A program made the position numbers and the translations under genes. A model generated the notes under the pieces. It did not search any database. It was given only the letters and a program-made list of their open reading frames with translations, and was not told the origin of the DNA. Source: Scytonema sp. RU_4_4 (GTDB taxonomy: Bacteria > Cyanobacteriota > Cyanobacteriia > Cyanobacteriales > Nostocaceae). Taken from it: a stretch of 60,460 nt of DNA. Positions 1 through 60,460 of the stretch are shown here, piece after piece (within the stretch, counting starts at the first letter, position 1; the number at the start of each line of letters is the position of its first letter). Location: positions 1 through 60,460 of the forward strand of contig JAAUSC010000010.1 of the NCBI GenBank assembly GCA_012031965.1. The letters run 5' to 3'.

Positions 1-116
1 CATAGCTTAGTACTCTGTGGTGCTTGATTTTGAGAGGTTTACACTTATACGTAAGTTGTGAGGAGAACAATAAGTAACCAGTCAAAAATGAGCTTATCAG
101 TTTACTAGCAATTCAT

Positions 117-386
117 CTACTCGTTTTGGTCAGGCAGAGGCAAAGGACAGCAATTGACATCATTCAAGCAGACTTTGCCCCAGTGCAAAGCCCAGCGGAC
201 AAGAGCCACCCGATTATCGGTACTGGTCTTGGTGAGAATATTGCTGATATGGTTATCAACTGTACGCTTGCTTATTTCCAATTTAGCTGCAATCTCTTGG
301 TTAGTTAAGCCAGCGGCCACTAAGTCGATAATTTGCAGTTCTCGGTCTGACAGACTAACGGGGGTCTGAGACTCGCCACCAGCCAT
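117..386 (-). CDS. pedR: PedR-like small LuxR-type regulator
   Basis: An 89-residue protein that is almost entirely one LuxR/GerE helix-turn-helix (about residues 11-70, with the core ELQIIDLVAAGLTNQEIA and the recognition segment KRTVDNHISNIL). It has no receiver domain. The size, the lack of a receiver and the Cys-Cys pair at residues 79-80 near the C-terminus match cyanobacterial PedR (Synechocystis Ssl0564), a thioredoxin-responsive regulator of photosynthesis and stress genes whose Cys80 forms an intermolecular disulfide. Cys73 is also present. Redox control here is inferred from the family. It stands alone, transcribed divergently from the sugar kinase. Another stand-alone NarL-type DNA-binding protein is the main alternative. 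Confidence 0.75.
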   Translation of the reverse strand: MAGGESQTPVSLSDRELQIIDLVAAGLTNQEIAAKLEISKRTVDNHISNILTKTSTDNRVALVRWALHWGKVCLNDVNCCPLPLPDQNE

Positions 387-833
387 AGAATTATTTTATC
401 CTCCTTAGTATATGTACTTAATCGCTCTTTCCCATTCTAGAAGATTCTTTTAGAGGTAGATGTTTCAAGTGTAAGCACAAATACTATTTTTCTTTGAGAG
501 TGAGGGTTTATAGAGTACGAGAAAAAAAGAAAAATCAAGGTGAAAAACTGAAAATGACAAGGACGCTATCCTTACTCCCTGACATAATTATACTTTAAGA
601 TTTCTCCTCTTTAAGTAGTAATTCGTATAAAAAATGTTTTTTATAGCACTAAAAAATATTTATAAATAGAAATATTACTGTTGGCAAATGGGCAGTCATC
701 ACCATTATTCATGGCTAGATGAATTCATAAAAATAGCTATTTCATTGTATGAACGACTGCCGACAGAGTGGCAGAAACTATTGTAGATTTTATACTGGCA
801 ATTCCTAATCCAAAATCCAAAATCTGAAATTAA
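387..833. other. intergenic, AT-rich, no gene seen
   Basis: This 447-base spacer separates two divergent genes. It is AT-rich with many short A and T runs. I see no ORF with coding character, no tRNA and no strong hairpin. It should hold the promoters of both flanking genes, but I could not pick a convincing -35/-10 pair. Confidence 0.5.
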
Positions 834-1811
834 ATGAGCAATCCCCGTGTTTTGTGCCTGGGTGAAGTTTTATTTGACCGTTTAGCCGATCAACTGGGGC
901 GAAGGCTAGAAGAAGTTGAGTCATGGACTGCCTACCCTGGAGGAGCACCAGCTAACGTAGCCTGTGCTTTGGTAAAGCTGGGGACACCAGTGGCATTTAT
1001 TGGTTGTGTGGGTGAGGATGCACCAGGTGATGAACTGGTAGAACTATTACAAAAAGTAGGTGTGGATACAACTGGAGTACAGCGACATCCTACAGCACCA
1101 ACGCGGCAAGTGAACGTTGTGCGTTCCCTGGAGGGCGATCGCACTTTTGCTGGGTTTAAAGACTATGACACCACAGAGTTTGCTGACACGCGCCTCAAAG
1201 CCGCTCAATTACCGAAGGAATTATTTGAAGCAGCAGATTTTCTGGTTTTAGGTACTCTGGAACTAGCGTATCCTGAAAGTGGGCAAGCAGTTCACCGCGC
1301 CCTTGAACTGGCAGAACTGTATGACGTCAAAATTTTGCTTGATGTCAACTGGCGTCCGGTATTTTGGACAAATCCTGACATCGCTCCACAAAAAATTCAA
1401 GAATTATTTAAGCATATAGACTTTATCAAACTTTCAAAAGAAGAAGCTGAATGGCTATTTGATACCGCAGACCCTGGGGCAATCACTTACCGGGTTGATT
1501 CCGTTGAAGGTGTGCTGGTGACAGATGGGGAACACGGCTGCGCTTATTGCCTTGGCGAAAACGAAGACAAAATACCTGCTTTTTCCATCCCCGTTGTTGA
1601 TACAACAGGTGCAGGGGATAGCTTTGTCGCTGGCTTCATCCACCAGTTGCTCACTCATGGAATCCACAGTTTAAACGACTCGGAAACCGCGAGAAGAATC
1701 GTGACATATGCAAGTGCAGCGGGGGCATTAACGACAATGAAAGCAGGGGCGATCGCCTCTCAACCCACACAAGATGAAGTAGAAGCTTTTCTCGCTTCCC
1801 ATCAAGTTTAG
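834..1811 (+). CDS. PfkB-family carbohydrate kinase (probable fructokinase)
   Basis: A 325-residue ribokinase/PfkB-fold kinase, full length for the family. The N-terminal strand VLCLGEVLFDRLAD and the glycine-rich GGAPANVACALVKLG are the first PfkB signature. The second signature, DTTGAGDSFVAGF near residues 256-268, carries the catalytic Asp and the anion hole. Fructose is the likely substrate because bacterial fructokinases share the same AYPGGAPANVA pattern, but specificity cannot be proven from sequence. It would phosphorylate a free sugar in the cytoplasm with ATP. It appears monocistronic. Confidence 0.85.
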   Translation: MSNPRVLCLGEVLFDRLADQLGRRLEEVESWTAYPGGAPANVACALVKLGTPVAFIGCVGEDAPGDELVELLQKVGVDTTGVQRHPTAPTRQVNVVRSLEGDRTFAGFKDYDTTEFADTRLKAAQLPKELFEAADFLVLGTLELAYPESGQAVHRALELAELYDVKILLDVNWRPVFWTNPDIAPQKIQELFKHIDFIKLSKEEAEWLFDTADPGAITYRVDSVEGVLVTDGEHGCAYCLGENEDKIPAFSIPVVDTTGAGDSFVAGFIHQLLTHGIHSLNDSETARRIVTYASAAGALTTMKAGAIASQPTQDEVEAFLASHQV

Positions 1812-2047
1812 GGCATAGCATAGGTAGCTGGGATATCAGGACAGCAATAAGGCGGGAAGAAAATCTTTACCGCCTTTTGCCCAGCAAAAGTATTCAATTT
1901 CTGTGGTGACTACATAGTTCAGTTAAGGCTTTAAGTGAAGTAAATTTAAGATTTGTTCCCAAACACGGAAATTGAGTGTGTTGCATCTGGTTGTATTTGT
2001 CGTTGCTGTCTCCTAATGTTCTCAGCCGAGCTAAAAAGGTGAGAGTT

Positions 2048-2947
2048 ATGTCAAAAACAGAGTGTGAACACTGCCCTGTAGAAAAGGCAATTTTAAAAAG
2101 CTTTAATCGTCAATCTCTACTCTCCAACGACAATTCGTTTTGGAACGGCATCCGCTTCCAGTTCACTCAAAGCAGAAGCGCAAGTGCATTGCCAGATGAA
2201 ATAGTCTTTCCAGAGAATGCGATTCATATTTATACAGATATGCCCTCTGGGTACGTTCTTGAAGCACGAATTAATGGACGGTTGCAAAAAAGCTCTCTTG
2301 TCACGGGTCATAGTCTCATCATTCCACGCGGCACAGCTTATTGGCAATCAGACAACCACAAAAGCAAAGGCATTACCTTAGGTTTTAATTTCGGCTTTCT
2401 TGAGCGCACTCTCTCTGAATCGATTGACCTAAGTAGTCTTGAACTGCATCCTCAATTTCCGACGTTTGACCCGCTTATTTATCAAATTGGGCTGGCGCTA
2501 AAAGCTGAACTAGAACAGAATCGGCATTCTAGCCGCTTATATGCAGAATCTGCCGCGACGTTTCTTGCCACCCATCTTTTCCACCATTATGCCCAAGGCA
2601 AACAAAAGGAGCAAATCACAACAAGTGGCTTGCCTAAGTACAAATTACAACAGGTCATTGATTACATCCATGCCAACCTTGAGTGTAATATTGGCTTGAC
2701 TGAATTGGCTGACTTAGCTCAGATGAGTCTGTCGCACTTCTCTCGATTATTCAAACAATCAACCGGATACTCACCCCATCAGTTTGTCATTAAGTGCCGG
2801 GTCGAGCGTGCTCGTGAACTCCTCCTCAAAGGTGACTTGTCAATCGCGGATATCACTTATAAAGTCGGCTTTGCCAATCAGGGACATTTAACCACTCATT
2901 TTAAGCGCCTGCTTGGAGTCACGCCTAAGGTTGTTCGAGAGAAGTAG
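2048..2947 (+). CDS. AraC-family transcriptional regulator
   Basis: A 299-residue regulator from the chosen ATG, which follows a purine-rich AAGGTGAG. The frame stays open to 1976, but those first 24 residues look non-coding. The C-terminal third holds the two AraC helix-turn-helix units. The first is LTELADLAQMSLSHFSRLFK. The second is IADITYKVGFANQGHLTTHF, followed by the family ending of the KRLLGVTPKVVRE type. The N-terminal 190 residues are a cupin-like sensing region without a recognisable ligand site. It precedes the GFA-type protein gene on the same strand, which is a possible target. The effector is unknown. Confidence 0.85.
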   Translation: MSKTECEHCPVEKAILKSFNRQSLLSNDNSFWNGIRFQFTQSRSASALPDEIVFPENAIHIYTDMPSGYVLEARINGRLQKSSLVTGHSLIIPRGTAYWQSDNHKSKGITLGFNFGFLERTLSESIDLSSLELHPQFPTFDPLIYQIGLALKAELEQNRHSSRLYAESAATFLATHLFHHYAQGKQKEQITTSGLPKYKLQQVIDYIHANLECNIGLTELADLAQMSLSHFSRLFKQSTGYSPHQFVIKCRVERARELLLKGDLSIADITYKVGFANQGHLTTHFKRLLGVTPKVVREK

Positions 2948-3159
2948 CACAAACGTGTAAAAAAAGCAAAAACTTGTAAGACCAAATAAGAGTGCGATCG
3001 CTACTTTGGAAATCAGGACGCGCCGCAAGTGTCATATCTTGCTTGGTAGACACGCTTACAAAATTCTTGTGTTTATTGAAAAGGAGTTAAATAATCATGC
3101 CAGCTGCACCCGCGTCCTAGAAGTCACAAAACCAAAAAGCTTCAAGGAGAGATATTCTT

Positions 3160-3579
3160 ATGGCGACAAAATTTACTGGCGGTTGTCTGTGCGGATCTGT
3201 CCGCTACGAATGTTCAGCCGAACCCATTGCGATGGGGAATTGCCACTGTCGCGATTGTCAACGGGCGACAGGAAGTGCATATGCCTCCGGGCTTCTCGTA
3301 CCGCAGAGTGCAGTTACCATCACCGGAGATGTGAAATACTATGACGTGATTGGTGATAGCGGAAATTTTGTTGGTCGAGGCTTTTGCCCGAACTGCGGTT
3401 CCCGATTATTTAGCAAGCCCCCAATCCCTGGACTTATGGGCATTATGGCAGGGAGTCTTGATGATCCAAGCTGGTTTCAACCTACGATGGATCTTTACGC
3501 AGTCAGTGCCCAACCGTGGGTTCACATGAACCCGGATCTGCCCAAGTTCGACAAGATGCCAGTGATGCAGGAGGCCTAA
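3160..3579 (+). CDS. GFA (CENP-V type) zinc-binding family protein
   Basis: A 139-residue protein with the full zinc-ligand pattern of the glutathione-dependent formaldehyde-activating family. Cys9 and Cys11 lie in GGCLCGSVRY; Cys28, Cys30 and Cys33 in CHCRDCQ; and Cys76 and Cys79 in FCPNCGSRLF. A GGAGAG ribosome site precedes the ATG. Family members are annotated as glutathione-formaldehyde adduct enzymes, but most are uncharacterised, so the substrate is left open. It overlaps the end of the convergent gluconokinase gene by four bases. Confidence 0.85.
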   Translation: MATKFTGGCLCGSVRYECSAEPIAMGNCHCRDCQRATGSAYASGLLVPQSAVTITGDVKYYDVIGDSGNFVGRGFCPNCGSRLFSKPPIPGLMGIMAGSLDDPSWFQPTMDLYAVSAQPWVHMNPDLPKFDKMPVMQEA

Positions 3580-4061
3580 ATCCCCAAACTCACTCTAATC
3601 TCCTGCACAACCACCTCTGGTGGCTCTGAAACATCCACTGTAATCGCACCAAATGGCTCCTCAAGAGCATCAAACTGACTTTTGAGGAGTTTTTCGCTCA
3701 TGAAGTGACTCGGACGCATCTGTAGCCGCTTTTGAATTAACTCAAAAGACCCCTTGAGGTAAACCAGCTTGACGCGTTCCTCATCCAAGACCAAAATCTG
3801 GCGATAGCTGGCTTTGAGTGCAGAACACGCCAGCACCATATTTTTATTCTCTTGCAACCGCTGTTGTATCGCCTGTTGCAACGCCAACAGCCAAGGCATC
3901 CTATCTAAATCATTTAGGGGAATGCCATGCCGCATTTTCTCAATGTTCTCTGGCGAGTGGAAAGCATCAGCATCACTAAATTCCCAATGTAAGGAGTCCG
4001 CCAATAGTTGTCCGATAGTGGACTTACCAGAACCAGAGACACCCATTACAAGAATAATCAT
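3576..4061 (-). CDS. gntK: gluconokinase, GntK type
   Basis: A 161-residue P-loop kinase of normal length for the thermoresistant gluconokinase family. The Walker A motif GVSGSGKST is at residues 7-15. SDADAFHSPENIEKM and GIPLNDLDRMPWL form the gluconate-binding region, LACSALKASYR follows, and MRPSHFMSEKLLKSQFDALEEP is the typical lid and C-terminal part. It phosphorylates gluconate to 6-phosphogluconate, feeding the oxidative pentose phosphate pathway. A G-rich spacer of about 100 bases separates it from the LeuC-like gene upstream on the same strand. Confidence 0.9.
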   Translation of the reverse strand: MIILVMGVSGSGKSTIGQLLADSLHWEFSDADAFHSPENIEKMRHGIPLNDLDRMPWLLALQQAIQQRLQENKNMVLACSALKASYRQILVLDEERVKLVYLKGSFELIQKRLQMRPSHFMSEKLLKSQFDALEEPFGAITVDVSEPPEVVVQEIRVSLGI

Positions 4062-4083
4062 CTTAGTGGAATGAATTAAGCGG

Positions 4084-4128
4084 GTGGGGAGATGGGAAGT
4101 AGGGGGAGTGGGGGGAGTAGGGGAGATA
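4084..4128 (+). repeat. G-rich tract with quadruplex potential
   Basis: The spacer between gluconokinase and the LeuC-like gene contains repeated GGGG-containing units of the form GGGGAGTGGGG and GGGGGAGTAGGGG on the plus strand. There are at least four G-runs of three or more within about 45 bases, enough to fold a G-quadruplex in principle. Similar purine tracts are frequent between genes in filamentous cyanobacteria. Confidence 0.5.
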
Positions 4129-4161
4129 GAAGAAAGTTATTCCCCTTGTCCCCTTGTTGTC

Positions 4162-5481
4162 TTACAAAAACTCACGTGGATCTGTCACATAACCAGTGAG
4201 TGCAGAAGCTGCAGCGGTGAAAGGGGAAGCAAGATAAATTCCAGCTTCTTTATGCCCCATTCGTCCAGGAAAATTACGGTTAGTGGTGGAAACGCAGATT
4301 TCTGGCTCATTCATCCGCCCAAAGGTGTCTTTGGGACCACCCAAACAAGCTGCGCAGGAAGGTGCAGCAGGTTCAATGCAACCTGCTTCTAAGAAAATTT
4401 CCGAGAGGGTTTGCTCTTCGTACTTGATTTTAAACAAATCTTCATAGACTTTTTGAGTAGCAGGGACTATGTAAGTTGGAACTTTCACCTTATGACCTTT
4501 GAGAACTTGTGCTGCATGGAAAAAGTCTTCTGTTTTTCCACCCGTGCAGGAACCGATATAAACTCGGTTAATCTTGACATCACTGCATTCCCGTGCTGTT
4601 GCGCGGTTATCGGGGGAATGAGGTTTGGCAACAACTGGTTCTAGTTTGGAAACATCGTAGCGATGCTCACTGTAGAACTTGGCATCTGAGTCTGTATACA
4701 CTGCCTCATAAGGCTTGTTAGTACGTCCCCTCATATACTCAAATGTGGTTTCGTCAGGAGCAATAGTACCATTCTTGCCGCCAGCTTCAATGACCATATT
4801 GCACAAGGTCATCCGTTCTTCCATCGTCATTCGTTCGACGGCTTCCCCTGTAAATTCCATCGTCCGATAGGTTGCGCCAGCAACGCTGATATCTCCAATA
4901 ATTTGCAAAATGAGGTCTTTTGCCAACAAGTAAGGAGGCATTTCGCCATCCAACACAAAACGCATGGTGGCAGGAACTTTGATGAGCAGCTTGCCAGTTC
5001 CCATAATAAAGCCAGCGTCTGTGTTGCCGATACCAGTCGCAAATTGACCGAAAGCACCAGCGTTACAGGTGTGGGAATCCGTACCGAATAAAACCTCGCC
5101 TGGGCGGGTGTGACCTTCTTGGGCTAGGGCGACGTGGCAAACACCTTTATAGTTTGGGTTAGCTTTAAAATTGGCGCGGTCAATAATATCGTAAAAGTAT
5201 TTTATACCTTGCTCTTTAGCAAAATCACGTAAAATGTCAACGTTGCGGTTAGCGCGTTCGTCGGCGGTGAAAATATAATGATCGGGAATTAACACGATTT
5301 TTTCAGAATCCCAGACTTTGGCGTCAGCACCAAACTCGCGTTTGAAAACGCCAATGGTTCCAGGTCCACAAACATCGTGTGTCATCAAAACATCAACATT
5401 AACCCAGATATTTTCCCCCGGTTCGACAACCGAGCGACCGGAGGCTTTCGCCAAAATTTTTTCTACAAGGGTCATGCCCAT
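4162..5481 (-). CDS. LeuC-like aconitase-superfamily large subunit
   Basis: About 439 residues from the chosen ATG (MGMTLVEKILAK); two codons further in is an equally possible start. The protein belongs to the aconitase superfamily. FGTDSHTCNAG is an active-site segment, and the [4Fe-4S] ligands lie in SCTGGKTEDF and in CAACLGG near the C-terminus, with the SSNRNF-like STTNRNFPGRMG after them. It resembles the shorter archaeal/Thermotoga-type isopropylmalate or homoaconitate hydratase large subunit more than the 467-residue LeuC usual in cyanobacteria. No LeuD small subunit lies nearby. It could be a second LeuC or an enzyme acting on a homologous 2-alkylmalate. Substrate not assignable. Confidence 0.75.
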   Translation of the reverse strand: MGMTLVEKILAKASGRSVVEPGENIWVNVDVLMTHDVCGPGTIGVFKREFGADAKVWDSEKIVLIPDHYIFTADERANRNVDILRDFAKEQGIKYFYDIIDRANFKANPNYKGVCHVALAQEGHTRPGEVLFGTDSHTCNAGAFGQFATGIGNTDAGFIMGTGKLLIKVPATMRFVLDGEMPPYLLAKDLILQIIGDISVAGATYRTMEFTGEAVERMTMEERMTLCNMVIEAGGKNGTIAPDETTFEYMRGRTNKPYEAVYTDSDAKFYSEHRYDVSKLEPVVAKPHSPDNRATARECSDVKINRVYIGSCTGGKTEDFFHAAQVLKGHKVKVPTYIVPATQKVYEDLFKIKYEEQTLSEIFLEAGCIEPAAPSCAACLGGPKDTFGRMNEPEICVSTTNRNFPGRMGHKEAGIYLASPFTAAASALTGYVTDPREFL

Positions 5482-5650
5482 AGCGATCGCGTTCTTTTTT
5501 GTGCAAGGGTACAAATTATATGCTACATGGCTGGTCGTCTGTCAATCAAATGCGAAATAAGTAAATGTCCGAATATATCCTGCAATAGCCAGATGCAGAA
5601 ATTCTCTCCAAACCTATAATTTACAACAGTCGAGTCCGAGAGATTAACTT

Positions 5651-6982
5651 GTGGATGCCATATTAGAGCGATCGCACCAACTCAAACAAAACCTCACTGA
5701 TTTTGTCTATGATGCTGAAGACGAACTCGCACAAGCATTGGAAAGCTATGCTGCTGTGAAGTCACGTCGTGGAAGTGGTGATAATTTTCAACAAGAACTC
5801 ATTATTGACTCGTTTCTTACAGAAGGGCAAGTCGGCGACTCCTCACCGTTAGATTTGTTTATCCAAAGCTATCAAGACTTGTCCGAGAGCGATCGCGAAC
5901 TTATCAAAAGTTGGGCTCGCACTTTTATGGGGTTATTTGCTATTACAAAAATCCTACCTGATGGCTTTGAATTAAGGAACTGGCTGACAGACAAATACTA
6001 CACTGTCAAGCCAAATAACGCCCAAAAACTAAAGGAAATTTCTCGGTTGAAAGAAGGAGAAATTTTACTGACTCGCATTTCTCCTGTGACTGACAGCTAC
6101 TGGACTTTCTCCGGTCCTTATACACAGATGGGTAAATTAGGCAAGCCAAAACTAGCAGTCGCTATTGGTAATTTTAAAGATAATTACAAAGACCATCTTT
6201 ATGGAGATGCTCCCGACTTACTAGAGGAAGCTTGGCTATCTGTAGGCATCTATCATCAGCAGTTTGTGGAGTTTTTTGGCACTGATGAAGTCACAATGCC
6301 AGGATATCAACTCAACAAAAAGATTGCCGAATTCCAAGAAGTCTTAACGAAAAAACGCCTGGAAGAAGCAGGAATTGATTCTTCTAAATCACTAGGAGAA
6401 GTCGCACAAGAAGCTGGTCTTGGAGAAGAAGACATCAAAGCAGTTGCAGAAGAACTTGGTGCTGACTCCGAAGCCGTTTCACAAATATTTGACAACAAAA
6501 ATGGCACCAGGAAAATGGTGACGCCAAAAGTTGATTTGCCTGCGGAACTTAGAAAAGCAGAACAGGTCACATCTATATCTCATGCCCGATGGGGACAGAT
6601 ATTTCTTCCAACTTACTCGAAAATCAAGGCAATTTTAGAAGCAGATGATTGGCAAAGTGTAGAAGGTGCCGAAAAATTCATTCGTTTTTATCTGGAAGAC
6701 AAAAGTATTAATGCTTTTATTTGGCATCGATTAGCTCAACAGTATCCAACCCAGTTAGAGAAAGTATTGCAAATGTTTCTTCAACGTCCAAATTTTCAAC
6801 TTGAAAATGACTTGGATACACTATTGCAAGAATATAATAAACCCATAGAGCCAGAGTTACCAGAAATTGCCAGCGTACCAATACACCTGCATAATTTATT
6901 CCAAGAAGCTTTGATGGAAGTCAACAAATCTAAGCCTAAAGGGAAGAGTCAAAAGCAGCCAAATAAGGGCTTTCAAAGGTGA
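5651..6982 (+). CDS. conserved hypothetical protein, 443 aa
   Basis: Unrecognised 443-residue soluble protein with a GTG start. It has no signal peptide or membrane segment. The central part (about residues 225-290) is highly charged and helical, with the alanine/glutamate-rich EAGIDSSKSLGEVAQEAGLG stretch suggesting a coiled or HTH-like helical bundle. The C-terminus is basic and likely disordered (KSKPKGKSQKQPNKGFQR). Codon use matches the neighbours, so it is probably a real cyanobacterial gene. Transcribed divergently from the LeuC-like gene. No function is proposed. Confidence 0.7.
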   Translation: MDAILERSHQLKQNLTDFVYDAEDELAQALESYAAVKSRRGSGDNFQQELIIDSFLTEGQVGDSSPLDLFIQSYQDLSESDRELIKSWARTFMGLFAITKILPDGFELRNWLTDKYYTVKPNNAQKLKEISRLKEGEILLTRISPVTDSYWTFSGPYTQMGKLGKPKLAVAIGNFKDNYKDHLYGDAPDLLEEAWLSVGIYHQQFVEFFGTDEVTMPGYQLNKKIAEFQEVLTKKRLEEAGIDSSKSLGEVAQEAGLGEEDIKAVAEELGADSEAVSQIFDNKNGTRKMVTPKVDLPAELRKAEQVTSISHARWGQIFLPTYSKIKAILEADDWQSVEGAEKFIRFYLEDKSINAFIWHRLAQQYPTQLEKVLQMFLQRPNFQLENDLDTLLQEYNKPIEPELPEIASVPIHLHNLFQEALMEVNKSKPKGKSQKQPNKGFQR

Positions 6983-7200
6983 GAGTTTTTAATTCGATAA
7001 CGTACTTCCATGCGACCAACCCACCTTTAACCCCTCTTCTACGTTCTCGACTTGGCGCTCCCAAAGCCATTACTGCTACTGCTCAATCGCTGAAAGCGGG
7101 GACTCTGTGCGATTGCACTACTGCAACTACAACCACAGTGCGATCATTAAATAATTGAAGTGGACAAGTCGTACACGTTTGAATAAATCATGATGGTAAT

Positions 7201-7575
7201 ATGGCACCCATAACCAACTCAATCATTGAAGAAATTACCCGTCGGTTAGTAGCTTTACTCAACCCTGAAGAAATTATCCTATTTGGTTCTTATGCTTGGG
7301 GAACTCCTCATCAGCACAGCGATTTGGATTTATGTATTATTTTACCGGATAATATACCAGGCTTTAACCGTATTGAGTGGGGAGTAAAAGCAATAAATGC
7401 TCTTAACGATTTGATGATTGATGTCGATATTCTCATAAAAACCAGAAATGATGTAGAAACATTTAAAACAGTTCCTGCATCTCTTACCAGAAAAATAGTA
7501 GAAGAAGGTAAATTACTGTATGGACAACGCAAAACGCATTCTGGTACAGTTTTGGTTGAAAAAAGCCCAACGTGA
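7201..7575 (+). CDS. MNT-type nucleotidyltransferase domain protein
   Basis: A 124-residue minimal nucleotidyltransferase. The signature GSYAWGTPHQHSDLDLCIIL (residues 29-48) contains the G-S and D-x-D metal-binding elements of pol-beta-type transferases, and a third acidic position occurs in MIDVDILI. The family forms the MNT half of HEPN/MNT toxin-antitoxin pairs, in which MNT can modify and silence its HEPN partner. The next gene is such a HEPN protein and overlaps this one by 56 bases. Because that partner is disrupted, this may now be an orphan antitoxin. Confidence 0.85.
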   Translation: MAPITNSIIEEITRRLVALLNPEEIILFGSYAWGTPHQHSDLDLCIILPDNIPGFNRIEWGVKAINALNDLMIDVDILIKTRNDVETFKTVPASLTRKIVEEGKLLYGQRKTHSGTVLVEKSPT

Positions 7576-8112
7576 TTTGAGTGCGGCACAAAAATTAGCT
7601 CAAGAACTACCGGATATCGCCATTTATCATTGTCAGCAAGGAGCAGAAAAAGCACTTAAAGGCTTCCTCGTTTTTCACGATACTGATCCAGGAGATAAGT
7701 AGGTCAACATTGAAAAACGTAAGATACAATTTTGGCGATTACTTCGCTACCCTTCGGGAAGCCGCTAGCCCCTAAGGGGGCGCTGCGCAAACGCGTCTAC
7801 ACTCCGTTTCGTATGCCCTTCGGGCACGCTACGCTAACGTAATGACATTTTACGCTTAATTAGGTTGACCTACTTACCCACAACATTAATACTTTAGTGA
7901 GATTAGCTTCCACATTTAAACCAGAATTTGCCTCTGTCTTAAAAGAAGCAGGATATCTCAGTCAATATAACCAAACATATCGGTATCCAATGGAAGCAAC
8001 AGAAGATTTTAACCCCACCCCCGGAGAGCTAAAGAAGGCGTATAAATTGGCAATGGAAGTTTATAAAAATGTAATTGATTCCATGCCTAATGAAATGACT
8101 GGAAAATCTTAA
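7520..8112 (+). pseudogene. HEPN-domain gene split by a MITE
   Basis: The first part (7520-7697) encodes a HEPN N-terminus (FWLKKAQRDLSAAQKLAQ, YHCQQGAEKALKGFLVFH). The second part (7876-8109) encodes the rest (THNINTLVRLAS, then LSQYNQTYRYP). A 177-base element with a duplicated TA sits between them and puts a stop codon into the frame. Removing the element and one TA copy restores GGA GAT ACC CAC AAC, which reads GDTHNINTL in one uninterrupted frame of roughly 137 residues. This makes a recent insertion very likely. The intact protein would be the HEPN partner (often the RNase toxin) of the upstream MNT gene. Confidence 0.85.
7698..7874. mobile_element. 177-bp MITE with TA target duplication
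   Basis: Perfect 11-bp terminal inverted repeats, AGTAGGTCAAC at 7698-7708 and GTTGACCTACT at 7864-7874, are flanked by TA on both sides (7696-7697 and 7875-7876). The inner ends also match partly (ACGTAA against GCGTAA on the other end). There is no ORF. The interior carries GC-rich hairpin-forming sequence such as GCCCTTCGGGCACGC. A TA duplication is typical of IS630/Tc1-mariner elements, so this is likely a non-autonomous derivative. No parent transposase is in the window. Confidence 0.85.
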
Positions 8113-8163
8113 AATACAAGTTTGGGTTAAGCAGGATAAAATCCAAAATCTAAAATTGAATGA

Positions 8164-8240
8164 CTACTTAGACAACTGCCAAATTTTGATAGTCCCGTCA
8201 CTACTACCACTAGCTAAAGTTTTGCCATGATTCGTTTCAA
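8164..8240 (-). pseudogene. WD40-repeat C-terminal relic
   Basis: On the minus strand this stretch reads ETNHGKTLASGSSDGTIKIW followed by QLSK and a TAG stop at 8164-8166. That is the end of a canonical WD40 repeat (SGSSDGTIKIW). No start and no further repeats lie upstream, where the groEL terminator begins. It is best read as the last blade fragment left after a deletion of a larger WD40 protein gene. Confidence 0.65.
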
Positions 8241-8241
8241 A

Positions 8242-8277
8242 CAAAAAAACAGCCGCACCCACCAGGGAAGCGGCTGT
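8242..8277 (-). terminator. rho-independent terminator of groES-groEL
   Basis: The perfect 8-bp stem ACAGCCGC/GCGGCTGT (8249-8256 and 8270-8277) is followed on the minus strand by a run of seven T. It lies 38 bases after the groEL stop codon. Confidence 0.85.
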
Positions 8278-8314
8278 CTTATCAAAGGTGGGCAAAACTC
8301 ACCCAACAAGAATT

Positions 8315-9976
<1,662 letters not shown>

Positions 9977-10018
9977 CTACAAAGAATGATATTTGCCTTT
10001 TGTCCTTTGCCAACAACT

Positions 10019-10048
10019 CATGACAAATGACAAATGACTAAATGACTA
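10019..10048. repeat. short heptamer-type repeats (GACAAATGACTAAATGACTA)
   Basis: Three to four tandem degenerate copies of an AATGACA/AATGACT unit lie between groES and groEL, just downstream of the groES stop codon. They belong to the GTCATTA-type heptamer family that borders many genes here. Confidence 0.7.
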
Positions 10049-10357
10049 TGAAACGATTGCTAGAATGTCTTTTTCAGAGAGCAGTACGTATTCATCAGTT
10101 CCAAGCTTGATGTCGGTACCAGCGTATTTGGAGTAAAGAACTTTATCTCCTACCTTCACGTCCAACGCCTGACGAGCACCGTCATCCTTGAGCTTGCCTT
10201 CACCAACAGCAACAACTTCGCCGACTTGGGGCTTTTCTTTTGCGGTGTCGGGCAAATACAGACCACCTGCGGTCTTTTCTTCAGAGGCGCTCACTTTGAC
10301 GAATACGCGATCGCCTAGAGGTTTAACTGTAGAAACGCTTAAAGATACAGCTGCCAT
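10046..10357 (-). CDS. groS: co-chaperonin GroES
   Basis: A 103-residue 10-kDa chaperonin of typical length. The sequence contains [27 protein letters not shown], whose second half is the mobile loop that contacts GroEL, followed by [10 protein letters not shown] and [15 protein letters not shown]. First gene of the groESL operon, with a perfect CIRCE element 17 bases upstream of its start. It caps the GroEL ring during folding. Confidence 0.97.
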
Positions 10358-10374
10358 ACCAAATTTTCACCTTA

Positions 10375-10401
10375 TTAGCACTCTCAACTCCTGAGTGCTA
10401 A
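10375..10401 (-). promoter_or_regulatory. CIRCE operator (HrcA site) of groESL
   Basis: TTAGCACTC, nine bases, GAGTGCTAA: a perfect match to the CIRCE consensus on both arms. HrcA binds CIRCE to repress heat-shock operons, so groESL here should be HrcA-repressed and heat-induced. Confidence 0.95.
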
Positions 10402-10603
10402 TTTACCTAAAGGCAGAGTGCAATGGCAACATTATCTGTTGTACGGGTTCCCGAACTTTACTTGCATAAACTCACGCAAGTACATATACCTATTTTTCTC
10501 AACTTTCAGGTTTTACTCCGTAAATGACGAATATTGAGATATGGGCAACTTTTGTTTGCAAAGCTGGGAAATTGATATAGAACAGTAATCAGGGAGCCGC
10601 CAA

Positions 10604-11053
10604 TTGAGTAACACTACAGTGATCCAGTCCTGCCTTCAGCTACTAAAAACCACGAAACCACCAGCGAACAAAGCCCTAAGTATTTCTATAGAAGCTTTAG
10701 GACTGTCAAAAACTCAGAGGGACATTTCGATCTGTGCTGTCCAAACAGTTTCTAACAGCTTCTGTAAACAAGCTCGTTTACCATTTTGGCAAGATTTGAA
10801 AAAGCGACTCAAACAGCTAAATCTTCACCAAGGGCAAGATAGCAATTCTAGTTGCATATTTGGAAATAAAGTCAACGGCTTGCCAGTTTGTTGTTCTAGA
10901 CTGATAATAAAGGATTACCCGGATGGTGTGCGGTATCGCCCAACAACCCCGGAAGCCATTGAGCGGATTATACAAGAACACTTGATAGGCAACAAGGTGG
11001 TAGAAGAATATGCATTGTGTTTTCCCATCCTTTTTTTGCCAGAAAGTTCCTGA
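10604..11053 (+). CDS. divergent (2Fe-2S) thioredoxin-like ferredoxin family protein
   Basis: A 149-residue protein. The C-terminal part (YPDGVRYRPTTPEAIERIIQ, then EHLIGNKVVEEYAL) is the conserved end of cyanobacterial thioredoxin-fold (2Fe-2S) ferredoxin-domain proteins. Those use two Cys about 10 apart, then two more with four-residue spacing. Here Cys44 and Cys54 could be the first pair, but downstream only Cys84, Cys96 and Cys97 are seen, so the second pair is not normally spaced. Cluster binding may be lost or altered. Start codon TTG. Function unknown; it lies between groESL and the Rre1-like gene. Confidence 0.5.
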   Translation: MSNTTVIQSCLQLLKTTKPPANKALSISIEALGLSKTQRDISICAVQTVSNSFCKQARLPFWQDLKKRLKQLNLHQGQDSNSSCIFGNKVNGLPVCCSRLIIKDYPDGVRYRPTTPEAIERIIQEHLIGNKVVEEYALCFPILFLPESS

Positions 11054-11455
11054 TTGTTGTCGTGAACAACTTATAGAAGCTTAACATCCAAAAAGGATAT
11101 GGCACAGCAGTAAACAAATGAAAGCGTGGGTTAATTGTAATTTGGGAGCATCTTTGAGTCCAATACTTACTTGTTAACCTGAATAATTATTATTTAATCA
11201 GTGTTTTTTAACCCGCAGCTTTCAAAGCGATATATAATAACGCATTATCAATACTACTGCTCTACGTATCCTTACTGGACTTTTGCCGTTGGTAGAAAAT
11301 TTCTTGAAAGTGATACCGACTTTTAGGACTTCATAAAGCAAAGGCAAGTTAAGTAGGAAAAAGCACGACACCTCCTTAATCCACCAGAGAGGATATTGAT
11401 TCAAGACCTTGATGGATCAAGCGCGATAAGTGCCACTGCTATGAAAGAACCCAGC

Positions 11456-12088
11456 ATGAAAGATCACAAACGACTTCTACTTATTGATGATGACCCTAAC
11501 CTCATCTTGCTGGTGAAGGATTATTTGGAATTCCGGGGTTATGATGTCAGCACCGCCGAAAATGGTCGAGAAGCACTGGAAGTTTTAGAGCAGGAGATTC
11601 CAGACATGATCATTTGCGATGTGATGATGCCGGAAATGGACGGGTATACTTTTGTAGAACAAGTCCGGCAAAATGAACGTACTAGCTGGATTCCCGTCCT
11701 ATTCCTTTCAGCTAAGGGACAAAGCGCAGACCGAGTTAAAGGTCTGAATAAAGGTGCTGATGTCTATATGGTTAAGCCTTTTGAACCAGAAGAATTGGTA
11801 GCACAAGTAGAATCTTCTCTGAAGCAAACCATTCGCTGGAAAGAACACCAAGCAAAAGGAGGGGAAAACGGTTCCCGCATCCAAGTTCCCTTCGATGTGC
11901 AGTTAACCCCAACAGAACTTAAAGTTGTGCAATTTGTGGCTAGGGGCTTAGCTAACCGCGAAATTGCTGAAGAATTAAATGTCAGCCAACGCACGGTAGA
12001 AAGCCATGTGTCCAATATGTTGGGCAAAACCAATCTCCACAATCGCACGGAACTAGCGCGGTGGGCAATTGAAAATCAAATGGCGTAA
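11456..12088 (+). CDS. NarL-type response regulator, Rre1/Ycf29 family
   Basis: About 210 residues from the ATG directly before KDHKRLLLIDDDP; ATG 11441 or TTG 11396 would add 5 or 20 residues. The receiver domain has the acidic pair in LIDDDP, the phosphoacceptor Asp in IICDVMMPEMDGY, and the Ser and Lys of FLSAKG and MVKPFEPEEL. The C-terminal LuxR helix-turn-helix is LTPTELKVVQFVARGLANRE followed by QRTVESHVSNMLGKT. The sequence around LLVKDYLEFRGY is that of cyanobacterial Rre1 (slr1783), homologous to plastid Ycf29 and linked to stress and chaperone gene control. It lies about 1 kb from groESL, a plausible target by analogy. Confidence 0.85.
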   Translation: MKDHKRLLLIDDDPNLILLVKDYLEFRGYDVSTAENGREALEVLEQEIPDMIICDVMMPEMDGYTFVEQVRQNERTSWIPVLFLSAKGQSADRVKGLNKGADVYMVKPFEPEELVAQVESSLKQTIRWKEHQAKGGENGSRIQVPFDVQLTPTELKVVQFVARGLANREIAEELNVSQRTVESHVSNMLGKTNLHNRTELARWAIENQMA

Positions 12089-12094
12089 GTAAGC

Positions 12095-12600
12095 TTGCTG
12101 TAGACGCCAACGGACACTTTCCACGGGCGGGAAAAACCCCCCCAACGGGAGAGCCCAACGGAGATCTCAGCCACCTATGGCACGGCTGCGCCGCAATTCG
12201 GAGCTCCTCCCGAATGAGGTACAAAGACGCTGAGTCGCAACGCAAAGCGACACGCTAGCTGCCTAAGGAGCTTGATATGCCACTTACACCGACGACCTGG
12301 GAACCCATCCAACGCAGTAGCTCCTCTCCTGCAGCCCGCTTACTCACCAGTCGGAGCAGGAGGGTTTCCAACGCTCCTATGCTCCACTTGGGAAGCCACC
12401 CCGCCCTTGCGGGTTTTCCGACTTGAGGAGCCACTGCTGCAGTCCTTGTCTCCCTCCGCGCTCAGTGACGTCCGCACTGGCTCTTCCGTAGGGAGCTCGT
12501 GAGACCAGTGATGCCAAGAGTTGTTGGAGCGGAGGCTTTCTCCGCTCCAATCTATGCCCTACGGGCACGCCACGCGAACGGGGAGGGTCTCCCTCCACAG
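12095..12600. repeat. GC-rich dispersed repeats, noncoding
   Basis: A patchwork of GC-rich units such as GCAGGAGGGTTTCCAACGC, GGGAGCTCGTGAGACC and ATGCCCTACGGGCACGCC, unlike the AT-rich flanks. Similar units recur at 12895-13085, 14955-15000, 20455-20545, 42780-42845 and 44510-44785. Several overlapping short ORFs open on both strands only because of base composition. No transposase or terminal inverted repeats were found. Confidence 0.65.
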
Positions 12601-12894
12601 AGCTTGACTAAATAGTCAGAAACTTTATCAAATCTTTTCAAACTTCAGCAATTTCAGTAGGTTTTTGGGTTGCATTTTATCGTCTGTGGTTAGAAAGTGA
12701 AAATAATGCCGAAAACCAAGGCTAAACTTTACCGGTTTGTAAACCACAGTTTCGTCAAAACTAGCTAGCCTGTAAAAAGGTCAAACGGAAATCCACGTTT
12801 GTTAAATTAGCTAAAAATAATGGGTGACAAATGACTAAAAGCTTCAATTTGGTTATTAATCTTCAAAAATAGGGTGGGCTGCACCCGAATATAC

Positions 12895-13085
12895 GCTTGT
12901 GGACAAGAAGAGCCAGCGCCGTGCGGGGGTTCCCCCCGTTGAGGAGCCAGTGCGTTGCGGAGCCAGTACTGCAGGAGGGTTTCCCTCCGTAGGTATCTGG
13001 CGTTGGGGTTCCCCCCGTTGTAGCATCTGGCGTGCGACTGGCGTGGAGCCGACTCCCTTGGTTGAAGCAAGAAGCAGACCCTCTA
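12895..13085. repeat. GC-rich dispersed repeat block
   Basis: Contains GGAGCCAGTGCG, GGAGCCAGTACTGCAGGAG, GGTATCTGGCGTTGG and two GGGTTCCCCCCGTTG units. The first three recur nearly unchanged around 44700-44760 (GGAGCCAGTACTGC, GGTAACTGGCGTTGG) and partly at 42790-42820, which defines a dispersed family. Confidence 0.7.
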
Positions 13086-13187
13086 AAGGAAACTTTAGTT
13101 GAATGGCTAGCTTAAAGTAAGTTTAGTCAAGTTCTGTATAGCAGGTAACTAACTAACTCGCTCTCTTGTTGGGTGAGTCTAGTCTTG

Positions 13188-13235
13188 TAAGCGAAACAGC
13201 CTACAGCGCAACCGTGCTGTAGGCTGCTTCGCTTA
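13188..13235. other. long near-perfect hairpin
   Basis: TAAGCGAA pairs with TTCGCTTA, and CAGCCTACAGC pairs with GCTGTAGGCTG, around an 8-base loop. One A-C mismatch separates the two stems, giving 19 pairs in all. It lacks a T-run on either strand. It lies about 80 bases beyond the stop of the NIL-domain gene and may act in RNA stability or be a repeat unit. Confidence 0.6.
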
Positions 13236-13314
13236 GGATATACCCGCGAAGAAGTTGCCGAGTGCTGAGTAGTTACCTAACTCAGCATTCGTTACTCATT
13301 GCTTAAGACTTAAC

Positions 13315-13623
13315 TTACCAACCGTCTTCTTCAAGAACAAATCGGTGTAAAATTTCTAAATTCATTTCATTAAGGTAGGTTAAGGCACTAGCAATCTGGA
13401 AAACCGTTCCTCGTAGCTCTAAATCAAAGTTGCCTGATTGCGGCATATGACCATTCAGTTGAGCTGCTCCAATATTGACTGTAATGCCGCAATAGGAAAT
13501 GAGCTGTGAAATGACTGGCTGTTTGTGCAACTCCTTGGGAATACGAACTGTAATGCGAGTTGTAGTGCGTCGGTTGTCTCGAAAATCGATAGTAGATTTA
13601 CCCTGCTGATTTGGAATGGCCAT
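13315..13623 (-). CDS. NIL-domain protein
   Basis: About 102 residues from ATG 13623 (MAIPNQQGKST); a start 18 bases upstream is possible. ITVRIPKELHKQPVISQLIS, then CGITVNIGAAQL, then LELRGTVFQIASALTYL matches the NIL domain, a small ferredoxin-like fold also found at the C-terminus of methionine ABC ATPases. Stand-alone NIL proteins are common in cyanobacteria and their role is not established. It lies downstream of a LysR regulator gene on the same strand, about 280 bases away. That gene is now frameshifted. Confidence 0.75.
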   Translation of the reverse strand: MAIPNQQGKSTIDFRDNRRTTTRITVRIPKELHKQPVISQLISYCGITVNIGAAQLNGHMPQSGNFDLELRGTVFQIASALTYLNEMNLEILHRFVLEEDGW

Positions 13624-13899
13624 AATAGCTTTCCTTTGCAATTTTCTCGTGCGGGTTTTATGTTACAACGATTTTTTCTCCCGCAACAAAAATCTTGACA
13701 TGACTTTTTATCAAAGGGGTGTAGTGTCATTCCCTCCCCCAAATTCTTTACTAATCTTAATATTTTGTTTATCAGTAGAAATCTAGGATTTTCATCACAT
13801 TTGACATAAAGAAATTCAAAAACGCAGAACAACCCCGCTGCGTTAAGCAAAGCTTGGAAGAAAACTGCTTCCCACACCTGTCTTGTCAAAGTTTTCACA

Positions 13900-14768
13900 T
13901 TATCCAATTTTGAGGATATCCAGAAAAGCAAAGACGGCTCTCGGCAATAAAGCATCTGCAAGAATAGCAACTCCAATAATTCTCTCTAGCGGTACTGGCA
14001 AACTCCTCATCTCTATGCCTTCTGGTATGGGTTGGGCTGCTAATCGAGCCATTACAGCTGCCCCCAATCCTTGCTTGACCATGCTGAGAATTGTCGAATC
14101 TTCCCTCACCTCGTAGTTCACCTTGAGAGTTTGACCAAATTTTAAAAAATGAGCTTGGACTGTCTTGTTGTGCTGAGGACTGCGGATATTCACAATCATC
14201 GGATATCCTGCTAACTGTTGCCAACTAAGCGACTCATCAGGAGTTATTGACTTGGGAGGTAGCAACGCCACAAACTCATCTCGGAATAACTCCCGCGTGT
14301 CAAACTCTGTTGTTGTCGGTAACAACGTGAAGCCAACGTCCGCTTGATTTTCTCGCAAAGCCTGTTCTACTTCTGCATAGCGATCATATTCGGTTATCAC
14401 CACACTAATCTTTGAAAACTTCTTGCGAAAACGAGCAATCACCTCTGGTAGTACGTGAGTTGCAATGCTACGAACACAAGCAACCCGAACCTGTCCAGCC
14501 TGTAATCCTTTCTCCAGGTTGGCTTTTTCCTGGATCACCTCTAGCAAATATAAAATTTGACGCGCCTCCTGAATCACCTGCTCTCCAATTGGCGTCAAAG
14601 TTGCACCGTGGCGACCTCGAAACAGGAGAATAACTCCTAGTTCTTCTTCAAGGGTGCGATCGCATGACTGACAGTTGATTGAGATAACCCCAACTCTAGA
14701 GCAGCCAAGCTGAAGTTACCGTGGTCAGCAACAGCCACAAAAACCCGCAACTGAGAGATTTTTAACAT
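13900..14768 (-). pseudogene. LysR-family regulator, frameshifted
   Basis: From ATG 14768 the minus strand reads MLKISQLRVFVAVADHGNFS, then LAALELGLSQSTVSHAIA, a normal LysR helix-turn-helix. The frame then runs into a TAG. One base earlier or later the correct continuation TLEEELGVILLFRGRHGATL opens and runs to 13900, through the effector domain and its typical HVLPEVIARFRKKF. A single missing base at about 14655, beside a GCGATCGC site, explains this; with it restored the protein would have about 289 residues, normal for LysR. It is either a recent pseudogene or a sequencing error. Confidence 0.8.
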
Positions 14769-15101
14769 ACTATTGTTGACTTTATTCATTAAGAAAAGCC
14801 ACATTTTGATACATCCAAAAGCCTTTGTTCTGCGTCCATCGATTTTATCGATATAAGGTATCTAAAAAATACTTTGTTTTGCAAGTGCAAAATGATTAAA
14901 CTGTCTATTATTCCAGAATAGAGAATTTGGAAAAACTTACAGCAGAATAGAGGCGTCAGTCGTCAGGAGCGGAGCCACCAGACGCTCCGCCTCCGGTCAG
15001 AAGTAAAAAGGGCTTAGAGTCTGCCTTTTAGACCTCAGTACTGTACTTCATTTACTTGCAATGTGCTGTAATTCGTAATTCGTATCTCAATCATTGATGT
15101 T
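14769..15101. other. intergenic with ATCGAT dyad and short repeat
   Basis: Contains two ATCGAT palindromes three bases apart (14838-14852) upstream of the LysR gene, a possible regulator site. It also has a GC-rich unit at about 14955-15000 (GTCAGGAGCGGAGCCACCAG) related to the dispersed repeats. No gene seen. Confidence 0.4.
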
Positions 15102-15590
15102 ATGCACAACCAAAACTTATTAATTCGAGACGCCAAAGTCGGTGACATTTCTATTATTATGGAACTCATTAAGCTGAAAGCTGAGTTTGATGGCTGTCTT
15201 GACTTTGTAGAGGCTACACCGAAGAAACTAGAAGAGACGTTATTTTGTGAAAAACCACTTGCCTTTGTTTTATTGGCTGAGCTTGATAAGAATCCAATTG
15301 GATTTGCAACCTATCACCAGATTTACTCCACCTTTCTTGCTCAACCAGGAATCTGGCTAGATGATTTATATATCAAAGCTGAATATCGCAGACTTGGAAT
15401 TGGTGAAGCATTAACAAAAAGTTTATGTCAAATGACTCAGAAAATTGGAGGTGGAAGAATCGATTGGACAGTTGCTACTCATAATGCACCGGCAATTCAG
15501 TTTTATGAAAAAATAGGTGCAAAAATTATCCAAAAAGTCAGATTATGTCGTTTGAATAGAGAAGCGATTATGCACAACGCCTATATGTAG
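15102..15590 (+). CDS. GNAT-family N-acetyltransferase
   Basis: A 162-residue GNAT protein. The N-terminal IRDAKVGDISIIMELI is the usual first strand and helix. The acetyl-CoA-binding motif A is IWLDDLYIKAEYRRLGIGEA (residues 86-105), with the R-x-x-G-x-G/A core. ATHNAPAIQFYEKIGAKI is motif B. It resembles diamine/spermidine-type acetyltransferases by length and by the WLDDLYI motif, but the substrate is not assignable. It shares a terminator with the convergent asnS. Confidence 0.85.
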   Translation: MHNQNLLIRDAKVGDISIIMELIKLKAEFDGCLDFVEATPKKLEETLFCEKPLAFVLLAELDKNPIGFATYHQIYSTFLAQPGIWLDDLYIKAEYRRLGIGEALTKSLCQMTQKIGGGRIDWTVATHNAPAIQFYEKIGAKIIQKVRLCRLNREAIMHNAYM

Positions 15591-15668
15591 AAGTACCTTT
15601 TTACAGACAAAAATAATGGTACATTCTGGTGCAGAAATTAACAGAACTAATGATATTCAACTAAAAAG

Positions 15669-15697
15669 AAACCCGATTTCTAAGAGAATCGGGTTTT
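15669..15697. terminator. bidirectional terminator between acetyltransferase and asnS
   Basis: The stem AAACCCGATT/AATCGGGTTT is followed by T on the plus strand and by T-rich sequence on the minus strand. It lies between two convergent genes. Confidence 0.8.
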
Positions 15698-15706
15698 TAA
15701 ATACAT

Positions 15707-17098
15707 TTAAAACTCAGCACTTTCCGGAGTTCTTGGAAACGGAATCACATCTCTAATGTTTCCCATCCCCGTCATAAATTGCACAAGTCGTTCAAAACCC
15801 AACCCAAACCCAGCATGGGGAACAGTCCCAAAACGACGTAAATCGAGATACCACCACAAGTCTTCTGGTTTCATCCCTTGAGCGAGTATGCGACGTTCAA
15901 GAACATCTAAACGTTCTTCTCTTTGAGAACCGCCGATAATTTCACCAATCTTGGGTGCAAGAATATCCATCGCAGAAACAGTTTTCTCATCATCATCTAA
16001 GCGCATGTAAAAAGCTTTGATTTGCGCTGGATAATTGGTAACGATGACAGGCTTTTTGAAAAGTTGTTCGCAAAGATAGCGTTCGTGTTCGGATTGTAAA
16101 TCCAAGCCCCAGTTGACAGGATATTCAAATTGAACATCAGCTTTTTCTAGCAGTTTGACAGCTTCTGTGTAAGTTATGCGCTCAAATTCATTATTAATAA
16201 TGTTGTCCGCTGTTGCCAATACAGTATTATCAATACGTTGATTGAAAAATTCCATGTCTTCTGAGCAGGTTTCCATGACATATTTGAAAATATGTTTGAG
16301 AAACGCCTCAGCTAAATCCATATCTCCCTTCAAGTCACAGAAAGCCATCTCTGGCTCTACCATCCAAAATTCTGCCAAGTGGCGAGAGGTGTTAGAGTTT
16401 TCTGCACGGAAAGTAGGACCAAAAGTATAGACGTTCGTAAACGCCATCGCCATAACTTCGGCTTCAAGTTGACCGCTGACTGTTAAATATGTGGGTTTAC
16501 TAAAAAAATCCTTACTATAGTCTACAGCTTTGGTTTCTGTGCGGGGAACATCTTTGAGATCCAAACTGGTTACGCTGAAAAGTTCACCCGCACCTTCGCA
16601 GTCGTTAGCGGTGATGATGGGAGTGTGTATCCACAAAAAGCCGCGTTCTTGAAAGAATTGATGAATGGCGGTAGCACAGGCGTTTCTGACTCGGAAAACT
16701 GCACCAAAGGAATTGGTGCGCGATCGCAAATGTCCAATAGTTCGCAAAAACTCAAAGGAATGGCGTTTCTTTTGTAGGGGATATGTTTCGGGATCAGCTT
16801 CGCCAAAGACTTTTACCTTGTCTGCTTTCAATTCAATCCGCTGTCCTTTTCCAACAGAAGCCACCAGTACTCCAGCCACTTCCACAGAAGCACCAGTATT
16901 GAGCTTTTTTAAAATATCATCGTAATCTGGCAAATCCTGATTGAGTATCACTTGCAAACTAGCCAAGGATGAGCCATCATTAACTTCTATAAAAGAAAAT
17001 TCTTTTAACTCCCGTTTCGTGCGAACCCAGCCTTGAACTACTACAAACTCATCAGGTTGACCACTTCGCAATATTTCTGCAATCCGTAGATTTACCAT
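15707..17098 (-). CDS. asnS: asparaginyl-tRNA synthetase
   Basis: A 463-residue class II aminoacyl-tRNA synthetase, from the start [14 protein letters not shown]. The N-terminal OB-fold anticodon-binding domain contains [20 protein letters not shown]. Motif 2 is [20 protein letters not shown], and motif 3 is the C-terminal [15 protein letters not shown] followed by [12 protein letters not shown]. The set is typical of AsnRS rather than AspRS. It charges tRNA-Asn in the cytoplasm. The upstream coiled-coil gene ends just before the start, so the two are probably co-transcribed. Confidence 0.96.
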
Positions 17099-17099
17099 A

Positions 17100-17465
17100 T
17101 CATCCAGCAACAGACTTCAATAACCAGCCTATAATAACGCCCAATCCACCAAAGCGGACGGCTTGCCAAAAAGGTTCTTTGAGGCTACCCCAAGAAAACA
17201 ACTGACTTTCTAAGTTGAGTTCCAGCACTTCCAATTGTTGTTGAATTTGCTTTAACTCGGCTTTCACATTTGGTAATTTACTGTGATGCAGTTGCTTGAG
17301 ACGTTGTTGTAATTCTCTTTGACAGGCTCTGTCTGCTTGTATTTGATTGTAGCGTTCCTTCAAAGTAGCAAGCGCATCCTCCACTTTCAAGAGTTCTTGT
17401 TCAAATTCTTGCTTTTGATTTTCCTCAAGAAATGGCGGCTGAGAAGGTTTTTTAAACGGCTTCAT
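17100..17465 (-). CDS. coiled-coil protein with C-terminal membrane anchor
   Basis: About 121 residues from ATG 17465 ([20 protein letters not shown]); the frame is open further upstream without coding character. A long heptad-rich coiled coil (about residues 18-90, e.g. [20 protein letters not shown]) is followed by one hydrophobic helix, [17 protein letters not shown], at the extreme C-terminus. This suggests a tail-anchored membrane protein. It ends two bases before the asnS start. I do not recognise a function. Confidence 0.65.
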
Positions 17466-17627
17466 GTACAAATGAGTAAACTTAAGATTAGACACAATCA
17501 TGCTAATGGTCTGATCAAATCCATTTGTATGACACCCTCGTTTTGGTAGCCATTGGCAAAGATAGCAAAACTTTTTTTGGTGATCATTCAATCATATTCT
17601 GACTCGAAACTCACAAACCCAGCACTT

Positions 17628-17924
17628 ATGTCTGATATCATGTCTCAATCAACCCAGCTGTCCAAAGCTAGTCCACTCAATCAATGTAGTACCTTAGAAC
17701 TAGCCCAAGCTTTGATGGAGAAGCTAAGCATTTCTCCTAACGATTGGCATCGTCTCAAGTCTAACCGCAATGTTCGCGCAAGTGAACAAGCAGCAGCAGC
17801 TCTTGTGTTTCTCTTAAAAGATGAACCACAAGAAGCTTTACTCAGACTCCAGCAAGCGACTGGTTGGTTGGATCGCTCTATTTCTGCTCCACCTTGTCCA
17901 ACTCACGGCGAGCGCAAAAAATAA
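17628..17924 (+). CDS. small conserved cyanobacterial protein (DUF6439-like)
   Basis: A 98-residue soluble protein from the ATG at 17628; another ATG follows four codons later. The pattern LELAQALMEKLSISPNDWHR, then RASEQAAAALVFLLKDEPQE, then GWLDRSISAPPCP is typical of a family restricted to cyanobacteria that I associate with DUF6439. Function unknown. Transcribed divergently from the coiled-coil/asnS pair. Confidence 0.65.
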   Translation: MSDIMSQSTQLSKASPLNQCSTLELAQALMEKLSISPNDWHRLKSNRNVRASEQAAAALVFLLKDEPQEALLRLQQATGWLDRSISAPPCPTHGERKK

Positions 17925-18085
17925 GGGATAAACAGACAAGCAGGAAATTTTTCCCATTGTTGTCCTCCCATCAACCTCTGACTTCAGAGGTCATAACAGA
18001 TACTCCTCACCCTACAGAAAGCCGAAGAGTGGGTCTATAACGGAAGGTAGGAAATATTTTCCGTAACCCCCTCCGCGTCCTCTTT

Positions 18086-18541
18086 TCACCGTCGTAGAGC
18101 TAATCGGTTTCGATTTTCTATCTGTTTACAAAGCCTTAACTCTGTGCCTTTACTGTTCCACTGAACTTGATCGAAAATTTGATGCAGAATACACATACCA
18201 CGACCGTTCTCTGACTCATCGGGTGGTAAATATTCTGTAGGATCGATATCAATATCACTAGCAGAGCATGGTGTAAAGCCACTACCTTGATCTGATATAA
18301 TCCACCAATACTGATTATCAATTAAAGAAAAACGAACGACAACCCTTTTACCAGGATCTAGATTGTTGCCATGCTTAGCTGCGTTTACTAGAGCTTCTTG
18401 AAGTCCTAGCCGCAGTTCTGCTTGTAATTTGCCCGGAATTTCTGCCAATAGCAAATCTAGTATCGGACAGAGGTACAAAGTTGAGGCAAAACTAATTGTG
18501 CCCCAATTACGCCCTGTAGGACGAAGCGAAATAGTAATCAC
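18086..18541 (-). CDS. RsbW-like anti-sigma factor / serine kinase (HATPase)
   Basis: A 151-residue GHKL-type ATPase. The N-box is LGLQEALVNAAKHGNN, the G1 box is IISDQGSGF and the G2 box is ENGRGMCILHQIFD. This combination, without a histidine dimerisation domain, defines the RsbW/SpoIIAB class, which bind sigma factors or phosphorylate anti-anti-sigma proteins. The partner is not adjacent, so the target is unknown. It appears monocistronic. Confidence 0.8.
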   Translation of the reverse strand: MITISLRPTGRNWGTISFASTLYLCPILDLLLAEIPGKLQAELRLGLQEALVNAAKHGNNLDPGKRVVVRFSLIDNQYWWIISDQGSGFTPCSASDIDIDPTEYLPPDESENGRGMCILHQIFDQVQWNSKGTELRLCKQIENRNRLALRR

Positions 18542-18941
18542 AATAGAAACCCCGTAGCTTTCAGAGTTAGCTAGACATCAGTTTGCTGTCACAGGCACCC
18601 TGATAGAATTTGAGGTGGTCGTGTTGCCTTCAAACTTTCGTCTTCACAACTAAATTTTGAAAATGCTAGGGAGCATTAACTCTCCTTTATGACATAGAGT
18701 CACTTACAGAAAAAATGGCTTTTATGCAACTATTTAAACAGTAAGCAACTGATATGTTTTTTTGGTGAAAAGGGTACTAACATACTCTTTTACCTGCCGA
18801 TTTGCACCTTAGACAACTCAGTTCATATTTTTTGGGAGAGTTTTTGCAACGTCAATCTCTTTACACAAAAGGAATCATATATTTATCTTAATTCTATTCT
18901 AGCACTTTTACTATGCATTGGACTACAAATTTTTCTTGAGG
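18542..18941. other. intergenic, nothing recognised
   Basis: A 400-base AT-rich spacer upstream of the RsbW-like gene and downstream of rlmD. No ORF, tRNA or strong hairpin seen. Confidence 0.45.
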
Positions 18942-20339
18942 TTAAGTTGTTAATGAATTAGTACCTTTATTAAATTCTGATAGGACAAGAAATGCGGCAG
19001 CTTCCACATGAGCGGTTTGCCCAAAGAAATCAGCTGGTTGTACCCGTGTAAGACTATATACCCCGTTTTGACAAAGTAATTTGAGGTCACGAGCAAGGGT
19101 TGCGACTTTACAACTGACATAAACAATACGTGGAGGTTTAGATTTGAGTAAAGTTTCAATAACAGTACGATCACACCCCTTACGTGGTGGATCAAGCAAA
19201 ACAATGTCTGGCGAAATTTCCATTTGGGGAAATAACTTTTCTACTGCACCAGTGTAAAAACATACATTTTGAATATGATTATGCTTCGCATTTAAAATTG
19301 CTTGTTCTACTGCCTCGGGTTGCAATTCTAACCCCATTGCTTTCTTAACTTGTTTGGCAAGTGGTAATGTCAACGTTCCAATCCCACAATAAGTATCAAG
19401 TAACACCTCCGAACCTTGTAAGTTTAGTTCTGACTGAATGACCTGCAATAATGCTTCTGCCGTCTCCGTATGTACTTGGAAAAATGTATCCGGTCGTACC
19501 TGGAATTCTAGTTCGGCAAATTTTTCTCGTAGGTAGGGAAGCCCAGCAATACAACGAGTTTCTAGTCCGAAAATGGCATTAGTACGTTCTGGGTTGCGGT
19601 TCAAACAAACCCCCACTAGCTGGGGATAGCGCTTTAACCACTCCTGCGCTTGGTCTTGAATTCCAGGTAAATTCCAATCCTTAACCACCAAAGTGAGTAA
19701 TATTTCCCCTGTGCGGCGACCAATGCGTAAACCCAGATGACGAACAAGACCTGTATGGCGCTGTTCGTTGTAAACTTGCCAACTCCGCTTTTGGATGTCC
19801 TGTTTAACTTCCAACAGCAAAGGATTTAATCTTGGGTCTTGTACGGGACATTGATTCAAGTTAATCAACTGGTGGCTACCTTTTTGGTAGTAACCAGCTT
19901 GAACCGCAAGAGTGTGAGATAGTCCCACAGGATAAGTCGCTTTGTTACGATAGCCCAAACATTCGAGAGTCGAAAGCACTGGGTCTACCGGTGGTTGGAC
20001 GAAACCGCCAATACGTTCCAAAGCCTGGATAACTTGATTTCGCTTTGCTGTTAACTGGTACTCATAATCAATATGCTGCCATTGACAACCACCACATTTA
20101 TCAGCCACGATGCAGCTAGGTCGGATGCGGTGGGGCGATGGTTTGAGAAGTTGTTTGAGTTTAGCGTGAGCGTAGTTCGGTTTAACGTTTACTAGACGGA
20201 CAACAGCGCGATCGCCTGGTACAGTATCTGGTACAAATACCACCCTTTCTTGCCAACGCCCTACACCATCACCTGCATCATTCAAATCCAAAATCTCAAG
20301 GTCAATTAACTCACCCTGTTTCCAATTTTTTTTAGTCAT
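18942..20339 (-). CDS. rlmD: 23S rRNA (uracil-5-)-methyltransferase RlmD
   Basis: A 465-residue RumA/TrmA-family enzyme. The N-terminal TRAM domain spans about residues 5-65 (LNDAGDGVGRWQERVVFVPD). The [4Fe-4S] ligands are Cys76, Cys82 and Cys85 (SCIVADKCGGCQ) plus the Cys in NLNQCPVQ. The SAM-binding motif is LLDTYCGIGTLTLPLAK. DPPRKGCDRTVIE and VYVSCKVATLARDL carry the catalytic Cys. It methylates C5 of a uridine in 23S rRNA; the exact position (1939 in E. coli) is inferred from RlmD. The ATG lies at the edge of a GTCATTA repeat array. Confidence 0.88.
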   Translation of the reverse strand: MTKKNWKQGELIDLEILDLNDAGDGVGRWQERVVFVPDTVPGDRAVVRLVNVKPNYAHAKLKQLLKPSPHRIRPSCIVADKCGGCQWQHIDYEYQLTAKRNQVIQALERIGGFVQPPVDPVLSTLECLGYRNKATYPVGLSHTLAVQAGYYQKGSHQLINLNQCPVQDPRLNPLLLEVKQDIQKRSWQVYNEQRHTGLVRHLGLRIGRRTGEILLTLVVKDWNLPGIQDQAQEWLKRYPQLVGVCLNRNPERTNAIFGLETRCIAGLPYLREKFAELEFQVRPDTFFQVHTETAEALLQVIQSELNLQGSEVLLDTYCGIGTLTLPLAKQVKKAMGLELQPEAVEQAILNAKHNHIQNVCFYTGAVEKLFPQMEISPDIVLLDPPRKGCDRTVIETLLKSKPPRIVYVSCKVATLARDLKLLCQNGVYSLTRVQPADFFGQTAHVEAAAFLVLSEFNKGTNSLTT

Positions 20340-20362
20340 TAGTCATTAGTTATTAGTCATTA
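20333..20362. repeat. GTCATTA heptamer array
   Basis: Four to five near-perfect tandem copies of TAGTCAT/TAGTTAT abut and overlap the rlmD start codon on its upstream side. Confidence 0.8.
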
Positions 20363-20379
20363 GGAGCCATCTTCTCCCG

Positions 20380-20600
20380 AAGGTATGGTTTAGAGCGGCG
20401 TCGCTTCAACAACTCTTGGCACAAAAGTGTCCTTCTGTTGTCCCCCGATCACATTGTTCCCTTGTCGATGGAACAGACAGTTGTACGCCAGTTGCTACGG
20501 GGGGCTCCCCTCCTGCAGCACTGGTTCACCGCACGGAAGTATCTTCCTCTTGTCTTCCATCCCTCATCTCCTCAATTCTCTTCACTTGTGTCCTCAAGAC
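20380..20600. repeat. GC-rich dispersed repeat region upstream of apcD
   Basis: Includes GCCAGTTGCTACGGGGGGCT, CCCCTCCTGCAGCACTGG and CGTCGCTTCAACAACTCTTG, related to units at 12.3-13.1 kb and 44.7 kb. Three overlapping short frames open here, but they differ in composition from real genes and are not called. The apcD promoter must lie in the last 60-100 bases. Confidence 0.55.
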
Positions 20601-20646
20601 TCGTTAAACTAGCAAATAATAATTAATTCATGTCATTGCAATAATC

Positions 20647-21132
20647 ATGACTGTAGTAAGCCAAGTTATTCTCAAAGCCGACGACGAACTGCGTTATCCC
20701 AGCAGTGGCGAACTCAAGAATATCAAAGACTATTTGCAAACCGGCGAGCAACGGATACGGATTGTCACAACCTTAGCCGAAAAGGAAAAAAAGATAGTTC
20801 AAGAAGCTACTAAACAGCTTTGGCAGAAGCGTCCTGACTTTATATCGCCTGGAGGCAATGCATACGGAGAACGTCAACGTGCTTTATGTATCCGCGATTA
20901 TGGCTGGTACTTGCGCTTAATCACTTACGGTATACTTGCTGGTGACAAAGAACCAATTGAAAAAATTGGTTTAATTGGCGTCAGGGAAATGTACAACTCG
21001 CTCGGCGTTCCTGTACCTGGAATGGTAGAAGCAATCAACTGTCTGAAAAAAGCCTCCCTTGACTTACTGAATGCAGAAGACTCTGCAGAAGCAGCACCCT
21101 ACTTTGATTACATCATTCAAGCGATGTCTTAA
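20647..21132 (+). CDS. apcD: allophycocyanin alpha-B subunit (phycobilisome terminal emitter)
   Basis: A 161-residue phycobiliprotein. The sequence [20 protein letters not shown] and the phycocyanobilin-binding Cys81 in [18 protein letters not shown] match ApcD closely, as does the C-terminal [12 protein letters not shown]. ApcD replaces one ApcA subunit in the basal core cylinders. It acts as a low-energy terminal emitter that passes excitation mainly to photosystem I. It is monocistronic here, as usual, away from the apcAB operon. Confidence 0.96.
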
Positions 21133-23200
21133 TACAAAGTTAAGCCAGACTTCTTTAAGTGGACTTGATAGACTGCTAAAAAGAATGCAGGCAACCAACG
21201 TTCAACGTCAATAATACCCATATACTGATCATACCCTCCCCACACTGGATAGTGGCTATGGCAAAATCTGTGTCAAGTTACTAACTGGTTGTGGGGAAAT
21301 TTTATTTATAAAGTCAAGAGTCATTTGTTATCAAATCTCTTCCCTATTAAAAAACACATATTGGAACCCTTATATAGCAAGCTTTGTAGAGAATCAAGGC
21401 AAGTAACAAGAGCGATACGCGCTCGTCGCGTCTGCGCTTTGCGCAATCGCCGCGCCTGTAAGAGGCTCACATCTTGCACTGGAAAAAATGAATATTATTT
21501 AAGCACTAAGTATTCAACGTAAAGTGCTTGATTTTCCACAAAAAGCCCATAATTAATATGTATATTTATTTCTGTATTTTTGAGTGAATCGTGGTTTATA
21601 CGGTTAGGTGCAAGATATTAGGTGCAAGATATCAGTTCCCCCACTTCCCCTCATATACAAAAAGCCAACAGTCTTCACAAGAAGGCTGTCGGCATTTAGT
21701 GTGTTCCCTATTAATGACTCGGCTAGAGTTCAGTTGTTAGTATTTTGGCAATTTGCTTATATGAAAAACAGGATCTTAATCATGAGCACCAGTGATTTTC
21801 ATCACAAAATGATTGCTAACAGACTGTATCCACACAATAAACAAGCAGAATTTTATATCTCTACAGTTCAGTTAAGCTCCATCACATTACCAAGCTTAAA
21901 AATGTAAGCAGAACTACAAAACTAACTCTTCTGTATGTAAACATCAACGTATTTTATGGAAAATGCGTAAGCTCAGCGACTCAGTGATAGGGACACTTGT
22001 TTTTAGTGCTTTCTTCGGTTACGCGACTCGACCCGAAAACCAAGTTTTGGATAGCAATAGCGTGATAACTACATTTACCACTCTCTTGGTTAGTTATTAG
22101 ACAAAAACAAACACACCACTTATCAGAGTGGAATAATGGTGGTACATGCCGTTAGTTATGATTCGGGGAAATACTTTATCTTAGGCGCAACAGACATTTC
22201 CTTGTCGAGACCCTGAGATTGCTTCTGATGGTTGTAGTCACATCGGCATATGAATTTAAACAAGCAGGTGCAAAACAGCTTTGCTATGAATGGCACACCA
22301 GTGGTATGTTCTTACAGGCGATTGTCTACGTGCAAGCGTACCGCAAACGACAATCGCACATGCAAAAACTCGTGACAGTCTCACACTGCTTGTTTATATT
22401 TAGATTGGTGCAACGCATCAATCGAATTCAAAAATTAAGCAATAACCAGCATAGCTTCCCCTTTGCTTAAGAATGCTCCACTTCGTTTGTGGAGAATCAC
22501 TAAACAGTACTTAGGTAAATAAATCGTTCCATACACATAGCGCAAATTTCACTTATCACCTAGCTAGAAGCCTTGTGATTACCCACATTTTTCAAAATAG
22601 GTGATTGCCGTAAGGGCAGTGCGCTCCGCACAATCGCCCTAAAATGATAACTGATGACTAAAACTATTAGGTGAACAATAGTTCATCCATCCCCAGAAGT
22701 AATGTGCTTTCCCGCCGTCTTTGGTAAATTTTAGAGGAAACTTCAGACAGAATGATTCCTCTAAACATTTTTATAAAATTCCTTTTGTGAAAAGAGCAGA
22801 CCAAGCCACAAATTCAATCAACAGGGTACGTGGAACAATTGTTTTGATTAGTAGTGATGACACTACAAAAAGAAAATTTTGTTAACTAATGCAAGTATGA
22901 TAGCCCACTACAAAATTAATGATTCTAACAATTTACGACTTGTTGAATCATCACTTTAGAGAGGCGTATTGTATATGGCAAAACTTATTTATCACACTTG
23001 ACTTAGTTAATATTCATCCTATGAAAGGATTTATATTATTCAAATAGTGAAAACACTTATTTGTTTTTGAGGAGCTTAAACTCTAGATAAAAAATTACGT
23101 ATTTATACAGTTGACCCACAACCTCCACCATGAGCCGTGATAGGCTAAAGATAGCAGTCATACTGATTCGTCACCTCTTGCAATCAACCTCACCAGGAGC
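21133..23200. other. 2-kb gene-poor, AT-rich region
   Basis: No convincing gene. The few frames longer than 70 codons (21289-21522, 21608-21907, 22219-22470) lack ribosome sites and have no protein-like composition. Visible structures are: a GC-rich palindromic unit at about 21410-21460 (GCGTCTGCGCTTTGCGCAAT); an imperfect hairpin at 21663-21692 (GCCAACAGTCTTC/GAAGGCTGTCGGC); a CTCCAC/GTGGAG hairpin at about 22474-22492; and a short GC-rich unit at 22605-22640. It could hold noncoding RNA genes that cannot be called by eye. Confidence 0.45.
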
Positions 23201-23201
23201 A

Positions 23202-23318
23202 ATGATGGCAACAGAACAACAGCAAAGCACTTTACTTGAGGAAATAGAAAACTATCAACGGGAAATATCAAAAGAAGAATGATCTGCGTACTTACGTGAA
23301 TACCTACAGGGCACTTAA
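23202..23318 (+). pseudogene. tiny ORF with an in-frame TGA
   Basis: ATG at 23202 follows CAGGAGC and encodes MMATEQQQSTLLEEIENYQR, then EISKEE, then TGA at 23280-23282. The same frame continues as SAYLREYLQGT to TAA. Both halves are charged and helical and read as one approximately 38-residue peptide if the TGA replaced a TGG (Trp). It lies 42 bases before purL. It could be a small broken gene or a 26-residue peptide. Confidence 0.35.
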
Positions 23319-23359
23319 ATCGCTAAAATAATGCTCTGTCCCCTTGATGCATTATTACC

Positions 23360-25726
23360 ATGACCGCCATTTCCTCTGCTCCTTTTTCTCCTGAAGAAAT
23401 CGCTGCTGAAGGTTTGAAGCTCGAAGAATATGAAGAAATAGTGAAGCGTCTGGGGCGTCATCCCAACAAAGCTGAACTGGGAATGTTTGGAGTGATGTGG
23501 TCAGAACATTGCTGTTACAAAAATTCCCGTCCGTTACTCAAACAATTTCCCACGACAGGACCTCGTATTCTTGTTGGACCTGGTGAAAATGCCGGTGTTG
23601 TAGATTTGGGCAATGGTCTGCGACTTGCGTTTAAGATTGAGTCACACAACCATCCTTCAGCAGTTGAACCTTTTCAAGGAGCTGCTACAGGAGTAGGAGG
23701 CATTTTAAGAGATATCTTTACAATGGGCGCACGTCCCATTGCCGTGTTAAACTCCTTACGCTTTGGTTCTCTAGAAGATGCGAAAACCCAAAGGCTTTTT
23801 AATGGAGTGGTTGCTGGTATCTCCCATTACGGAAATTGCGTAGGTGTTCCCACTGTAGGCGGTGAAGTTTACTTTGACCCTGCTTACTCTGGCAATCCTT
23901 TGGTGAATGTTATGGCGCTAGGATTGATGGAAACGCCAGAAATTGTCAAATCTGGTGCGTCTGGTATAAGTAACCCCGTGCTTTACGTTGGTTCTACTAC
24001 CGGACGTGATGGTATGGGAGGCGCAAGTTTTGCCAGTGCAGAACTGAGTGATGAGTCTATAGATGATCGTCCGGCGGTACAAGTGGGCGATCCCTTTTTG
24101 GAGAAGTCGCTCATTGAAGCTTGCTTGGAGGCATTTAAGACAGGTGCAGTGGTCGCCGCACAGGATATGGGCGCAGCTGGCATTACCTGTTCTACCTCAG
24201 AAATGGCTGCAAAAGGCGGTGTGGGCATTGAATTCGATTTAGACAAGATTCCTGTGCGGGAAGCAGGAATGGTTCCGTATGAATATCTGCTTTCCGAGTC
24301 TCAAGAACGGATGCTGTTTGTTGCACACAAGGGACGTGAACAAGAGTTAATTGACATTTTCCATCGTTGGGGGTTGCATGCAGTTGTTGCAGGTTCTGTG
24401 ATTGATGAACCCATCGTGCGGATTTTATTCCAGGGTGAAGTTGCTGCAGAGATTCCAGCAACGGCGTTGGCAGAGAATACACCACTGTATCACCGAAAAT
24501 TGTTGGCGGAACCACCGGAATACGCACAAAAAGCTTGGGAATGGACGCCTGATTCTCTACCTCTGTGTACATCTACTGGGCTTGAAATTCAAGGACGCTT
24601 CCAAAGTTGGAATGACATCCTGTTGACCTTGCTGAATACTCCTACCATTGCATCAAAGCGTTGGGTATATCGTCAGTATGACCATCAGGTGCAGAATAAC
24701 ACCGTTATGCTACCAGGTGGTGCAGATGCTTCTGTGATTCGCTTGCGTCCCCAGGAAGTGGAGGATAAGGGGAAAGTTCCCAATTCCCAAAGTGGTGTGG
24801 CGGCTACTGTTGATTGCAATCCTCGTTATGTTTACCTTGATCCCTATGAAGGAGCTAAGGCAGTCGTAGCAGAAGCAGCACGTAATCTTAGCTGTGTGGG
24901 TGCAGAACCTTTAGCGGTTACGGATAACCTCAATTTTGGCAGTCCAGAAAAACCTATTGGTTACTGGCAATTAGCAGAAGCTTGTCGCGGTTTAGCTGAA
25001 GGTTGCCGAGAAATGGCAACCCCAGTGACTGGTGGAAATGTTTCTCTTTACAATGAAACTTTAGATTCTCAAGGCAACCCGCAACCAATCTATCCTACCC
25101 CTGTTGTAGGTATGATTGGCTTGATCCCTGACTTAACTCAGATTTGTGCTCAAGCTTGGCAAGTAGAAGGAGATGTCATTTACTTACTGGGTGAACTTTC
25201 TTCCTACTCTACGTTAGGAGGGTCGGAATATTTAGCCACTATCCACAACACTGTTGCTGGAAAACCGCCACGAGTTGATTTTGAATTGGAACGCCAAGTC
25301 CAAAAAGTGTGTCGTGAGGGAATTCGTCAGAGTTTGATACGTTCAGCTCATGATTGTGCTGAGGGTGGAGTCGCTATTGCTCTGGCAGAATGTTGTGTTG
25401 CTGGCAAACTTGGTGCTGACATCCAATTGGAACTATCAGCACATAACAACCAACGTTGGGATGAAGTTCTTTTTGGTGAAAGTGGCGCACGAATTGTAGT
25501 CTCTGTTGCAACAGAACAACAAAAAACCTGGGAAACTCTTATAGGAGAACAACTAGGTAATCATTGGCAAAAACTTGGTCAGGTTGGGAATTCCGAAATA
25601 GGTTTGCGGGTTTTAACAACTGATAATCAAACTTTAATCAAGGTTAGCATTGAGGAAATGAGCGATCGCTACTTAAACGCGATTGAGAGGCGTTTGACCA
25701 TCCATAATACAACTCCCAATTCATAG
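23360..25726 (+). CDS. purL: phosphoribosylformylglycinamidine synthase subunit PurL
   Basis: A 788-residue small-type PurL. N-terminal [20 protein letters not shown] is the family hallmark, with the catalytic His of [28 protein letters not shown] and VGGIL follow, and the second half repeats the AIRS-like fold ([23 protein letters not shown]). It uses ATP and ammonia to convert FGAR to FGAM in purine synthesis and needs PurQ and PurS, which are not in the window. It is followed by purF 159 bases later on the same strand, a common cyanobacterial arrangement. Confidence 0.96.
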
Positions 25727-25885
25727 AGAAAACTCCCTCACCTGGAAGACTGGCTTTTCTAGGCATAATTGCGATACTGTTTTAATGGATGGTTAAGAAT
25801 TTTTAAAATTATTTTTAAAAGTTTATGCAACTATCCTTAGACATATTTCTTGTGACTTGACACCCTCATCAGGAGCACAGCTACA

Positions 25886-27385
25886 ATGATTCCCCAATGT
25901 CCCGACTCTTTGGATGACCATCCTCAATTGCCCCCGAACTCAGTCAATGACCATGACAATCGTCCAGATAAGCCAGAAGAAGCTTGCGGTGTTTTTGGCA
26001 TCTACGCACCAGGAGAAGACGTTGCCAAACTGACATACTTTGGATTGTACGCCCTCCAACACCGGGGTCAAGAATCGGCTGGCATTGCCACATTTGAGGG
26101 TACACAAGTCAACTTACGCAAAGACATGGGGTTGGTGTCCCAAGTCTTTAATGAATCTACCTTGCAAAACTTGCCTGGTAGTATAGCTGTTGGTCACACT
26201 CGTTATTCAACGACAGGTTCTAGCCGCAAAGTGAATGCCCAACCTGCTGTTGTTGAAACACGCTTGGGTTCTGTGGCGCTTGCACATAACGGGAATTTAG
26301 TCAATACAATGCCGCTACGAGAGGAGTTGCTGAAAAACAACTGCAACTTAGTTAGCACCACTGACTCAGAAATGATTGCTTTTGCCATTGCTGAAGAAAT
26401 CAACGCTGGTGCAGATTGGCTAGAGAGCTGCATTCGGGCTTTTCACCGCTGTCAAGGAGCCTTTAGCTTAGTTATTGGTACATCAAGGGGTGTTATGGGT
26501 GTTCGCGACCCTAATGGCATTCGTCCCCTTGTCATTGGTACCTTGGGTGATCATCCTGTTCGCTATGTTTTGTCCTCTGAAACTTGTGGTCTAGATATCA
26601 TTGGTGCGCAATACTTTAGAGATGTGGAACCAGGGGAGCTCGTTTGGATTACTGAAGAGGGTTTAGCTTCCTTTCCATGGAGTCACAAACCTCAGCGGAA
26701 GCTGTGTATTTTTGAGATGATTTACTTTGCCCGTCCTGATAGCGTCATGCATAACGAAAGTCTGTACAGTTATCGAATGCGTATAGGGCGGCGATTGGCT
26801 CAAGAATCTCCTGCTGACGCTGATTTGGTCATTGGTGTTCCTGATTCTGGAATTCCCGCTGCTATAGGGTATTCTCAAGCCTCTGGCATTCCCTATGCTG
26901 AAGGATTGATTAAGAATCGCTATGTGGGACGTACTTTTATCCAACCAACACAGAGCATGCGGGAGTCGGGTATCCGCATGAAACTCAACCCCCTCAAAGA
27001 TGTGCTATTTGGCAAACGAGTTGTCATTGTAGATGATTCTATCGTGCGGGGGACGACAAGCCGTAAATTAGTTAAGACCTTGCGTGAAGCAGGTGCGTTG
27101 GAAGTGCATATGCGAATTTCCTCTCCACCAGTCACTCACCCCTGCTTCTATGGTATTGATACCGACACCCAAGACCAACTCATTGCTGCGACCACTTCAG
27201 TAGAAGATATTGCCAAGCAACTAGAAGTAGATACCCTCGCCTATCTCAGTTGGCAAGGAATGCTAGAGTCTACACGAGAAGACCCAGAAAGCTTCTGTTC
27301 CGCCTGTTTCACAGGAGATTATCCAATTCCTATACCTGAACACGTGAAGCGTTCTAAGTTGATGTTGGAGAAAGCATCAGTATAA
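25886..27385 (+). CDS. purF: amidophosphoribosyltransferase
   Basis: A 499-residue enzyme for the first committed purine step, transferring glutamine amide nitrogen to PRPP. The N-terminal propeptide of 33 residues is expected to be removed to expose Cys34 (EEACGVFGIYAPGED), the glutaminase nucleophile. HRGQESAGIATFEG and HTRYSTTGSS follow. The PRPP loop is VVIVDDSIVRGTTSRKLV. Cysteines near the C-terminus (CSACFTGDYP) fit the [4Fe-4S] cluster of the Bacillus-type enzyme. Probably co-transcribed with or near purL. Confidence 0.96.
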   Translation: MIPQCPDSLDDHPQLPPNSVNDHDNRPDKPEEACGVFGIYAPGEDVAKLTYFGLYALQHRGQESAGIATFEGTQVNLRKDMGLVSQVFNESTLQNLPGSIAVGHTRYSTTGSSRKVNAQPAVVETRLGSVALAHNGNLVNTMPLREELLKNNCNLVSTTDSEMIAFAIAEEINAGADWLESCIRAFHRCQGAFSLVIGTSRGVMGVRDPNGIRPLVIGTLGDHPVRYVLSSETCGLDIIGAQYFRDVEPGELVWITEEGLASFPWSHKPQRKLCIFEMIYFARPDSVMHNESLYSYRMRIGRRLAQESPADADLVIGVPDSGIPAAIGYSQASGIPYAEGLIKNRYVGRTFIQPTQSMRESGIRMKLNPLKDVLFGKRVVIVDDSIVRGTTSRKLVKTLREAGALEVHMRISSPPVTHPCFYGIDTDTQDQLIAATTSVEDIAKQLEVDTLAYLSWQGMLESTREDPESFCSACFTGDYPIPIPEHVKRSKLMLEKASV

Positions 27386-27400
27386 AGATTTTTGATTTTG

Positions 27401-27456
27401 AACCGCAGCCCATAGCAGATGGACGCAGATAATTTCCTCGCCCATCTGCGGTTTAG
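27401..27456. terminator. hairpin between purF and the convergent small gene
   Basis: AACCGCAG (27401-27408) pairs with CTGCGGTT (27446-27453), with an inner CAGATGG/CCATCTG possibility. It resembles CGCAGATNNACGCAGAT-type repeats found after genes in filamentous cyanobacteria. It may serve as a terminator, but the T-run is weak. Confidence 0.45.
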
Positions 27457-27734
27457 CTTGACTGCAAAAATTCAATTTTTGGTAACAATGGGTCAGAGAC
27501 AATACCCACACCACTAAAACCCCAGCGTTTCAGCAAAGCTCCTATTTGAGAGCCGGGAACAGATTCTACAGCAAAGCGGTTTGCCACTTCACCAGCATGA
27601 GTGTTGAGATAGCTCAGAGCATCAAAATGTTCGCGAAACAACAATAGATAACCATTAGCTTCGGGGTTAGAACGAGCTAGGAGATAACGACCGTCAGCTT
27701 TCGACCGCACTAGATAATAAACTTCAGAAAACAT
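27453..27734 (-). CDS. conserved hypothetical protein, 93 aa
   Basis: A 93-residue soluble protein (MFSEVYYLVRSKADGRYLLA, then LLFREHFDALSYLN). It has no signal or membrane helix. The sequence is compact and protein-like, with a probable alpha/beta fold. It is convergent to purF. I do not recognise a characterised family. Confidence 0.65.
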   Translation of the reverse strand: MFSEVYYLVRSKADGRYLLARSNPEANGYLLLFREHFDALSYLNTHAGEVANRFAVESVPGSQIGALLKRWGFSGVGIVSDPLLPKIEFLQSS

Positions 27735-27800
27735 AGTTATGAGTCATTAATCACTAGTCATTAGCTTGGTACCAACGACAAAGGACAAATGACAAAGGAC
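27735..27800. repeat. heptamer repeats flanking two genes
   Basis: GAGTCATTAATCACTAGTCAT and GACAAAGGACAAATGACAAA units lie between the 93-aa gene and the ABC permease. Confidence 0.7.
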
Positions 27801-27839
27801 GCTCAATACGAGTGTAGCGTCCCTTGCATCTAAAATGAG

Positions 27840-28886
27840 TTAATTGAGATTCTCTAAGCGAATGCGAGGGTCAGTCGCCTTGAGCAACAAGTCCGCTATC
27901 AAATTACCAACACTGAGCAGTACAGCGCTCATAACCAAACTTGCCATCACCAAATATAAATCTTGAGCCTGCACTGCTTGTAAAGTCAATCTTCCTAAAC
28001 CGGGCCAGTTAAAGAAATATTCAGCAATAAACGCACCACTCAATAAACTCGCTAACTCAAAACCTAACAACGTCATCAAGGGGTTGATTGCATTGCGCAG
28101 AGCATGAACATAGATAACGCGATTCTCTGACAGTCCTTTAGCACGAGCCGTTTGGATATAATCTTGACGTAGCACATCCAATAATTCGCCACGAGTAATA
28201 CGCTGTAACCCAGCAAAGCTCGTGATACTTAAAGCAATGGTGGGTAAAATCATATGCCAGCTGATATCGAGGATTTTACCAAACCAGTTGAGTTCGGTGT
28301 GATTAATGCTGGTCATGTCACCCACTGGAAAAATGGGCGAGGCGTTTTGGGCAAAAATCAGCAGCAATAAAGCCGTGATGAAACTGGGAAACCCTTGTCC
28401 AGCATAGCTAATCACCTGCAAAACGCGGTCAACCCACTGATTTTGCTTCACAGCTGCGACTATACCCAAAGGGATGGCGATCGCCCACGTTACAATTAGA
28501 GAAGACACTGCCAACAGCAAAGTCGCAGGTAAGCGTTCCCACAACAGTGACGCCACCGACCGCTGGTAAACAAAGCTTGTACCAAAATCCCCCTGTGTCA
28601 CAATGCGCCACAGCCAACGTCCAAATTGCTCTGGCCAAGATTTATCCAGACCAAACTGTCGTCTGAGTTCCTCAATTCTTTCTGGAGAAATCTTTGGGTT
28701 TTGCCGTAGCGTATCTACATAATCCCCTGGAGCAAGTTGAATAATGAGAAACGACAACGCCGACGCTAAAAACAAAGTCAACAGCGCCTGCAATAGCCGC
28801 TTCATGACATAAATAAAACTTTCGCTCGTGACTAACTTCAAAAGCCAATCACGACCTGAATCCAAGGAAATTCGTGTAGTAGTCAT
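27840..28886 (-). CDS. ABC transporter permease, peptide/nickel type (DppB-like)
   Basis: A 348-residue inner-membrane permease with about six transmembrane helices. The first is around residues 30-55 (LLQALLTLFLASALSFLIIQ). The BPD-transport EAA loop is IQTARAKGLSENRVIYVHAL followed by RNAINPLM, near residues 245-272. GDFGTSFVYQRSV is typical of DppB/OppB. The ATG lies inside a heptamer repeat array; a Met 27 codons later is an alternative start, but the intervening residues look real. Partner permease, ATPase and binding protein are not adjacent, so the substrate is open. Confidence 0.85.
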   Translation of the reverse strand: MTTTRISLDSGRDWLLKLVTSESFIYVMKRLLQALLTLFLASALSFLIIQLAPGDYVDTLRQNPKISPERIEELRRQFGLDKSWPEQFGRWLWRIVTQGDFGTSFVYQRSVASLLWERLPATLLLAVSSLIVTWAIAIPLGIVAAVKQNQWVDRVLQVISYAGQGFPSFITALLLLIFAQNASPIFPVGDMTSINHTELNWFGKILDISWHMILPTIALSITSFAGLQRITRGELLDVLRQDYIQTARAKGLSENRVIYVHALRNAINPLMTLLGFELASLLSGAFIAEYFFNWPGLGRLTLQAVQAQDLYLVMASLVMSAVLLSVGNLIADLLLKATDPRIRLENLN

Positions 28887-28933
28887 TAGTCATTAGTCAA
28901 GAGTCATTAGTCATTAGTCATTAGTCAAGACTC
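28881..28933. repeat. GTCATTA heptamer array
   Basis: Six or more tandem AGTCATT units with AGTCAAG variants lie between apt and the permease and overlap the permease start codon. Confidence 0.85.
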
Positions 28934-28959
28934 ATTTGCTGTGGACAAAGAATCATCGA

Positions 28960-29478
28960 CTAATATTCTACAAGGGTAATGATGGGCACATCTGGTAAAT
29001 GTTTCCGTCCTTGTAAATCCTGTAGCTCGATGATAAACCCAAAACCCTCAAGTTTGCAGCCAATCTTTTGGACTAACCTTGCCGTTGCACTTGCAGTTCC
29101 ACCGGTTGCTATCAAATCGTCTACAATCAAAACTCGGCTAAGCGGATGCAAAGCGTCTTGGTGAATTTCCAAACAGTCAGTACCGTACTCCAGTGCGTAC
29201 TCAATTGAGTGTACTGCTGCTGGTAACTTACCAGATTTACGGACAGCAACAAAACCAGCTCCTAATTGATAAGCAAGCGGTGCGCCAACAATAAAGCCCC
29301 GTGACTCTATTCCCATCACGTATTCTGGATTTAATCCAGCATCTTTTACCTTTTGCACAAGCAGGTCAATAGCATAGCGCAGTCCCTCTGGATCGCGCAG
29401 CAGCGTGGTGATATCACGAAATAAAATTCCCGGTTTAGGAAAATCTGGAATGTCACGAATGAGAGACTTCAAATCCAT
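28960..29478 (-). CDS. apt: adenine phosphoribosyltransferase
   Basis: A 172-residue salvage enzyme of normal length, converting adenine and PRPP to [23 protein letters not shown] is followed by [13 protein letters not shown], the Apt N-terminal signature. [20 protein letters not shown] is the adenine pocket, and [20 protein letters not shown] is the PRPP-binding loop. It lies upstream of the permease on the same strand, probably in a separate unit because of the repeats between. Confidence 0.96.
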
Positions 29479-29843
29479 AAAATAGAGAAAAAGTTTTACT
29501 TCCTGCAGTACACGCTACAACCCTATTCGCCCAATTGTAAAATCTCGGTTAAACAGGAGGCACATACCGGAAAAATCGTACACTAAAATGTCATACCCTT
29601 GGTATAAGACCTCAATAAACATTATCCATTGACGATTATTAGAATCTACACCAAGCTAGGGATGTCATGATATTAACGACTAAGGCAAGAAAATTTAAGC
29701 TTTGGAAATTTTGATGAAGACTCATGCGGAAACCTTTGTGTCAAAAGAGTAAGTAATGTATATATCAGGCAGATATGCCAATCATGCTATCAGTCTCATT
29801 TTTTGACTGGTCATCTATTTTAAATTAGTTTTACTAAGGCAAG
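29479..29843. other. intergenic, nothing recognised
   Basis: A 365-base AT-rich spacer between divergent apt and the DUF3038 gene, presumably with both promoters. No ORF, RNA gene or clear repeat was seen. Confidence 0.45.
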
Positions 29844-29855
29844 TTGCAGCCGTTA

Positions 29856-30494
29856 ATGGTATCTATAATGAATGTCTCTGCTAGTATCACGCCAATTAAT
29901 AGTCCAACCCCCCAGTCTGTGCCGATGATTCTGGATTCTTTACCCGAACCGGCGCTTGAGGGACAGGGATGTCCCCGTAGAGTTCGGTTGCAAATAGATC
30001 TGATTTTACTGGCAATTGAAGCATTAGAGCTTGGTGGCTCTGAAGCAATTTTGACATTTGCTGAAGAGTTGGATCTTAAAGCAATTGTTAAAAACCGAGT
30101 GAATCTATGGCGAATGCGTAGCACAAACCCAATGCGACGAGCGCATATCCGCCGCCCTCTGTCTATCATGGAAGCAAAAGCCTTGGTGATCATTGCTTGC
30201 TACATTGCGCGGCGGTTAACAGTTGTCATCCGTCAGTTGCTCATGATACATCAACAAATGGTTGAAAAACAGCTTCCACTGGAACAGAATTTACGTTTAT
30301 CTAACTACCTAGAACGCTTTAAAATCCACTTTAAGAGCCGGATGAATCTCCGACGTTCTGGTGCATTAGCATTACATACCGAGGAAAAATTAGATGAGCT
30401 AGCTATAAGTTTGTTGGGACAATTATTATTTTGTACTGGTACGGCTGGAATGCAGCGGTTCTGGATTAGTCTTTTTGACGGTGAAGTGGGATGA
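29856..30494 (+). CDS. DUF3038-family protein
   Basis: About 212 residues from ATG 29856; ATG 29868 is equally possible. The disordered N-terminus is followed by a helical domain beginning CPRRVRLQIDLILLAIEALE and containing NLWRMRSTNPMRRAHIRR and IACYIARRLTVVIRQLL. This matches the cyanobacterial DUF3038 family. The stop overlaps the start of the DUF4335 gene by four bases, so the two are translationally coupled. Function unknown; the fixed pairing suggests a shared complex. Confidence 0.75.
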   Translation: MVSIMNVSASITPINSPTPQSVPMILDSLPEPALEGQGCPRRVRLQIDLILLAIEALELGGSEAILTFAEELDLKAIVKNRVNLWRMRSTNPMRRAHIRRPLSIMEAKALVIIACYIARRLTVVIRQLLMIHQQMVEKQLPLEQNLRLSNYLERFKIHFKSRMNLRRSGALALHTEEKLDELAISLLGQLLFCTGTAGMQRFWISLFDGEVG

Positions 30495-32005
30495 ATATTC
30501 AACGTAAGTATAGTTTACCTAATTGCACACTCCTGTTGGAGGGTTTAAGTGACGCCTCAAGGGCTGCACATTTTCAGGAATTGCGCCCAGAATTATCTAT
30601 ATTGGTAAATGCAGAATGCTACATATCTGGCTACACCAAACCACTAACCGGAGGGCGAGAATTTTTTGAAAGTTTGGTTAGGGCAGTCAGTGCATATGCT
30701 CAAGAATTTTTGAGTAGTGTGCCACACTCCCAAGCGCATAACTCTGACTCAGAGTTAGTACAGTTTCAGAAAATCGACAGCAACCAACATAGACTCATGG
30801 TGCATTCAGACAATGGAGCACATTTAGTAGAGTCTTCCTCAAACAACGGAATGCAGCTGATACAAATCGATTTGAACACGGTACAGTTGTTCGATTTAGT
30901 AGAAGCAATCGACCAATTTTTCGCAGATAGCCAAACTTTACCAGAGTTAACACTACAATTACAACCAGTTGCTAGGCGTTATGGTGGTGTCAGTCAAGCT
31001 TTGATTAAGCAGGGAGTGCCAGCGAGTGTGGGAGTGACGAGTTTGGCAGTAGCTGCGGTTGCGTTTACGCTGATTCCAGCGCCGGAAGCTCGTCCGCCAC
31101 AACCTAAGACACAGGAAGATGCTAGTAAGACTAACAATATCAATAATCCTGCAACAGCATCTGCCACCCCCACGCCTGCTCCTAATGAACCGATTGACGC
31201 AAATCCTACATTGACACCAACGCCAAATCCTTCAGTAGCGGCAAATTCCATATCAACACCCACGCCAAATCCGACAGTAGCGGAGACTCCGACACCTGGT
31301 ACCCAGCCTACTGTTAACGATTTAGAAGCACTTTTAAATACATCTCAAGAAATTACAGATGCATCCCAACTGCGTGCATTGAATCGCCAATTATATAACC
31401 AAATTAATCCAAAGTGGGTTGAGCGCTCACAACTGAATCAAGATTTGGTCTTTCGCGTGGGAGTCGCTACGGATGGTGCAATTGTTGGATATAAAGCAGT
31501 TAATAAGCAAGCAAATGATGCCGTAGAGAAAACTCCCTTAGCAAACTTACTTTACAATCCGGCAAATCGTGGTTCTACGAATGAAGCGCTCGGTCAATTT
31601 AGAGTCGTCTTTACGAGAAAAGGCGCGCTCGAGGTTAGCCCCTGGCGAGGATATACCCAAACACCAGATGTTACCGGTGCAAAAATTACAGATCCGAATG
31701 CAGTTAAGGATTTGAACCAAAAGCTTTACAATACTATTCGCCAAAATTGGAGTACGACTCCCACCTTTGTACGAGATTTGAAATACCGGGTGGCGGTTAA
31801 TAAAGAAGGCGTCATTGCTGACTACGAACCACTCAACCAAGCAGCCGTTGACTATTTTCGCTTAACACCCCTTCCTAAGATGTTTCAAGAGGTCTACGGT
31901 TCAAACTTTGCTGCTCCAAATAACAAAGAACCTCTTGCACACTTCCAAGTCGTATTCAAGCCTGGCGGTACCCTAGAGATTATTCCCTGGTATGGATATC
32001 GTTAA
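30491..32005 (+). CDS. DUF4335-family protein
   Basis: A 504-residue protein. The N-terminal domain (residues 1-175, from MNIQRKYSLPNCTLLLEGLS) is followed by a hydrophobic segment, SVGVTSLAVAAVAFTLIPAP (about residues 178-197). Next is a Pro/Thr/Asn-rich low-complexity linker with TPTPNPSVAANSISTPTPNP-like repeats. Two homologous C-terminal domains of about 105 residues follow, each starting LR/LNxxLYNxI and ending with a W-x-GY motif (VSPWRGYTQT and IIPWYGYR). Likely membrane-anchored. Coupled to the DUF3038 gene. Function unknown. Confidence 0.75.
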   Translation: MNIQRKYSLPNCTLLLEGLSDASRAAHFQELRPELSILVNAECYISGYTKPLTGGREFFESLVRAVSAYAQEFLSSVPHSQAHNSDSELVQFQKIDSNQHRLMVHSDNGAHLVESSSNNGMQLIQIDLNTVQLFDLVEAIDQFFADSQTLPELTLQLQPVARRYGGVSQALIKQGVPASVGVTSLAVAAVAFTLIPAPEARPPQPKTQEDASKTNNINNPATASATPTPAPNEPIDANPTLTPTPNPSVAANSISTPTPNPTVAETPTPGTQPTVNDLEALLNTSQEITDASQLRALNRQLYNQINPKWVERSQLNQDLVFRVGVATDGAIVGYKAVNKQANDAVEKTPLANLLYNPANRGSTNEALGQFRVVFTRKGALEVSPWRGYTQTPDVTGAKITDPNAVKDLNQKLYNTIRQNWSTTPTFVRDLKYRVAVNKEGVIADYEPLNQAAVDYFRLTPLPKMFQEVYGSNFAAPNNKEPLAHFQVVFKPGGTLEIIPWYGYR

Positions 32006-32062
32006 AAAGGCAAAAGGTAAAAGTAAAAAGGCAAAAGTCAAGAATTCCTTGCTTTTTACTTT

Positions 32063-34330
32063 TTACTTTGCAATTTTACCCATGTAATTTCCCCACAATT
32101 GAGCAGCTTGAGCGCTACTCCCAGATGTGGGGGCGTTATTATCGTTTCCCAGCCAAATACCAGTCACCAGCCGCCGATTGGGAATAAAGCCAATAAACCA
32201 CAAGTCAACGTTTTTATCTGTTGTACCAGTTTTCCCCGCTTCTCCCTGTCCAATCTCAGCACTGCGTCCGGTACCGTTTGTGACTACGCCGCGCAGAAGA
32301 CGAGTCATTGTATTCGCAATGTTAATTGACAGCACTGATCTGTTGGCGTCTGGATCTTGGTCATAGGAGTACATCACACGACAAGTTTTCGGATCGTTCT
32401 GGTCGCGACAATCGCTGCTATCTAGAATTCGGCTAATTGCATGGGGGCGATTCCACACACCGCCATTGCTAATAGCGCCAAATGCACCAGTCATTTCCAT
32501 AACATTTACCACACTTTGACCCAGCACTAAGCCAGGAACTGGATCTAGCTGTGACCTCACCCCTAATCGTTGCGCCATTGCTACGACTTTATCTAGCCCA
32601 ACTTCTTGAGCAATCCTCAATGCAATGGGGTTTTCAGATAATGCTAACCCTGTGGCGATATCCAAACTACCTCCGCCAGTACGACATGGTTTATAGGTAA
32701 AGCCTCGCCAACGAAAAGGGGAGCAGGAATAAGACCTCCCAGGTGACATCCCTTGCTCAATAGCCGCTGCGTAAGTAAAGATTTTGAAGGTGGAACCTGG
32801 TTGTCTTTTTGCTTGAACTGCACGATTAAACTGGCTTGATTTATAATCTGTGCCTCCTACCATTGCGAGGATAGCTCCATTACTGGAATCAAGAGTAACC
32901 ATCGCTCCTTGGGAAAAACCAAAAGATGACCCAGCGTTGCTGACATGATTACGCAATGATTCTTCTGCTTGTTTTTGAATTGCTGGATCAAGTTGAGTTT
33001 CTATGATAAAGTTCCCTTCTGTTGCCAGTTCTTTTCCCAGAATGGCTTCTAACTCTTGAAAGACGTAACTATAAAAATAAGGGGCAGTTGTTTTTGCTTG
33101 TCGTTCACAGACTTTGGAGCTGATTTCGATGGGCGATCGCCTAGCTCGGTTATAATTATCTTGTTTGATTTTGCCCATCTCTAACATTCGCTTGAGAACC
33201 CGATTGCGGTACTCAATGGTTCTGAGCTTATTCTGGCTATCTCCACAGAAATCAAAGCCGTTAGGAGCAGGTAAAATTGCTACCAACGTTGCCGCTTCTG
33301 ACAGAGTTAATTCTTTTGCTGACTTGTCAAAGTAATACCGAGCTGCATCCTCGAAACCAGAGGTATCTGCTCCTAAGAAAACCCGATTTAAATAAATCAG
33401 TAAGACTTCATTTTTGCTGTAGTATGTTTCTAATTTCAGGGAGACAATTGCTTCTCTAACTTTCCGCCCAAGAGAATCTTGCCTACCGACGTAATCGCGG
33501 AATAAACTGCGGGCGACTTGCTGAGTGACTGTACTCGCTCCTTGCTGGATATCACCGCTCCTGCTATTTATGAACACAGCCCGCAAAATCCCCAGCGGGT
33601 CAACTCCAAAGTGCCAGTAATAACGACTATCTTCAGAGGCAACGACTGCCGTTGGCAAGTAAGGACCAAAGTCCTGCAACCGTTTCATGTCTATATGAGC
33701 AGTCGTCCGAGGTTCGCGTAACTTGGTGACTCCATCACGAGCATAAACAACCACTGGTGCCCGTGTTGGTCCTGGTAAGGGTTTGACAGCAAATTTCAGC
33801 GATTCGACACCAATGACAAGAGCCATAAGGGTGGTCACTCCACCAACCCCGTAAGCTGTCCAAGTTGCTGCTCTGACATACCAAGGAGGTGGATCAACGT
33901 ATTGCAGTCTCACTGAGGCGGCGAGTTCTGGGGGTCCGAGAGTGAGAATATCGCCGTGACGTAACTCCAAAGAATTGACCCGACGTTTACCCCGATAAAT
34001 GCCATTTGTGGAGTTTTCATCTTTAATGACGAAAACAGGTTGTCTTTGAGCAGAATCCCGTGAAAGAGACAGGTGAATTTGGCTGACAACTGGGTTACGG
34101 ACAACAATATCGCAGGATTTGGAACTGCGACCTAGCATGTAGCGATCGCCTAACAGCGGATACACTTCCGCCTTATCCGCCCCCGCATCCTGCACCCAAA
34201 GTTCTGGTACTTTGGCATTGGGTTTGAGCGCCAGTTTAGAAAAATCGACTCTCGCTTGAATTGTTTGTACTGCTTGAGTTATTTGACCAAGCAAAGTTTG
34301 TGGCTTTTGAGGCGGTTGGGGGGAACTCAT
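32063..34330 (-). CDS. bifunctional penicillin-binding protein with N-terminal FHA domain
   Basis: A 755-residue class A PBP with an unusual front end. An FHA phosphothreonine-binding domain spans about residues 60-140 (YMLGRSSKSCDIVVRNPVVS, ENSTNGIYRGKR). A membrane helix lies near residue 160-180. The glycosyltransferase domain (ASEDSRYYWHFGVDPLGILR, GASTVTQQVARSLF) is followed by the transpeptidase domain with SxxK in RQPGSTFKIF, an S-x-N element (SENP) and KTG in GKTGTT. It polymerises and crosslinks peptidoglycan outside the membrane. The cytoplasmic FHA domain suggests control by Ser/Thr kinases. Confidence 0.93.
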   Translation of the reverse strand: MSSPQPPQKPQTLLGQITQAVQTIQARVDFSKLALKPNAKVPELWVQDAGADKAEVYPLLGDRYMLGRSSKSCDIVVRNPVVSQIHLSLSRDSAQRQPVFVIKDENSTNGIYRGKRRVNSLELRHGDILTLGPPELAASVRLQYVDPPPWYVRAATWTAYGVGGVTTLMALVIGVESLKFAVKPLPGPTRAPVVVYARDGVTKLREPRTTAHIDMKRLQDFGPYLPTAVVASEDSRYYWHFGVDPLGILRAVFINSRSGDIQQGASTVTQQVARSLFRDYVGRQDSLGRKVREAIVSLKLETYYSKNEVLLIYLNRVFLGADTSGFEDAARYYFDKSAKELTLSEAATLVAILPAPNGFDFCGDSQNKLRTIEYRNRVLKRMLEMGKIKQDNYNRARRSPIEISSKVCERQAKTTAPYFYSYVFQELEAILGKELATEGNFIIETQLDPAIQKQAEESLRNHVSNAGSSFGFSQGAMVTLDSSNGAILAMVGGTDYKSSQFNRAVQAKRQPGSTFKIFTYAAAIEQGMSPGRSYSCSPFRWRGFTYKPCRTGGGSLDIATGLALSENPIALRIAQEVGLDKVVAMAQRLGVRSQLDPVPGLVLGQSVVNVMEMTGAFGAISNGGVWNRPHAISRILDSSDCRDQNDPKTCRVMYSYDQDPDANRSVLSINIANTMTRLLRGVVTNGTGRSAEIGQGEAGKTGTTDKNVDLWFIGFIPNRRLVTGIWLGNDNNAPTSGSSAQAAQLWGNYMGKIAK

Positions 34331-34765
34331 CGGCTATTCACACCACGTTTATTGGTAAAGAATCGGGCGTACTGCAATCTCGATGCTTGTATTCACCATT
34401 GTACTCATAGGACTATGAAGACGCTGGCTTGAAGACGTTGGTTGCACAGAATTGTTCCCGATTTCATTTGACACTTCAAAAATATATATAATAATCAAAA
34501 TATAATAATCAAACTGATATTGTTAATTTTGTCACATCCATAATCTTGCCAGAAATTTTTCTTCTTAATGTTGTAATGATTATTTTGTCTACTTTTCCTT
34601 TGTTTACGAAATATGAAGTTGAGACTTTTGATGTGGCTTTTCTATCAACGACTACTTTAGAAAGTCAACAGATAAATTTTTCTGTCTTAACATATAAGCA
34701 CCATTGAAAGCAAAAATACATATCTTCATTTAGGAAGATTTTTTAAAAGTCCATCTTCTGGTTTA
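34331..34765. other. AT-rich intergenic region
   Basis: A 435-base spacer between the divergent PBP gene and the secreted low-complexity protein. Strongly AT-rich, with a short direct repeat ATATAATAATCAAA at about 34486-34512. No gene seen. Confidence 0.45.
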
Positions 34766-34807
34766 ATGGGCGGAAGTACTCCGTTGAGGTGTGGAGGTAT
34801 AAGTAAA

Positions 34808-35491
34808 ATGAACGGAAAATATTTGACCCTTATCGGTACAGCTCTAACTCTAGCTTTAACCAGCAACATTGCTGTTGCCAAGTCAACTACATTCCTAATA
34901 GGTCAATCTACCAGTGAACAACCCTCTAGCTCATCCGGGGAAGTCAAGCTCTCACCAAGAGTAAACAAGGAAAAATTCTGCAAGGATTACCCTCTCAACT
35001 CCCGGTGTCAAGGGGGCTCAGCATCTACACCAAGCCCTGCTGGTAGCAGTACTGAGACACAAAAGAAACCTTCTGACAGTAGCACTCCTGGCGGTACATC
35101 TACACCAGATACTGCGCCAGCTGATCCTGGTACCACAGGCGTTCCTGGCGATACAACTGAAGTAGCTCCGCCTCCTACTGGCAGTCCTAGCGTCCCCGGT
35201 GGAGAAACTCAAACAACTCCACCTAGTGGTACAGGCGACATTCCTACAACTCCTCCTGGTGGGACAACAGGTTCTCCTGACAGCAGCACTCCTGGTGGTA
35301 CAGGTGTACCAGGTACAGCACCAGCCGATCCTGGCGCTACAGGCGTTCCTAGCGGGACGACTGAAATTACCCCGTCTCCTAGTGGTAACCCTGCTAACCC
35401 CGGTAGCACGAGTGATCCCAGCACAACTACTCCTTCCGAATCTCCAAGCTCTGACACGCAAAAAGAACCCACAGGTGAAATGAAGAAGTAG
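34808..35491 (+). CDS. secreted Pro/Gly/Ser/Thr-rich low-complexity protein
   Basis: A 227-residue protein from the ATG preceded by GGAGGT. The N-terminal signal peptide MNGKYLTLIGTALTLALTSN ends near IAVAKS. A short conserved part, LSPRVNKEKFCKDYPLNSRC (two Cys), precedes a long disordered region. That region has a roughly 85-residue duplicated theme (SSTPGGTxxPxTAPADPGxT, GVPxxTTExxPxP). Likely exported to the periplasm or beyond. Role unknown. Minus-strand frames in the repeat are composition artefacts. Confidence 0.65.
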   Translation: MNGKYLTLIGTALTLALTSNIAVAKSTTFLIGQSTSEQPSSSSGEVKLSPRVNKEKFCKDYPLNSRCQGGSASTPSPAGSSTETQKKPSDSSTPGGTSTPDTAPADPGTTGVPGDTTEVAPPPTGSPSVPGGETQTTPPSGTGDIPTTPPGGTTGSPDSSTPGGTGVPGTAPADPGATGVPSGTTEITPSPSGNPANPGSTSDPSTTTPSESPSSDTQKEPTGEMKK

Positions 35492-35538
35492 TCACAACTC
35501 TTAAAAAAGTTATGCCCTCAGACGAGAAGTCTGGGGTT

Positions 35539-35572
35539 AAAAGAAAAGTCCGTGTAGACGGACTTTTCTTTT
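35539..35572 (+). terminator. rho-independent terminator
   Basis: A perfect 15-bp stem (AAAAGAAAAGTCCGT with its complement) around the loop GTAG, ending in TTTTCTTTT. It follows the low-complexity protein gene. Confidence 0.85.
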
Positions 35573-35594
35573 AAGAATCCCGCTAATCCCGAAG

Positions 35595-35627
35595 GAGGGA
35601 GTGAAGGACAATTTCCTTCACTCCCTC
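35595..35627. terminator. second strong hairpin before lspA end
   Basis: A perfect 13-bp stem (GAGGGAGTGAAGG with its complement) around a 7-base loop, between convergent genes. There is only a short T-run, so its use as a terminator for lspA is inferred. Confidence 0.55.
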
Positions 35628-35641
35628 TTTGCTGTTGTTGG

Positions 35642-36115
35642 TCAACGTGACCTACGATGTGAAGTGGGTGTCTTGAGAAAGGTAGCAATTAGCAAGCAAA
35701 TAATGCCGATATTAATGAAAACATCTGCTAAGTTAAAAACTGGAAAGTTAATCAGTCGAAAATCAAGAAAATCAACCACGTAGCTATGAACAAATCGGTC
35801 AATACCATTACCAATAGCTCCGCCTAAAATCAAGCCATAGCCTAGTTGATCCCAAAAATGCAACACTGCAAACCATGCCAGTGCTATCAATGCTAAACTC
35901 ACTCCTAAAGATAGCCAGCGTAACCACTCTACTTTCCCAGTTAACAAACTAAAAGCTGCACCAGTGTTGGTAACGTAGGTGAGGTGAAATATTCCCGGTA
36001 ATAGTGCTTGTGTCTGTCCTGAGTTAAAGGTTTGCATCACCCAGTATTTTGTCAGTTGGTCTAAGGAAAAAGCTAAAAAGGCAGCAATCCAGAAGAGGAG
36101 ATTTTTTACACGCAT
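35642..36115 (-). CDS. lspA: lipoprotein signal peptidase II
   Basis: A 157-residue aspartyl protease with four membrane helices. The catalytic Asp pair is D106 in GNGIDRF and D115 in VVDFLDFR, and YVTNTGAAFSLL is the other conserved element. It cleaves signal peptides of diacylglycerol-modified prolipoproteins such as PstS in this window. The next gene upstream on the same strand is bioY, a pairing seen in other cyanobacteria. Confidence 0.95.
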   Translation of the reverse strand: MRVKNLLFWIAAFLAFSLDQLTKYWVMQTFNSGQTQALLPGIFHLTYVTNTGAAFSLLTGKVEWLRWLSLGVSLALIALAWFAVLHFWDQLGYGLILGGAIGNGIDRFVHSYVVDFLDFRLINFPVFNLADVFINIGIICLLIATFLKTPTSHRRSR

Positions 36116-36117
36116 GG

Positions 36118-36168
36118 TGAATTAGTCATTGGTCACTAGTCATTAGTCATTAGTCATTAGTCAAAGAA
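36118..36168. repeat. GTCATTA heptamer array
   Basis: Five to six AGTCATT/GGTCACT units lie immediately upstream of the lspA start codon. Confidence 0.85.
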
Positions 36169-36289
36169 TTCTGGACTATTGACCAATAATTCCTAGATGG
36201 TACAAGTCCCCAGATTTATCAGTGGGGTCAATTCCATTTTCCAAAATCTAACATCCAAAATTGTTTGACTGTTGACTGTGGACTATTAA

Positions 36290-36877
36290 CTAATAAAACA
36301 TTAGATGGCGTAGCACGTATGCTATGACAACGACAGCACAAACCACGGCTAGTTGTCCAGGGAGCGCTAAAGCAGAGTATTTAAGCATAGCCTGCATCAA
36401 AGACAGATTTTCTGTTCCTTTCCATTGAAAAACATAGCTGATAATCAAATAAGTAATACCGCACAAGTGGACAGTTAACAAGCCACAAAAGCAACTAAAG
36501 GCGAGGGTTTCTAGTCGAGGTCTAGCTTTAAAAGCGAAAAACCCACAAATCCACGCTCCAGGGACAAAACCGAGCAAATAACCAAACTGGGATAGCTTGA
36601 CATAACCAATACCACCACCATCTGCGAATACAGGTAACAATGTTAACCCCATCACTAAATACGCAATTTGCGAGAGCGCACCAGCATTCTTGCCTCCTAA
36701 ACAACCAGCTAGCAGCACCCCGCCAATTTGATAGGTGACGCCTAGAGAAAAAGCATGAATTCCATACTGACTCCAACTCCACGGTGAGGTGGTGACATAA
36801 GCTTCTAAGAAGGTACCACCCATCGTTAGCAATAAGCCAATCATAGACCATAGTAATTGATTGGATGCAGCTAGCAT
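36290..36877 (-). CDS. bioY: biotin transporter BioY
   Basis: A 195-residue membrane protein with about six hydrophobic helices. The BioY signatures GVTYQIGGVLLAGCLGGKNA and VMGLTLLPVFADGGGIGYV, and the core SQFGYLLGFVPGAWICGF, are clear. It is the substrate-binding S-component of an ECF-type biotin importer; the ATPases and EcfT are not present here. Lies upstream of lspA on the same strand with a 174-base gap containing repeats. Confidence 0.9.
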   Translation of the reverse strand: MLAASNQLLWSMIGLLLTMGGTFLEAYVTTSPWSWSQYGIHAFSLGVTYQIGGVLLAGCLGGKNAGALSQIAYLVMGLTLLPVFADGGGIGYVKLSQFGYLLGFVPGAWICGFFAFKARPRLETLAFSCFCGLLTVHLCGITYLIISYVFQWKGTENLSLMQAMLKYSALALPGQLAVVCAVVVIAYVLRHLMFY

Positions 36878-37276
36878 TTACAAGGCACTCATGCAAAGGA
36901 CTTTAGTACAAACATGTCAATCCATTAAGTATTATTTCATTCTTTTATCTTTGTATTTTAAACAAATTAAAACTCTCATTTGAACACGTTTAGCTGTTTC
37001 CTTGAACGTTGTTATTCCTAAATTGGACCAACTTCCTAAATGACAATTGTTGTGTCACGTGTTTTTATTTGTGTTTGACTAAAACTAATGTACTAATGTA
37101 TGATTTTTTTCCGAATTACTGAATTGCAGTGACAAAATTTAGTCGAGTAAAAAATATGAAATTTTGCGATATCAGAGGTGAGAATAAAGTAGTCATTCCC
37201 ATTATGTTAACCTTCTCTTTACTATTCAGCTGTATAGTATAATCGCTTAGCTGGAAAATCACCAAAAAACATATCC
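36878..37276. other. divergent bioY-pstS promoter region
   Basis: A 399-base AT-rich spacer with no gene. It contains the candidate PHO box and -10 listed separately. No BirA-like operator was recognised for bioY. Confidence 0.5.
37206..37243 (+). promoter_or_regulatory. candidate PHO box and -10 of pstSCAB
   Basis: GTTAACCT (37206-37213), three bases, then CTTTACTA (37217-37224). These resemble the 8-base direct repeats (PyTTAAPyPyT/A, spaced by three) bound by the phosphate regulator PhoB/SphR in cyanobacteria. The first matches well, the second partly. A TATAAT follows at 37238-37243, 34 bases before the pstS ATG. Confidence 0.55.
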
Positions 37277-38461
37277 ATGCTTTTTCGTTACCCTGTAACT
37301 AATACTTCTCATATAACAAGAGCCGTTTCAGTATTAGCACTGAGCCTTAGCTTGGCTGCTTGTGGTGGACCACAAGCGCAAAACGGTACCACCACTGGCG
37401 AAGCTCCTGGTGGTGCTGCTACTGATACAACTGCGACTGGTCCTGGAAAACTCGACTTGGGTGGACAAGTAAGATTAACTGGTGCTGGAGCCTCTTTCCC
37501 AGCACCTCTTTATCAAACTTGGTTTCAGGCTTTAAACCAGAAATATCCCAATCTCCAAGTGAATTATCAGTCAGTTGGTAGCGGCGCTGGAGTCGAGCAA
37601 TTTACCAAAGGTACTGTGGACTTTGGTGCTAGCGATGTTGCCATGAAGGATGAAGAAATTAAGAAGGTGCAAAACGGTGTCCTTCTGCTGCCTATGACTG
37701 CTGGTAGCATTGTGCTAGCTTACAATGTACCTGGAGTGCAGGAACTTAAACTTCCACGAGACGTATATACCGGAATCCTTCTAGGTAATATCAAGTCTTG
37801 GGATGACCCAAAAATGACTGCTGCCAACCCTGGTGCCAAACTTCCCAAGCAACCAATCACGGTTGTGTATCGTTCTGATGGTAGTGGTACTACGGGTGTG
37901 TTCACGAAACACCTCAGTGCTATTAATCCAACATGGAAATCCAAAATTGGTGAGGGCAAAACTGTCAGCTGGCCCACAGGAATTGGTGCTAAGGGTAATG
38001 AAGGTGTCACTGCCCAAATACAACAAACTCAAGGTGCGATTGGATACGTTGAGTTTGGTTACGCTCAACAAAACAAACTGACTTATGCTGCTTTGGAAAA
38101 TAAAGCAGGTGAATTTGTCTCGCCAACAGATGAATCGGCATCTAAAACTTTGGATGCTGTAGAATTGCCGGAAAATCTCCGCGCCTTTATTACAGATCCA
38201 GAAGGAAAAGATTCTTATCCAATTGTTACGTACAGTTGGCTTTTGGTTTACAAGAAATATCCTGATGCGGCAAAAGCTAAAGCAGTAGAAGCCATGATTG
38301 AATACGGCTTGACAGAAGGTCAAAAGGCGGCTCCACAACTAGGATATGTTCCTTTACCTGCAAGTGTGGTGAAAAAAGTTGCTGCTGCTGCTGATGCGAT
38401 TAGTCCAGATTACAAAATTGCTGGTACTGGTGATGGTAATGGTGCTAGCGCCAGCAAGTAG
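37277..38461 (+). CDS. pstS: phosphate ABC transporter substrate-binding lipoprotein
   Basis: A 394-residue PstS. A signal peptide with the lipobox LSLAAC puts the lipidated Cys at position 29. A Gly/Thr-rich linker follows. The phosphate-binding protein core begins VRLTGAGASFPAPLYQTWFQ and includes YQSVGSGAGVEQF and RSDGSGTTGVFTKHL, whose Ser/Asp/Thr residues contact phosphate. First gene of pstSCAB, expected to be phosphate-starvation induced. Confidence 0.96.
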   Translation: MLFRYPVTNTSHITRAVSVLALSLSLAACGGPQAQNGTTTGEAPGGAATDTTATGPGKLDLGGQVRLTGAGASFPAPLYQTWFQALNQKYPNLQVNYQSVGSGAGVEQFTKGTVDFGASDVAMKDEEIKKVQNGVLLLPMTAGSIVLAYNVPGVQELKLPRDVYTGILLGNIKSWDDPKMTAANPGAKLPKQPITVVYRSDGSGTTGVFTKHLSAINPTWKSKIGEGKTVSWPTGIGAKGNEGVTAQIQQTQGAIGYVEFGYAQQNKLTYAALENKAGEFVSPTDESASKTLDAVELPENLRAFITDPEGKDSYPIVTYSWLLVYKKYPDAAKAKAVEAMIEYGLTEGQKAAPQLGYVPLPASVVKKVAAAADAISPDYKIAGTGDGNGASASK

Positions 38462-38586
38462 CATGCTTATCTTGTATAATTCTGAATTTTGTTCGCCTTT
38501 GGCGTGCCCTTTGGGCATATTTTGAATTTTGAATTGTTTTGTGTGGTTCGCTCCCACATTTTTTTAGTTGATGGGTAAAGTCATCT

Positions 38587-39537
38587 ATGAATATACAAGC
38601 CGAAAACCGTCAACCCACAGTTAAATCTCGCTCTGAAGTCGAAAAATCAGTGGATCGAGGCTTCATTTGGTTGACTCGGATTTTTGCGCTGGCTGTCGCA
38701 GCTATTTTATTATGGATTGCGATACAGGTTGGCTGGGAGGCAATGCCTGCTATCCAACAGTTCGGTGCTAGCTTTTTAGCAAAAAGCGCTTGGAATCCAG
38801 TCAATAATGATTACGGAGTTCTACCGCAAGTCTATGGAACTTTGGTCAGTGCATTTATCGGTCTATTGATAGCAGTACCAATTGGCATTGGTACCGCAGT
38901 CTTGCTGAGTGAAAATTTGTTACCTGCATCTGCACGAACAGTTCTGGTTTTCTTGGTGGAACTATTAGCAGCCATTCCCAGTGTTGTTTATGGCATTTGG
39001 GGAATTTTCGTTTTGGTTCCCATGGTAACAGGTCTTGGAAAATGGCTTAATGCTTACTTTGGCTGGTTACCAATTTTTAGTACCCCTCCCACAGGACCAG
39101 GAATGTTCCCAGCAGGCGTGATACTGGCAATTATGACTTTGCCAATTATTACAGCTATTTCCCGTGATGCGCTCATTTCTGTGCCTTCGAGTTTACGCCA
39201 AGCTGCTATGGGACTAGGAGCAACTCGCTGGGAAACGATTTTGAAAGTTATTATTCCAGCTGCCTTTTCAGGTATTGTGAGTGCTGTGATGTTGGCACTA
39301 GGTCGGGCGATGGGGGAAACAATGGCTGTCACAATGATCATTGGTAACGCCAACGTCATTAACGCCTCGATATTTGCACCAGCTAACACAATTTCTTCTC
39401 TATTGGCGAACCAGTTTGCGGAAGCAAGTGGTTTGCAAGTTAGCGCTCTTATGTATGCGGCGTTAGTTCTGTTTGTGTTAACCCTTATAGTCAATATTTT
39501 GGCAGAGTTAATCGTTCTGCGAGTGAAGCGACTGTAG
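38587..39537 (+). CDS. pstC: phosphate ABC transporter permease PstC
   Basis: A 316-residue membrane protein with about six helices. AAIPSVVYGIWGIFVLVP and the EAA loop SSLRQAAMGLGATRWETILK, then VIIPAAFSGIVSAVMLALGR, are PstC hallmarks. It pairs with PstA in the inner membrane to form the phosphate channel. It lies 125 bases after pstS and 19 bases before pstA. Confidence 0.96.
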   Translation: MNIQAENRQPTVKSRSEVEKSVDRGFIWLTRIFALAVAAILLWIAIQVGWEAMPAIQQFGASFLAKSAWNPVNNDYGVLPQVYGTLVSAFIGLLIAVPIGIGTAVLLSENLLPASARTVLVFLVELLAAIPSVVYGIWGIFVLVPMVTGLGKWLNAYFGWLPIFSTPPTGPGMFPAGVILAIMTLPIITAISRDALISVPSSLRQAAMGLGATRWETILKVIIPAAFSGIVSAVMLALGRAMGETMAVTMIIGNANVINASIFAPANTISSLLANQFAEASGLQVSALMYAALVLFVLTLIVNILAELIVLRVKRL

Positions 39538-39556
39538 TATTTGGGTGTATGAAATA

Positions 39557-40447
39557 ATGACTTCTACTTCTGGTGACCATTTTTCTGCCGGATTTACTGG
39601 CGGCTTATCTCGCTCTCCTACGTCCCCCCGGACGCTGTTTGACACGGTGATGACAGTAGTCGCTTTCTCGTGCGGGATATTGGCTCTTGTGCCTTTAATA
39701 GCAGTGCTGTCTTACGTTATTATCCAAGGCTTAAGCAGTCTGAGTGTAGACTTATTTACCAAATTGCCACCACCACCTTTGGTAAAGGGAGGAGGTTTTG
39801 GCAATGCCATATTGGGAACGCTCGTTATGGTAGGGATTGGAGCGTTAATTAGCATTCCTTTTGGAGTTCTGGCAGCAGTCTATTTGACGGAATTTAGCAC
39901 TGGGAAACTGTCTCGTTGGATTCGCTTTGCGACCAACGTTCTCAGTGGAGTTCCCTCAATTATAGCTGGAGTTTTTGCTTATGGTATTGTAGTCACTCTA
40001 ACAGGTGGATTCTCAGCTGTTGCTGGAGGATTTTCTCTGTCTATTTTGATGCTACCGATTATTGTAAGAACCACTGATGAAGCCTTGCAGTTAGTATCGG
40101 ACGATTTGCGACAAGCTGCTGTGGGATTAGGTGCAACTAACTTTCAAACTGTGTCATGGGTGGTTGTACCAGCAGCTGTACCAGCAATTGTAACTGGAGC
40201 AACTTTGGCGATCGCCCGCGCTGCTGGAGAAACTGCACCTTTACTGTTTACTGCTCTCTTCTCTCAGTACTGGCCTCGTGGTATATTCGAGCCGACTGCA
40301 TCTCTTGCGGTTTTAGTTTTCAACTTTGCTATTTCTCCCTTTAAAAACCTACAGTCATTAGCTTGGGCAGCATCTTTGATATTGGTGCTGTTAGTTCTGC
40401 TGACTAGTATTATTGCTCGCTGGGCAACGAGTCGCAAACTTAAATAA
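39557..40447 (+). CDS. pstA: phosphate ABC transporter permease PstA
   Basis: A 296-residue permease from the ATG at 39557; an in-frame GTG lies four codons upstream. The sequence has about six membrane helices, GVLAAVYLTEFSTGKLSRWI, NVLSGVPSIIAGVFAYG, and the EAA loop DDLRQAAVGLGATNFQTVSW. Partner of PstC. It ends 50 bases before pstB. Confidence 0.95.
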   Translation: MTSTSGDHFSAGFTGGLSRSPTSPRTLFDTVMTVVAFSCGILALVPLIAVLSYVIIQGLSSLSVDLFTKLPPPPLVKGGGFGNAILGTLVMVGIGALISIPFGVLAAVYLTEFSTGKLSRWIRFATNVLSGVPSIIAGVFAYGIVVTLTGGFSAVAGGFSLSILMLPIIVRTTDEALQLVSDDLRQAAVGLGATNFQTVSWVVVPAAVPAIVTGATLAIARAAGETAPLLFTALFSQYWPRGIFEPTASLAVLVFNFAISPFKNLQSLAWAASLILVLLVLLTSIIARWATSRKLK

Positions 40448-40497
40448 GTAAAGCAAATCGGATGTTTCACTCCAGTTAAAATAGAATCTCTAAATTT

Positions 40498-41304
40498 ATG
40501 GCAACTGACATTAGAAGCGGAAATCAAACGAATACCGTTTTTCGTACAGAGGGACTCAACGTCTACTATGGTAAATTCTTGGCATTACGTGATATTTGGC
40601 TTGATATCCAGAAAAATAGGGTAACAGCCTTTATCGGTCCTTCTGGTTGCGGCAAAAGTACTTTGCTGCGGTGTTACAACCGCCTGAATGACCTAATTGA
40701 GAGCTTTCGAGCTGAAGGTAATGTATTTTACCAGGGTGAGAATTTGTATGCATCTCACATCGACCCTGTTTTTGTGCGGCGTCGCATTGGAATGGTCTTT
40801 CAAAGACCGAACCCTTTTCCAAAGTCAATTTATGACAATATCACTTTTGGACCCAAACTGAATGGTTACAAAGGTAATATGGACGAACTCGTAGAGCGAT
40901 CGCTCAGACAAGCGGCTTTGTGGGATGAAGTCAAAGATAAATTACGGCAAAGTGGTTTATCTTTATCCGGTGGACAACAACAGCGTTTGTGTATTGCTCG
41001 GGCGATCGCAGTTCAACCTGAAGTTATTTTAATGGATGAACCTTGCTCTGCTCTTGACCCTATCTCCACGCTACGGGTTGAAGACTTGCTGCACGAACTC
41101 AAGGAGCAATACACAATCATTATTGTGACTCACAATATGCAACAAGCTTCGCGGGTTTCTGATAAGACAGCCTTTTTCAACGTTCAAACTTCAGAAAAAG
41201 GAGGTCGTACCGGCTACCTTGTAGAATATGATCGCACAGAGGCAATTTTCCAAGATCCGCAACAGGAAGCCACTAGGGAATACGTCAGCGGTAAGTTCGG
41301 TTAA
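40498..41304 (+). CDS. pstB: phosphate ABC transporter ATPase PstB
   Basis: A 268-residue ABC ATPase. Walker A is GPSGCGKST, the Q-loop is [10 protein letters not shown] (PstB-specific), the signature is [18 protein letters not shown] and Walker B is [13 protein letters not shown], followed by the H-loop VTHNMQQA. It drives PstSCA import in the cytoplasm. Last gene of the operon; no phoU follows. A terminator is present 54 bases downstream. Confidence 0.97.
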
Positions 41305-41357
41305 AGATAATACATTTCTATTTTGTTGAAATAATGTTCTATAACAATATGTTCTGG

Positions 41358-41387
41358 GTTTTTAGGATCGACCTAAAAACTCTTTTT
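41358..41387 (+). terminator. terminator of pstSCAB
   Basis: A perfect 9-bp stem GTTTTTAGG/CCTAAAAAC with a 5-base loop, followed by TCTTTTT. Confidence 0.85.
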
Positions 41388-41401
41388 ACTATTACTAGAC
41401 A

Positions 41402-41472
41402 AGCGGGCGGCGGGAATCGAACCCGCATTAATAGCTTGGAAGGCTATAGTTTTACCACTAAACTACGCCCGC
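41402..41472 (-). tRNA. tRNA-Gly (anticodon TCC)
   Basis: Minus strand, 71 nt. The acceptor stem GCGGGCG pairs with CGCCCGC. The D-arm has GTTTAGTGGTAAAAC. The anticodon stem ATAGC/GCTAT encloses CTTCCAA, with anticodon TCC. The T-arm is CGGGTTCGATTCCCG. The gene encodes no CCA. Confidence 0.95.
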
Positions 41473-41526
41473 AAATTCGCAACTATTAGAATATAACACA
41501 AGCTTAGTCAAATGCCAAACATTTCA

Positions 41527-42753
41527 TCATAAGTTCGGAGATTTGCGCTGTATTTTGATGTTGACAACAAGTTCACCTAAAGGAGGCTTGTTCCCATTGT
41601 TACTGCTTGCAGGGATAAATTTTTGATTTTTAAAAATTTCCTCGGCGTATTCCTTATATTGTGTTGCTTGTGGTTCTGGAATTTTTGGCTCAGGATATAA
41701 AATTATACTATTTAAATTGCCATTGGAATCAATTAATAAAACAGCTTTAAACTCTACAGGCTGATCGCCGAGTTCTCTATTGAGTGTAAGAGAGTCCAGT
41801 TCTTTTTCGTTTATGTCTCCTACTATCTGAGGAGGATTATCTTGTCTATCTCTCTTCACCGCATCAGTGTCTATCACCCAAATTGCTTCTAACGCGACTC
41901 CTCCCTCTTTTTGCTCATCTAGTGGCGATTGTTCTGGTTTGACTGGTGGAGCAAGATCTGGTAATGGTGTTTCTTTTCCAAGAATAACCTGATCATCAGG
42001 TTGTCCGGGAAGAGGAGCAGGTAAGCCAGTAGACTCGTTGGGTAGCTTTGGTTGCTCACCTGTTTCTCCTGAAGAATCAGGACGAGTTGAATCTATAGTG
42101 TTATTCTCCGGATTGGAAACCTGATTTTGCTCGCCTAGTTCCTGATTTGCTTGATTTTGTGGATCTGGATTATCCGTTAAATTTGTCGGTTCTGGAATTG
42201 GCTGTGGTTGTTGTGCTTGTGGAGTGACTTCTGGAGTCGGTTCTAGTGGAGGTTCTGGCTGTGCTTGCTCTGGAGTTGGTTCAGATGTTGCAACCGGTTG
42301 AGGTAATGGTTGTGTTTCTTCTGGCTCGATAACCTGTCTTTCTGAGGATTGCTGAGTTGTATCCTCTACTGGAGGTTGAGAAGTTCTTGCTTCGTCGGGG
42401 TTTGTGAATGCAATGGCGTTGCTATCTTCTACAGTAGAGGTCGATTTTGGCGTTAAATTTCCTTGAGCGACAGACGACTTTTCAGTTGTCGAGACTCTTT
42501 TGGACAAAACTGGTTTTGCTTTTGATGGCGTTTTTGGTTGTGAAGAAATCTCCACAAAATCTACTGGGATAGGATTTGACGAACTTCGTCGTGATATGAG
42601 GTTATACGAATACGAACGCAGCAGCCAAAAAAACAGCAAGTGAAGGGTAATAGAAATTGTGGCTACAGCAATCCACAAACCAGGTGGATCCGTGTGTCGC
42701 CTCCGTGCTTGATCTGGAATAGGAGTTTTGTTGTCAGCAACCGATTGTGTCAT
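41527..42753 (-). CDS. TonB-like Pro/Glu-rich membrane-anchored protein
   Basis: A 408-residue protein with the architecture of TonB-type energy transducers. A short cytoplasmic N-terminus is followed by one transmembrane helix at about residues 26-45 (LWIAVATISITLHLLFFWLL). A long Pro/Gln/Glu-rich periplasmic spacer (about residues 85-280) precedes a C-terminal folded domain ending ELVVNIKIQRKSPNL. The C-terminus is only distantly TonB-like, and no ExbB/ExbD or receptor is adjacent, so the energy-transducer role is inferred from architecture. It may instead be a cell-envelope spacer protein. Confidence 0.6.
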   Translation of the reverse strand: MTQSVADNKTPIPDQARRRHTDPPGLWIAVATISITLHLLFFWLLRSYSYNLISRRSSSNPIPVDFVEISSQPKTPSKAKPVLSKRVSTTEKSSVAQGNLTPKSTSTVEDSNAIAFTNPDEARTSQPPVEDTTQQSSERQVIEPEETQPLPQPVATSEPTPEQAQPEPPLEPTPEVTPQAQQPQPIPEPTNLTDNPDPQNQANQELGEQNQVSNPENNTIDSTRPDSSGETGEQPKLPNESTGLPAPLPGQPDDQVILGKETPLPDLAPPVKPEQSPLDEQKEGGVALEAIWVIDTDAVKRDRQDNPPQIVGDINEKELDSLTLNRELGDQPVEFKAVLLIDSNGNLNSIILYPEPKIPEPQATQYKEYAEEIFKNQKFIPASSNNGNKPPLGELVVNIKIQRKSPNL

Positions 42754-43490
42754 GCTAAGTCATGTATTCAAAAGAAGACACTGCGCCCTTGGGGAGCCAG
42801 TGCGCCCTTGGAGGTTCCCCGGATTTCCGGAGTCTCCTGTAGTAAGTGGTGTTCCTGAGTCAGTGTAACACTGCCTTCTGACTTGTTGTGATTTGTTGAA
42901 AGAACCACTAGCGACTCATGACTAGCAAGTCTGAGTTCATTATGAGCGATTCATTCACATCAAGTCTGTCTATTCAGTTTTTGCGCTGCAGTACTGGGGT
43001 TAACATGTGCAAGTAAGCTTCATTTGGTGGCAATCATGGTAAAGTTTGCGATATGGCAACAATTCAGATTAAAGAGCAAAGTATACTATTGAACAAATAC
43101 ATACCTCCAATTTAGCAATCGGGAGCATCAGCAAGCTATGCTAAATCATTTGCTCACAGTAGAGGGTTCATCAGTATTAAGTCTTGAGTTCTAAAAAGTC
43201 CTGAGCCACTTTTTCCTAATTGCTTTTATCCTACTTGACACTTAATACTCATAACTTCATGTTTTGATGAGAAACTAGATTTTGCCTTGATGTGTTTGCA
43301 AAAAAGTTTTGTCAGCACAGATTATGCTACAAGAAACAGTACGAGATATGTTGCTAGTTACCGCATACGCTCTAAAGCGTAACGACTACAGAGGAATAGT
43401 ATTCAGCACATACCAGCAAATTTAAAATTTTCCTACAAATTTGATGGTGTTTTAGGATCTTTAAGAATTTTAATCAAAACTGAACTAGCT
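42754..43490. other. intergenic with one GC-rich repeat
   Basis: A 737-base region. At 42780-42845 is a dispersed-repeat copy (GGGAGCCAGTGCGCCCTTGG, then GGTTCCCCGG). The rest is AT-rich without coding frames or recognisable RNA genes. Confidence 0.5.
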
Positions 43491-44105
43491 TTGAAACCTT
43501 TGTTTTTTCACTCATTTCCTCAAGAATCAGTCTTAGCCGCCTTCGCAACTCCTTGCCAATTCCAAATTCGTGCGGCTACACCTGCCGATTTGACTAGTGT
43601 TGCTCAAATCATTGCCGAAAGCTTTCATCGCCAAAGTGGTCTATTTGGGTGTCTTTTTCCATTGTTACGTTTGGGTATATACGAAGACTTAAGGCATCGC
43701 TTGGCATCTCCTATGCCTCATCATATCTGTTTGGTTGCCGTTGACATGACTGCTGATACTGCAAGCAACATAGTTGGAACTGTAGAATTAGGTATGCGTT
43801 TTAGCGATTCTTGGATGCAAATCGGTAAGAGTTTTCCATACTTATCTAATTTAGCTGTACACCCACAATACCGTAGACAAGGCGCTGCTTCTGGGTTACT
43901 GACAGCTTGTGAAAAAGTTTCCCTCTCCTGGGGGTTTCAAGATTTATATCTCCATGTTTTGGAAAAAAATAATCAGGCACGCCAGCTCTATTTCAAGTTG
44001 GGATATCAGGAGGATATAGTGGAATCCCATTTGAATATATTTTTTCTACGACGCTCACGTCAGATTCTCTTGCGTAAGCGCCTAAATGCTGACTTAACTA
44101 TCTGA
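43491..44105 (+). CDS. GNAT-family N-acetyltransferase
   Basis: A 204-residue protein using a TTG start; no ATG is available before the conserved domain. IRAATPADLTSVAQIIAESF is the usual GNAT start, and LSNLAVHPQYRRQGAASGLL is the acetyl-CoA-binding motif (R-R-Q-G-A-A). The C-terminal motif B is YLHVLEKNNQARQLYFKLGY. It resembles cyanobacterial/plastid GNAT proteins, but the acceptor substrate is unknown. Confidence 0.85.
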   Translation: MKPLFFHSFPQESVLAAFATPCQFQIRAATPADLTSVAQIIAESFHRQSGLFGCLFPLLRLGIYEDLRHRLASPMPHHICLVAVDMTADTASNIVGTVELGMRFSDSWMQIGKSFPYLSNLAVHPQYRRQGAASGLLTACEKVSLSWGFQDLYLHVLEKNNQARQLYFKLGYQEDIVESHLNIFFLRRSRQILLRKRLNADLTI

Positions 44106-45440
44106 ATTCTTTTCTCTATGAGTCTTATGGCGTTTGATGTATACTTCCCGTATTTGTGGTGCAAGATTCAGCTATATCACAGGCATATAACGCTATCCTA
44201 AATTTACATAAGCAAAATTAAGATATTTAGCAAAGACTATATTATTATTACGGCTTCTCTACTGACTATCTACAGAATACAGGATCTGTCAAAAAGAATA
44301 TTTTTATAAAAATTTTAGATAATCTCAAGTAAATACACTTGTCTTGTTCTCATAAAAGAATATAATGATACTTGTATCAACATATAGTTATTTCAAAAAA
44401 TTCCTAATAACTATAACAGTCTTATTTGAGTTGTGAAACACTCATCAAGGTCGTCAAAAGTCGAGAAATCACTAGTCTAACTTGACTTTTGAACGGCAGT
44501 TTGTACACTCGGGAAAACGCCAACGCTCTTACAGATATGTCCTAAGCCCTATGCCGTAGTCATAGGGTTTACAGCACTGGTTTCACCGCCAACTCCGACT
44601 GAACTGACCAGTCGCCACTCTTACGGGAAGCCTTATGCCTCCGGTACGTCTACAACGCAATTCCTAGCTCCTCCGTAGGAAGCACGCAGTCGTCTGCTGC
44701 GGGAGCCAGTACTGCGGACGAGTCTCCCGCAGCAGGTAACTGGCGTTGGAAACCCTCCCAAGAGCGCTGTTTCACTGCTGCGCGTCTACAAGTTGGAAAA
44801 GCATTTACGTTCAGTGGCATACGATAAGATTTCCCTACAGAAGCTTATGCTTACCCAGATACTGCCTCCCTCAAGACTTGCTTTAAGATAGGTTCACAAT
44901 TCATTTAGAATTGCTATATTAAATATAGGTTTAATAGATTTTTTCTTGTTGTATGCATATTTCTCATGGTTTAAGATAACTTAAAGTTTATATGCAAATT
45001 TTATATAAACAAATTGATGAATTTATCAAAAGAAAAAGACTATTTCTTTTTTGGAAGTTTTCTGTCTTCAGTCGGCACATATCTAAAGAATTCATTGACG
45101 ATTGTAATTAACAAAATAAATAGCAAATACTTTCTTCGTCAAATCAATTATTGTGAGATTAGAAAAATGATATGAAAAAAAATAATACAATAACTTTGTC
45201 TTTCAGATATCTATCTTTATAAAAACTTTAAACAAAAGCTCTTTTTGTGGAAGACAAACTGATTGAAATCTCATAGAATATGATTACTTAATTAATAGAT
45301 AGGGTCTTCTGATTCTTTCACACAAATTGACAGGGCAATTTTTGATAGTAAGGAAAATTTAAAACTCTGATTCTGCTATAAATTCTTTGTTTATCTTGAA
45401 GTGCAAACAACTACCAAATTCATTCAAATTTCGAGAAAAG
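44106..45440. other. 1.3-kb AT-rich region with one repeat block
   Basis: No gene seen. A GC-rich dispersed repeat block (about 44510-44785) interrupts strongly AT-rich sequence. The final 100 bases before the next gene are also AT-rich and should hold its promoter. Confidence 0.5.
44510..44785. repeat. GC-rich dispersed repeat block
   Basis: Contains GGGAGCCAGTACTGCGGACG, GGTAACTGGCGTTGG and CGTCTGCTGCGGGAGCC, matching units at 12.9-13.1 kb. An inner inverted pair (CTGCTGCGGGAG and CTCCCGCAGCAG) can form a stem of about 12 bp. Confidence 0.7.
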
Positions 45441-45995
45441 ATGGATAGCGAAAAGTACCGACGCTATCGGACTGCTATGGTATCTGCTTATTATCCTGAC
45501 ACCAGTTTCCTTGACTATCTTGTCATGCCAGATGGAACTGAGCAATCATATGGCTCGGATCTCCTAACAATGCTGCTGAGTGGAAAAGTTTTCATTGTCA
45601 ACAGTCGTAGGCGGAATGGTTTAATACTGTTCAAACGTTACCATGCTGAATTTGCTGGTCCTGGAGCGGCTGTGGGTGGTGATTATGACCGCGATTGTCG
45701 AGGAGCATTGCCTATAGGCAATCTGTCGTTGTTAAATCCTGAATCTCATGAGGAACGTCAGAAAGCCTACTTAATTAGACGACAGTGGATTCGGCTAATC
45801 AAACAAATTACAGAAAATCCAGTATCTGGACAGCGAATCCAGAAAATACTAGACCAATTTGAACAATACTTTCCACCAGAAATAGTTGCTCAATTACCAG
45901 ATGAAGCATTTGCCCTTTTAGTAGGTGTCCTACCGCAAACTGTAGGAATATTACGCCGTTTGGGTAGCGACATGGATAGCAGGTTTGATGACTAA
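45441..45995 (+). CDS. conserved hypothetical protein, 184 aa
   Basis: About 184 residues from the ATG at 45441 (MDSEKYRRYRTAMVSAYYPD); an in-frame TTG 18 codons upstream gives a less credible extension. It is soluble. The middle part, LLSGKVFIVNSRRRNGLILF followed by KRYHAEFAGPG, is distinctive. The C-terminal half is helical (RIQKILDQFEQYFPPEIVAQ). I do not recognise the family. Isolated between a gene-poor region and hisC. Confidence 0.6.
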   Translation: MDSEKYRRYRTAMVSAYYPDTSFLDYLVMPDGTEQSYGSDLLTMLLSGKVFIVNSRRRNGLILFKRYHAEFAGPGAAVGGDYDRDCRGALPIGNLSLLNPESHEERQKAYLIRRQWIRLIKQITENPVSGQRIQKILDQFEQYFPPEIVAQLPDEAFALLVGVLPQTVGILRRLGSDMDSRFDD

Positions 45996-46119
45996 CTGAC
46001 TTGGGTAAAACATAACTTGAGTAGAGGAGAGTTTTACATTGTATCTAAACAATGACGAAAGCTTAATAAAAAGCTTAATAAAATGAATAAAAAATGAAAA
46101 TCTATGTATTGAAATGAAG

Positions 46120-47262
46120 TCAAGCTAAAGCAGCTTGTAGTCTATTGAGTGTCCGAGCATTTTCATCTGGAGTTCCCACAGTTATTCGTAATCCTCCGTT
46201 GATTTCTCGCACTAAAGCACCAGCAGCTTTCAGATTTTGGTGAAGATTTTTTACAGCAGCGTCTTGTGAGTGAGAATCATTTGGTTTGAGACGCACATAA
46301 ATAAAGTTTGTCGCGCTTTCCCATACTTGTAATGCTGAATGTTGAGATAAAGCTTGAATGAGTTTGGCTCGTTCAGTGAGTGTTTCGGGAATTGACTCTA
46401 ACAGGAGTGTGCGGTTTTGCAAAGCAACCGTTGCTGCTGCTAATGAGAAGCTGGGAAGATTGTAGGGTAAGCGAGTTTTTTCTAGGATAGCAATGAACTC
46501 AGGATGGGCAAGACAATAGCCAACTCGCAACGCCGCTAACCGGAAAGCTTTTGAAAATGTGCGTAACACCGCCCAGTTAGGACGCTGTGATAATTCACCA
46601 ACCAAGGTGTTTTGACTGAATTCAAAGTAAGCTTCATCAATGACGACTAAAATATGTTCGCTTAGACTCCTGATCCATGTTAGTTCTGCTACGGTGAGGG
46701 GATTAGCAGTAGGTGAATTTGGATGAACGACAAAGATTGCTCGGATGGGAGGATGTTGAGTTTGTTCTATAGCTAATTGGGCTGCTTGTATATCAATTTC
46801 AAAATTCGCCTTGTTTCTACCTACCGTGACAATAGGAATGCCAAGAGTTTGTGCCAAAATAGCGTACATGGAAAAAGTGGGTTGAGCCACTAGAATGCAG
46901 CCCTCGCCTCCCAAGCAACTAGCTATGAGTATCGAGCGTATGAGTTCATCTGAACCGTTACCAACGGAAATATGGGAAGCCGTGAAAACAGATGACGAAA
47001 GGTGAGCAGATTCATTAACATACTCGGCGATCGCACTATGAAGTGTTTCATGTCCGCCATCAGGATAACGGTTCGTCTCAATGAACTGCTGATATGTCCA
47101 AGCGAGTTTTTCTTTTAACTCGCTCGGCAGATCGTAAGGACTTTCATTTGTATCTAGGCGGTCAATTTCGGTAGATGCTTGGACGTTTTGAGCAGTACTG
47201 CTACTAGGGTGAGCTTTGTAAGCAGTAAATTGCGCTAAGTCTGACCTGATGAATGGCAGCAT
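46120..47262 (-). CDS. hisC: histidinol-phosphate aminotransferase
   Basis: A 380-residue fold-type I PLP aminotransferase. [11 protein letters not shown] is the HisC N-terminal signature, and [19 protein letters not shown] and [14 protein letters not shown] follow. The Asp of [10 protein letters not shown] contacts the pyridine ring, and the PLP-binding Lys is in [16 protein letters not shown]. It transaminates imidazole-acetol phosphate in histidine synthesis. A GTCATTA array precedes the start. It lies in a same-strand run with the hydrolase and reductase genes but is separated by repeats. Confidence 0.93.
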
Positions 47263-47308
47263 AATTTAGTCATTAGTCATTAGTCATCAGTCATTAGTCA
47301 TTAGCAAA
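47260..47308. repeat. GTCATTA heptamer array
   Basis: Five to six AGTCATT/AGTCATC units abut the hisC start codon. Confidence 0.85.
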
Positions 47309-47345
47309 AAATAATTAATGACTAAGAATTTTTGATTATACAACT

Positions 47346-47990
47346 TTACGGTAACTGGCAGAAGAGTCGAATTGCCTGCCAAATTTCTGTCATGACGTTT
47401 CCTAAAGCGTGGTCGCTGTCAAGTTCTATCAACTTCACCCAAGGACGCCTTTGGGCAAAGTTACGGGCTTCTTGAATGGGAATCACCTCATCATCTCGTC
47501 CGTGCAGGATAAGGGTGGGGATAGAACGTTGCAACGCTTCTTCTTTGTATTGATGAGCATCTGTCACAAAATCGTAACTCAGAGGAAGTGTCTCCTCCTT
47601 TCCATAGTGGTAAACCATCAGATATTTTTCTTTTTGCCAACGCTGTATCGCCTCATCTCCTAACTTAGGTAACCAATGGGATAAAAATCCGAAAGCAGGT
47701 GCTAAAAGGACAAGACGTTGCACCTCCTGTGGATATTGCTGTCCCAAATGGGCGGCGCTCAAACCACCCAAACTGGAACCAATGAGCGTTACTGGCGTAG
47801 AATCATGATTGAATTCGGACGCAATTTGAGAAAGCTGACGAGTGATTGTCAGGTGAGAAAAATCGCCAGCATTCAAATCAGGAATTTTGAGTTTGATATT
47901 GGCTTGTGCAAAGCAAGTGCGTATATACTCTGCTTTTGCAGACTTGGGACTGGATGCAAAGCCGTGAAGATAAATAAATTCAATAGACAT
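47346..47990 (-). CDS. YqiA/YcfP-type alpha/beta hydrolase
   Basis: A 214-residue single-domain hydrolase. YLHGFASSPKSAKA is the family start. The nucleophile is Ser73 in IGSSLGGLSAAHLG, the Asp is in LHGRDDEVIP and the His is in DSDHALGN. This is the UPF0227/YqiA esterase class. The natural substrate is unknown. Confidence 0.85.
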   Translation of the reverse strand: MSIEFIYLHGFASSPKSAKAEYIRTCFAQANIKLKIPDLNAGDFSHLTITRQLSQIASEFNHDSTPVTLIGSSLGGLSAAHLGQQYPQEVQRLVLLAPAFGFLSHWLPKLGDEAIQRWQKEKYLMVYHYGKEETLPLSYDFVTDAHQYKEEALQRSIPTLILHGRDDEVIPIQEARNFAQRRPWVKLIELDSDHALGNVMTEIWQAIRLFCQLP

Positions 47991-48055
47991 GAAGTTTGAC
48001 TTGTGCTGTCTTTAGTGATAAGTCATTTGCTTTTGACAAATGACTTATGACTTCT

Positions 48056-49435
48056 TCAGCGCATGGTAACGAATTCTTCTGCTGATGTGGGATGGATACC
48101 AACAGTCGCGTCAAAGTCTTTTTTGGTTGCGCCCATTTTCACGGCGATCGCCACACCTTGAATAATTTCACCTGCGCTTTCACCGACCATATGAGCGCCT
48201 AGCACTTTGTCTGTGTTAACATCCACCACCAACTTCATCATTGTCTTATCTGATGCACCAGTCAAACTGTGGAATAACGGGCGGAAGCGAGTGCGATAAA
48301 TTTTCACTGCGTCGTCTCCCAACTGAGAACGTGCTTGGGCTTCAGTCAAGCCAACTGTAGCGGCTTCGGGTGTGGAAAATACGGCTGTGGGAACATCTTC
48401 ATGACTGAACACACGGCGGTTACCACCAAATTCACTATCTGCAAAAGCACGACCTTCGCCTATGGCTACAGGAGTGAGATTGATTCTGTCAGTGACATCA
48501 CCTACAGCAAAAATATTCGGTTGGGAAGTTTGACTGTATTCGTTGACAGCTATAGCGTTCATGGTGCTGTATCCAGGTCCTTCGATGGAAGTTGCAGCGA
48601 CATCAACCCCAACATTTTCTAAACCTAGTCCTTCGATATTAGGTGAGCGACCTGTTGCTACTAAAAACACATCGGTCATTATTGGTTCTGTATGTTCTCC
48701 TGAGAACGTCAGCTTTAAGCCTTCTGGGACTTGTTCTACAGCTTCTACTACAGTATTTTTAATGAACCGTACTCCGTGGTTGATCATTCCTTCTTGTATC
48801 TCAAGCTGGATATCTTCATCAAAACCTTTCAAAATCAAATCTTTACGGATAATTTGCGTCACTTCAGTGCCTAATCCGCGCATAATAGAGGCGAATTCCG
48901 TGCCGATGTAACCTGAACCAATGATGGCGATATGTTTTGGTTGTTCCTTGAGGTGAAAAATTTCGTTGGAGGTTATAGCATATTCCATTCCTGGTAAATC
49001 TGGTTTGATAGGACGTCCTCCAACAGCAATCAAAATTTTGTCTGCTGTGACTTTACGTCCGTCCACTTCTACAGTGTGCGGGTCTACTAACGTAGCACGA
49101 CCTTGTATAAGTTGGACTCCTGCTTTTTCTAGGAAGTTGATGTGCAGTTGTGACAGTCGCCGAACTTCCTTATCTATTGTTGTGATGAAATGTTCCCAGT
49201 CCAGTTGTGCTTCACCCACCTTCCAGCCATATCCAGCCGCGTTATGAAACAAAGCGGGAAAGTGGGAGCCATACACCATGAGTTTTTTGGGAACACAGCC
49301 ACGTATCACACAGGTTCCACCCACCAAGTCATTTTCGGCAATGGCTACTTTTGCTCCGTAGCTTGCAGCGCGTTTAGAAGCAGCCAAACCCCCAGAACCA
49401 GCACCAATGACAAATAGGTCGTAATCATATGTCAT
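48056..49435 (-). CDS. gor: glutathione-disulfide reductase family flavoenzyme
   Basis: A 459-residue protein from MTYDYDLFVIGAGSGGLAAS; the frame is open 50 codons further upstream without coding character. The FAD-binding GxGxxG is at residues 11-16. The redox-active disulfide is Cys42-Cys47 (GGTCVIRGCVPKK). The NADPH domain is IAIIGSGYIGTEFASIMRGL, and the second FAD motif is IFAVGDVTDRINLTPVA. The C-terminal interface ends with GIHPTSAEEFVTMR, carrying the catalytic His-Glu pair. It reduces oxidised glutathione with NADPH. A related, interrupted copy lies directly upstream. Confidence 0.92.
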   Translation of the reverse strand: MTYDYDLFVIGAGSGGLAASKRAASYGAKVAIAENDLVGGTCVIRGCVPKKLMVYGSHFPALFHNAAGYGWKVGEAQLDWEHFITTIDKEVRRLSQLHINFLEKAGVQLIQGRATLVDPHTVEVDGRKVTADKILIAVGGRPIKPDLPGMEYAITSNEIFHLKEQPKHIAIIGSGYIGTEFASIMRGLGTEVTQIIRKDLILKGFDEDIQLEIQEGMINHGVRFIKNTVVEAVEQVPEGLKLTFSGEHTEPIMTDVFLVATGRSPNIEGLGLENVGVDVAATSIEGPGYSTMNAIAVNEYSQTSQPNIFAVGDVTDRINLTPVAIGEGRAFADSEFGGNRRVFSHEDVPTAVFSTPEAATVGLTEAQARSQLGDDAVKIYRTRFRPLFHSLTGASDKTMMKLVVDVNTDKVLGAHMVGESAGEIIQGVAIAVKMGATKKDFDATVGIHPTSAEEFVTMR

Positions 49436-49741
49436 AGTTTCAAGCTTCCCCTTTAGAGTCATCAAAAAAATTTGATACCACTTCACCAATGAAACTAACA
49501 TCTCGTCAGGTGAGATGGTATCGTTTGAAAAAGGTCTTAAAGCAGAACGAAATGATTTCCCAATGATACGCTTGTTAACCTTCACTCAATTCGTTCTGCT
49601 CTGTTGTTTGTTGCCATTAACGAGTTGCCATTAACGAGCTGTGAACGATACAGCTTAATTTTGGCAAAGTTTAGGTAAGGTTCATGTAGGTTTTGTTGAT
49701 GAGAGATTCCACAAGAGCAAGCATGCCATTGAGTGATTTCC

Positions 49742-51091
49742 TTACAGGGACTTAAAAAGAAACTCCTCACCTATTGTGGGATGAATGCCAATTGTCTCAT
49801 CTAGGTCTTGCTTGGTAATACCTTTGCGAATGGCAACAGCGAGACTTTGAATGATATCTGCGGCGTGTTCACCAACCATGTGAGCGCCTACAACGCGTTC
49901 CGATTCACCTTCTACTACTATTTTAATCGTAGCTTGTTCGTCCTTTTCAGCCAGTTGAGACAACAAAGGTTGAAAGCTATCGCGATAGCATTTTACAGTC
50001 TCACCAAATTTTTCCCGTGCTTTTGCCTCAGTCATCCCTACACCTGCTGCTTCTGGACGAGCAAAAACAGCAGAGGGGACTTGCTCATAATCGACTTTTT
50101 GCAGTTTTTTGCCAAAAACTGTTTTGGCAAAAGTATGACCTTCTGCCTTGGCAACTGGGCTTAATTGCAGGCGATTTGTGCAATCACCCACGGCAAAAAT
50201 GTTTTCCGCAGTTGTGCGGTTGTATTCATCAACTTTGATTGCGCCTTTTTCCTCAAGTTCTACTCCAGCGTTTTCCAAACCGAGTTTTTTGGTATTTGGA
50301 GCACGACCTGTGGCAACTAAGATAGTGTCTGCGGCAATTGTTTTTGGGGAGTTACCAGTGATAGTTAACACCAATTTTTCTTATGAGTACTTAATTTGTT
50401 TGACGGTGCTGTTGCCAATAAAGCGAATTCCCCTTTTGTTCAAACCTTCTTGAACACCCAGACGGATGTCATCATCAAACCCTGATAAAATCATCTCATC
50501 TCGATCAATCATCGTGACATTGCATCCAAAAGCGTTCATCATGCTGGAAAATTCCACCCCAATATAGCCGCCGCCAATAATTGCTAAGCGTTGGGGTAAG
50601 TAGGGTAAGTCAAACATCTGGCGAGAAGTAAGGGCGTAGTCAATGCCTGGGATGCTTGGTTTAATGGGGTACCCTCCTACAGCAATTAAAATCTTGTCAG
50701 CCGTATATTTGCGTTCGTTAATCTGGAGAGTGTGAGAATCGACGAAAGTCGCTTGACCCCTAATTAACTCAATGCCAGCTTGTTGCAACTGCTCAGAATA
50801 GGAATGGTGAATGCTTTCGATGTGCTGGTGTACGGACTTGATAAATTGTGCCCAGTCAAAGTGCCTTTGGCAGTCACTCCAACCGTAGCTATGGGCTATC
50901 TGATTTTGCAGAGCGAAATCAGCAGCATAGACAATCAATTTTTTGGGTACGCAGCCGCGATTGACACAAGTACCACCGAGGGCTTCTTGTTCAGTAATAG
51001 CGACACGGATACCATAGCTCGCGGCTTTTTTAGCTGCTGCCAGTCCTCCCGGACCGGCACCAATCACAAACAGGTCGTAATCGAATGTCAT
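49742..51091 (-). pseudogene. second glutathione reductase-like gene with in-frame TAA
   Basis: A 449-codon frame homologous along its full length to the downstream gor gene (MTFDYDLFVIGAGPGGLAAA; Cys42-Cys47 in TCVNRGCVPKK; IFAVGDCTNRLQLSPVA; GIHPTIGEEFLF). It is interrupted at codon 237 by TAA (50381-50383). Reading is in the same frame on both sides (STVKQIKYS, stop, EKLVLTITG), so it is one nonsense codon and not a frameshift. CAA or GAA could have been the ancestor. Unless the stop is a sequencing error or is suppressed, the product is truncated inside the NADPH domain and inactive. It lies 132 bases downstream of the antiporter gene. Confidence 0.88.
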
Positions 51092-51222
51092 GACTTTCGG
51101 GAAGAATGAAGAGCAAAGAACAGGTTTTTGCTTCTATCTTCAACTCATCCGAGCTATAGCTGCATCTATCTTAATTTTGATTTTGAGTCTTGCTATCTGC
51201 AATTTATACTGCTTTTTTGATT

Positions 51223-53331
51223 TTAAACCTCTTCTTTGGTCAATTTTTCTGGAGATGATTTTTGGACAAGCGCTTTGGCTTTACGTAAATTCTCTTGGTA
51301 ATTTTGTGGCTCTCCCAGTAGCACAACTGAACACTGAATCTGCCGTACGACTTCAGTCGTCACATCACTGACAGCGACTTCACCAATGTTTAGGCGGCGA
51401 CGGCGCGATCGCAATACCACGAGATCACAGGATTGAGATGCCTTGAGAATAGCATTGACCACATTATCAGATGGAACAACTTTGATGCTCGTACGGCTTT
51501 GAGGGAAGTTTTTAGAAACGAGTAGATCCAATTGCGACTCCATCCAGGCAATGCGAGCAGGGGAAGTACGACGAGCACACACATGTAGCAGCGTCACCTC
51601 TGCCTGATTGGCATCTGCTAAAATCTCCGCAAATCGCACAACCCGTACTGCTTCCTGGCTTAAATTTTCAATAGGTACCAAAATGCTGTGGATATTGCTA
51701 GGTGAGTCCAGCAGGCGGGTAACAGCCACGGGGCAGTGAGATGCCCAAAGCACACTATCAATCACATTACCAAACAAGCGGGCGCGTATTCCGGTGGTTC
51801 TCCCCCAACCCATAACAATTAAGCTAGCGTCTTGCTCCCGGCTGGCGTGGCTAATGCCTTGAACAATCCCATGATCAATGCGTGCGAGTGGTTCTACTTC
51901 GACCCCAAATTCTCGACCAAGTTCTACTGCTTTAGACAGAAGAATCTTACTTCGCTGTATGTCTTTCTCCAATTCTGGTGAATCCATGTGAATGTGAGCA
52001 GGTGTAACCGCTAGGGGGACAACCTTACCAGATTCCTGACGCACTAATAGTGTCGCCATTTCAATCAAATTTCTCTCTGTTTCCGGGTTGTAAACAGGTA
52101 CAACCACTGTCAACGCTTGACAGTGGTCGTTTTTCCAGCCCAGTATTGACTCACCAGATGGTTCGGGATTCGTATCTTCTGTAGTTAACCCAGGAGCACT
52201 TCGGGCGGTGATGATCGGTCCTAATGTAGCCGTCACCATCATGAGAACAATCACGCCATTGAGCACATCTTCTGATACCAACTGCGCTCGATAAGCCACC
52301 AAAGTAGCCGCCAGCGTCGCTGCTACTTGAGGCAGAGACAACGACCACATCGTAATCATTTCACGCCAGTTGTAGCGGTAAACGACTTTTGCCAGCAGTG
52401 CTGCTGCTCCTTTACTGCCAATTAAACCCACTAAGATAGCCAGGGTCAACCAAATAGAACTAATGCTTTTTATAAATCCCGGAATATCAATCAACAAGCC
52501 CAAGTCAACAAAGAAAATTGGGATGAACAGGACATTACCAACAAAGACCACCTTTTCTTTCACTGGTCCAGAACCAATAACCTCATTCACCGCTAATCCT
52601 GCTAAAAATGCCCCAACAATTTTTTCTACCCCAATGACCTCTGCTCCTAGCGCTGAGACAAAAACAACCAGCAGGACAAATAAAAATTGATTTCCTTGTT
52701 CGTCTCCCGTTCGCCGAAAAAATTCATGTCCCAGCCATTTAAAGCCGAATAAGATAATAGCGGAATAGATAATCAGCCCAAGCAGTAGCCTAACGAGACT
52801 AAATGTAGAGAATTCTCCTTGATGGATACCAACACACACTGCCAGTACCAGTAGTGAGCCGATGTCTGTAAAGATGGTTGCACCGATGGTAACAGTCACC
52901 GCTTCATTATTGATCACTCCCAACCGACTGATAATTGGGTATGCCAGCAAGGTGTGGGAAGCAAACAAAGAACCAATCAAAACGGACGCATTCCAACCAA
53001 AACCAAACATCCGCCCTACGATTGTTCCGACAATCAAGGGCACAAGGAAAGTAAAGGTGCCAAAGCCGATGGAACGATGCTTGGTTCGCTCAAACTGCTC
53101 CATATCAATTTCCAGACCCGCCACAAACATCAGGTAAATTAGCCCAATGCCAGAGAGGAGCTTGAGGGTTTCCGACTCAGTGTTCAAAAGACGCAATCCA
53201 TGCGGTCCTAAAACTACGCCTGCTACCAGTAACCCTATTAATCCTGGCAGCTTGAATCGTTCAAACAACAGAGGGACAATTAAGATGACCGTCAGCAGAA
53301 TCGCGAAAGAAACAATGGGTTCCAGATGCAT
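51223..53331 (-). CDS. CPA2 cation:proton antiporter with C-terminal USP domains
   Basis: A 702-residue membrane protein. The N-terminal half has about 12 hydrophobic helices (LPGLIGLLVAGVVLGPHGLR, IFTDIGSLLVLAVCVGI, VEKIVGAFLAGLAVNEVIGS), with the Na+/H+ exchanger fold and the conserved Asp in FTDIG. The C-terminal half (about residues 405-690) contains two UspA-like nucleotide-binding repeats with G-(2)-G-(9)-G-S type motifs (GWGRTTGIRARLFGNVIDSV). It exchanges Na+ or K+ for H+ at the membrane. USP domains may sense adenine nucleotides. Confidence 0.9.
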   Translation of the reverse strand: MHLEPIVSFAILLTVILIVPLLFERFKLPGLIGLLVAGVVLGPHGLRLLNTESETLKLLSGIGLIYLMFVAGLEIDMEQFERTKHRSIGFGTFTFLVPLIVGTIVGRMFGFGWNASVLIGSLFASHTLLAYPIISRLGVINNEAVTVTIGATIFTDIGSLLVLAVCVGIHQGEFSTFSLVRLLLGLIIYSAIILFGFKWLGHEFFRRTGDEQGNQFLFVLLVVFVSALGAEVIGVEKIVGAFLAGLAVNEVIGSGPVKEKVVFVGNVLFIPIFFVDLGLLIDIPGFIKSISSIWLTLAILVGLIGSKGAAALLAKVVYRYNWREMITMWSLSLPQVAATLAATLVAYRAQLVSEDVLNGVIVLMMVTATLGPIITARSAPGLTTEDTNPEPSGESILGWKNDHCQALTVVVPVYNPETERNLIEMATLLVRQESGKVVPLAVTPAHIHMDSPELEKDIQRSKILLSKAVELGREFGVEVEPLARIDHGIVQGISHASREQDASLIVMGWGRTTGIRARLFGNVIDSVLWASHCPVAVTRLLDSPSNIHSILVPIENLSQEAVRVVRFAEILADANQAEVTLLHVCARRTSPARIAWMESQLDLLVSKNFPQSRTSIKVVPSDNVVNAILKASQSCDLVVLRSRRRRLNIGEVAVSDVTTEVVRQIQCSVVLLGEPQNYQENLRKAKALVQKSSPEKLTKEEV

Positions 53332-53746
53332 TAATAACTCCTCACGTAGCTGCGACTGAATTGCTCGGTTAAAGGATTATTAATATCAAAATTAAAAAAA
53401 ATTATCTTCTGTCCTGGGGCTATATCGAAAAGATTTACAGAGATAGATATTTTAGTTTTTATGGTGGGAAATGTTGAGCTTGATCGCGCTCGCCTTGTTC
53501 TATTGCAATATCAGCCAGCAAATTTGAGTACATCGCAATGCAGGAAAAAATACCTGGCAATTATAAATCGCGGCTATACAAACGAAGTCCGCCTGCACGA
53601 TTTTATATATTGTAACAATAAAAACCACAGATTAATAGACAAAATCAATACCTATATTCATCCGTGGTTCTTCTATCACTAAATACTAATGAGCTGCATC
53701 CACAGCAGTAGGTTACAGAAGACTAGTAAGCTAAGAAGGCTATGTG
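53332..53746. other. intergenic, nothing firm
   Basis: Upstream of the antiporter and downstream of the methyltransferase. One inverted pair, AACCACAGAT and ATCCGTGGTT (about 53622-53671), may form a hairpin. A plus-strand frame at 53461-53682 has no coding character. Confidence 0.45.
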
Positions 53747-54523
53747 TTATTTTGGAAGCCGAGACCAATAGACGTAAACCCCTCCTATATCGTCTCTATT
53801 TAATGGTCCAATTTTTTTGCGCTCAAAAGCAAAGCCAGTCTGTATTAAAAACTGCTCATATTGACTGCAAGAAATCTTAAAGTCCCCATTTTGTTCCAAA
53901 CCCGACTTCAATGCATCTCGTTCTAGGTTTGCCAAGATGTCTTCTCCTTGTTCAAGAGCGATTGCAATGATGTGATTATGATAATCTTGAAGTGCTGCTT
54001 CCCAATCATCATGGTTATTGGAATCGTGAAGTCTTAGAAACTCATCACCAACTATAAACAAACCATCAGGCTGCAAATTTCGCCGAACATTTTGCAAATA
54101 CCTGTGTTTGTCTTCAGTCTTGATGTGATGGTCAGCAAATGATGAAACAATATAGTCAAATTTTGCTTCCTGATGGTGATATGTGCAACTGTCACCATTG
54201 ACTAATTCTACAGAAGGGTAATTTTGGATATTGTGTTCTAGTATCTGGAAGCATTGCACATCAATTTCAACTGCAACGACTTGAATGTTGGGAATTTTCG
54301 CGAGTCTTTTAGTAAATATTCCTGTTCCTGCTCCGAGTTCTAGTACTCGGCAAGGTTTTGCATCGTCTCCTCGGTGCTTCGACAAGATACGGCTCATTTC
54401 AGCCATCATATCCACGTAATAAGCGTGCTTTTCTTCGTGTTGGTCGTACTCTTCTACATCTATATAGTTAGACATTTCTGTAGCTTCCGTAACACTCCCC
54501 TCACACAAAAATTGATTGTTCAT
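53747..54523 (-). CDS. class I SAM-dependent methyltransferase
   Basis: About 258 residues from ATG 54523 (MNNQFLCEG); ATG 54475 (MSNYIDVEEYD) is also plausible, and the longest frame reaches 54574. Motif I is CRVLELGAGTGIFTKRLAK, followed by the acidic end of beta2 in VVAVEIDVQCF, LVNGDSC, and motif IV FDYIVSSFADHHI. Motif post-I and YLQNVRRNLQPDGLFIVGDE complete the Rossmann fold. The substrate is unknown; small-molecule methyltransferases look similar. It lies 43 bases after the HTH-TIR gene on the same strand and is probably co-transcribed with it. Confidence 0.8.
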   Translation of the reverse strand: MNNQFLCEGSVTEATEMSNYIDVEEYDQHEEKHAYYVDMMAEMSRILSKHRGDDAKPCRVLELGAGTGIFTKRLAKIPNIQVVAVEIDVQCFQILEHNIQNYPSVELVNGDSCTYHHQEAKFDYIVSSFADHHIKTEDKHRYLQNVRRNLQPDGLFIVGDEFLRLHDSNNHDDWEAALQDYHNHIIAIALEQGEDILANLERDALKSGLEQNGDFKISCSQYEQFLIQTGFAFERKKIGPLNRDDIGGVYVYWSRLPK

Positions 54524-54566
54524 AAAAAATATAGCTAAATGTCCTGTAAACCTTATGACAACCATC

Positions 54567-56017
54567 TTACGCAAAAAGTTGTCTACGTAAATTAGTACGA
54601 ATCTCTTCCTGAATTTGGTTGAGGTTTCGCAATGCCTTAAAGTCGCTAATTTTAATTTGTTGAGCGCGATGAATGATTTCTTCGAGTTCGCTTCCTATTG
54701 AAATCGCATCTTTACTGTTGATAATGTCTTGTATCTTGCACTCGTGAACTTCCACTTCTTTGGTGTCAGCAGCAAAACGAATTGTCTTCACTTGACTTTT
54801 TTCATCTGGCTCAATGTATTCTGCAAGTACCTTACTACCAGATACTTCTATGACTGAAAAGTCCTTGACAAACCCATCATACTTACTAGCAAGTAACTTG
54901 TAGCTCATAGCGAAGACATTGTATTTGCTAGCGTGTTCTAGGAGCATTTCAAAGTTACGATCAAAGTCCTGTGGTCTTGTAAATACAAACACTCTAATGC
55001 TTTGGGAGTCTGCTGTATCCAAAATCTCTCTACCAATCGCCTCTGGCCAAAATTGCTCTTGATGATCTACAAGAGCTAGCGCTGTCACACGAGCTTTCCA
55101 CTCTTGTTGCATTTGGATAAGACGCTGTGGGTAAAGAACTGCTGGAAGGCGGTAATCTGAATTCACCGCCAAAAGTTGTTGGCGAATTTCCGTCACAGAG
55201 TTAAGAATGATCAGCTCAAAGCACACGTTCTCGCGAACGTATTTGTTAGCTTTTAAGTAGTTCTCTGCTTCTTTTATCGAATCAAGAGCCTTGGTAATGC
55301 TATCTTCTTCAGAAGACACTGACTTCTTTGGCACGCGTTCTAGTTCTTTTTGCCATTGGGGAAACTTGAATTCTACCCATTCCTTAGCTTTTTGTGGCTC
55401 AGTGCTCGTGATTTCCTGAAGCAGCTGTGCCAGTTCCTGTTGCGAGGTACCATAATTGCTGGCAATTGTGCTAAGACGCCCCTCAACCTTTCATCTAAGC
55501 GCACGAATTTATTGCTTAATCTTCCTGCCAGGAAACCAACTGCAAAGTTCACCCAAGGATTTTCTAAGCTACTGGGGGTTAGGCACCCTATAGCAAAATC
55601 CATCTTTTCTAAGTTCTGTTCTATCTCAGTTTGCCAAACTTTGCCTGCTGCTGGATCAACGGTACACACTCTAGTTTCTAACTGTGGATATGAGAGGATG
55701 CTGTTTTTGAGACTTTCAGCAAGGTGCTGACCATCCTCACCAGACCACCAAATCAAAACTCTTTGGATGCTTTGGGTTTGATACTGGGATGAAAGCATCT
55801 GCTGCAACTTTGCCAATTTCCCAGGACCGCGTCCGGGAACACCAAGTTTGTCATAAGCCTCTCCTAAGCGCTTGCGGACAGCGTTGGCAGAAATGTTGAG
55901 TTCCTTAGCTATGACTTCTATGGGTTTTTCTTCTAGAGCACGAAATACAACCTCAGCCTCAGCATCGGATAAACCTTGCGCTTTAAATAAATTTTGGAGA
56001 AACTCCTTCGTCACCAT
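54567..56017 (-). pseudogene. HTH-TIR domain protein gene, frameshifted
   Basis: The N-terminal frame (from 56017) encodes a helix-turn-helix (IAKELNISANAVRKRLGEAY, then GVPGRGPGKLAKLQQ) and a TIR_2-like domain at about residues 85-181. That domain has IWWSGEDGQHLAESLKN, GKVWQTEIEQNLEKMDFAIG and CLTPSSLENPWVNFAVG; Glu131 is the best candidate for a catalytic residue. After residue 181 this frame ends in nonsense. One base over, LSTIASNYGTSQQELAQLLQ continues seamlessly into the 255-residue downstream frame. A missing base at about 55471-55478 explains it; the intact protein would have about 483 residues. The C-terminal 280 residues match no family I know. Confidence 0.75.
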
Positions 56018-56054
56018 ATTTTTCCTAGAGCCTTCTCTAATGCCTCACTTTATT

Positions 56055-56134
56055 ATGCCGCTTAGCATTTTAACTTTACAGAAAAATAAGATTATTAAGT
56101 GCGGCATTTACAAAAATGCGGCATTTTGTATAAT
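56055..56134. promoter_or_regulatory. repeated TGCGGCATTT motifs and promoter between divergent genes
   Basis: Direct repeats TGCGGCATTT at 56100-56109 and 56117-56126 (17-base period) lie just before a plus-strand TATAAT at 56129-56134. An inverted ATGCCGC sits at 56055-56061. Their position between the HTH-TIR gene and the small membrane protein gene suggests an operator, possibly for the HTH protein itself. Confidence 0.45.
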
Positions 56135-56272
56135 ATAAATAACTCACAAAGTTGTGTACATAACCCAACCCTACTGCCAAACCTGCTTTGGTGAATTCCA
56201 AAGCAGAACCTCAGCTAGCATCTTTTAGAAATATCCATAGCTAATTTTCAATTTTGAGAAGGAGTCTCTCTT

Positions 56273-56473
56273 ATGGCGTGTCCTTTTAAGTGCAACTGTT
56301 ACAATTCACAAAATTGCTGTGGCGATTGCAATCAGTGGAATCCTCTACCAACTCCCCTAATTTTTATTCTGACGCTGCTTTTTGCTTTCTGGCTGAGTCA
56401 AAGAGTAGTTTCAAATGAGTCTCAAACAGAAGTGCCGAACCTCTTCAATCCCACCACAGAGAGCCGTAGATAA
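56273..56473 (+). CDS. small Cys-rich single-span membrane protein
   Basis: A 66-residue protein with an AAGGAG ribosome site. The N-terminus holds six cysteines in MACPFKCNCYNSQNCCGDC, a possible metal or disulfide knuckle. One transmembrane helix follows (PTPLIFILTLLFAFWLSQRV) and then a polar tail. It has no match I recognise. The strong ribosome site and following terminator support a real gene. It is divergent from the HTH-TIR gene and upstream of a peptidoglycan-binding protein. Confidence 0.6.
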   Translation: MACPFKCNCYNSQNCCGDCNQWNPLPTPLIFILTLLFAFWLSQRVVSNESQTEVPNLFNPTTESRR

Positions 56474-56516
56474 ACAACATTGTTTACTAGTTGTATGAAG
56501 AGCGGTTACATTCCCC

Positions 56517-56548
56517 AAGCCCCAGGTTTGTAACTTGTGGGCTTTTTC
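56517..56548 (+). terminator. weak hairpin terminator
   Basis: AAGCCC pairs with GGGCTT followed by TTT, 44 bases after the small membrane protein gene. Confidence 0.5.
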
Positions 56549-56590
56549 ATGACGCCTCAACTATGCCAGGTTTAATCTTAGGAGAGCTAA

Positions 56591-57433
56591 ATGAATAGAG
56601 TAACTAGGTTCCTAAACCTCTTACTTGGGATTACGCAACCCAAGCCTTATTTCCCAGAAGAAAAACAAGTGTGTGTGTTCAATAAACGTCCAATACTTTA
56701 CAGAGGCTTTACGCCAGAGTCTGTAGAGTTCTCCATCTATGAACTACAAGAGCGCTTGCAAGCCCAGGGTTTTCTCAGAAATATAAGTGGTCAATTTGAC
56801 TTAGATACGGAAGAGGCAGTCAAAGAATTCCAGAAAAAAAATAATCTTCAGGTGGATGGAATAGTCGGACCACTAAGTTGGGCTTGCCTTTTCTACCCAA
56901 GGCTTTCCCGCAGTCATAAAAGTATGCCCCCAGAATTGCAAGATGCAGTTAAAGAACTACAAAACATCCTGTACGAAGAAGAATTTTTCAAAAAAGAACC
57001 GGATGGATATTTTGACAAGGAAACCGAAAAAGCCGTTAAACGCTTCCAAAGAATTTATGGATTGAAAGACGATGGTATCGTTGGGGCTGCGACTTGGGCT
57101 GTGTTGTTGGGAATGAGACAAAGAATAGACAAAAGCTTTCCTAGGCTAGTTTATTTCCTACCACCTCAATCCTGGTTCTTATGTGAGCAATTTTTAATGA
57201 TTTTTTGCATCTTAGTGGGTGTTTATCATAGCCCTCTACCTGGCTCTCCTCCTAAATGGAATACAGCCTTAGCAACTGCCTATGGGCTTACTTATATAGT
57301 GCCTTTTTTGTTAGAGTATTTACCGCTGAAGCATTCGAGGCAGACAAGTTTACCGCTCTTGCAATATGCTCCCTACGTATTAACTGGTATCTTTTGGAAA
57401 CCAATTCTCAATTTCTTAGGGACAAAGTTTTGA
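56591..57433 (+). CDS. membrane protein with two peptidoglycan-binding repeats
   Basis: A 280-residue protein. Two PG_binding_1 repeats lie at about residues 45-100 and 112-168, each with the signature FQKKNNLQVDGIVGPLSW / FQRIYGLKDDGIVGAATW. C-terminal hydrophobic helices follow (FLMIFCILVGVY, ATAYGLTYIVPFLLEYL). No N-terminal signal peptide is evident. It probably associates with the cell wall through the repeats. There is no hydrolase domain. The next gene starts three bases after the stop, so the two are co-transcribed. Confidence 0.8.
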   Translation: MNRVTRFLNLLLGITQPKPYFPEEKQVCVFNKRPILYRGFTPESVEFSIYELQERLQAQGFLRNISGQFDLDTEEAVKEFQKKNNLQVDGIVGPLSWACLFYPRLSRSHKSMPPELQDAVKELQNILYEEEFFKKEPDGYFDKETEKAVKRFQRIYGLKDDGIVGAATWAVLLGMRQRIDKSFPRLVYFLPPQSWFLCEQFLMIFCILVGVYHSPLPGSPPKWNTALATAYGLTYIVPFLLEYLPLKHSRQTSLPLLQYAPYVLTGIFWKPILNFLGTKF

Positions 57434-57435
57434 GT

Positions 57436-57969
57436 ATGAAAAGCATCGAAGCTACAAGAACTTACCTACAAATGCTATCGCCCGATGAGCATAAACCAGT
57501 AACGCTTGTAAGCGCTCGCGCACACGTTACTCAGGTTTTTGATTGTCCTGCATCCTTTTACCGTTACCTATATTGTGAAGTTGGACGTGACTATCATTGG
57601 GTGGATCGTCGCAACTGGACAGATGAGCAGATTCAAGCACACCTGAGTCAACCAAGCATTTCATTGTGGGTGCTTTACCATACAGGAGCACCAAGCGGTT
57701 ACTTTGAGTTGCACCAATACGAGGATGGTTCAGTTGAAATTGCCTACTTTGGGCTACTTAAGGAATATACAGGACGTGGACTAGGTAAGTCTCTACTAAC
57801 AATAGCAATTGAGCAAGCTTGGAAAAAGGCGACTCATCGCATTTGGGTACATACCTGCACGTTAGATCATCCAGCGGCACTCACCAACTATATTAAGCGG
57901 GGATTTAAACCCTTTCAGCAAGAAAATTATATCGTGAAAACTTATGCTGAGGGGAATACAGCAACTTAA
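57436..57969 (+). CDS. GNAT-family N-acetyltransferase
   Basis: A 177-residue protein from the ATG two bases after the previous stop; the frame is open far upstream inside the preceding gene but that part is a shadow. IAYFGLLKEYTGRGLGKSLL is the acetyl-CoA motif A (T-G-R-G-L-G), and WVHTCTLDHPAALTNYIKRG is motif B. FYRYLYCEVGRDYHWVDRRN in the N-terminal half is typical of a GNAT subgroup. Substrate unknown. Confidence 0.85.
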   Translation: MKSIEATRTYLQMLSPDEHKPVTLVSARAHVTQVFDCPASFYRYLYCEVGRDYHWVDRRNWTDEQIQAHLSQPSISLWVLYHTGAPSGYFELHQYEDGSVEIAYFGLLKEYTGRGLGKSLLTIAIEQAWKKATHRIWVHTCTLDHPAALTNYIKRGFKPFQQENYIVKTYAEGNTAT

Positions 57970-58088
57970 GGAAATGATGTCTGAAATGAAGCACAGACTC
58001 ATATTAGCTTGTCTTCAGACATCGCATTTTACCCCAAAAAAGCAAAAGCCCCCGTTTTGTGGAGGCAATAAATGGACAGAGATCTCTA

Positions 58089-59689
58089 TCACAACTCACC
58101 TGTAGCCAGCATCTGAATGATACGAGGCGTTCCTGGGTCGAAACCACCCAAATCCCAAGACAGCGGATCATTCGGATCTACCAACGTAATCTGGTAAGGT
58201 GCAAGTGTAATGTAAACTGCCTTGATATTGGGATTTACTTTCTTGCGGTACTCTGCCAATGCTTGACTTGGATGCTTGTAACCTGCCCATGATTCACTAT
58301 CTGTCCAAAAGCAGATGACATCCACCTTAAACTTGTTTCTAATCATCCACTCGTAAGCAACAGACGCATCTGTTCCACCAAAGTTTTTGTTGCTCGCTTT
58401 GTGAACCGCTGAGCGAAAACTATCTTTGGCGGTGATACCCAAGTCGCAAAATTGAGTAGAAAAACCACGAATCGTATAGCTTTTCTCTGCTTTTGCTGTG
58501 ACTAGTGCCATTGTTGCGGCGACTTCACAACAAGTGAGTCCCATATCCGCAATTGGAGAAGCCATAGAACCAGACACGTCAACAGCGTGCATGAACACTT
58601 TGCCTGTGGGTTGCACGACATCGAAAGAGAGTTCCACTGCCTTTTCTAGAATGTCCACAATTTTGTGAACTGGCTTCCAAGTCTTCTTGCTACGTCCCAA
58701 TTTGCCGCCAGATTGATATGTTTTGAGTGCTTTTAAAACATCAATTGGGTGAATGCGACCTTTACGCAGATGTTCCTTGTTGTTGAGAACTGCTTCAACT
58801 CGCTGCAAGTTGACGGATTCATGAGATGCTAAAACACCTATTTCAGTGAGTGAACCCAAGTTACGCAACAACGCACCAATTGGCATTTCATTGAATAGCA
58901 ACTGCCAAGCAGATTTATCCATCTTGCCCACGGGTGCAGCCATTTCATGGGTTAGGCGTCCTTGGACAATGGCTTCATAAGTCTGATCTGGGTTGCGCTT
59001 GAGCCACTCATACCACCAAATCTGTGCTAACGCTGTAGAGGGAATTTCTATTGGCAAGACTTCCCATCCTTTGACGATCCATTCAAACAGCTGTTGATGT
59101 TCTTCTGTAGGTGGTTTGACGTGGAACAACCGCAAAGCATCTCGGTGGGAGAAGTCATAACGTTGCTGATACTTGAGCAACTGGTAAGCCAAACCCTTAA
59201 CATCTTCCCGTAAAAACCAATTTTTTCCAGCTTCGCGTACAACCTTACCAAATCCGCGTAGAGACTTGGTGTAGTTCAGCCATTCGTAAAAATGGCTCCC
59301 TGTGCGAACAACTTGCGGGAAGATTTCACCAAATGTTTTTTTAGCTTCTGGTGCTTCACCCATCGACAGCAGAACCAAAGCAAGAATAGGCGCGCTGTTG
59401 TTAATGGCGCGTCCATCACTGGCATAAAGAATTTCTTGCGCGACTCGCTCAGGATTTTTGGCGATCGCCTGTCTTATCACCGCAACAAAATCTTCTGTCA
59501 ATTCATTTTGCCAACATAATAAGTGCTTTTTGCCGTGCCAATGAGTAAACAACGCTGTAGCATCTTCCAAAGACCAGCATCGAACATCCAACCACCAGAG
59601 CGTCCTTGAATCATTTGCGATTCTCTTCCTGGAATCGGTTGAGTCTGGGGTGTGGCTGTCTTTTTTTGAGTGAAGAATTTATAGTTCAT
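58089..59689 (-). pseudogene. rsr: Ro60 (TROVE-domain) protein, single-base frameshift
   Basis: From ATG 59689 the frame reads MNYKFFTQKKTATPQTQPIP, GRSGGWMFDAGLWKMLQRCL, IGTAKSTYYVGK and then stops. One base later the continuation NELTEDFVAVIRQAI runs to 58089. A missing A in an A-run (plus-strand T-run 59506-59509) explains it. The joined product of about 533 residues is a bacterial Ro60 ortholog. The TROVE HEAT-like ring spans about residues 20-350 (ASDGRAINNSAPILALVLL). The vWA domain has the MIDAS motif DVSGSMAS. Ro60 binds Y RNAs and misfolded RNAs and aids RNA decay. Two tRNA-like RNA candidates lie directly upstream. Confidence 0.88.
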
Positions 59690-59724
59690 TGGTTTACTCC
59701 CAGCCCTTGCAGGCAAAAATCTAA

Positions 59725-59848
59725 GGTGGCGGAGCAGGATTTGAACCTGCGACCTCCCGTGCTTCAAACGATAACCCTCATTCTTCGTCCTTTTCAGGCA
59801 AGGGGTGAATAAGGATATAGGTGCTCTACCAACTGAGCTACCCGCCAC
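59725..59848 (-). ncRNA. tRNA-like RNA with long insert, candidate Y RNA 1
   Basis: On the minus strand: acceptor stem GTGGCGG with CCGCCAC; a perfect D-arm, GCTCAGTTGGTAGAGC; and a perfect T-arm, GCAGGTTCAAATCCTGC. The anticodon arm is replaced by about 75 nt that fold into a long imperfect stem, ACCT/AGGT at the base and an AAGG/CCTT hairpin at the tip. That insert contains CTTGCC, GG-x-CGA and TGAGGGTTATCGT, shared with the next element. No functional anticodon can be placed. Its position 36 bases before the Ro60 start, the tRNA mimicry and a GGGUUAUC motif resembling animal Y RNAs all point to a bacterial Y RNA. A disrupted tRNA is the alternative. Confidence 0.65.
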
Positions 59849-59907
59849 AAGTAAAATTCAAAATTCAAAATGAGAAGTTCAAAATGAGAAGAAAGAAACA
59901 TTTTGGT

Positions 59908-60032
59908 GTAGCGGAGCAGGAGTTGAAGGGAGCATCTAGTTTGAATCAAGGGTGTTATTTTTCTACGATAACCCTCAATAAATCGCCCCTTAACGGCAAG
60001 GTGGGTGCTTTACCAATTAAGCTATCCGCTAC
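59908..60032 (-). ncRNA. tRNA-like RNA with long insert, candidate Y RNA 2
   Basis: A diverged sister of the element 59 bases downstream. The acceptor stem is GTAGCGG with CCGCTAC. The D-arm is weaker, GCTTAATTGGTAAAGC, and the T-arm is degenerate. The insert keeps ACCTTGCC, GGGGCGA and TTGAGGGTTATCGT. Here AGGGTTAT can pair with ATAACACCCT. Conservation of the insert motifs with a decayed T-arm suggests selection on the insert (the presumed Ro60-binding part). It lies in the likely 5' leader of the Ro60 transcript. Confidence 0.55.
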
Positions 60033-60065
60033 GTATGACAATGAACTCCTTTGTGAACATTCGTT

Positions 60066-60104
60066 TATATTACACAATGTAGTGTGTGTAATATAAAGTG
60101 TCAA
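60066..60104 (-). promoter_or_regulatory. promoter inside a perfect dyad, upstream of Y RNA/Ro60
   Basis: On the minus strand TTGACA (60104-60099) is followed after 17 bases by TACATT (60081-60076). A perfect 10-bp inverted repeat, TATATTACAC and GTGTAATATA (60066-60075 and 60086-60095), overlaps the -10 and the spacer. This is the geometry of a repressor-controlled sigma70-type promoter firing toward the two tRNA-like RNAs and the Ro60 gene. Confidence 0.6.
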
Positions 60105-60460
60105 GGGGCTGGGGTGAAAAATTTTCTTCTAGCTTCTATCTCCGGATACCTACACAAGGCGCTTTGCTAGGAGGAACTTAAAGCTTCTGTGAAATTTTGC
60201 CAAGAAACATTTTTGGCAAATTGATAAATAACACAAATAATGTCCCCAATTTTTGCCAAGATGTATTATTATTTCCAAACACAGTCACTTGGCAGTTATC
60301 GGCATGAGTGAAAAAACAATAGAAAGCTATGGCAAGGGTTTTCTAGTGCTACTTTTGCCTATCTCGTTTTGATTATTTTCCTAGTTGCTACTTGGCGAAT
60401 TTGGCTGGGACTAATACTGTTCGTCTTGGCTTTCAACATCTGGCAACTCTATAAATGGCA
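60105..60460 (+). other. right edge: partial membrane ORF without intact start
   Basis: From about 60313 to the window end one plus-strand frame reads RKLWQGFSSATFAYLVLIIF, LVATWRIWLGLILFVLAFNI, WQLYKW, two clear membrane helices. A TGA precedes it and no start codon lies in frame. ATG 60305 (MSEKTIES) begins another frame that soon stops. A length error in the A-run at 60311-60316 would join them. The gene continues beyond the window. Confidence 0.4.

What the first reader, a model, noticed from the sequence alone, without database searches (positions are those of the whole stretch)
59725..60032. Tandem tRNA-mimicking RNAs next to Ro60: candidate cyanobacterial Y RNAs
Seen: two same-strand elements with tRNA acceptor stems and D-arms, and one with a perfect T-arm, but with the anticodon arm replaced by about 75 nt. 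The inserts share CTTGCC, GG-x-CGA and TGAGGGTTATCG in the same order. Known: bacterial Y RNAs are encoded near Ro60 and many contain a tRNA-like domain; animal Y RNAs carry GUGGGUUAUC-like sequence. Inferred: these are the Ro60 partners. In this layout the conserved arm would protrude where the anticodon belongs and the acceptor ends stay open, a form worth comparing with known YrlA RNAs.
Basis: partly seen in the sequence, partly recalled or inferred. Interest (0 to 1): 0.85.

Follow-up and report, generated by a model that had tools for sequence, protein, structure and literature searches.

The report
tRNA-shaped Ro60 partner RNAs in cyanobacteria
Next to the cyanobacterial gene for Ro60 (a ring-shaped RNA-binding protein that is a lupus autoantigen in people) lie small RNA genes that look like tRNAs carrying an extra Ro60-type arm, joined up in a circularly shifted order compared with the known bacterial partner RNA.

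Summary
Element 1 (59726-59848, minus) has 8-bp acceptor, D- and T-arms and a 49-nt hairpin with a GG-N-CGA bulge helix, GNRA cap and GGGUUAUC. Element 2 is a different, partly degenerate type without anticodon loop. Among 388 Cyanobacteriia genomes a covariance model finds such elements in 59 of 65 with Ro60 and 0 of 323 without. They look like circular permutants of YrlA, the known bacterial Y RNA: three phage units of YrlA layout align far better after rotation at the acceptor hairpin, and all 13 sub-threshold Rfam YrlA matches in nine cyanobacterial loci straddle two neighbouring elements. The anticodon triplet varies most while U33 and purine-37 stay, so decoding is unlikely. Best reading: Ro60-binding tRNA mimics with open tRNA-type ends and a capped Ro60 stem. 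Expression, Ro60 binding and effector partner are untested. A new variant of a known kind; the key prior papers were not held.

The parts
59726..59848 (-). Element 1 (type 1): tRNA-topology Y RNA, 123 nt from G-1 to C73
   Evidence: Model R1 132.5 bits (the window sequence is one of the 61 training rows); RF00005 44.6 bits
59841..59848 (-). Acceptor stem 5' strand of element 1 (8 nt incl. G-1)
   Evidence: 8-bp pairing; all 8 pairs have a change on both sides in A1, several through two rows only
59726..59733 (-). Acceptor stem 3' strand of element 1
   Evidence: pair of G-1 with nt 73 standard in 60 of 61 rows
59823..59838 (-). D-arm of element 1
   Evidence: 98.0% of cells paired, 3 of 4 pairs with double changes
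59771..59819 (-). 49-nt Y hairpin inserted between tRNA nt 28 and 29
   Evidence: alignment, helices 4 and 5 (94.1% and 99.5% of cells paired); fold
59785..59801 (-). Bulge helix UUG-CC-U / A-GG-N-CGA with GNRA tetraloop, candidate Ro60-binding site
   Evidence: 99.5% of cells paired; GNRA cap in 137 of 160 parsed elements
59756..59770 (-). nt 29-43: 3' part of the anticodon arm with 7-nt loop UUGAAGC (anticodon GAA)
   Evidence: rows of A1 selected for this helix; not selected
59734..59750 (-). T-arm of element 1
   Evidence: 99.3% of cells paired
59908..60032 (-). Element 2 (type 2): 8-bp acceptor, D-arm, two successive hairpins, degenerate T-arm
   Evidence: alignment A3, 27 rows of 34 found; R1 only 29.6 bits, at the level of ordinary tRNAs
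59983..59999 (-). Element 2 hairpin a: CUUGCC-type bulge helix
   Evidence: 96.9% of cells paired in A3
59946..59978 (-). Element 2 hairpin b: UUGAGGGU pairing with downstream ACCCUUGA (strand-swapped upper helix)
   Evidence: 94.9% of cells paired, 2 of 8 pairs with double changes
59904..59907 (-). ACCA after the acceptor stem of element 2
   Evidence: sequence
58089..59689 (-). Ro60 gene (TROVE + vWA); open frame 58089-59591, N-terminal part from an ATG at 59689 in another frame
60076..60104 (-). Promoter-like TTGACA-17-TACATT upstream of element 2
   Evidence: consensus match only; 3 promoter-like sites found in the stretch, mean 1.2 in shuffles

Best explanation
These are the Y RNAs of cyanobacterial Ro60: tRNA mimics whose Ro60-binding hairpin is inserted in the anticodon stem. 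They are circular permutants of YrlA. In YrlA the 5' and 3' ends form the Ro60 stem and the acceptor stem is closed by a small loop; here the acceptor ends are open as in a tRNA and the Ro60 stem is closed by a GNRA tetraloop. Probable working: transcribed with the Ro60 mRNA, trimmed at the acceptor end by the ordinary tRNA end-processing enzymes, bound by Ro60 through the bulge helix plus the GGUUAUC strand, with the tRNA-shaped body pointing away as effector that docks a tRNA-recognising partner (PNPase by analogy with RYPER, or tRNA-modifying or tRNA-cleaving enzymes). Shown by sequence: architecture, covariation, Ro60 co-occurrence, and the rotated match to YrlA-layout units. Inferred: transcription, processing, Ro60 binding. 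Least certain: the identity of the partner.
For: Co-occurrence in a class-level sample of 388 genomes: R1 at E<=1e-10 in 59 of 65 TROVE+ and 0 of 323 TROVE-; in 145 family genomes, a sample that overlaps the first, 72 of 77 and 1 of 68 (counted from the tables at a cut of 1e-10 that I chose). Covariation: 20 of 38 pairs with double changes; none of 500 shuffles as high on any of five measures. Not selected on the anticodon arm: 83 of 106 with full split stem and 7-nt loop, U33 in 82 of 83, purine 37 in 83 of 83. Permutation: three phage units score -0.6, -4.0 and -0.9 as written but 23.7, 15.6 and 30.5 after rotation, the best rotations lying in the acceptor hairpin; 13 of 13 Rfam YrlA matches in nine cyanobacterial loci straddle two neighbouring elements (against 44, 90, 102). 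Ends: GNRA cap in 137 of 160; with acceptor pairing not asked for, own acceptor 8/8 in 106 of 116, and in 48 adjacent cases better than the next neighbour's in 36, equal in 11, worse in 1.
Against: No transcript or binding data. Six of 65 TROVE+ class genomes lack an R1 match (G028, G055, G126, G169, G184, G325) and five of 77 family genomes (G028, G030, G055, G085, G126). G055 has other-type elements, G028 and G030 gave only Ro60 fragments, G126 has a divergent Ro60, but G085 has a full-length Ro60 with no match in the stretch held (L067); G169, G184 and G325 were not inspected. The genome search scores few candidates per genome with strict filters, so weak elements can be missed. In tandem arrays a YrlA read across two elements remains possible: the neighbour's acceptor pairs at 7-8 of 8 in 25 of 48 cases. 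Rfam YrlA reached its gathering score (69) nowhere in the loci given: best 50.6 in cyanobacteria and 42.2 in phages; and it gave no match at E<=0.05 in L229 and L231, which hold two of the three units rotated, so their YrlA name rests on layout. Anticodon loops with U33 and purine 37 are what a functional tRNA would also have.
Confidence: 0.8

Rival explanations
1. Ordinary tRNA genes with a 49-nt intron-like insert that is spliced out to give decoding tRNAs.
For: In-silico removal of the hairpin gives sequences that ARAGORN calls tRNA in 83 of 84 cases, against 0 of 84 unexcised (these 84 had been chosen for a full split stem). With introns allowed it calls intron-bearing tRNAs in the rows printed before the output was cut. 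9 of 34 distinct loops are identical to a loop of a real tRNA of the window's genome (null mean 6%, 0 of 2000 as high).
Against: The insert is about as conserved as the tRNA body (mean entropy Y arm 0.36, T-arm 0.31, D-arm 0.39 bits; TTAT 0.0) while the anticodon triplet is near saturation (1.68-1.98 of 2 bits) and differs between Brasilonema orthologues (GAA, TCA, GAG). Triplet positions differ 4.5 times as often as the rest in 21 disjoint pairs, though 13 of the 21 pairs keep the triplet. The genome has an ordinary tRNA-Phe(GAA) among the 40 tRNA stretches taken, and gave no RtcB match (draft genome). Types 2 and 3 leave no anticodon arm. Closed-acceptor phage and plasmid units, which cannot be tRNAs, show a 3-bp, 7-nt stem-loop at this place in 6 of 13, with U33 and purine 37 in 4 of 13.
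Confidence: 0.07
2. Canonical YrlA RNAs encoded across neighbouring elements: Ro60 stem open, acceptor closed by the spacer; the tRNA-like framing is only apparent.
For: 13 of 13 YrlA matches in nine array loci straddle neighbours, best E 2.2e-8, weakest 0.96.
Against: Four other Brasilonema-genus genomes (six loci, two of the genomes seen twice) hold a single element by the pattern used. The hairpin is closed by a GNRA tetraloop in 137 of 160. Own acceptor pairs better than the next neighbour's in 36 of 48 adjacent cases, worse in 1. Spacers run from 14 to 314 nt.
Confidence: 0.08
3. The anticodon loops are bait: Ro60-tethered tRNA decoys that absorb or report anticodon nucleases, with fast-changing triplets.
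For: Triplet hypervariable with U33 and purine 37 kept; 19 anticodons in 83 elements; in Salmonella the rsr-yrlBA-rtcBA operon answers to tRNA cleavage and its authors suggest YrlA as a competitive inhibitor of the nuclease (PMC7790460, passages read).
Against: The same paper reports that fragments of YrlA itself were not detected. No nuclease pairing was tested here; RtcB is common in the family (128 of 145). Free variation would look similar: loop positions 32 and 38 are also variable (1.36 and 1.59 bits).
Confidence: 0.2

Closest known systems
Bacterial Y RNA YrlA (Rfam RF02553; described from Salmonella, mycobacteria and others)
   Same: Encoded beside Ro60; Ro60-type stem with GGUUAUC; tRNA-like D, T and acceptor arms; shared junction sequences (GCGCTAAAC and GGTTATC) with the actinophage units read here.
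   Different: Circularly permuted: acceptor open and Ro60 stem capped. Below the RF02553 gathering score, and only straddling matches. Variable 7-nt anticodon loop kept in type 1.
Deinococcus Y RNA in RYPER (Rsr-Y RNA-PNPase)
   Same: Proposed use as a tether between Ro60 and an effector (PMC8394870, PMC4726728, passages read).
   Different: No evidence here for PNPase; ends and topology differ.
Animal Y RNA (Rfam RF00019, accession recalled)
   Different: No tRNA body; no animal Y RNA match in the stretches scanned. [quoted passage not shown]
tRNA (RF00005)
   Same: Acceptor, D, T and anticodon loop; element 1 passes the tRNA gathering score (44.6 v 29).
   Different: Hairpin within the anticodon stem, 8-bp acceptor, triplet not conserved.

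Membership tests
Bacterial Y RNA / YrlA | Gene next to a Ro60 gene | tested here: met
   155 of 160 parsed elements upstream, same strand, in stretches fetched around Ro60; 59/65 v 0/323 genomes
Bacterial Y RNA / YrlA | Ro60-type stem with bulge and conserved strand | tested here: met
   Sequence and covariation only; actual Ro60 binding not testable
Bacterial Y RNA / YrlA | tRNA-like D, T and acceptor arms | tested here: met
   98.0-99.6% of cells paired in these helices in A1
Bacterial Y RNA / YrlA | Ro60 stem formed by pairing of the RNA's 5' and 3' ends (PMC8394870) | tested here: not met
   By sequence: stem capped by GNRA, own acceptor strands pair; ends not mapped
Bacterial Y RNA / YrlA | Reaches RF02553 gathering score as one contiguous element | tested here: not met
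   Best 50.6 of 69 and only across two elements; none in 56000-60460 of the window at E<=5
Bacterial Y RNA / YrlA | Tethers Ro60 to PNPase; modified by DusA/TruB | not testable with these tools
   needs biochemistry
tRNA | Contiguous anticodon arm | tested here: not met
   ARAGORN without introns 0 of 84 unexcised
tRNA | Conserved anticodon within orthologues | tested here: not met
   GAA/TCA/GAG among Brasilonema orthologues; 8 of 21 disjoint close pairs differ
tRNA | Aminoacylation | not testable with these tools
   needs acid-gel northern
Animal Y RNA | Match to the Rfam animal Y RNA family | tested here: not met
   no match in the stretches scanned

The most novel reading that the evidence does not exclude
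Cyanobacteria carry an array of Ro60-anchored tRNA decoys in native tRNA topology: capped Ro60 arm, open acceptor, and a hypervariable anticodon loop that baits or senses anticodon nucleases. Tandem arrays of these would also be the route by which the circularly permuted YrlA of other bacteria arose, so that bacterial Y RNAs descend from tRNAs with a Ro60-binding insert.
Probability: 0.18. Interest if true: 0.9.

Novelty: new variant of a known kind. Interest (0 to 1): 0.72.

Why it matters
It suggests the same RNA machine in two circular orders in different bacteria, which I believe is rare for a natural non-coding RNA. The tandem arrays suggest a route from one order to the other and a tRNA origin for bacterial Y RNAs. 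The fast-changing anticodon triplet inside an otherwise conserved RNA gives a handle on the open question of what the tRNA mimicry of Y RNAs is for. Picosynechococcus sp. PCC 7002, a laboratory strain, carries Ro60 on pAQ7 with three such elements upstream, one of them clear by the model, so it can be tested directly.

Tried and rejected
Plain spliced tRNA and canonical straddling YrlA were tested and set low (see rivals). Linkage to RtcB repair: RtcB is widespread in the family (128 of 145) and gave no match in the window's genome. The RNAfold minimum for element 2 disagrees with the comparative structure; I used the comparative one. Weak Rfam matches (RefA5, mir-1426, U4; E 0.7-4.7) are chance level. 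R1 at E<=1e-4 matches all 145 family genomes because it also finds ordinary tRNAs, so I used 1e-10, a cut chosen after seeing the table. My first acceptor control (own 8/8 in 76 and 7/8 in 12 of 88) was biased, because the parser asked for own pairing; one search repeats it without that demand and replaces it. No structure prediction was run. Literature: the papers by Wolin's group on bacterial Y RNA structure and distribution are not held, so what they list for cyanobacteria is unknown to me; in the listings of my searches I saw no title or abstract start on cyanobacterial or permuted Y RNAs, and the passages read in seven papers name none.

Rows dropped: A1 was built from elements that passed the 5/5 split-stem filter plus some with a 6-nt loop, thinned for similarity to 62, of which I left one out (L049, short) to give 61; its counts for that helix are biased, and one search is the unbiased test. 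Of 175 parsed candidates 169 passed the Y-core filter, 163 unique; later scripts used 154 unique or 160 with repeats. A3 holds 27 of 34 type 2 elements found. The loci given to searches were my choice. The stems were scored over nine registers without a null.

Full report
What is in the window. Two RNA-like elements lie on the minus strand at 59726-59848 and 59908-60032, followed by the Ro60 gene (vWA_Ro60 E 1.9e-37, TROVE E 7e-20). By Ro60 identity the genus is probably Brasilonema (93% to Brasilonema sp. UFV-L1). ARAGORN without introns calls neither element. Rfam calls element 1 a tRNA with an insertion (44.6 bits) and does not call element 2.

Anatomy of element 1. The RNA reads: 8-bp acceptor (G-1:C73), D-arm, nt 26-28, a 49-nt hairpin, nt 29-31, a 7-nt anticodon loop UUGAAGC, nt 39-43, variable loop, T-arm, acceptor. 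The hairpin has an upper helix of up to 10 bp, an internal loop (5 nt against 1), a short helix with one bulged base (UUG-CC / GG-N-CGA) and a GNRA tetraloop; the strand after the upper helix is UUAUC (fold, alignment).

Comparative test. TROVE is found in 77 of 145 Nostocaceae-family genomes; I took stretches around these hits. Elements were parsed by Y core, D-arm, T-arm and acceptor only. Of 106 with class-I spacing, 83 have a full 5-bp split anticodon stem with a 7-nt loop; shuffling gives 1.7%. U33 is kept in 82 of 83 and a purine at 37 in 83 of 83; there are 34 loops and 19 anticodons. On A1 (61 rows, selected for that stem) 97.5% of cells pair and 20 of 38 pairs show double changes, beyond all 500 shuffles and all slid versions. 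Nt 28-42 appears as CG 34, UA 26, GC 1, and nt 31-39 as AU 27, CG 25, UA 8, GC 1. In several rows where nt 41 is C, a partner G stands on the other side of the insert (CCG|GC with GCCGG), so the stem is kept while the insertion point slides by one.

Other architectures. In 29 elements the hairpin sits inside the anticodon loop, on a stem paired 5 of 5 in 22 and 4 of 5 in 7 (best of nine registers, no null). Type 2 (element 2; 27 of 34 found were aligned) has the bulge helix as one hairpin and the upper helix formed with a downstream strand; the window copy has a broken T-stem. Type 3, within 400 nt downstream of Ro60 in 35 of 78 loci, has the Y arm in place of the D-arm; the pattern does not find it in the window.

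Co-occurrence with Ro60. R1, a covariance model from A1, at E<=1e-10 matches 59 of 388 Cyanobacteriia genomes; TROVE matches 65. All 59 are among the 65, and 0 of the 323 without TROVE match. In the family sample, which overlaps that one, it is 72 of 77 and 1 of 68 (counted from the tables; the exception is G106). Of the five family misses G028 and G030 gave only Ro60 fragments, G055 has other-type elements, G126 has a divergent Ro60, and G085 is a plain exception. Elements are also upstream of Ro60 in named members of other groups, such as Prochloron, Symploca, Aliterella and Gloeocapsa, and on plasmid pAQ7 of Picosynechococcus sp. PCC 7002: three by sequence, with R1 at 77.8, 49.3 and 42.9 bits, the last near the level of ordinary tRNAs.

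Circular permutation. In published descriptions YrlA has a large stem made of its 5' and 3' ends that binds Rsr, and a tRNA-like domain of D, T and acceptor arms (PMC8394870, passages read). I found such closed-acceptor units beside phage and plasmid Ro60 genes: 13 units by a simple scan of 12 loci, in 8 of the 12; a further unit, in L229, was recognised by its fold. Aligned to A1, one unit each from L231, L229 and L230 scores -0.6, -4.0 and -0.9 as written and 23.7, 15.6 and 30.5 when rotated to start at the acceptor; over all rotations the best cuts lie in the acceptor hairpin. For L231, 100 shuffles of the rotated unit gave mean -4.2, highest 6.7. Independently, Rfam's YrlA model gives 13 matches in nine cyanobacterial loci (3 at E<=0.05, 10 at E<=1, best 2.2e-8, weakest 0.96); each runs from the second half of one element into the first half of the next, by coordinates. 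That is what a permuted tandem array predicts. None reaches the gathering score. Of five phage loci the model matches three (L230, L264, L265), also below that score, and gives nothing at E<=0.05 in L229 and L231, so the YrlA label of those two rests on layout.

Which order is real in cyanobacteria. Four other Brasilonema-genus genomes (six loci) show a single element by the pattern used. The hairpin is capped by GNRA in 137 of 160 elements. With acceptor pairing not asked for, 106 of 116 elements pair 8 of 8 with their own partner strand and 7 more pair 7 of 8; in 48 adjacent cases own pairing is better than with the next element in 36, equal in 11 and worse in 1. So the open-acceptor form is favoured, although end mapping is needed.

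Why not a decoding tRNA. Removal of the hairpin in silico makes 83 of 84 elements callable as tRNAs, and with introns allowed ARAGORN calls intron-bearing tRNAs in the rows printed before the output was cut, so the intron reading deserved a test. Against it: the anticodon triplet is the most variable part (1.68-1.98 bits) while the Y arm (0.36) and T-arm (0.31) are conserved. The triplet differs at 14 of 63 positions against 120 of 2468 elsewhere in 21 disjoint pairs (rows thinned for similarity), although only 8 of the 21 pairs differ in it; in 117 overlapping pairs the figures are 0.356 for the triplet, 0.098 for other unpaired positions and 0.063 for all positions outside the loop. Brasilonema orthologues carry GAA, TCA or GAG. 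The genome has an ordinary tRNA-Phe(GAA). Units with joined acceptor ends show a 3-bp, 7-nt stem-loop in 6 of 13, and with U33 and purine 37 in 4 of 13, where shuffles give 0-5.4%.

Mechanism and confidence. I hold at 0.8 that these are Ro60 partner RNAs of permuted YrlA type. The effector role is inferred: RYPER-like tethering of PNPase is the nearest precedent (PMC8394870, PMC4726728, passages read); the decoy reading (0.2) draws on the variable triplet and on the suggestion in PMC7790460 (passages read) that YrlA competes for an anticodon nuclease.

Limits. No RNA data; genomes are partly drafts; the key surveys of bacterial Y RNAs are not held, so priority is not settled.

Noticed in passing
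window 59500-59520: The Ro60 frame is broken: the N-terminal part (ATG at 59689) is in another frame from the main open frame 58089-59591. Relatives such as L036 and L040 have one open frame. It may be an assembly error or a recent lesion.
   Followed up: partly
L032 (G126:C31:41500-51500): A divergent Ro60 (about 30% identical) lies within an array of 21 ordinary tRNA matches and has no permuted Y element above tRNA background.
   Followed up: no
L035, L038, L039, L042 and others, just downstream of Ro60: Type 3 elements: acceptor and T-arm kept, Y arm in place of the D-arm, in 35 of 78 loci; not found in the window.
   Followed up: partly
L034, L044, L045, L046, T-arms of elements: Some copies carry a short palindromic repeat (TACCCTTCGGG...) inserted in the T-loop.
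   Followed up: no
L230, L231, L232, L263, L264, L265, L269 (actinophages), L270 (Bosea plasmid): Closed-acceptor units of YrlA layout beside Ro genes, in L230, L232 and L264 more than one; 6 of the 13 units show a short anticodon-like stem-loop. One unit of L230 overlaps an annotated tRNA-Thr.
   Followed up: partly
G106:C319:632-875: Two permuted elements in a genome without a detected TROVE gene; perhaps a split locus.
   Followed up: no
L266 (pAQ7, Picosynechococcus sp. PCC 7002): Elements upstream of the plasmid-borne Ro60; the first has anticodon loop CUGUUAA and encoded GCCA.
   Followed up: partly
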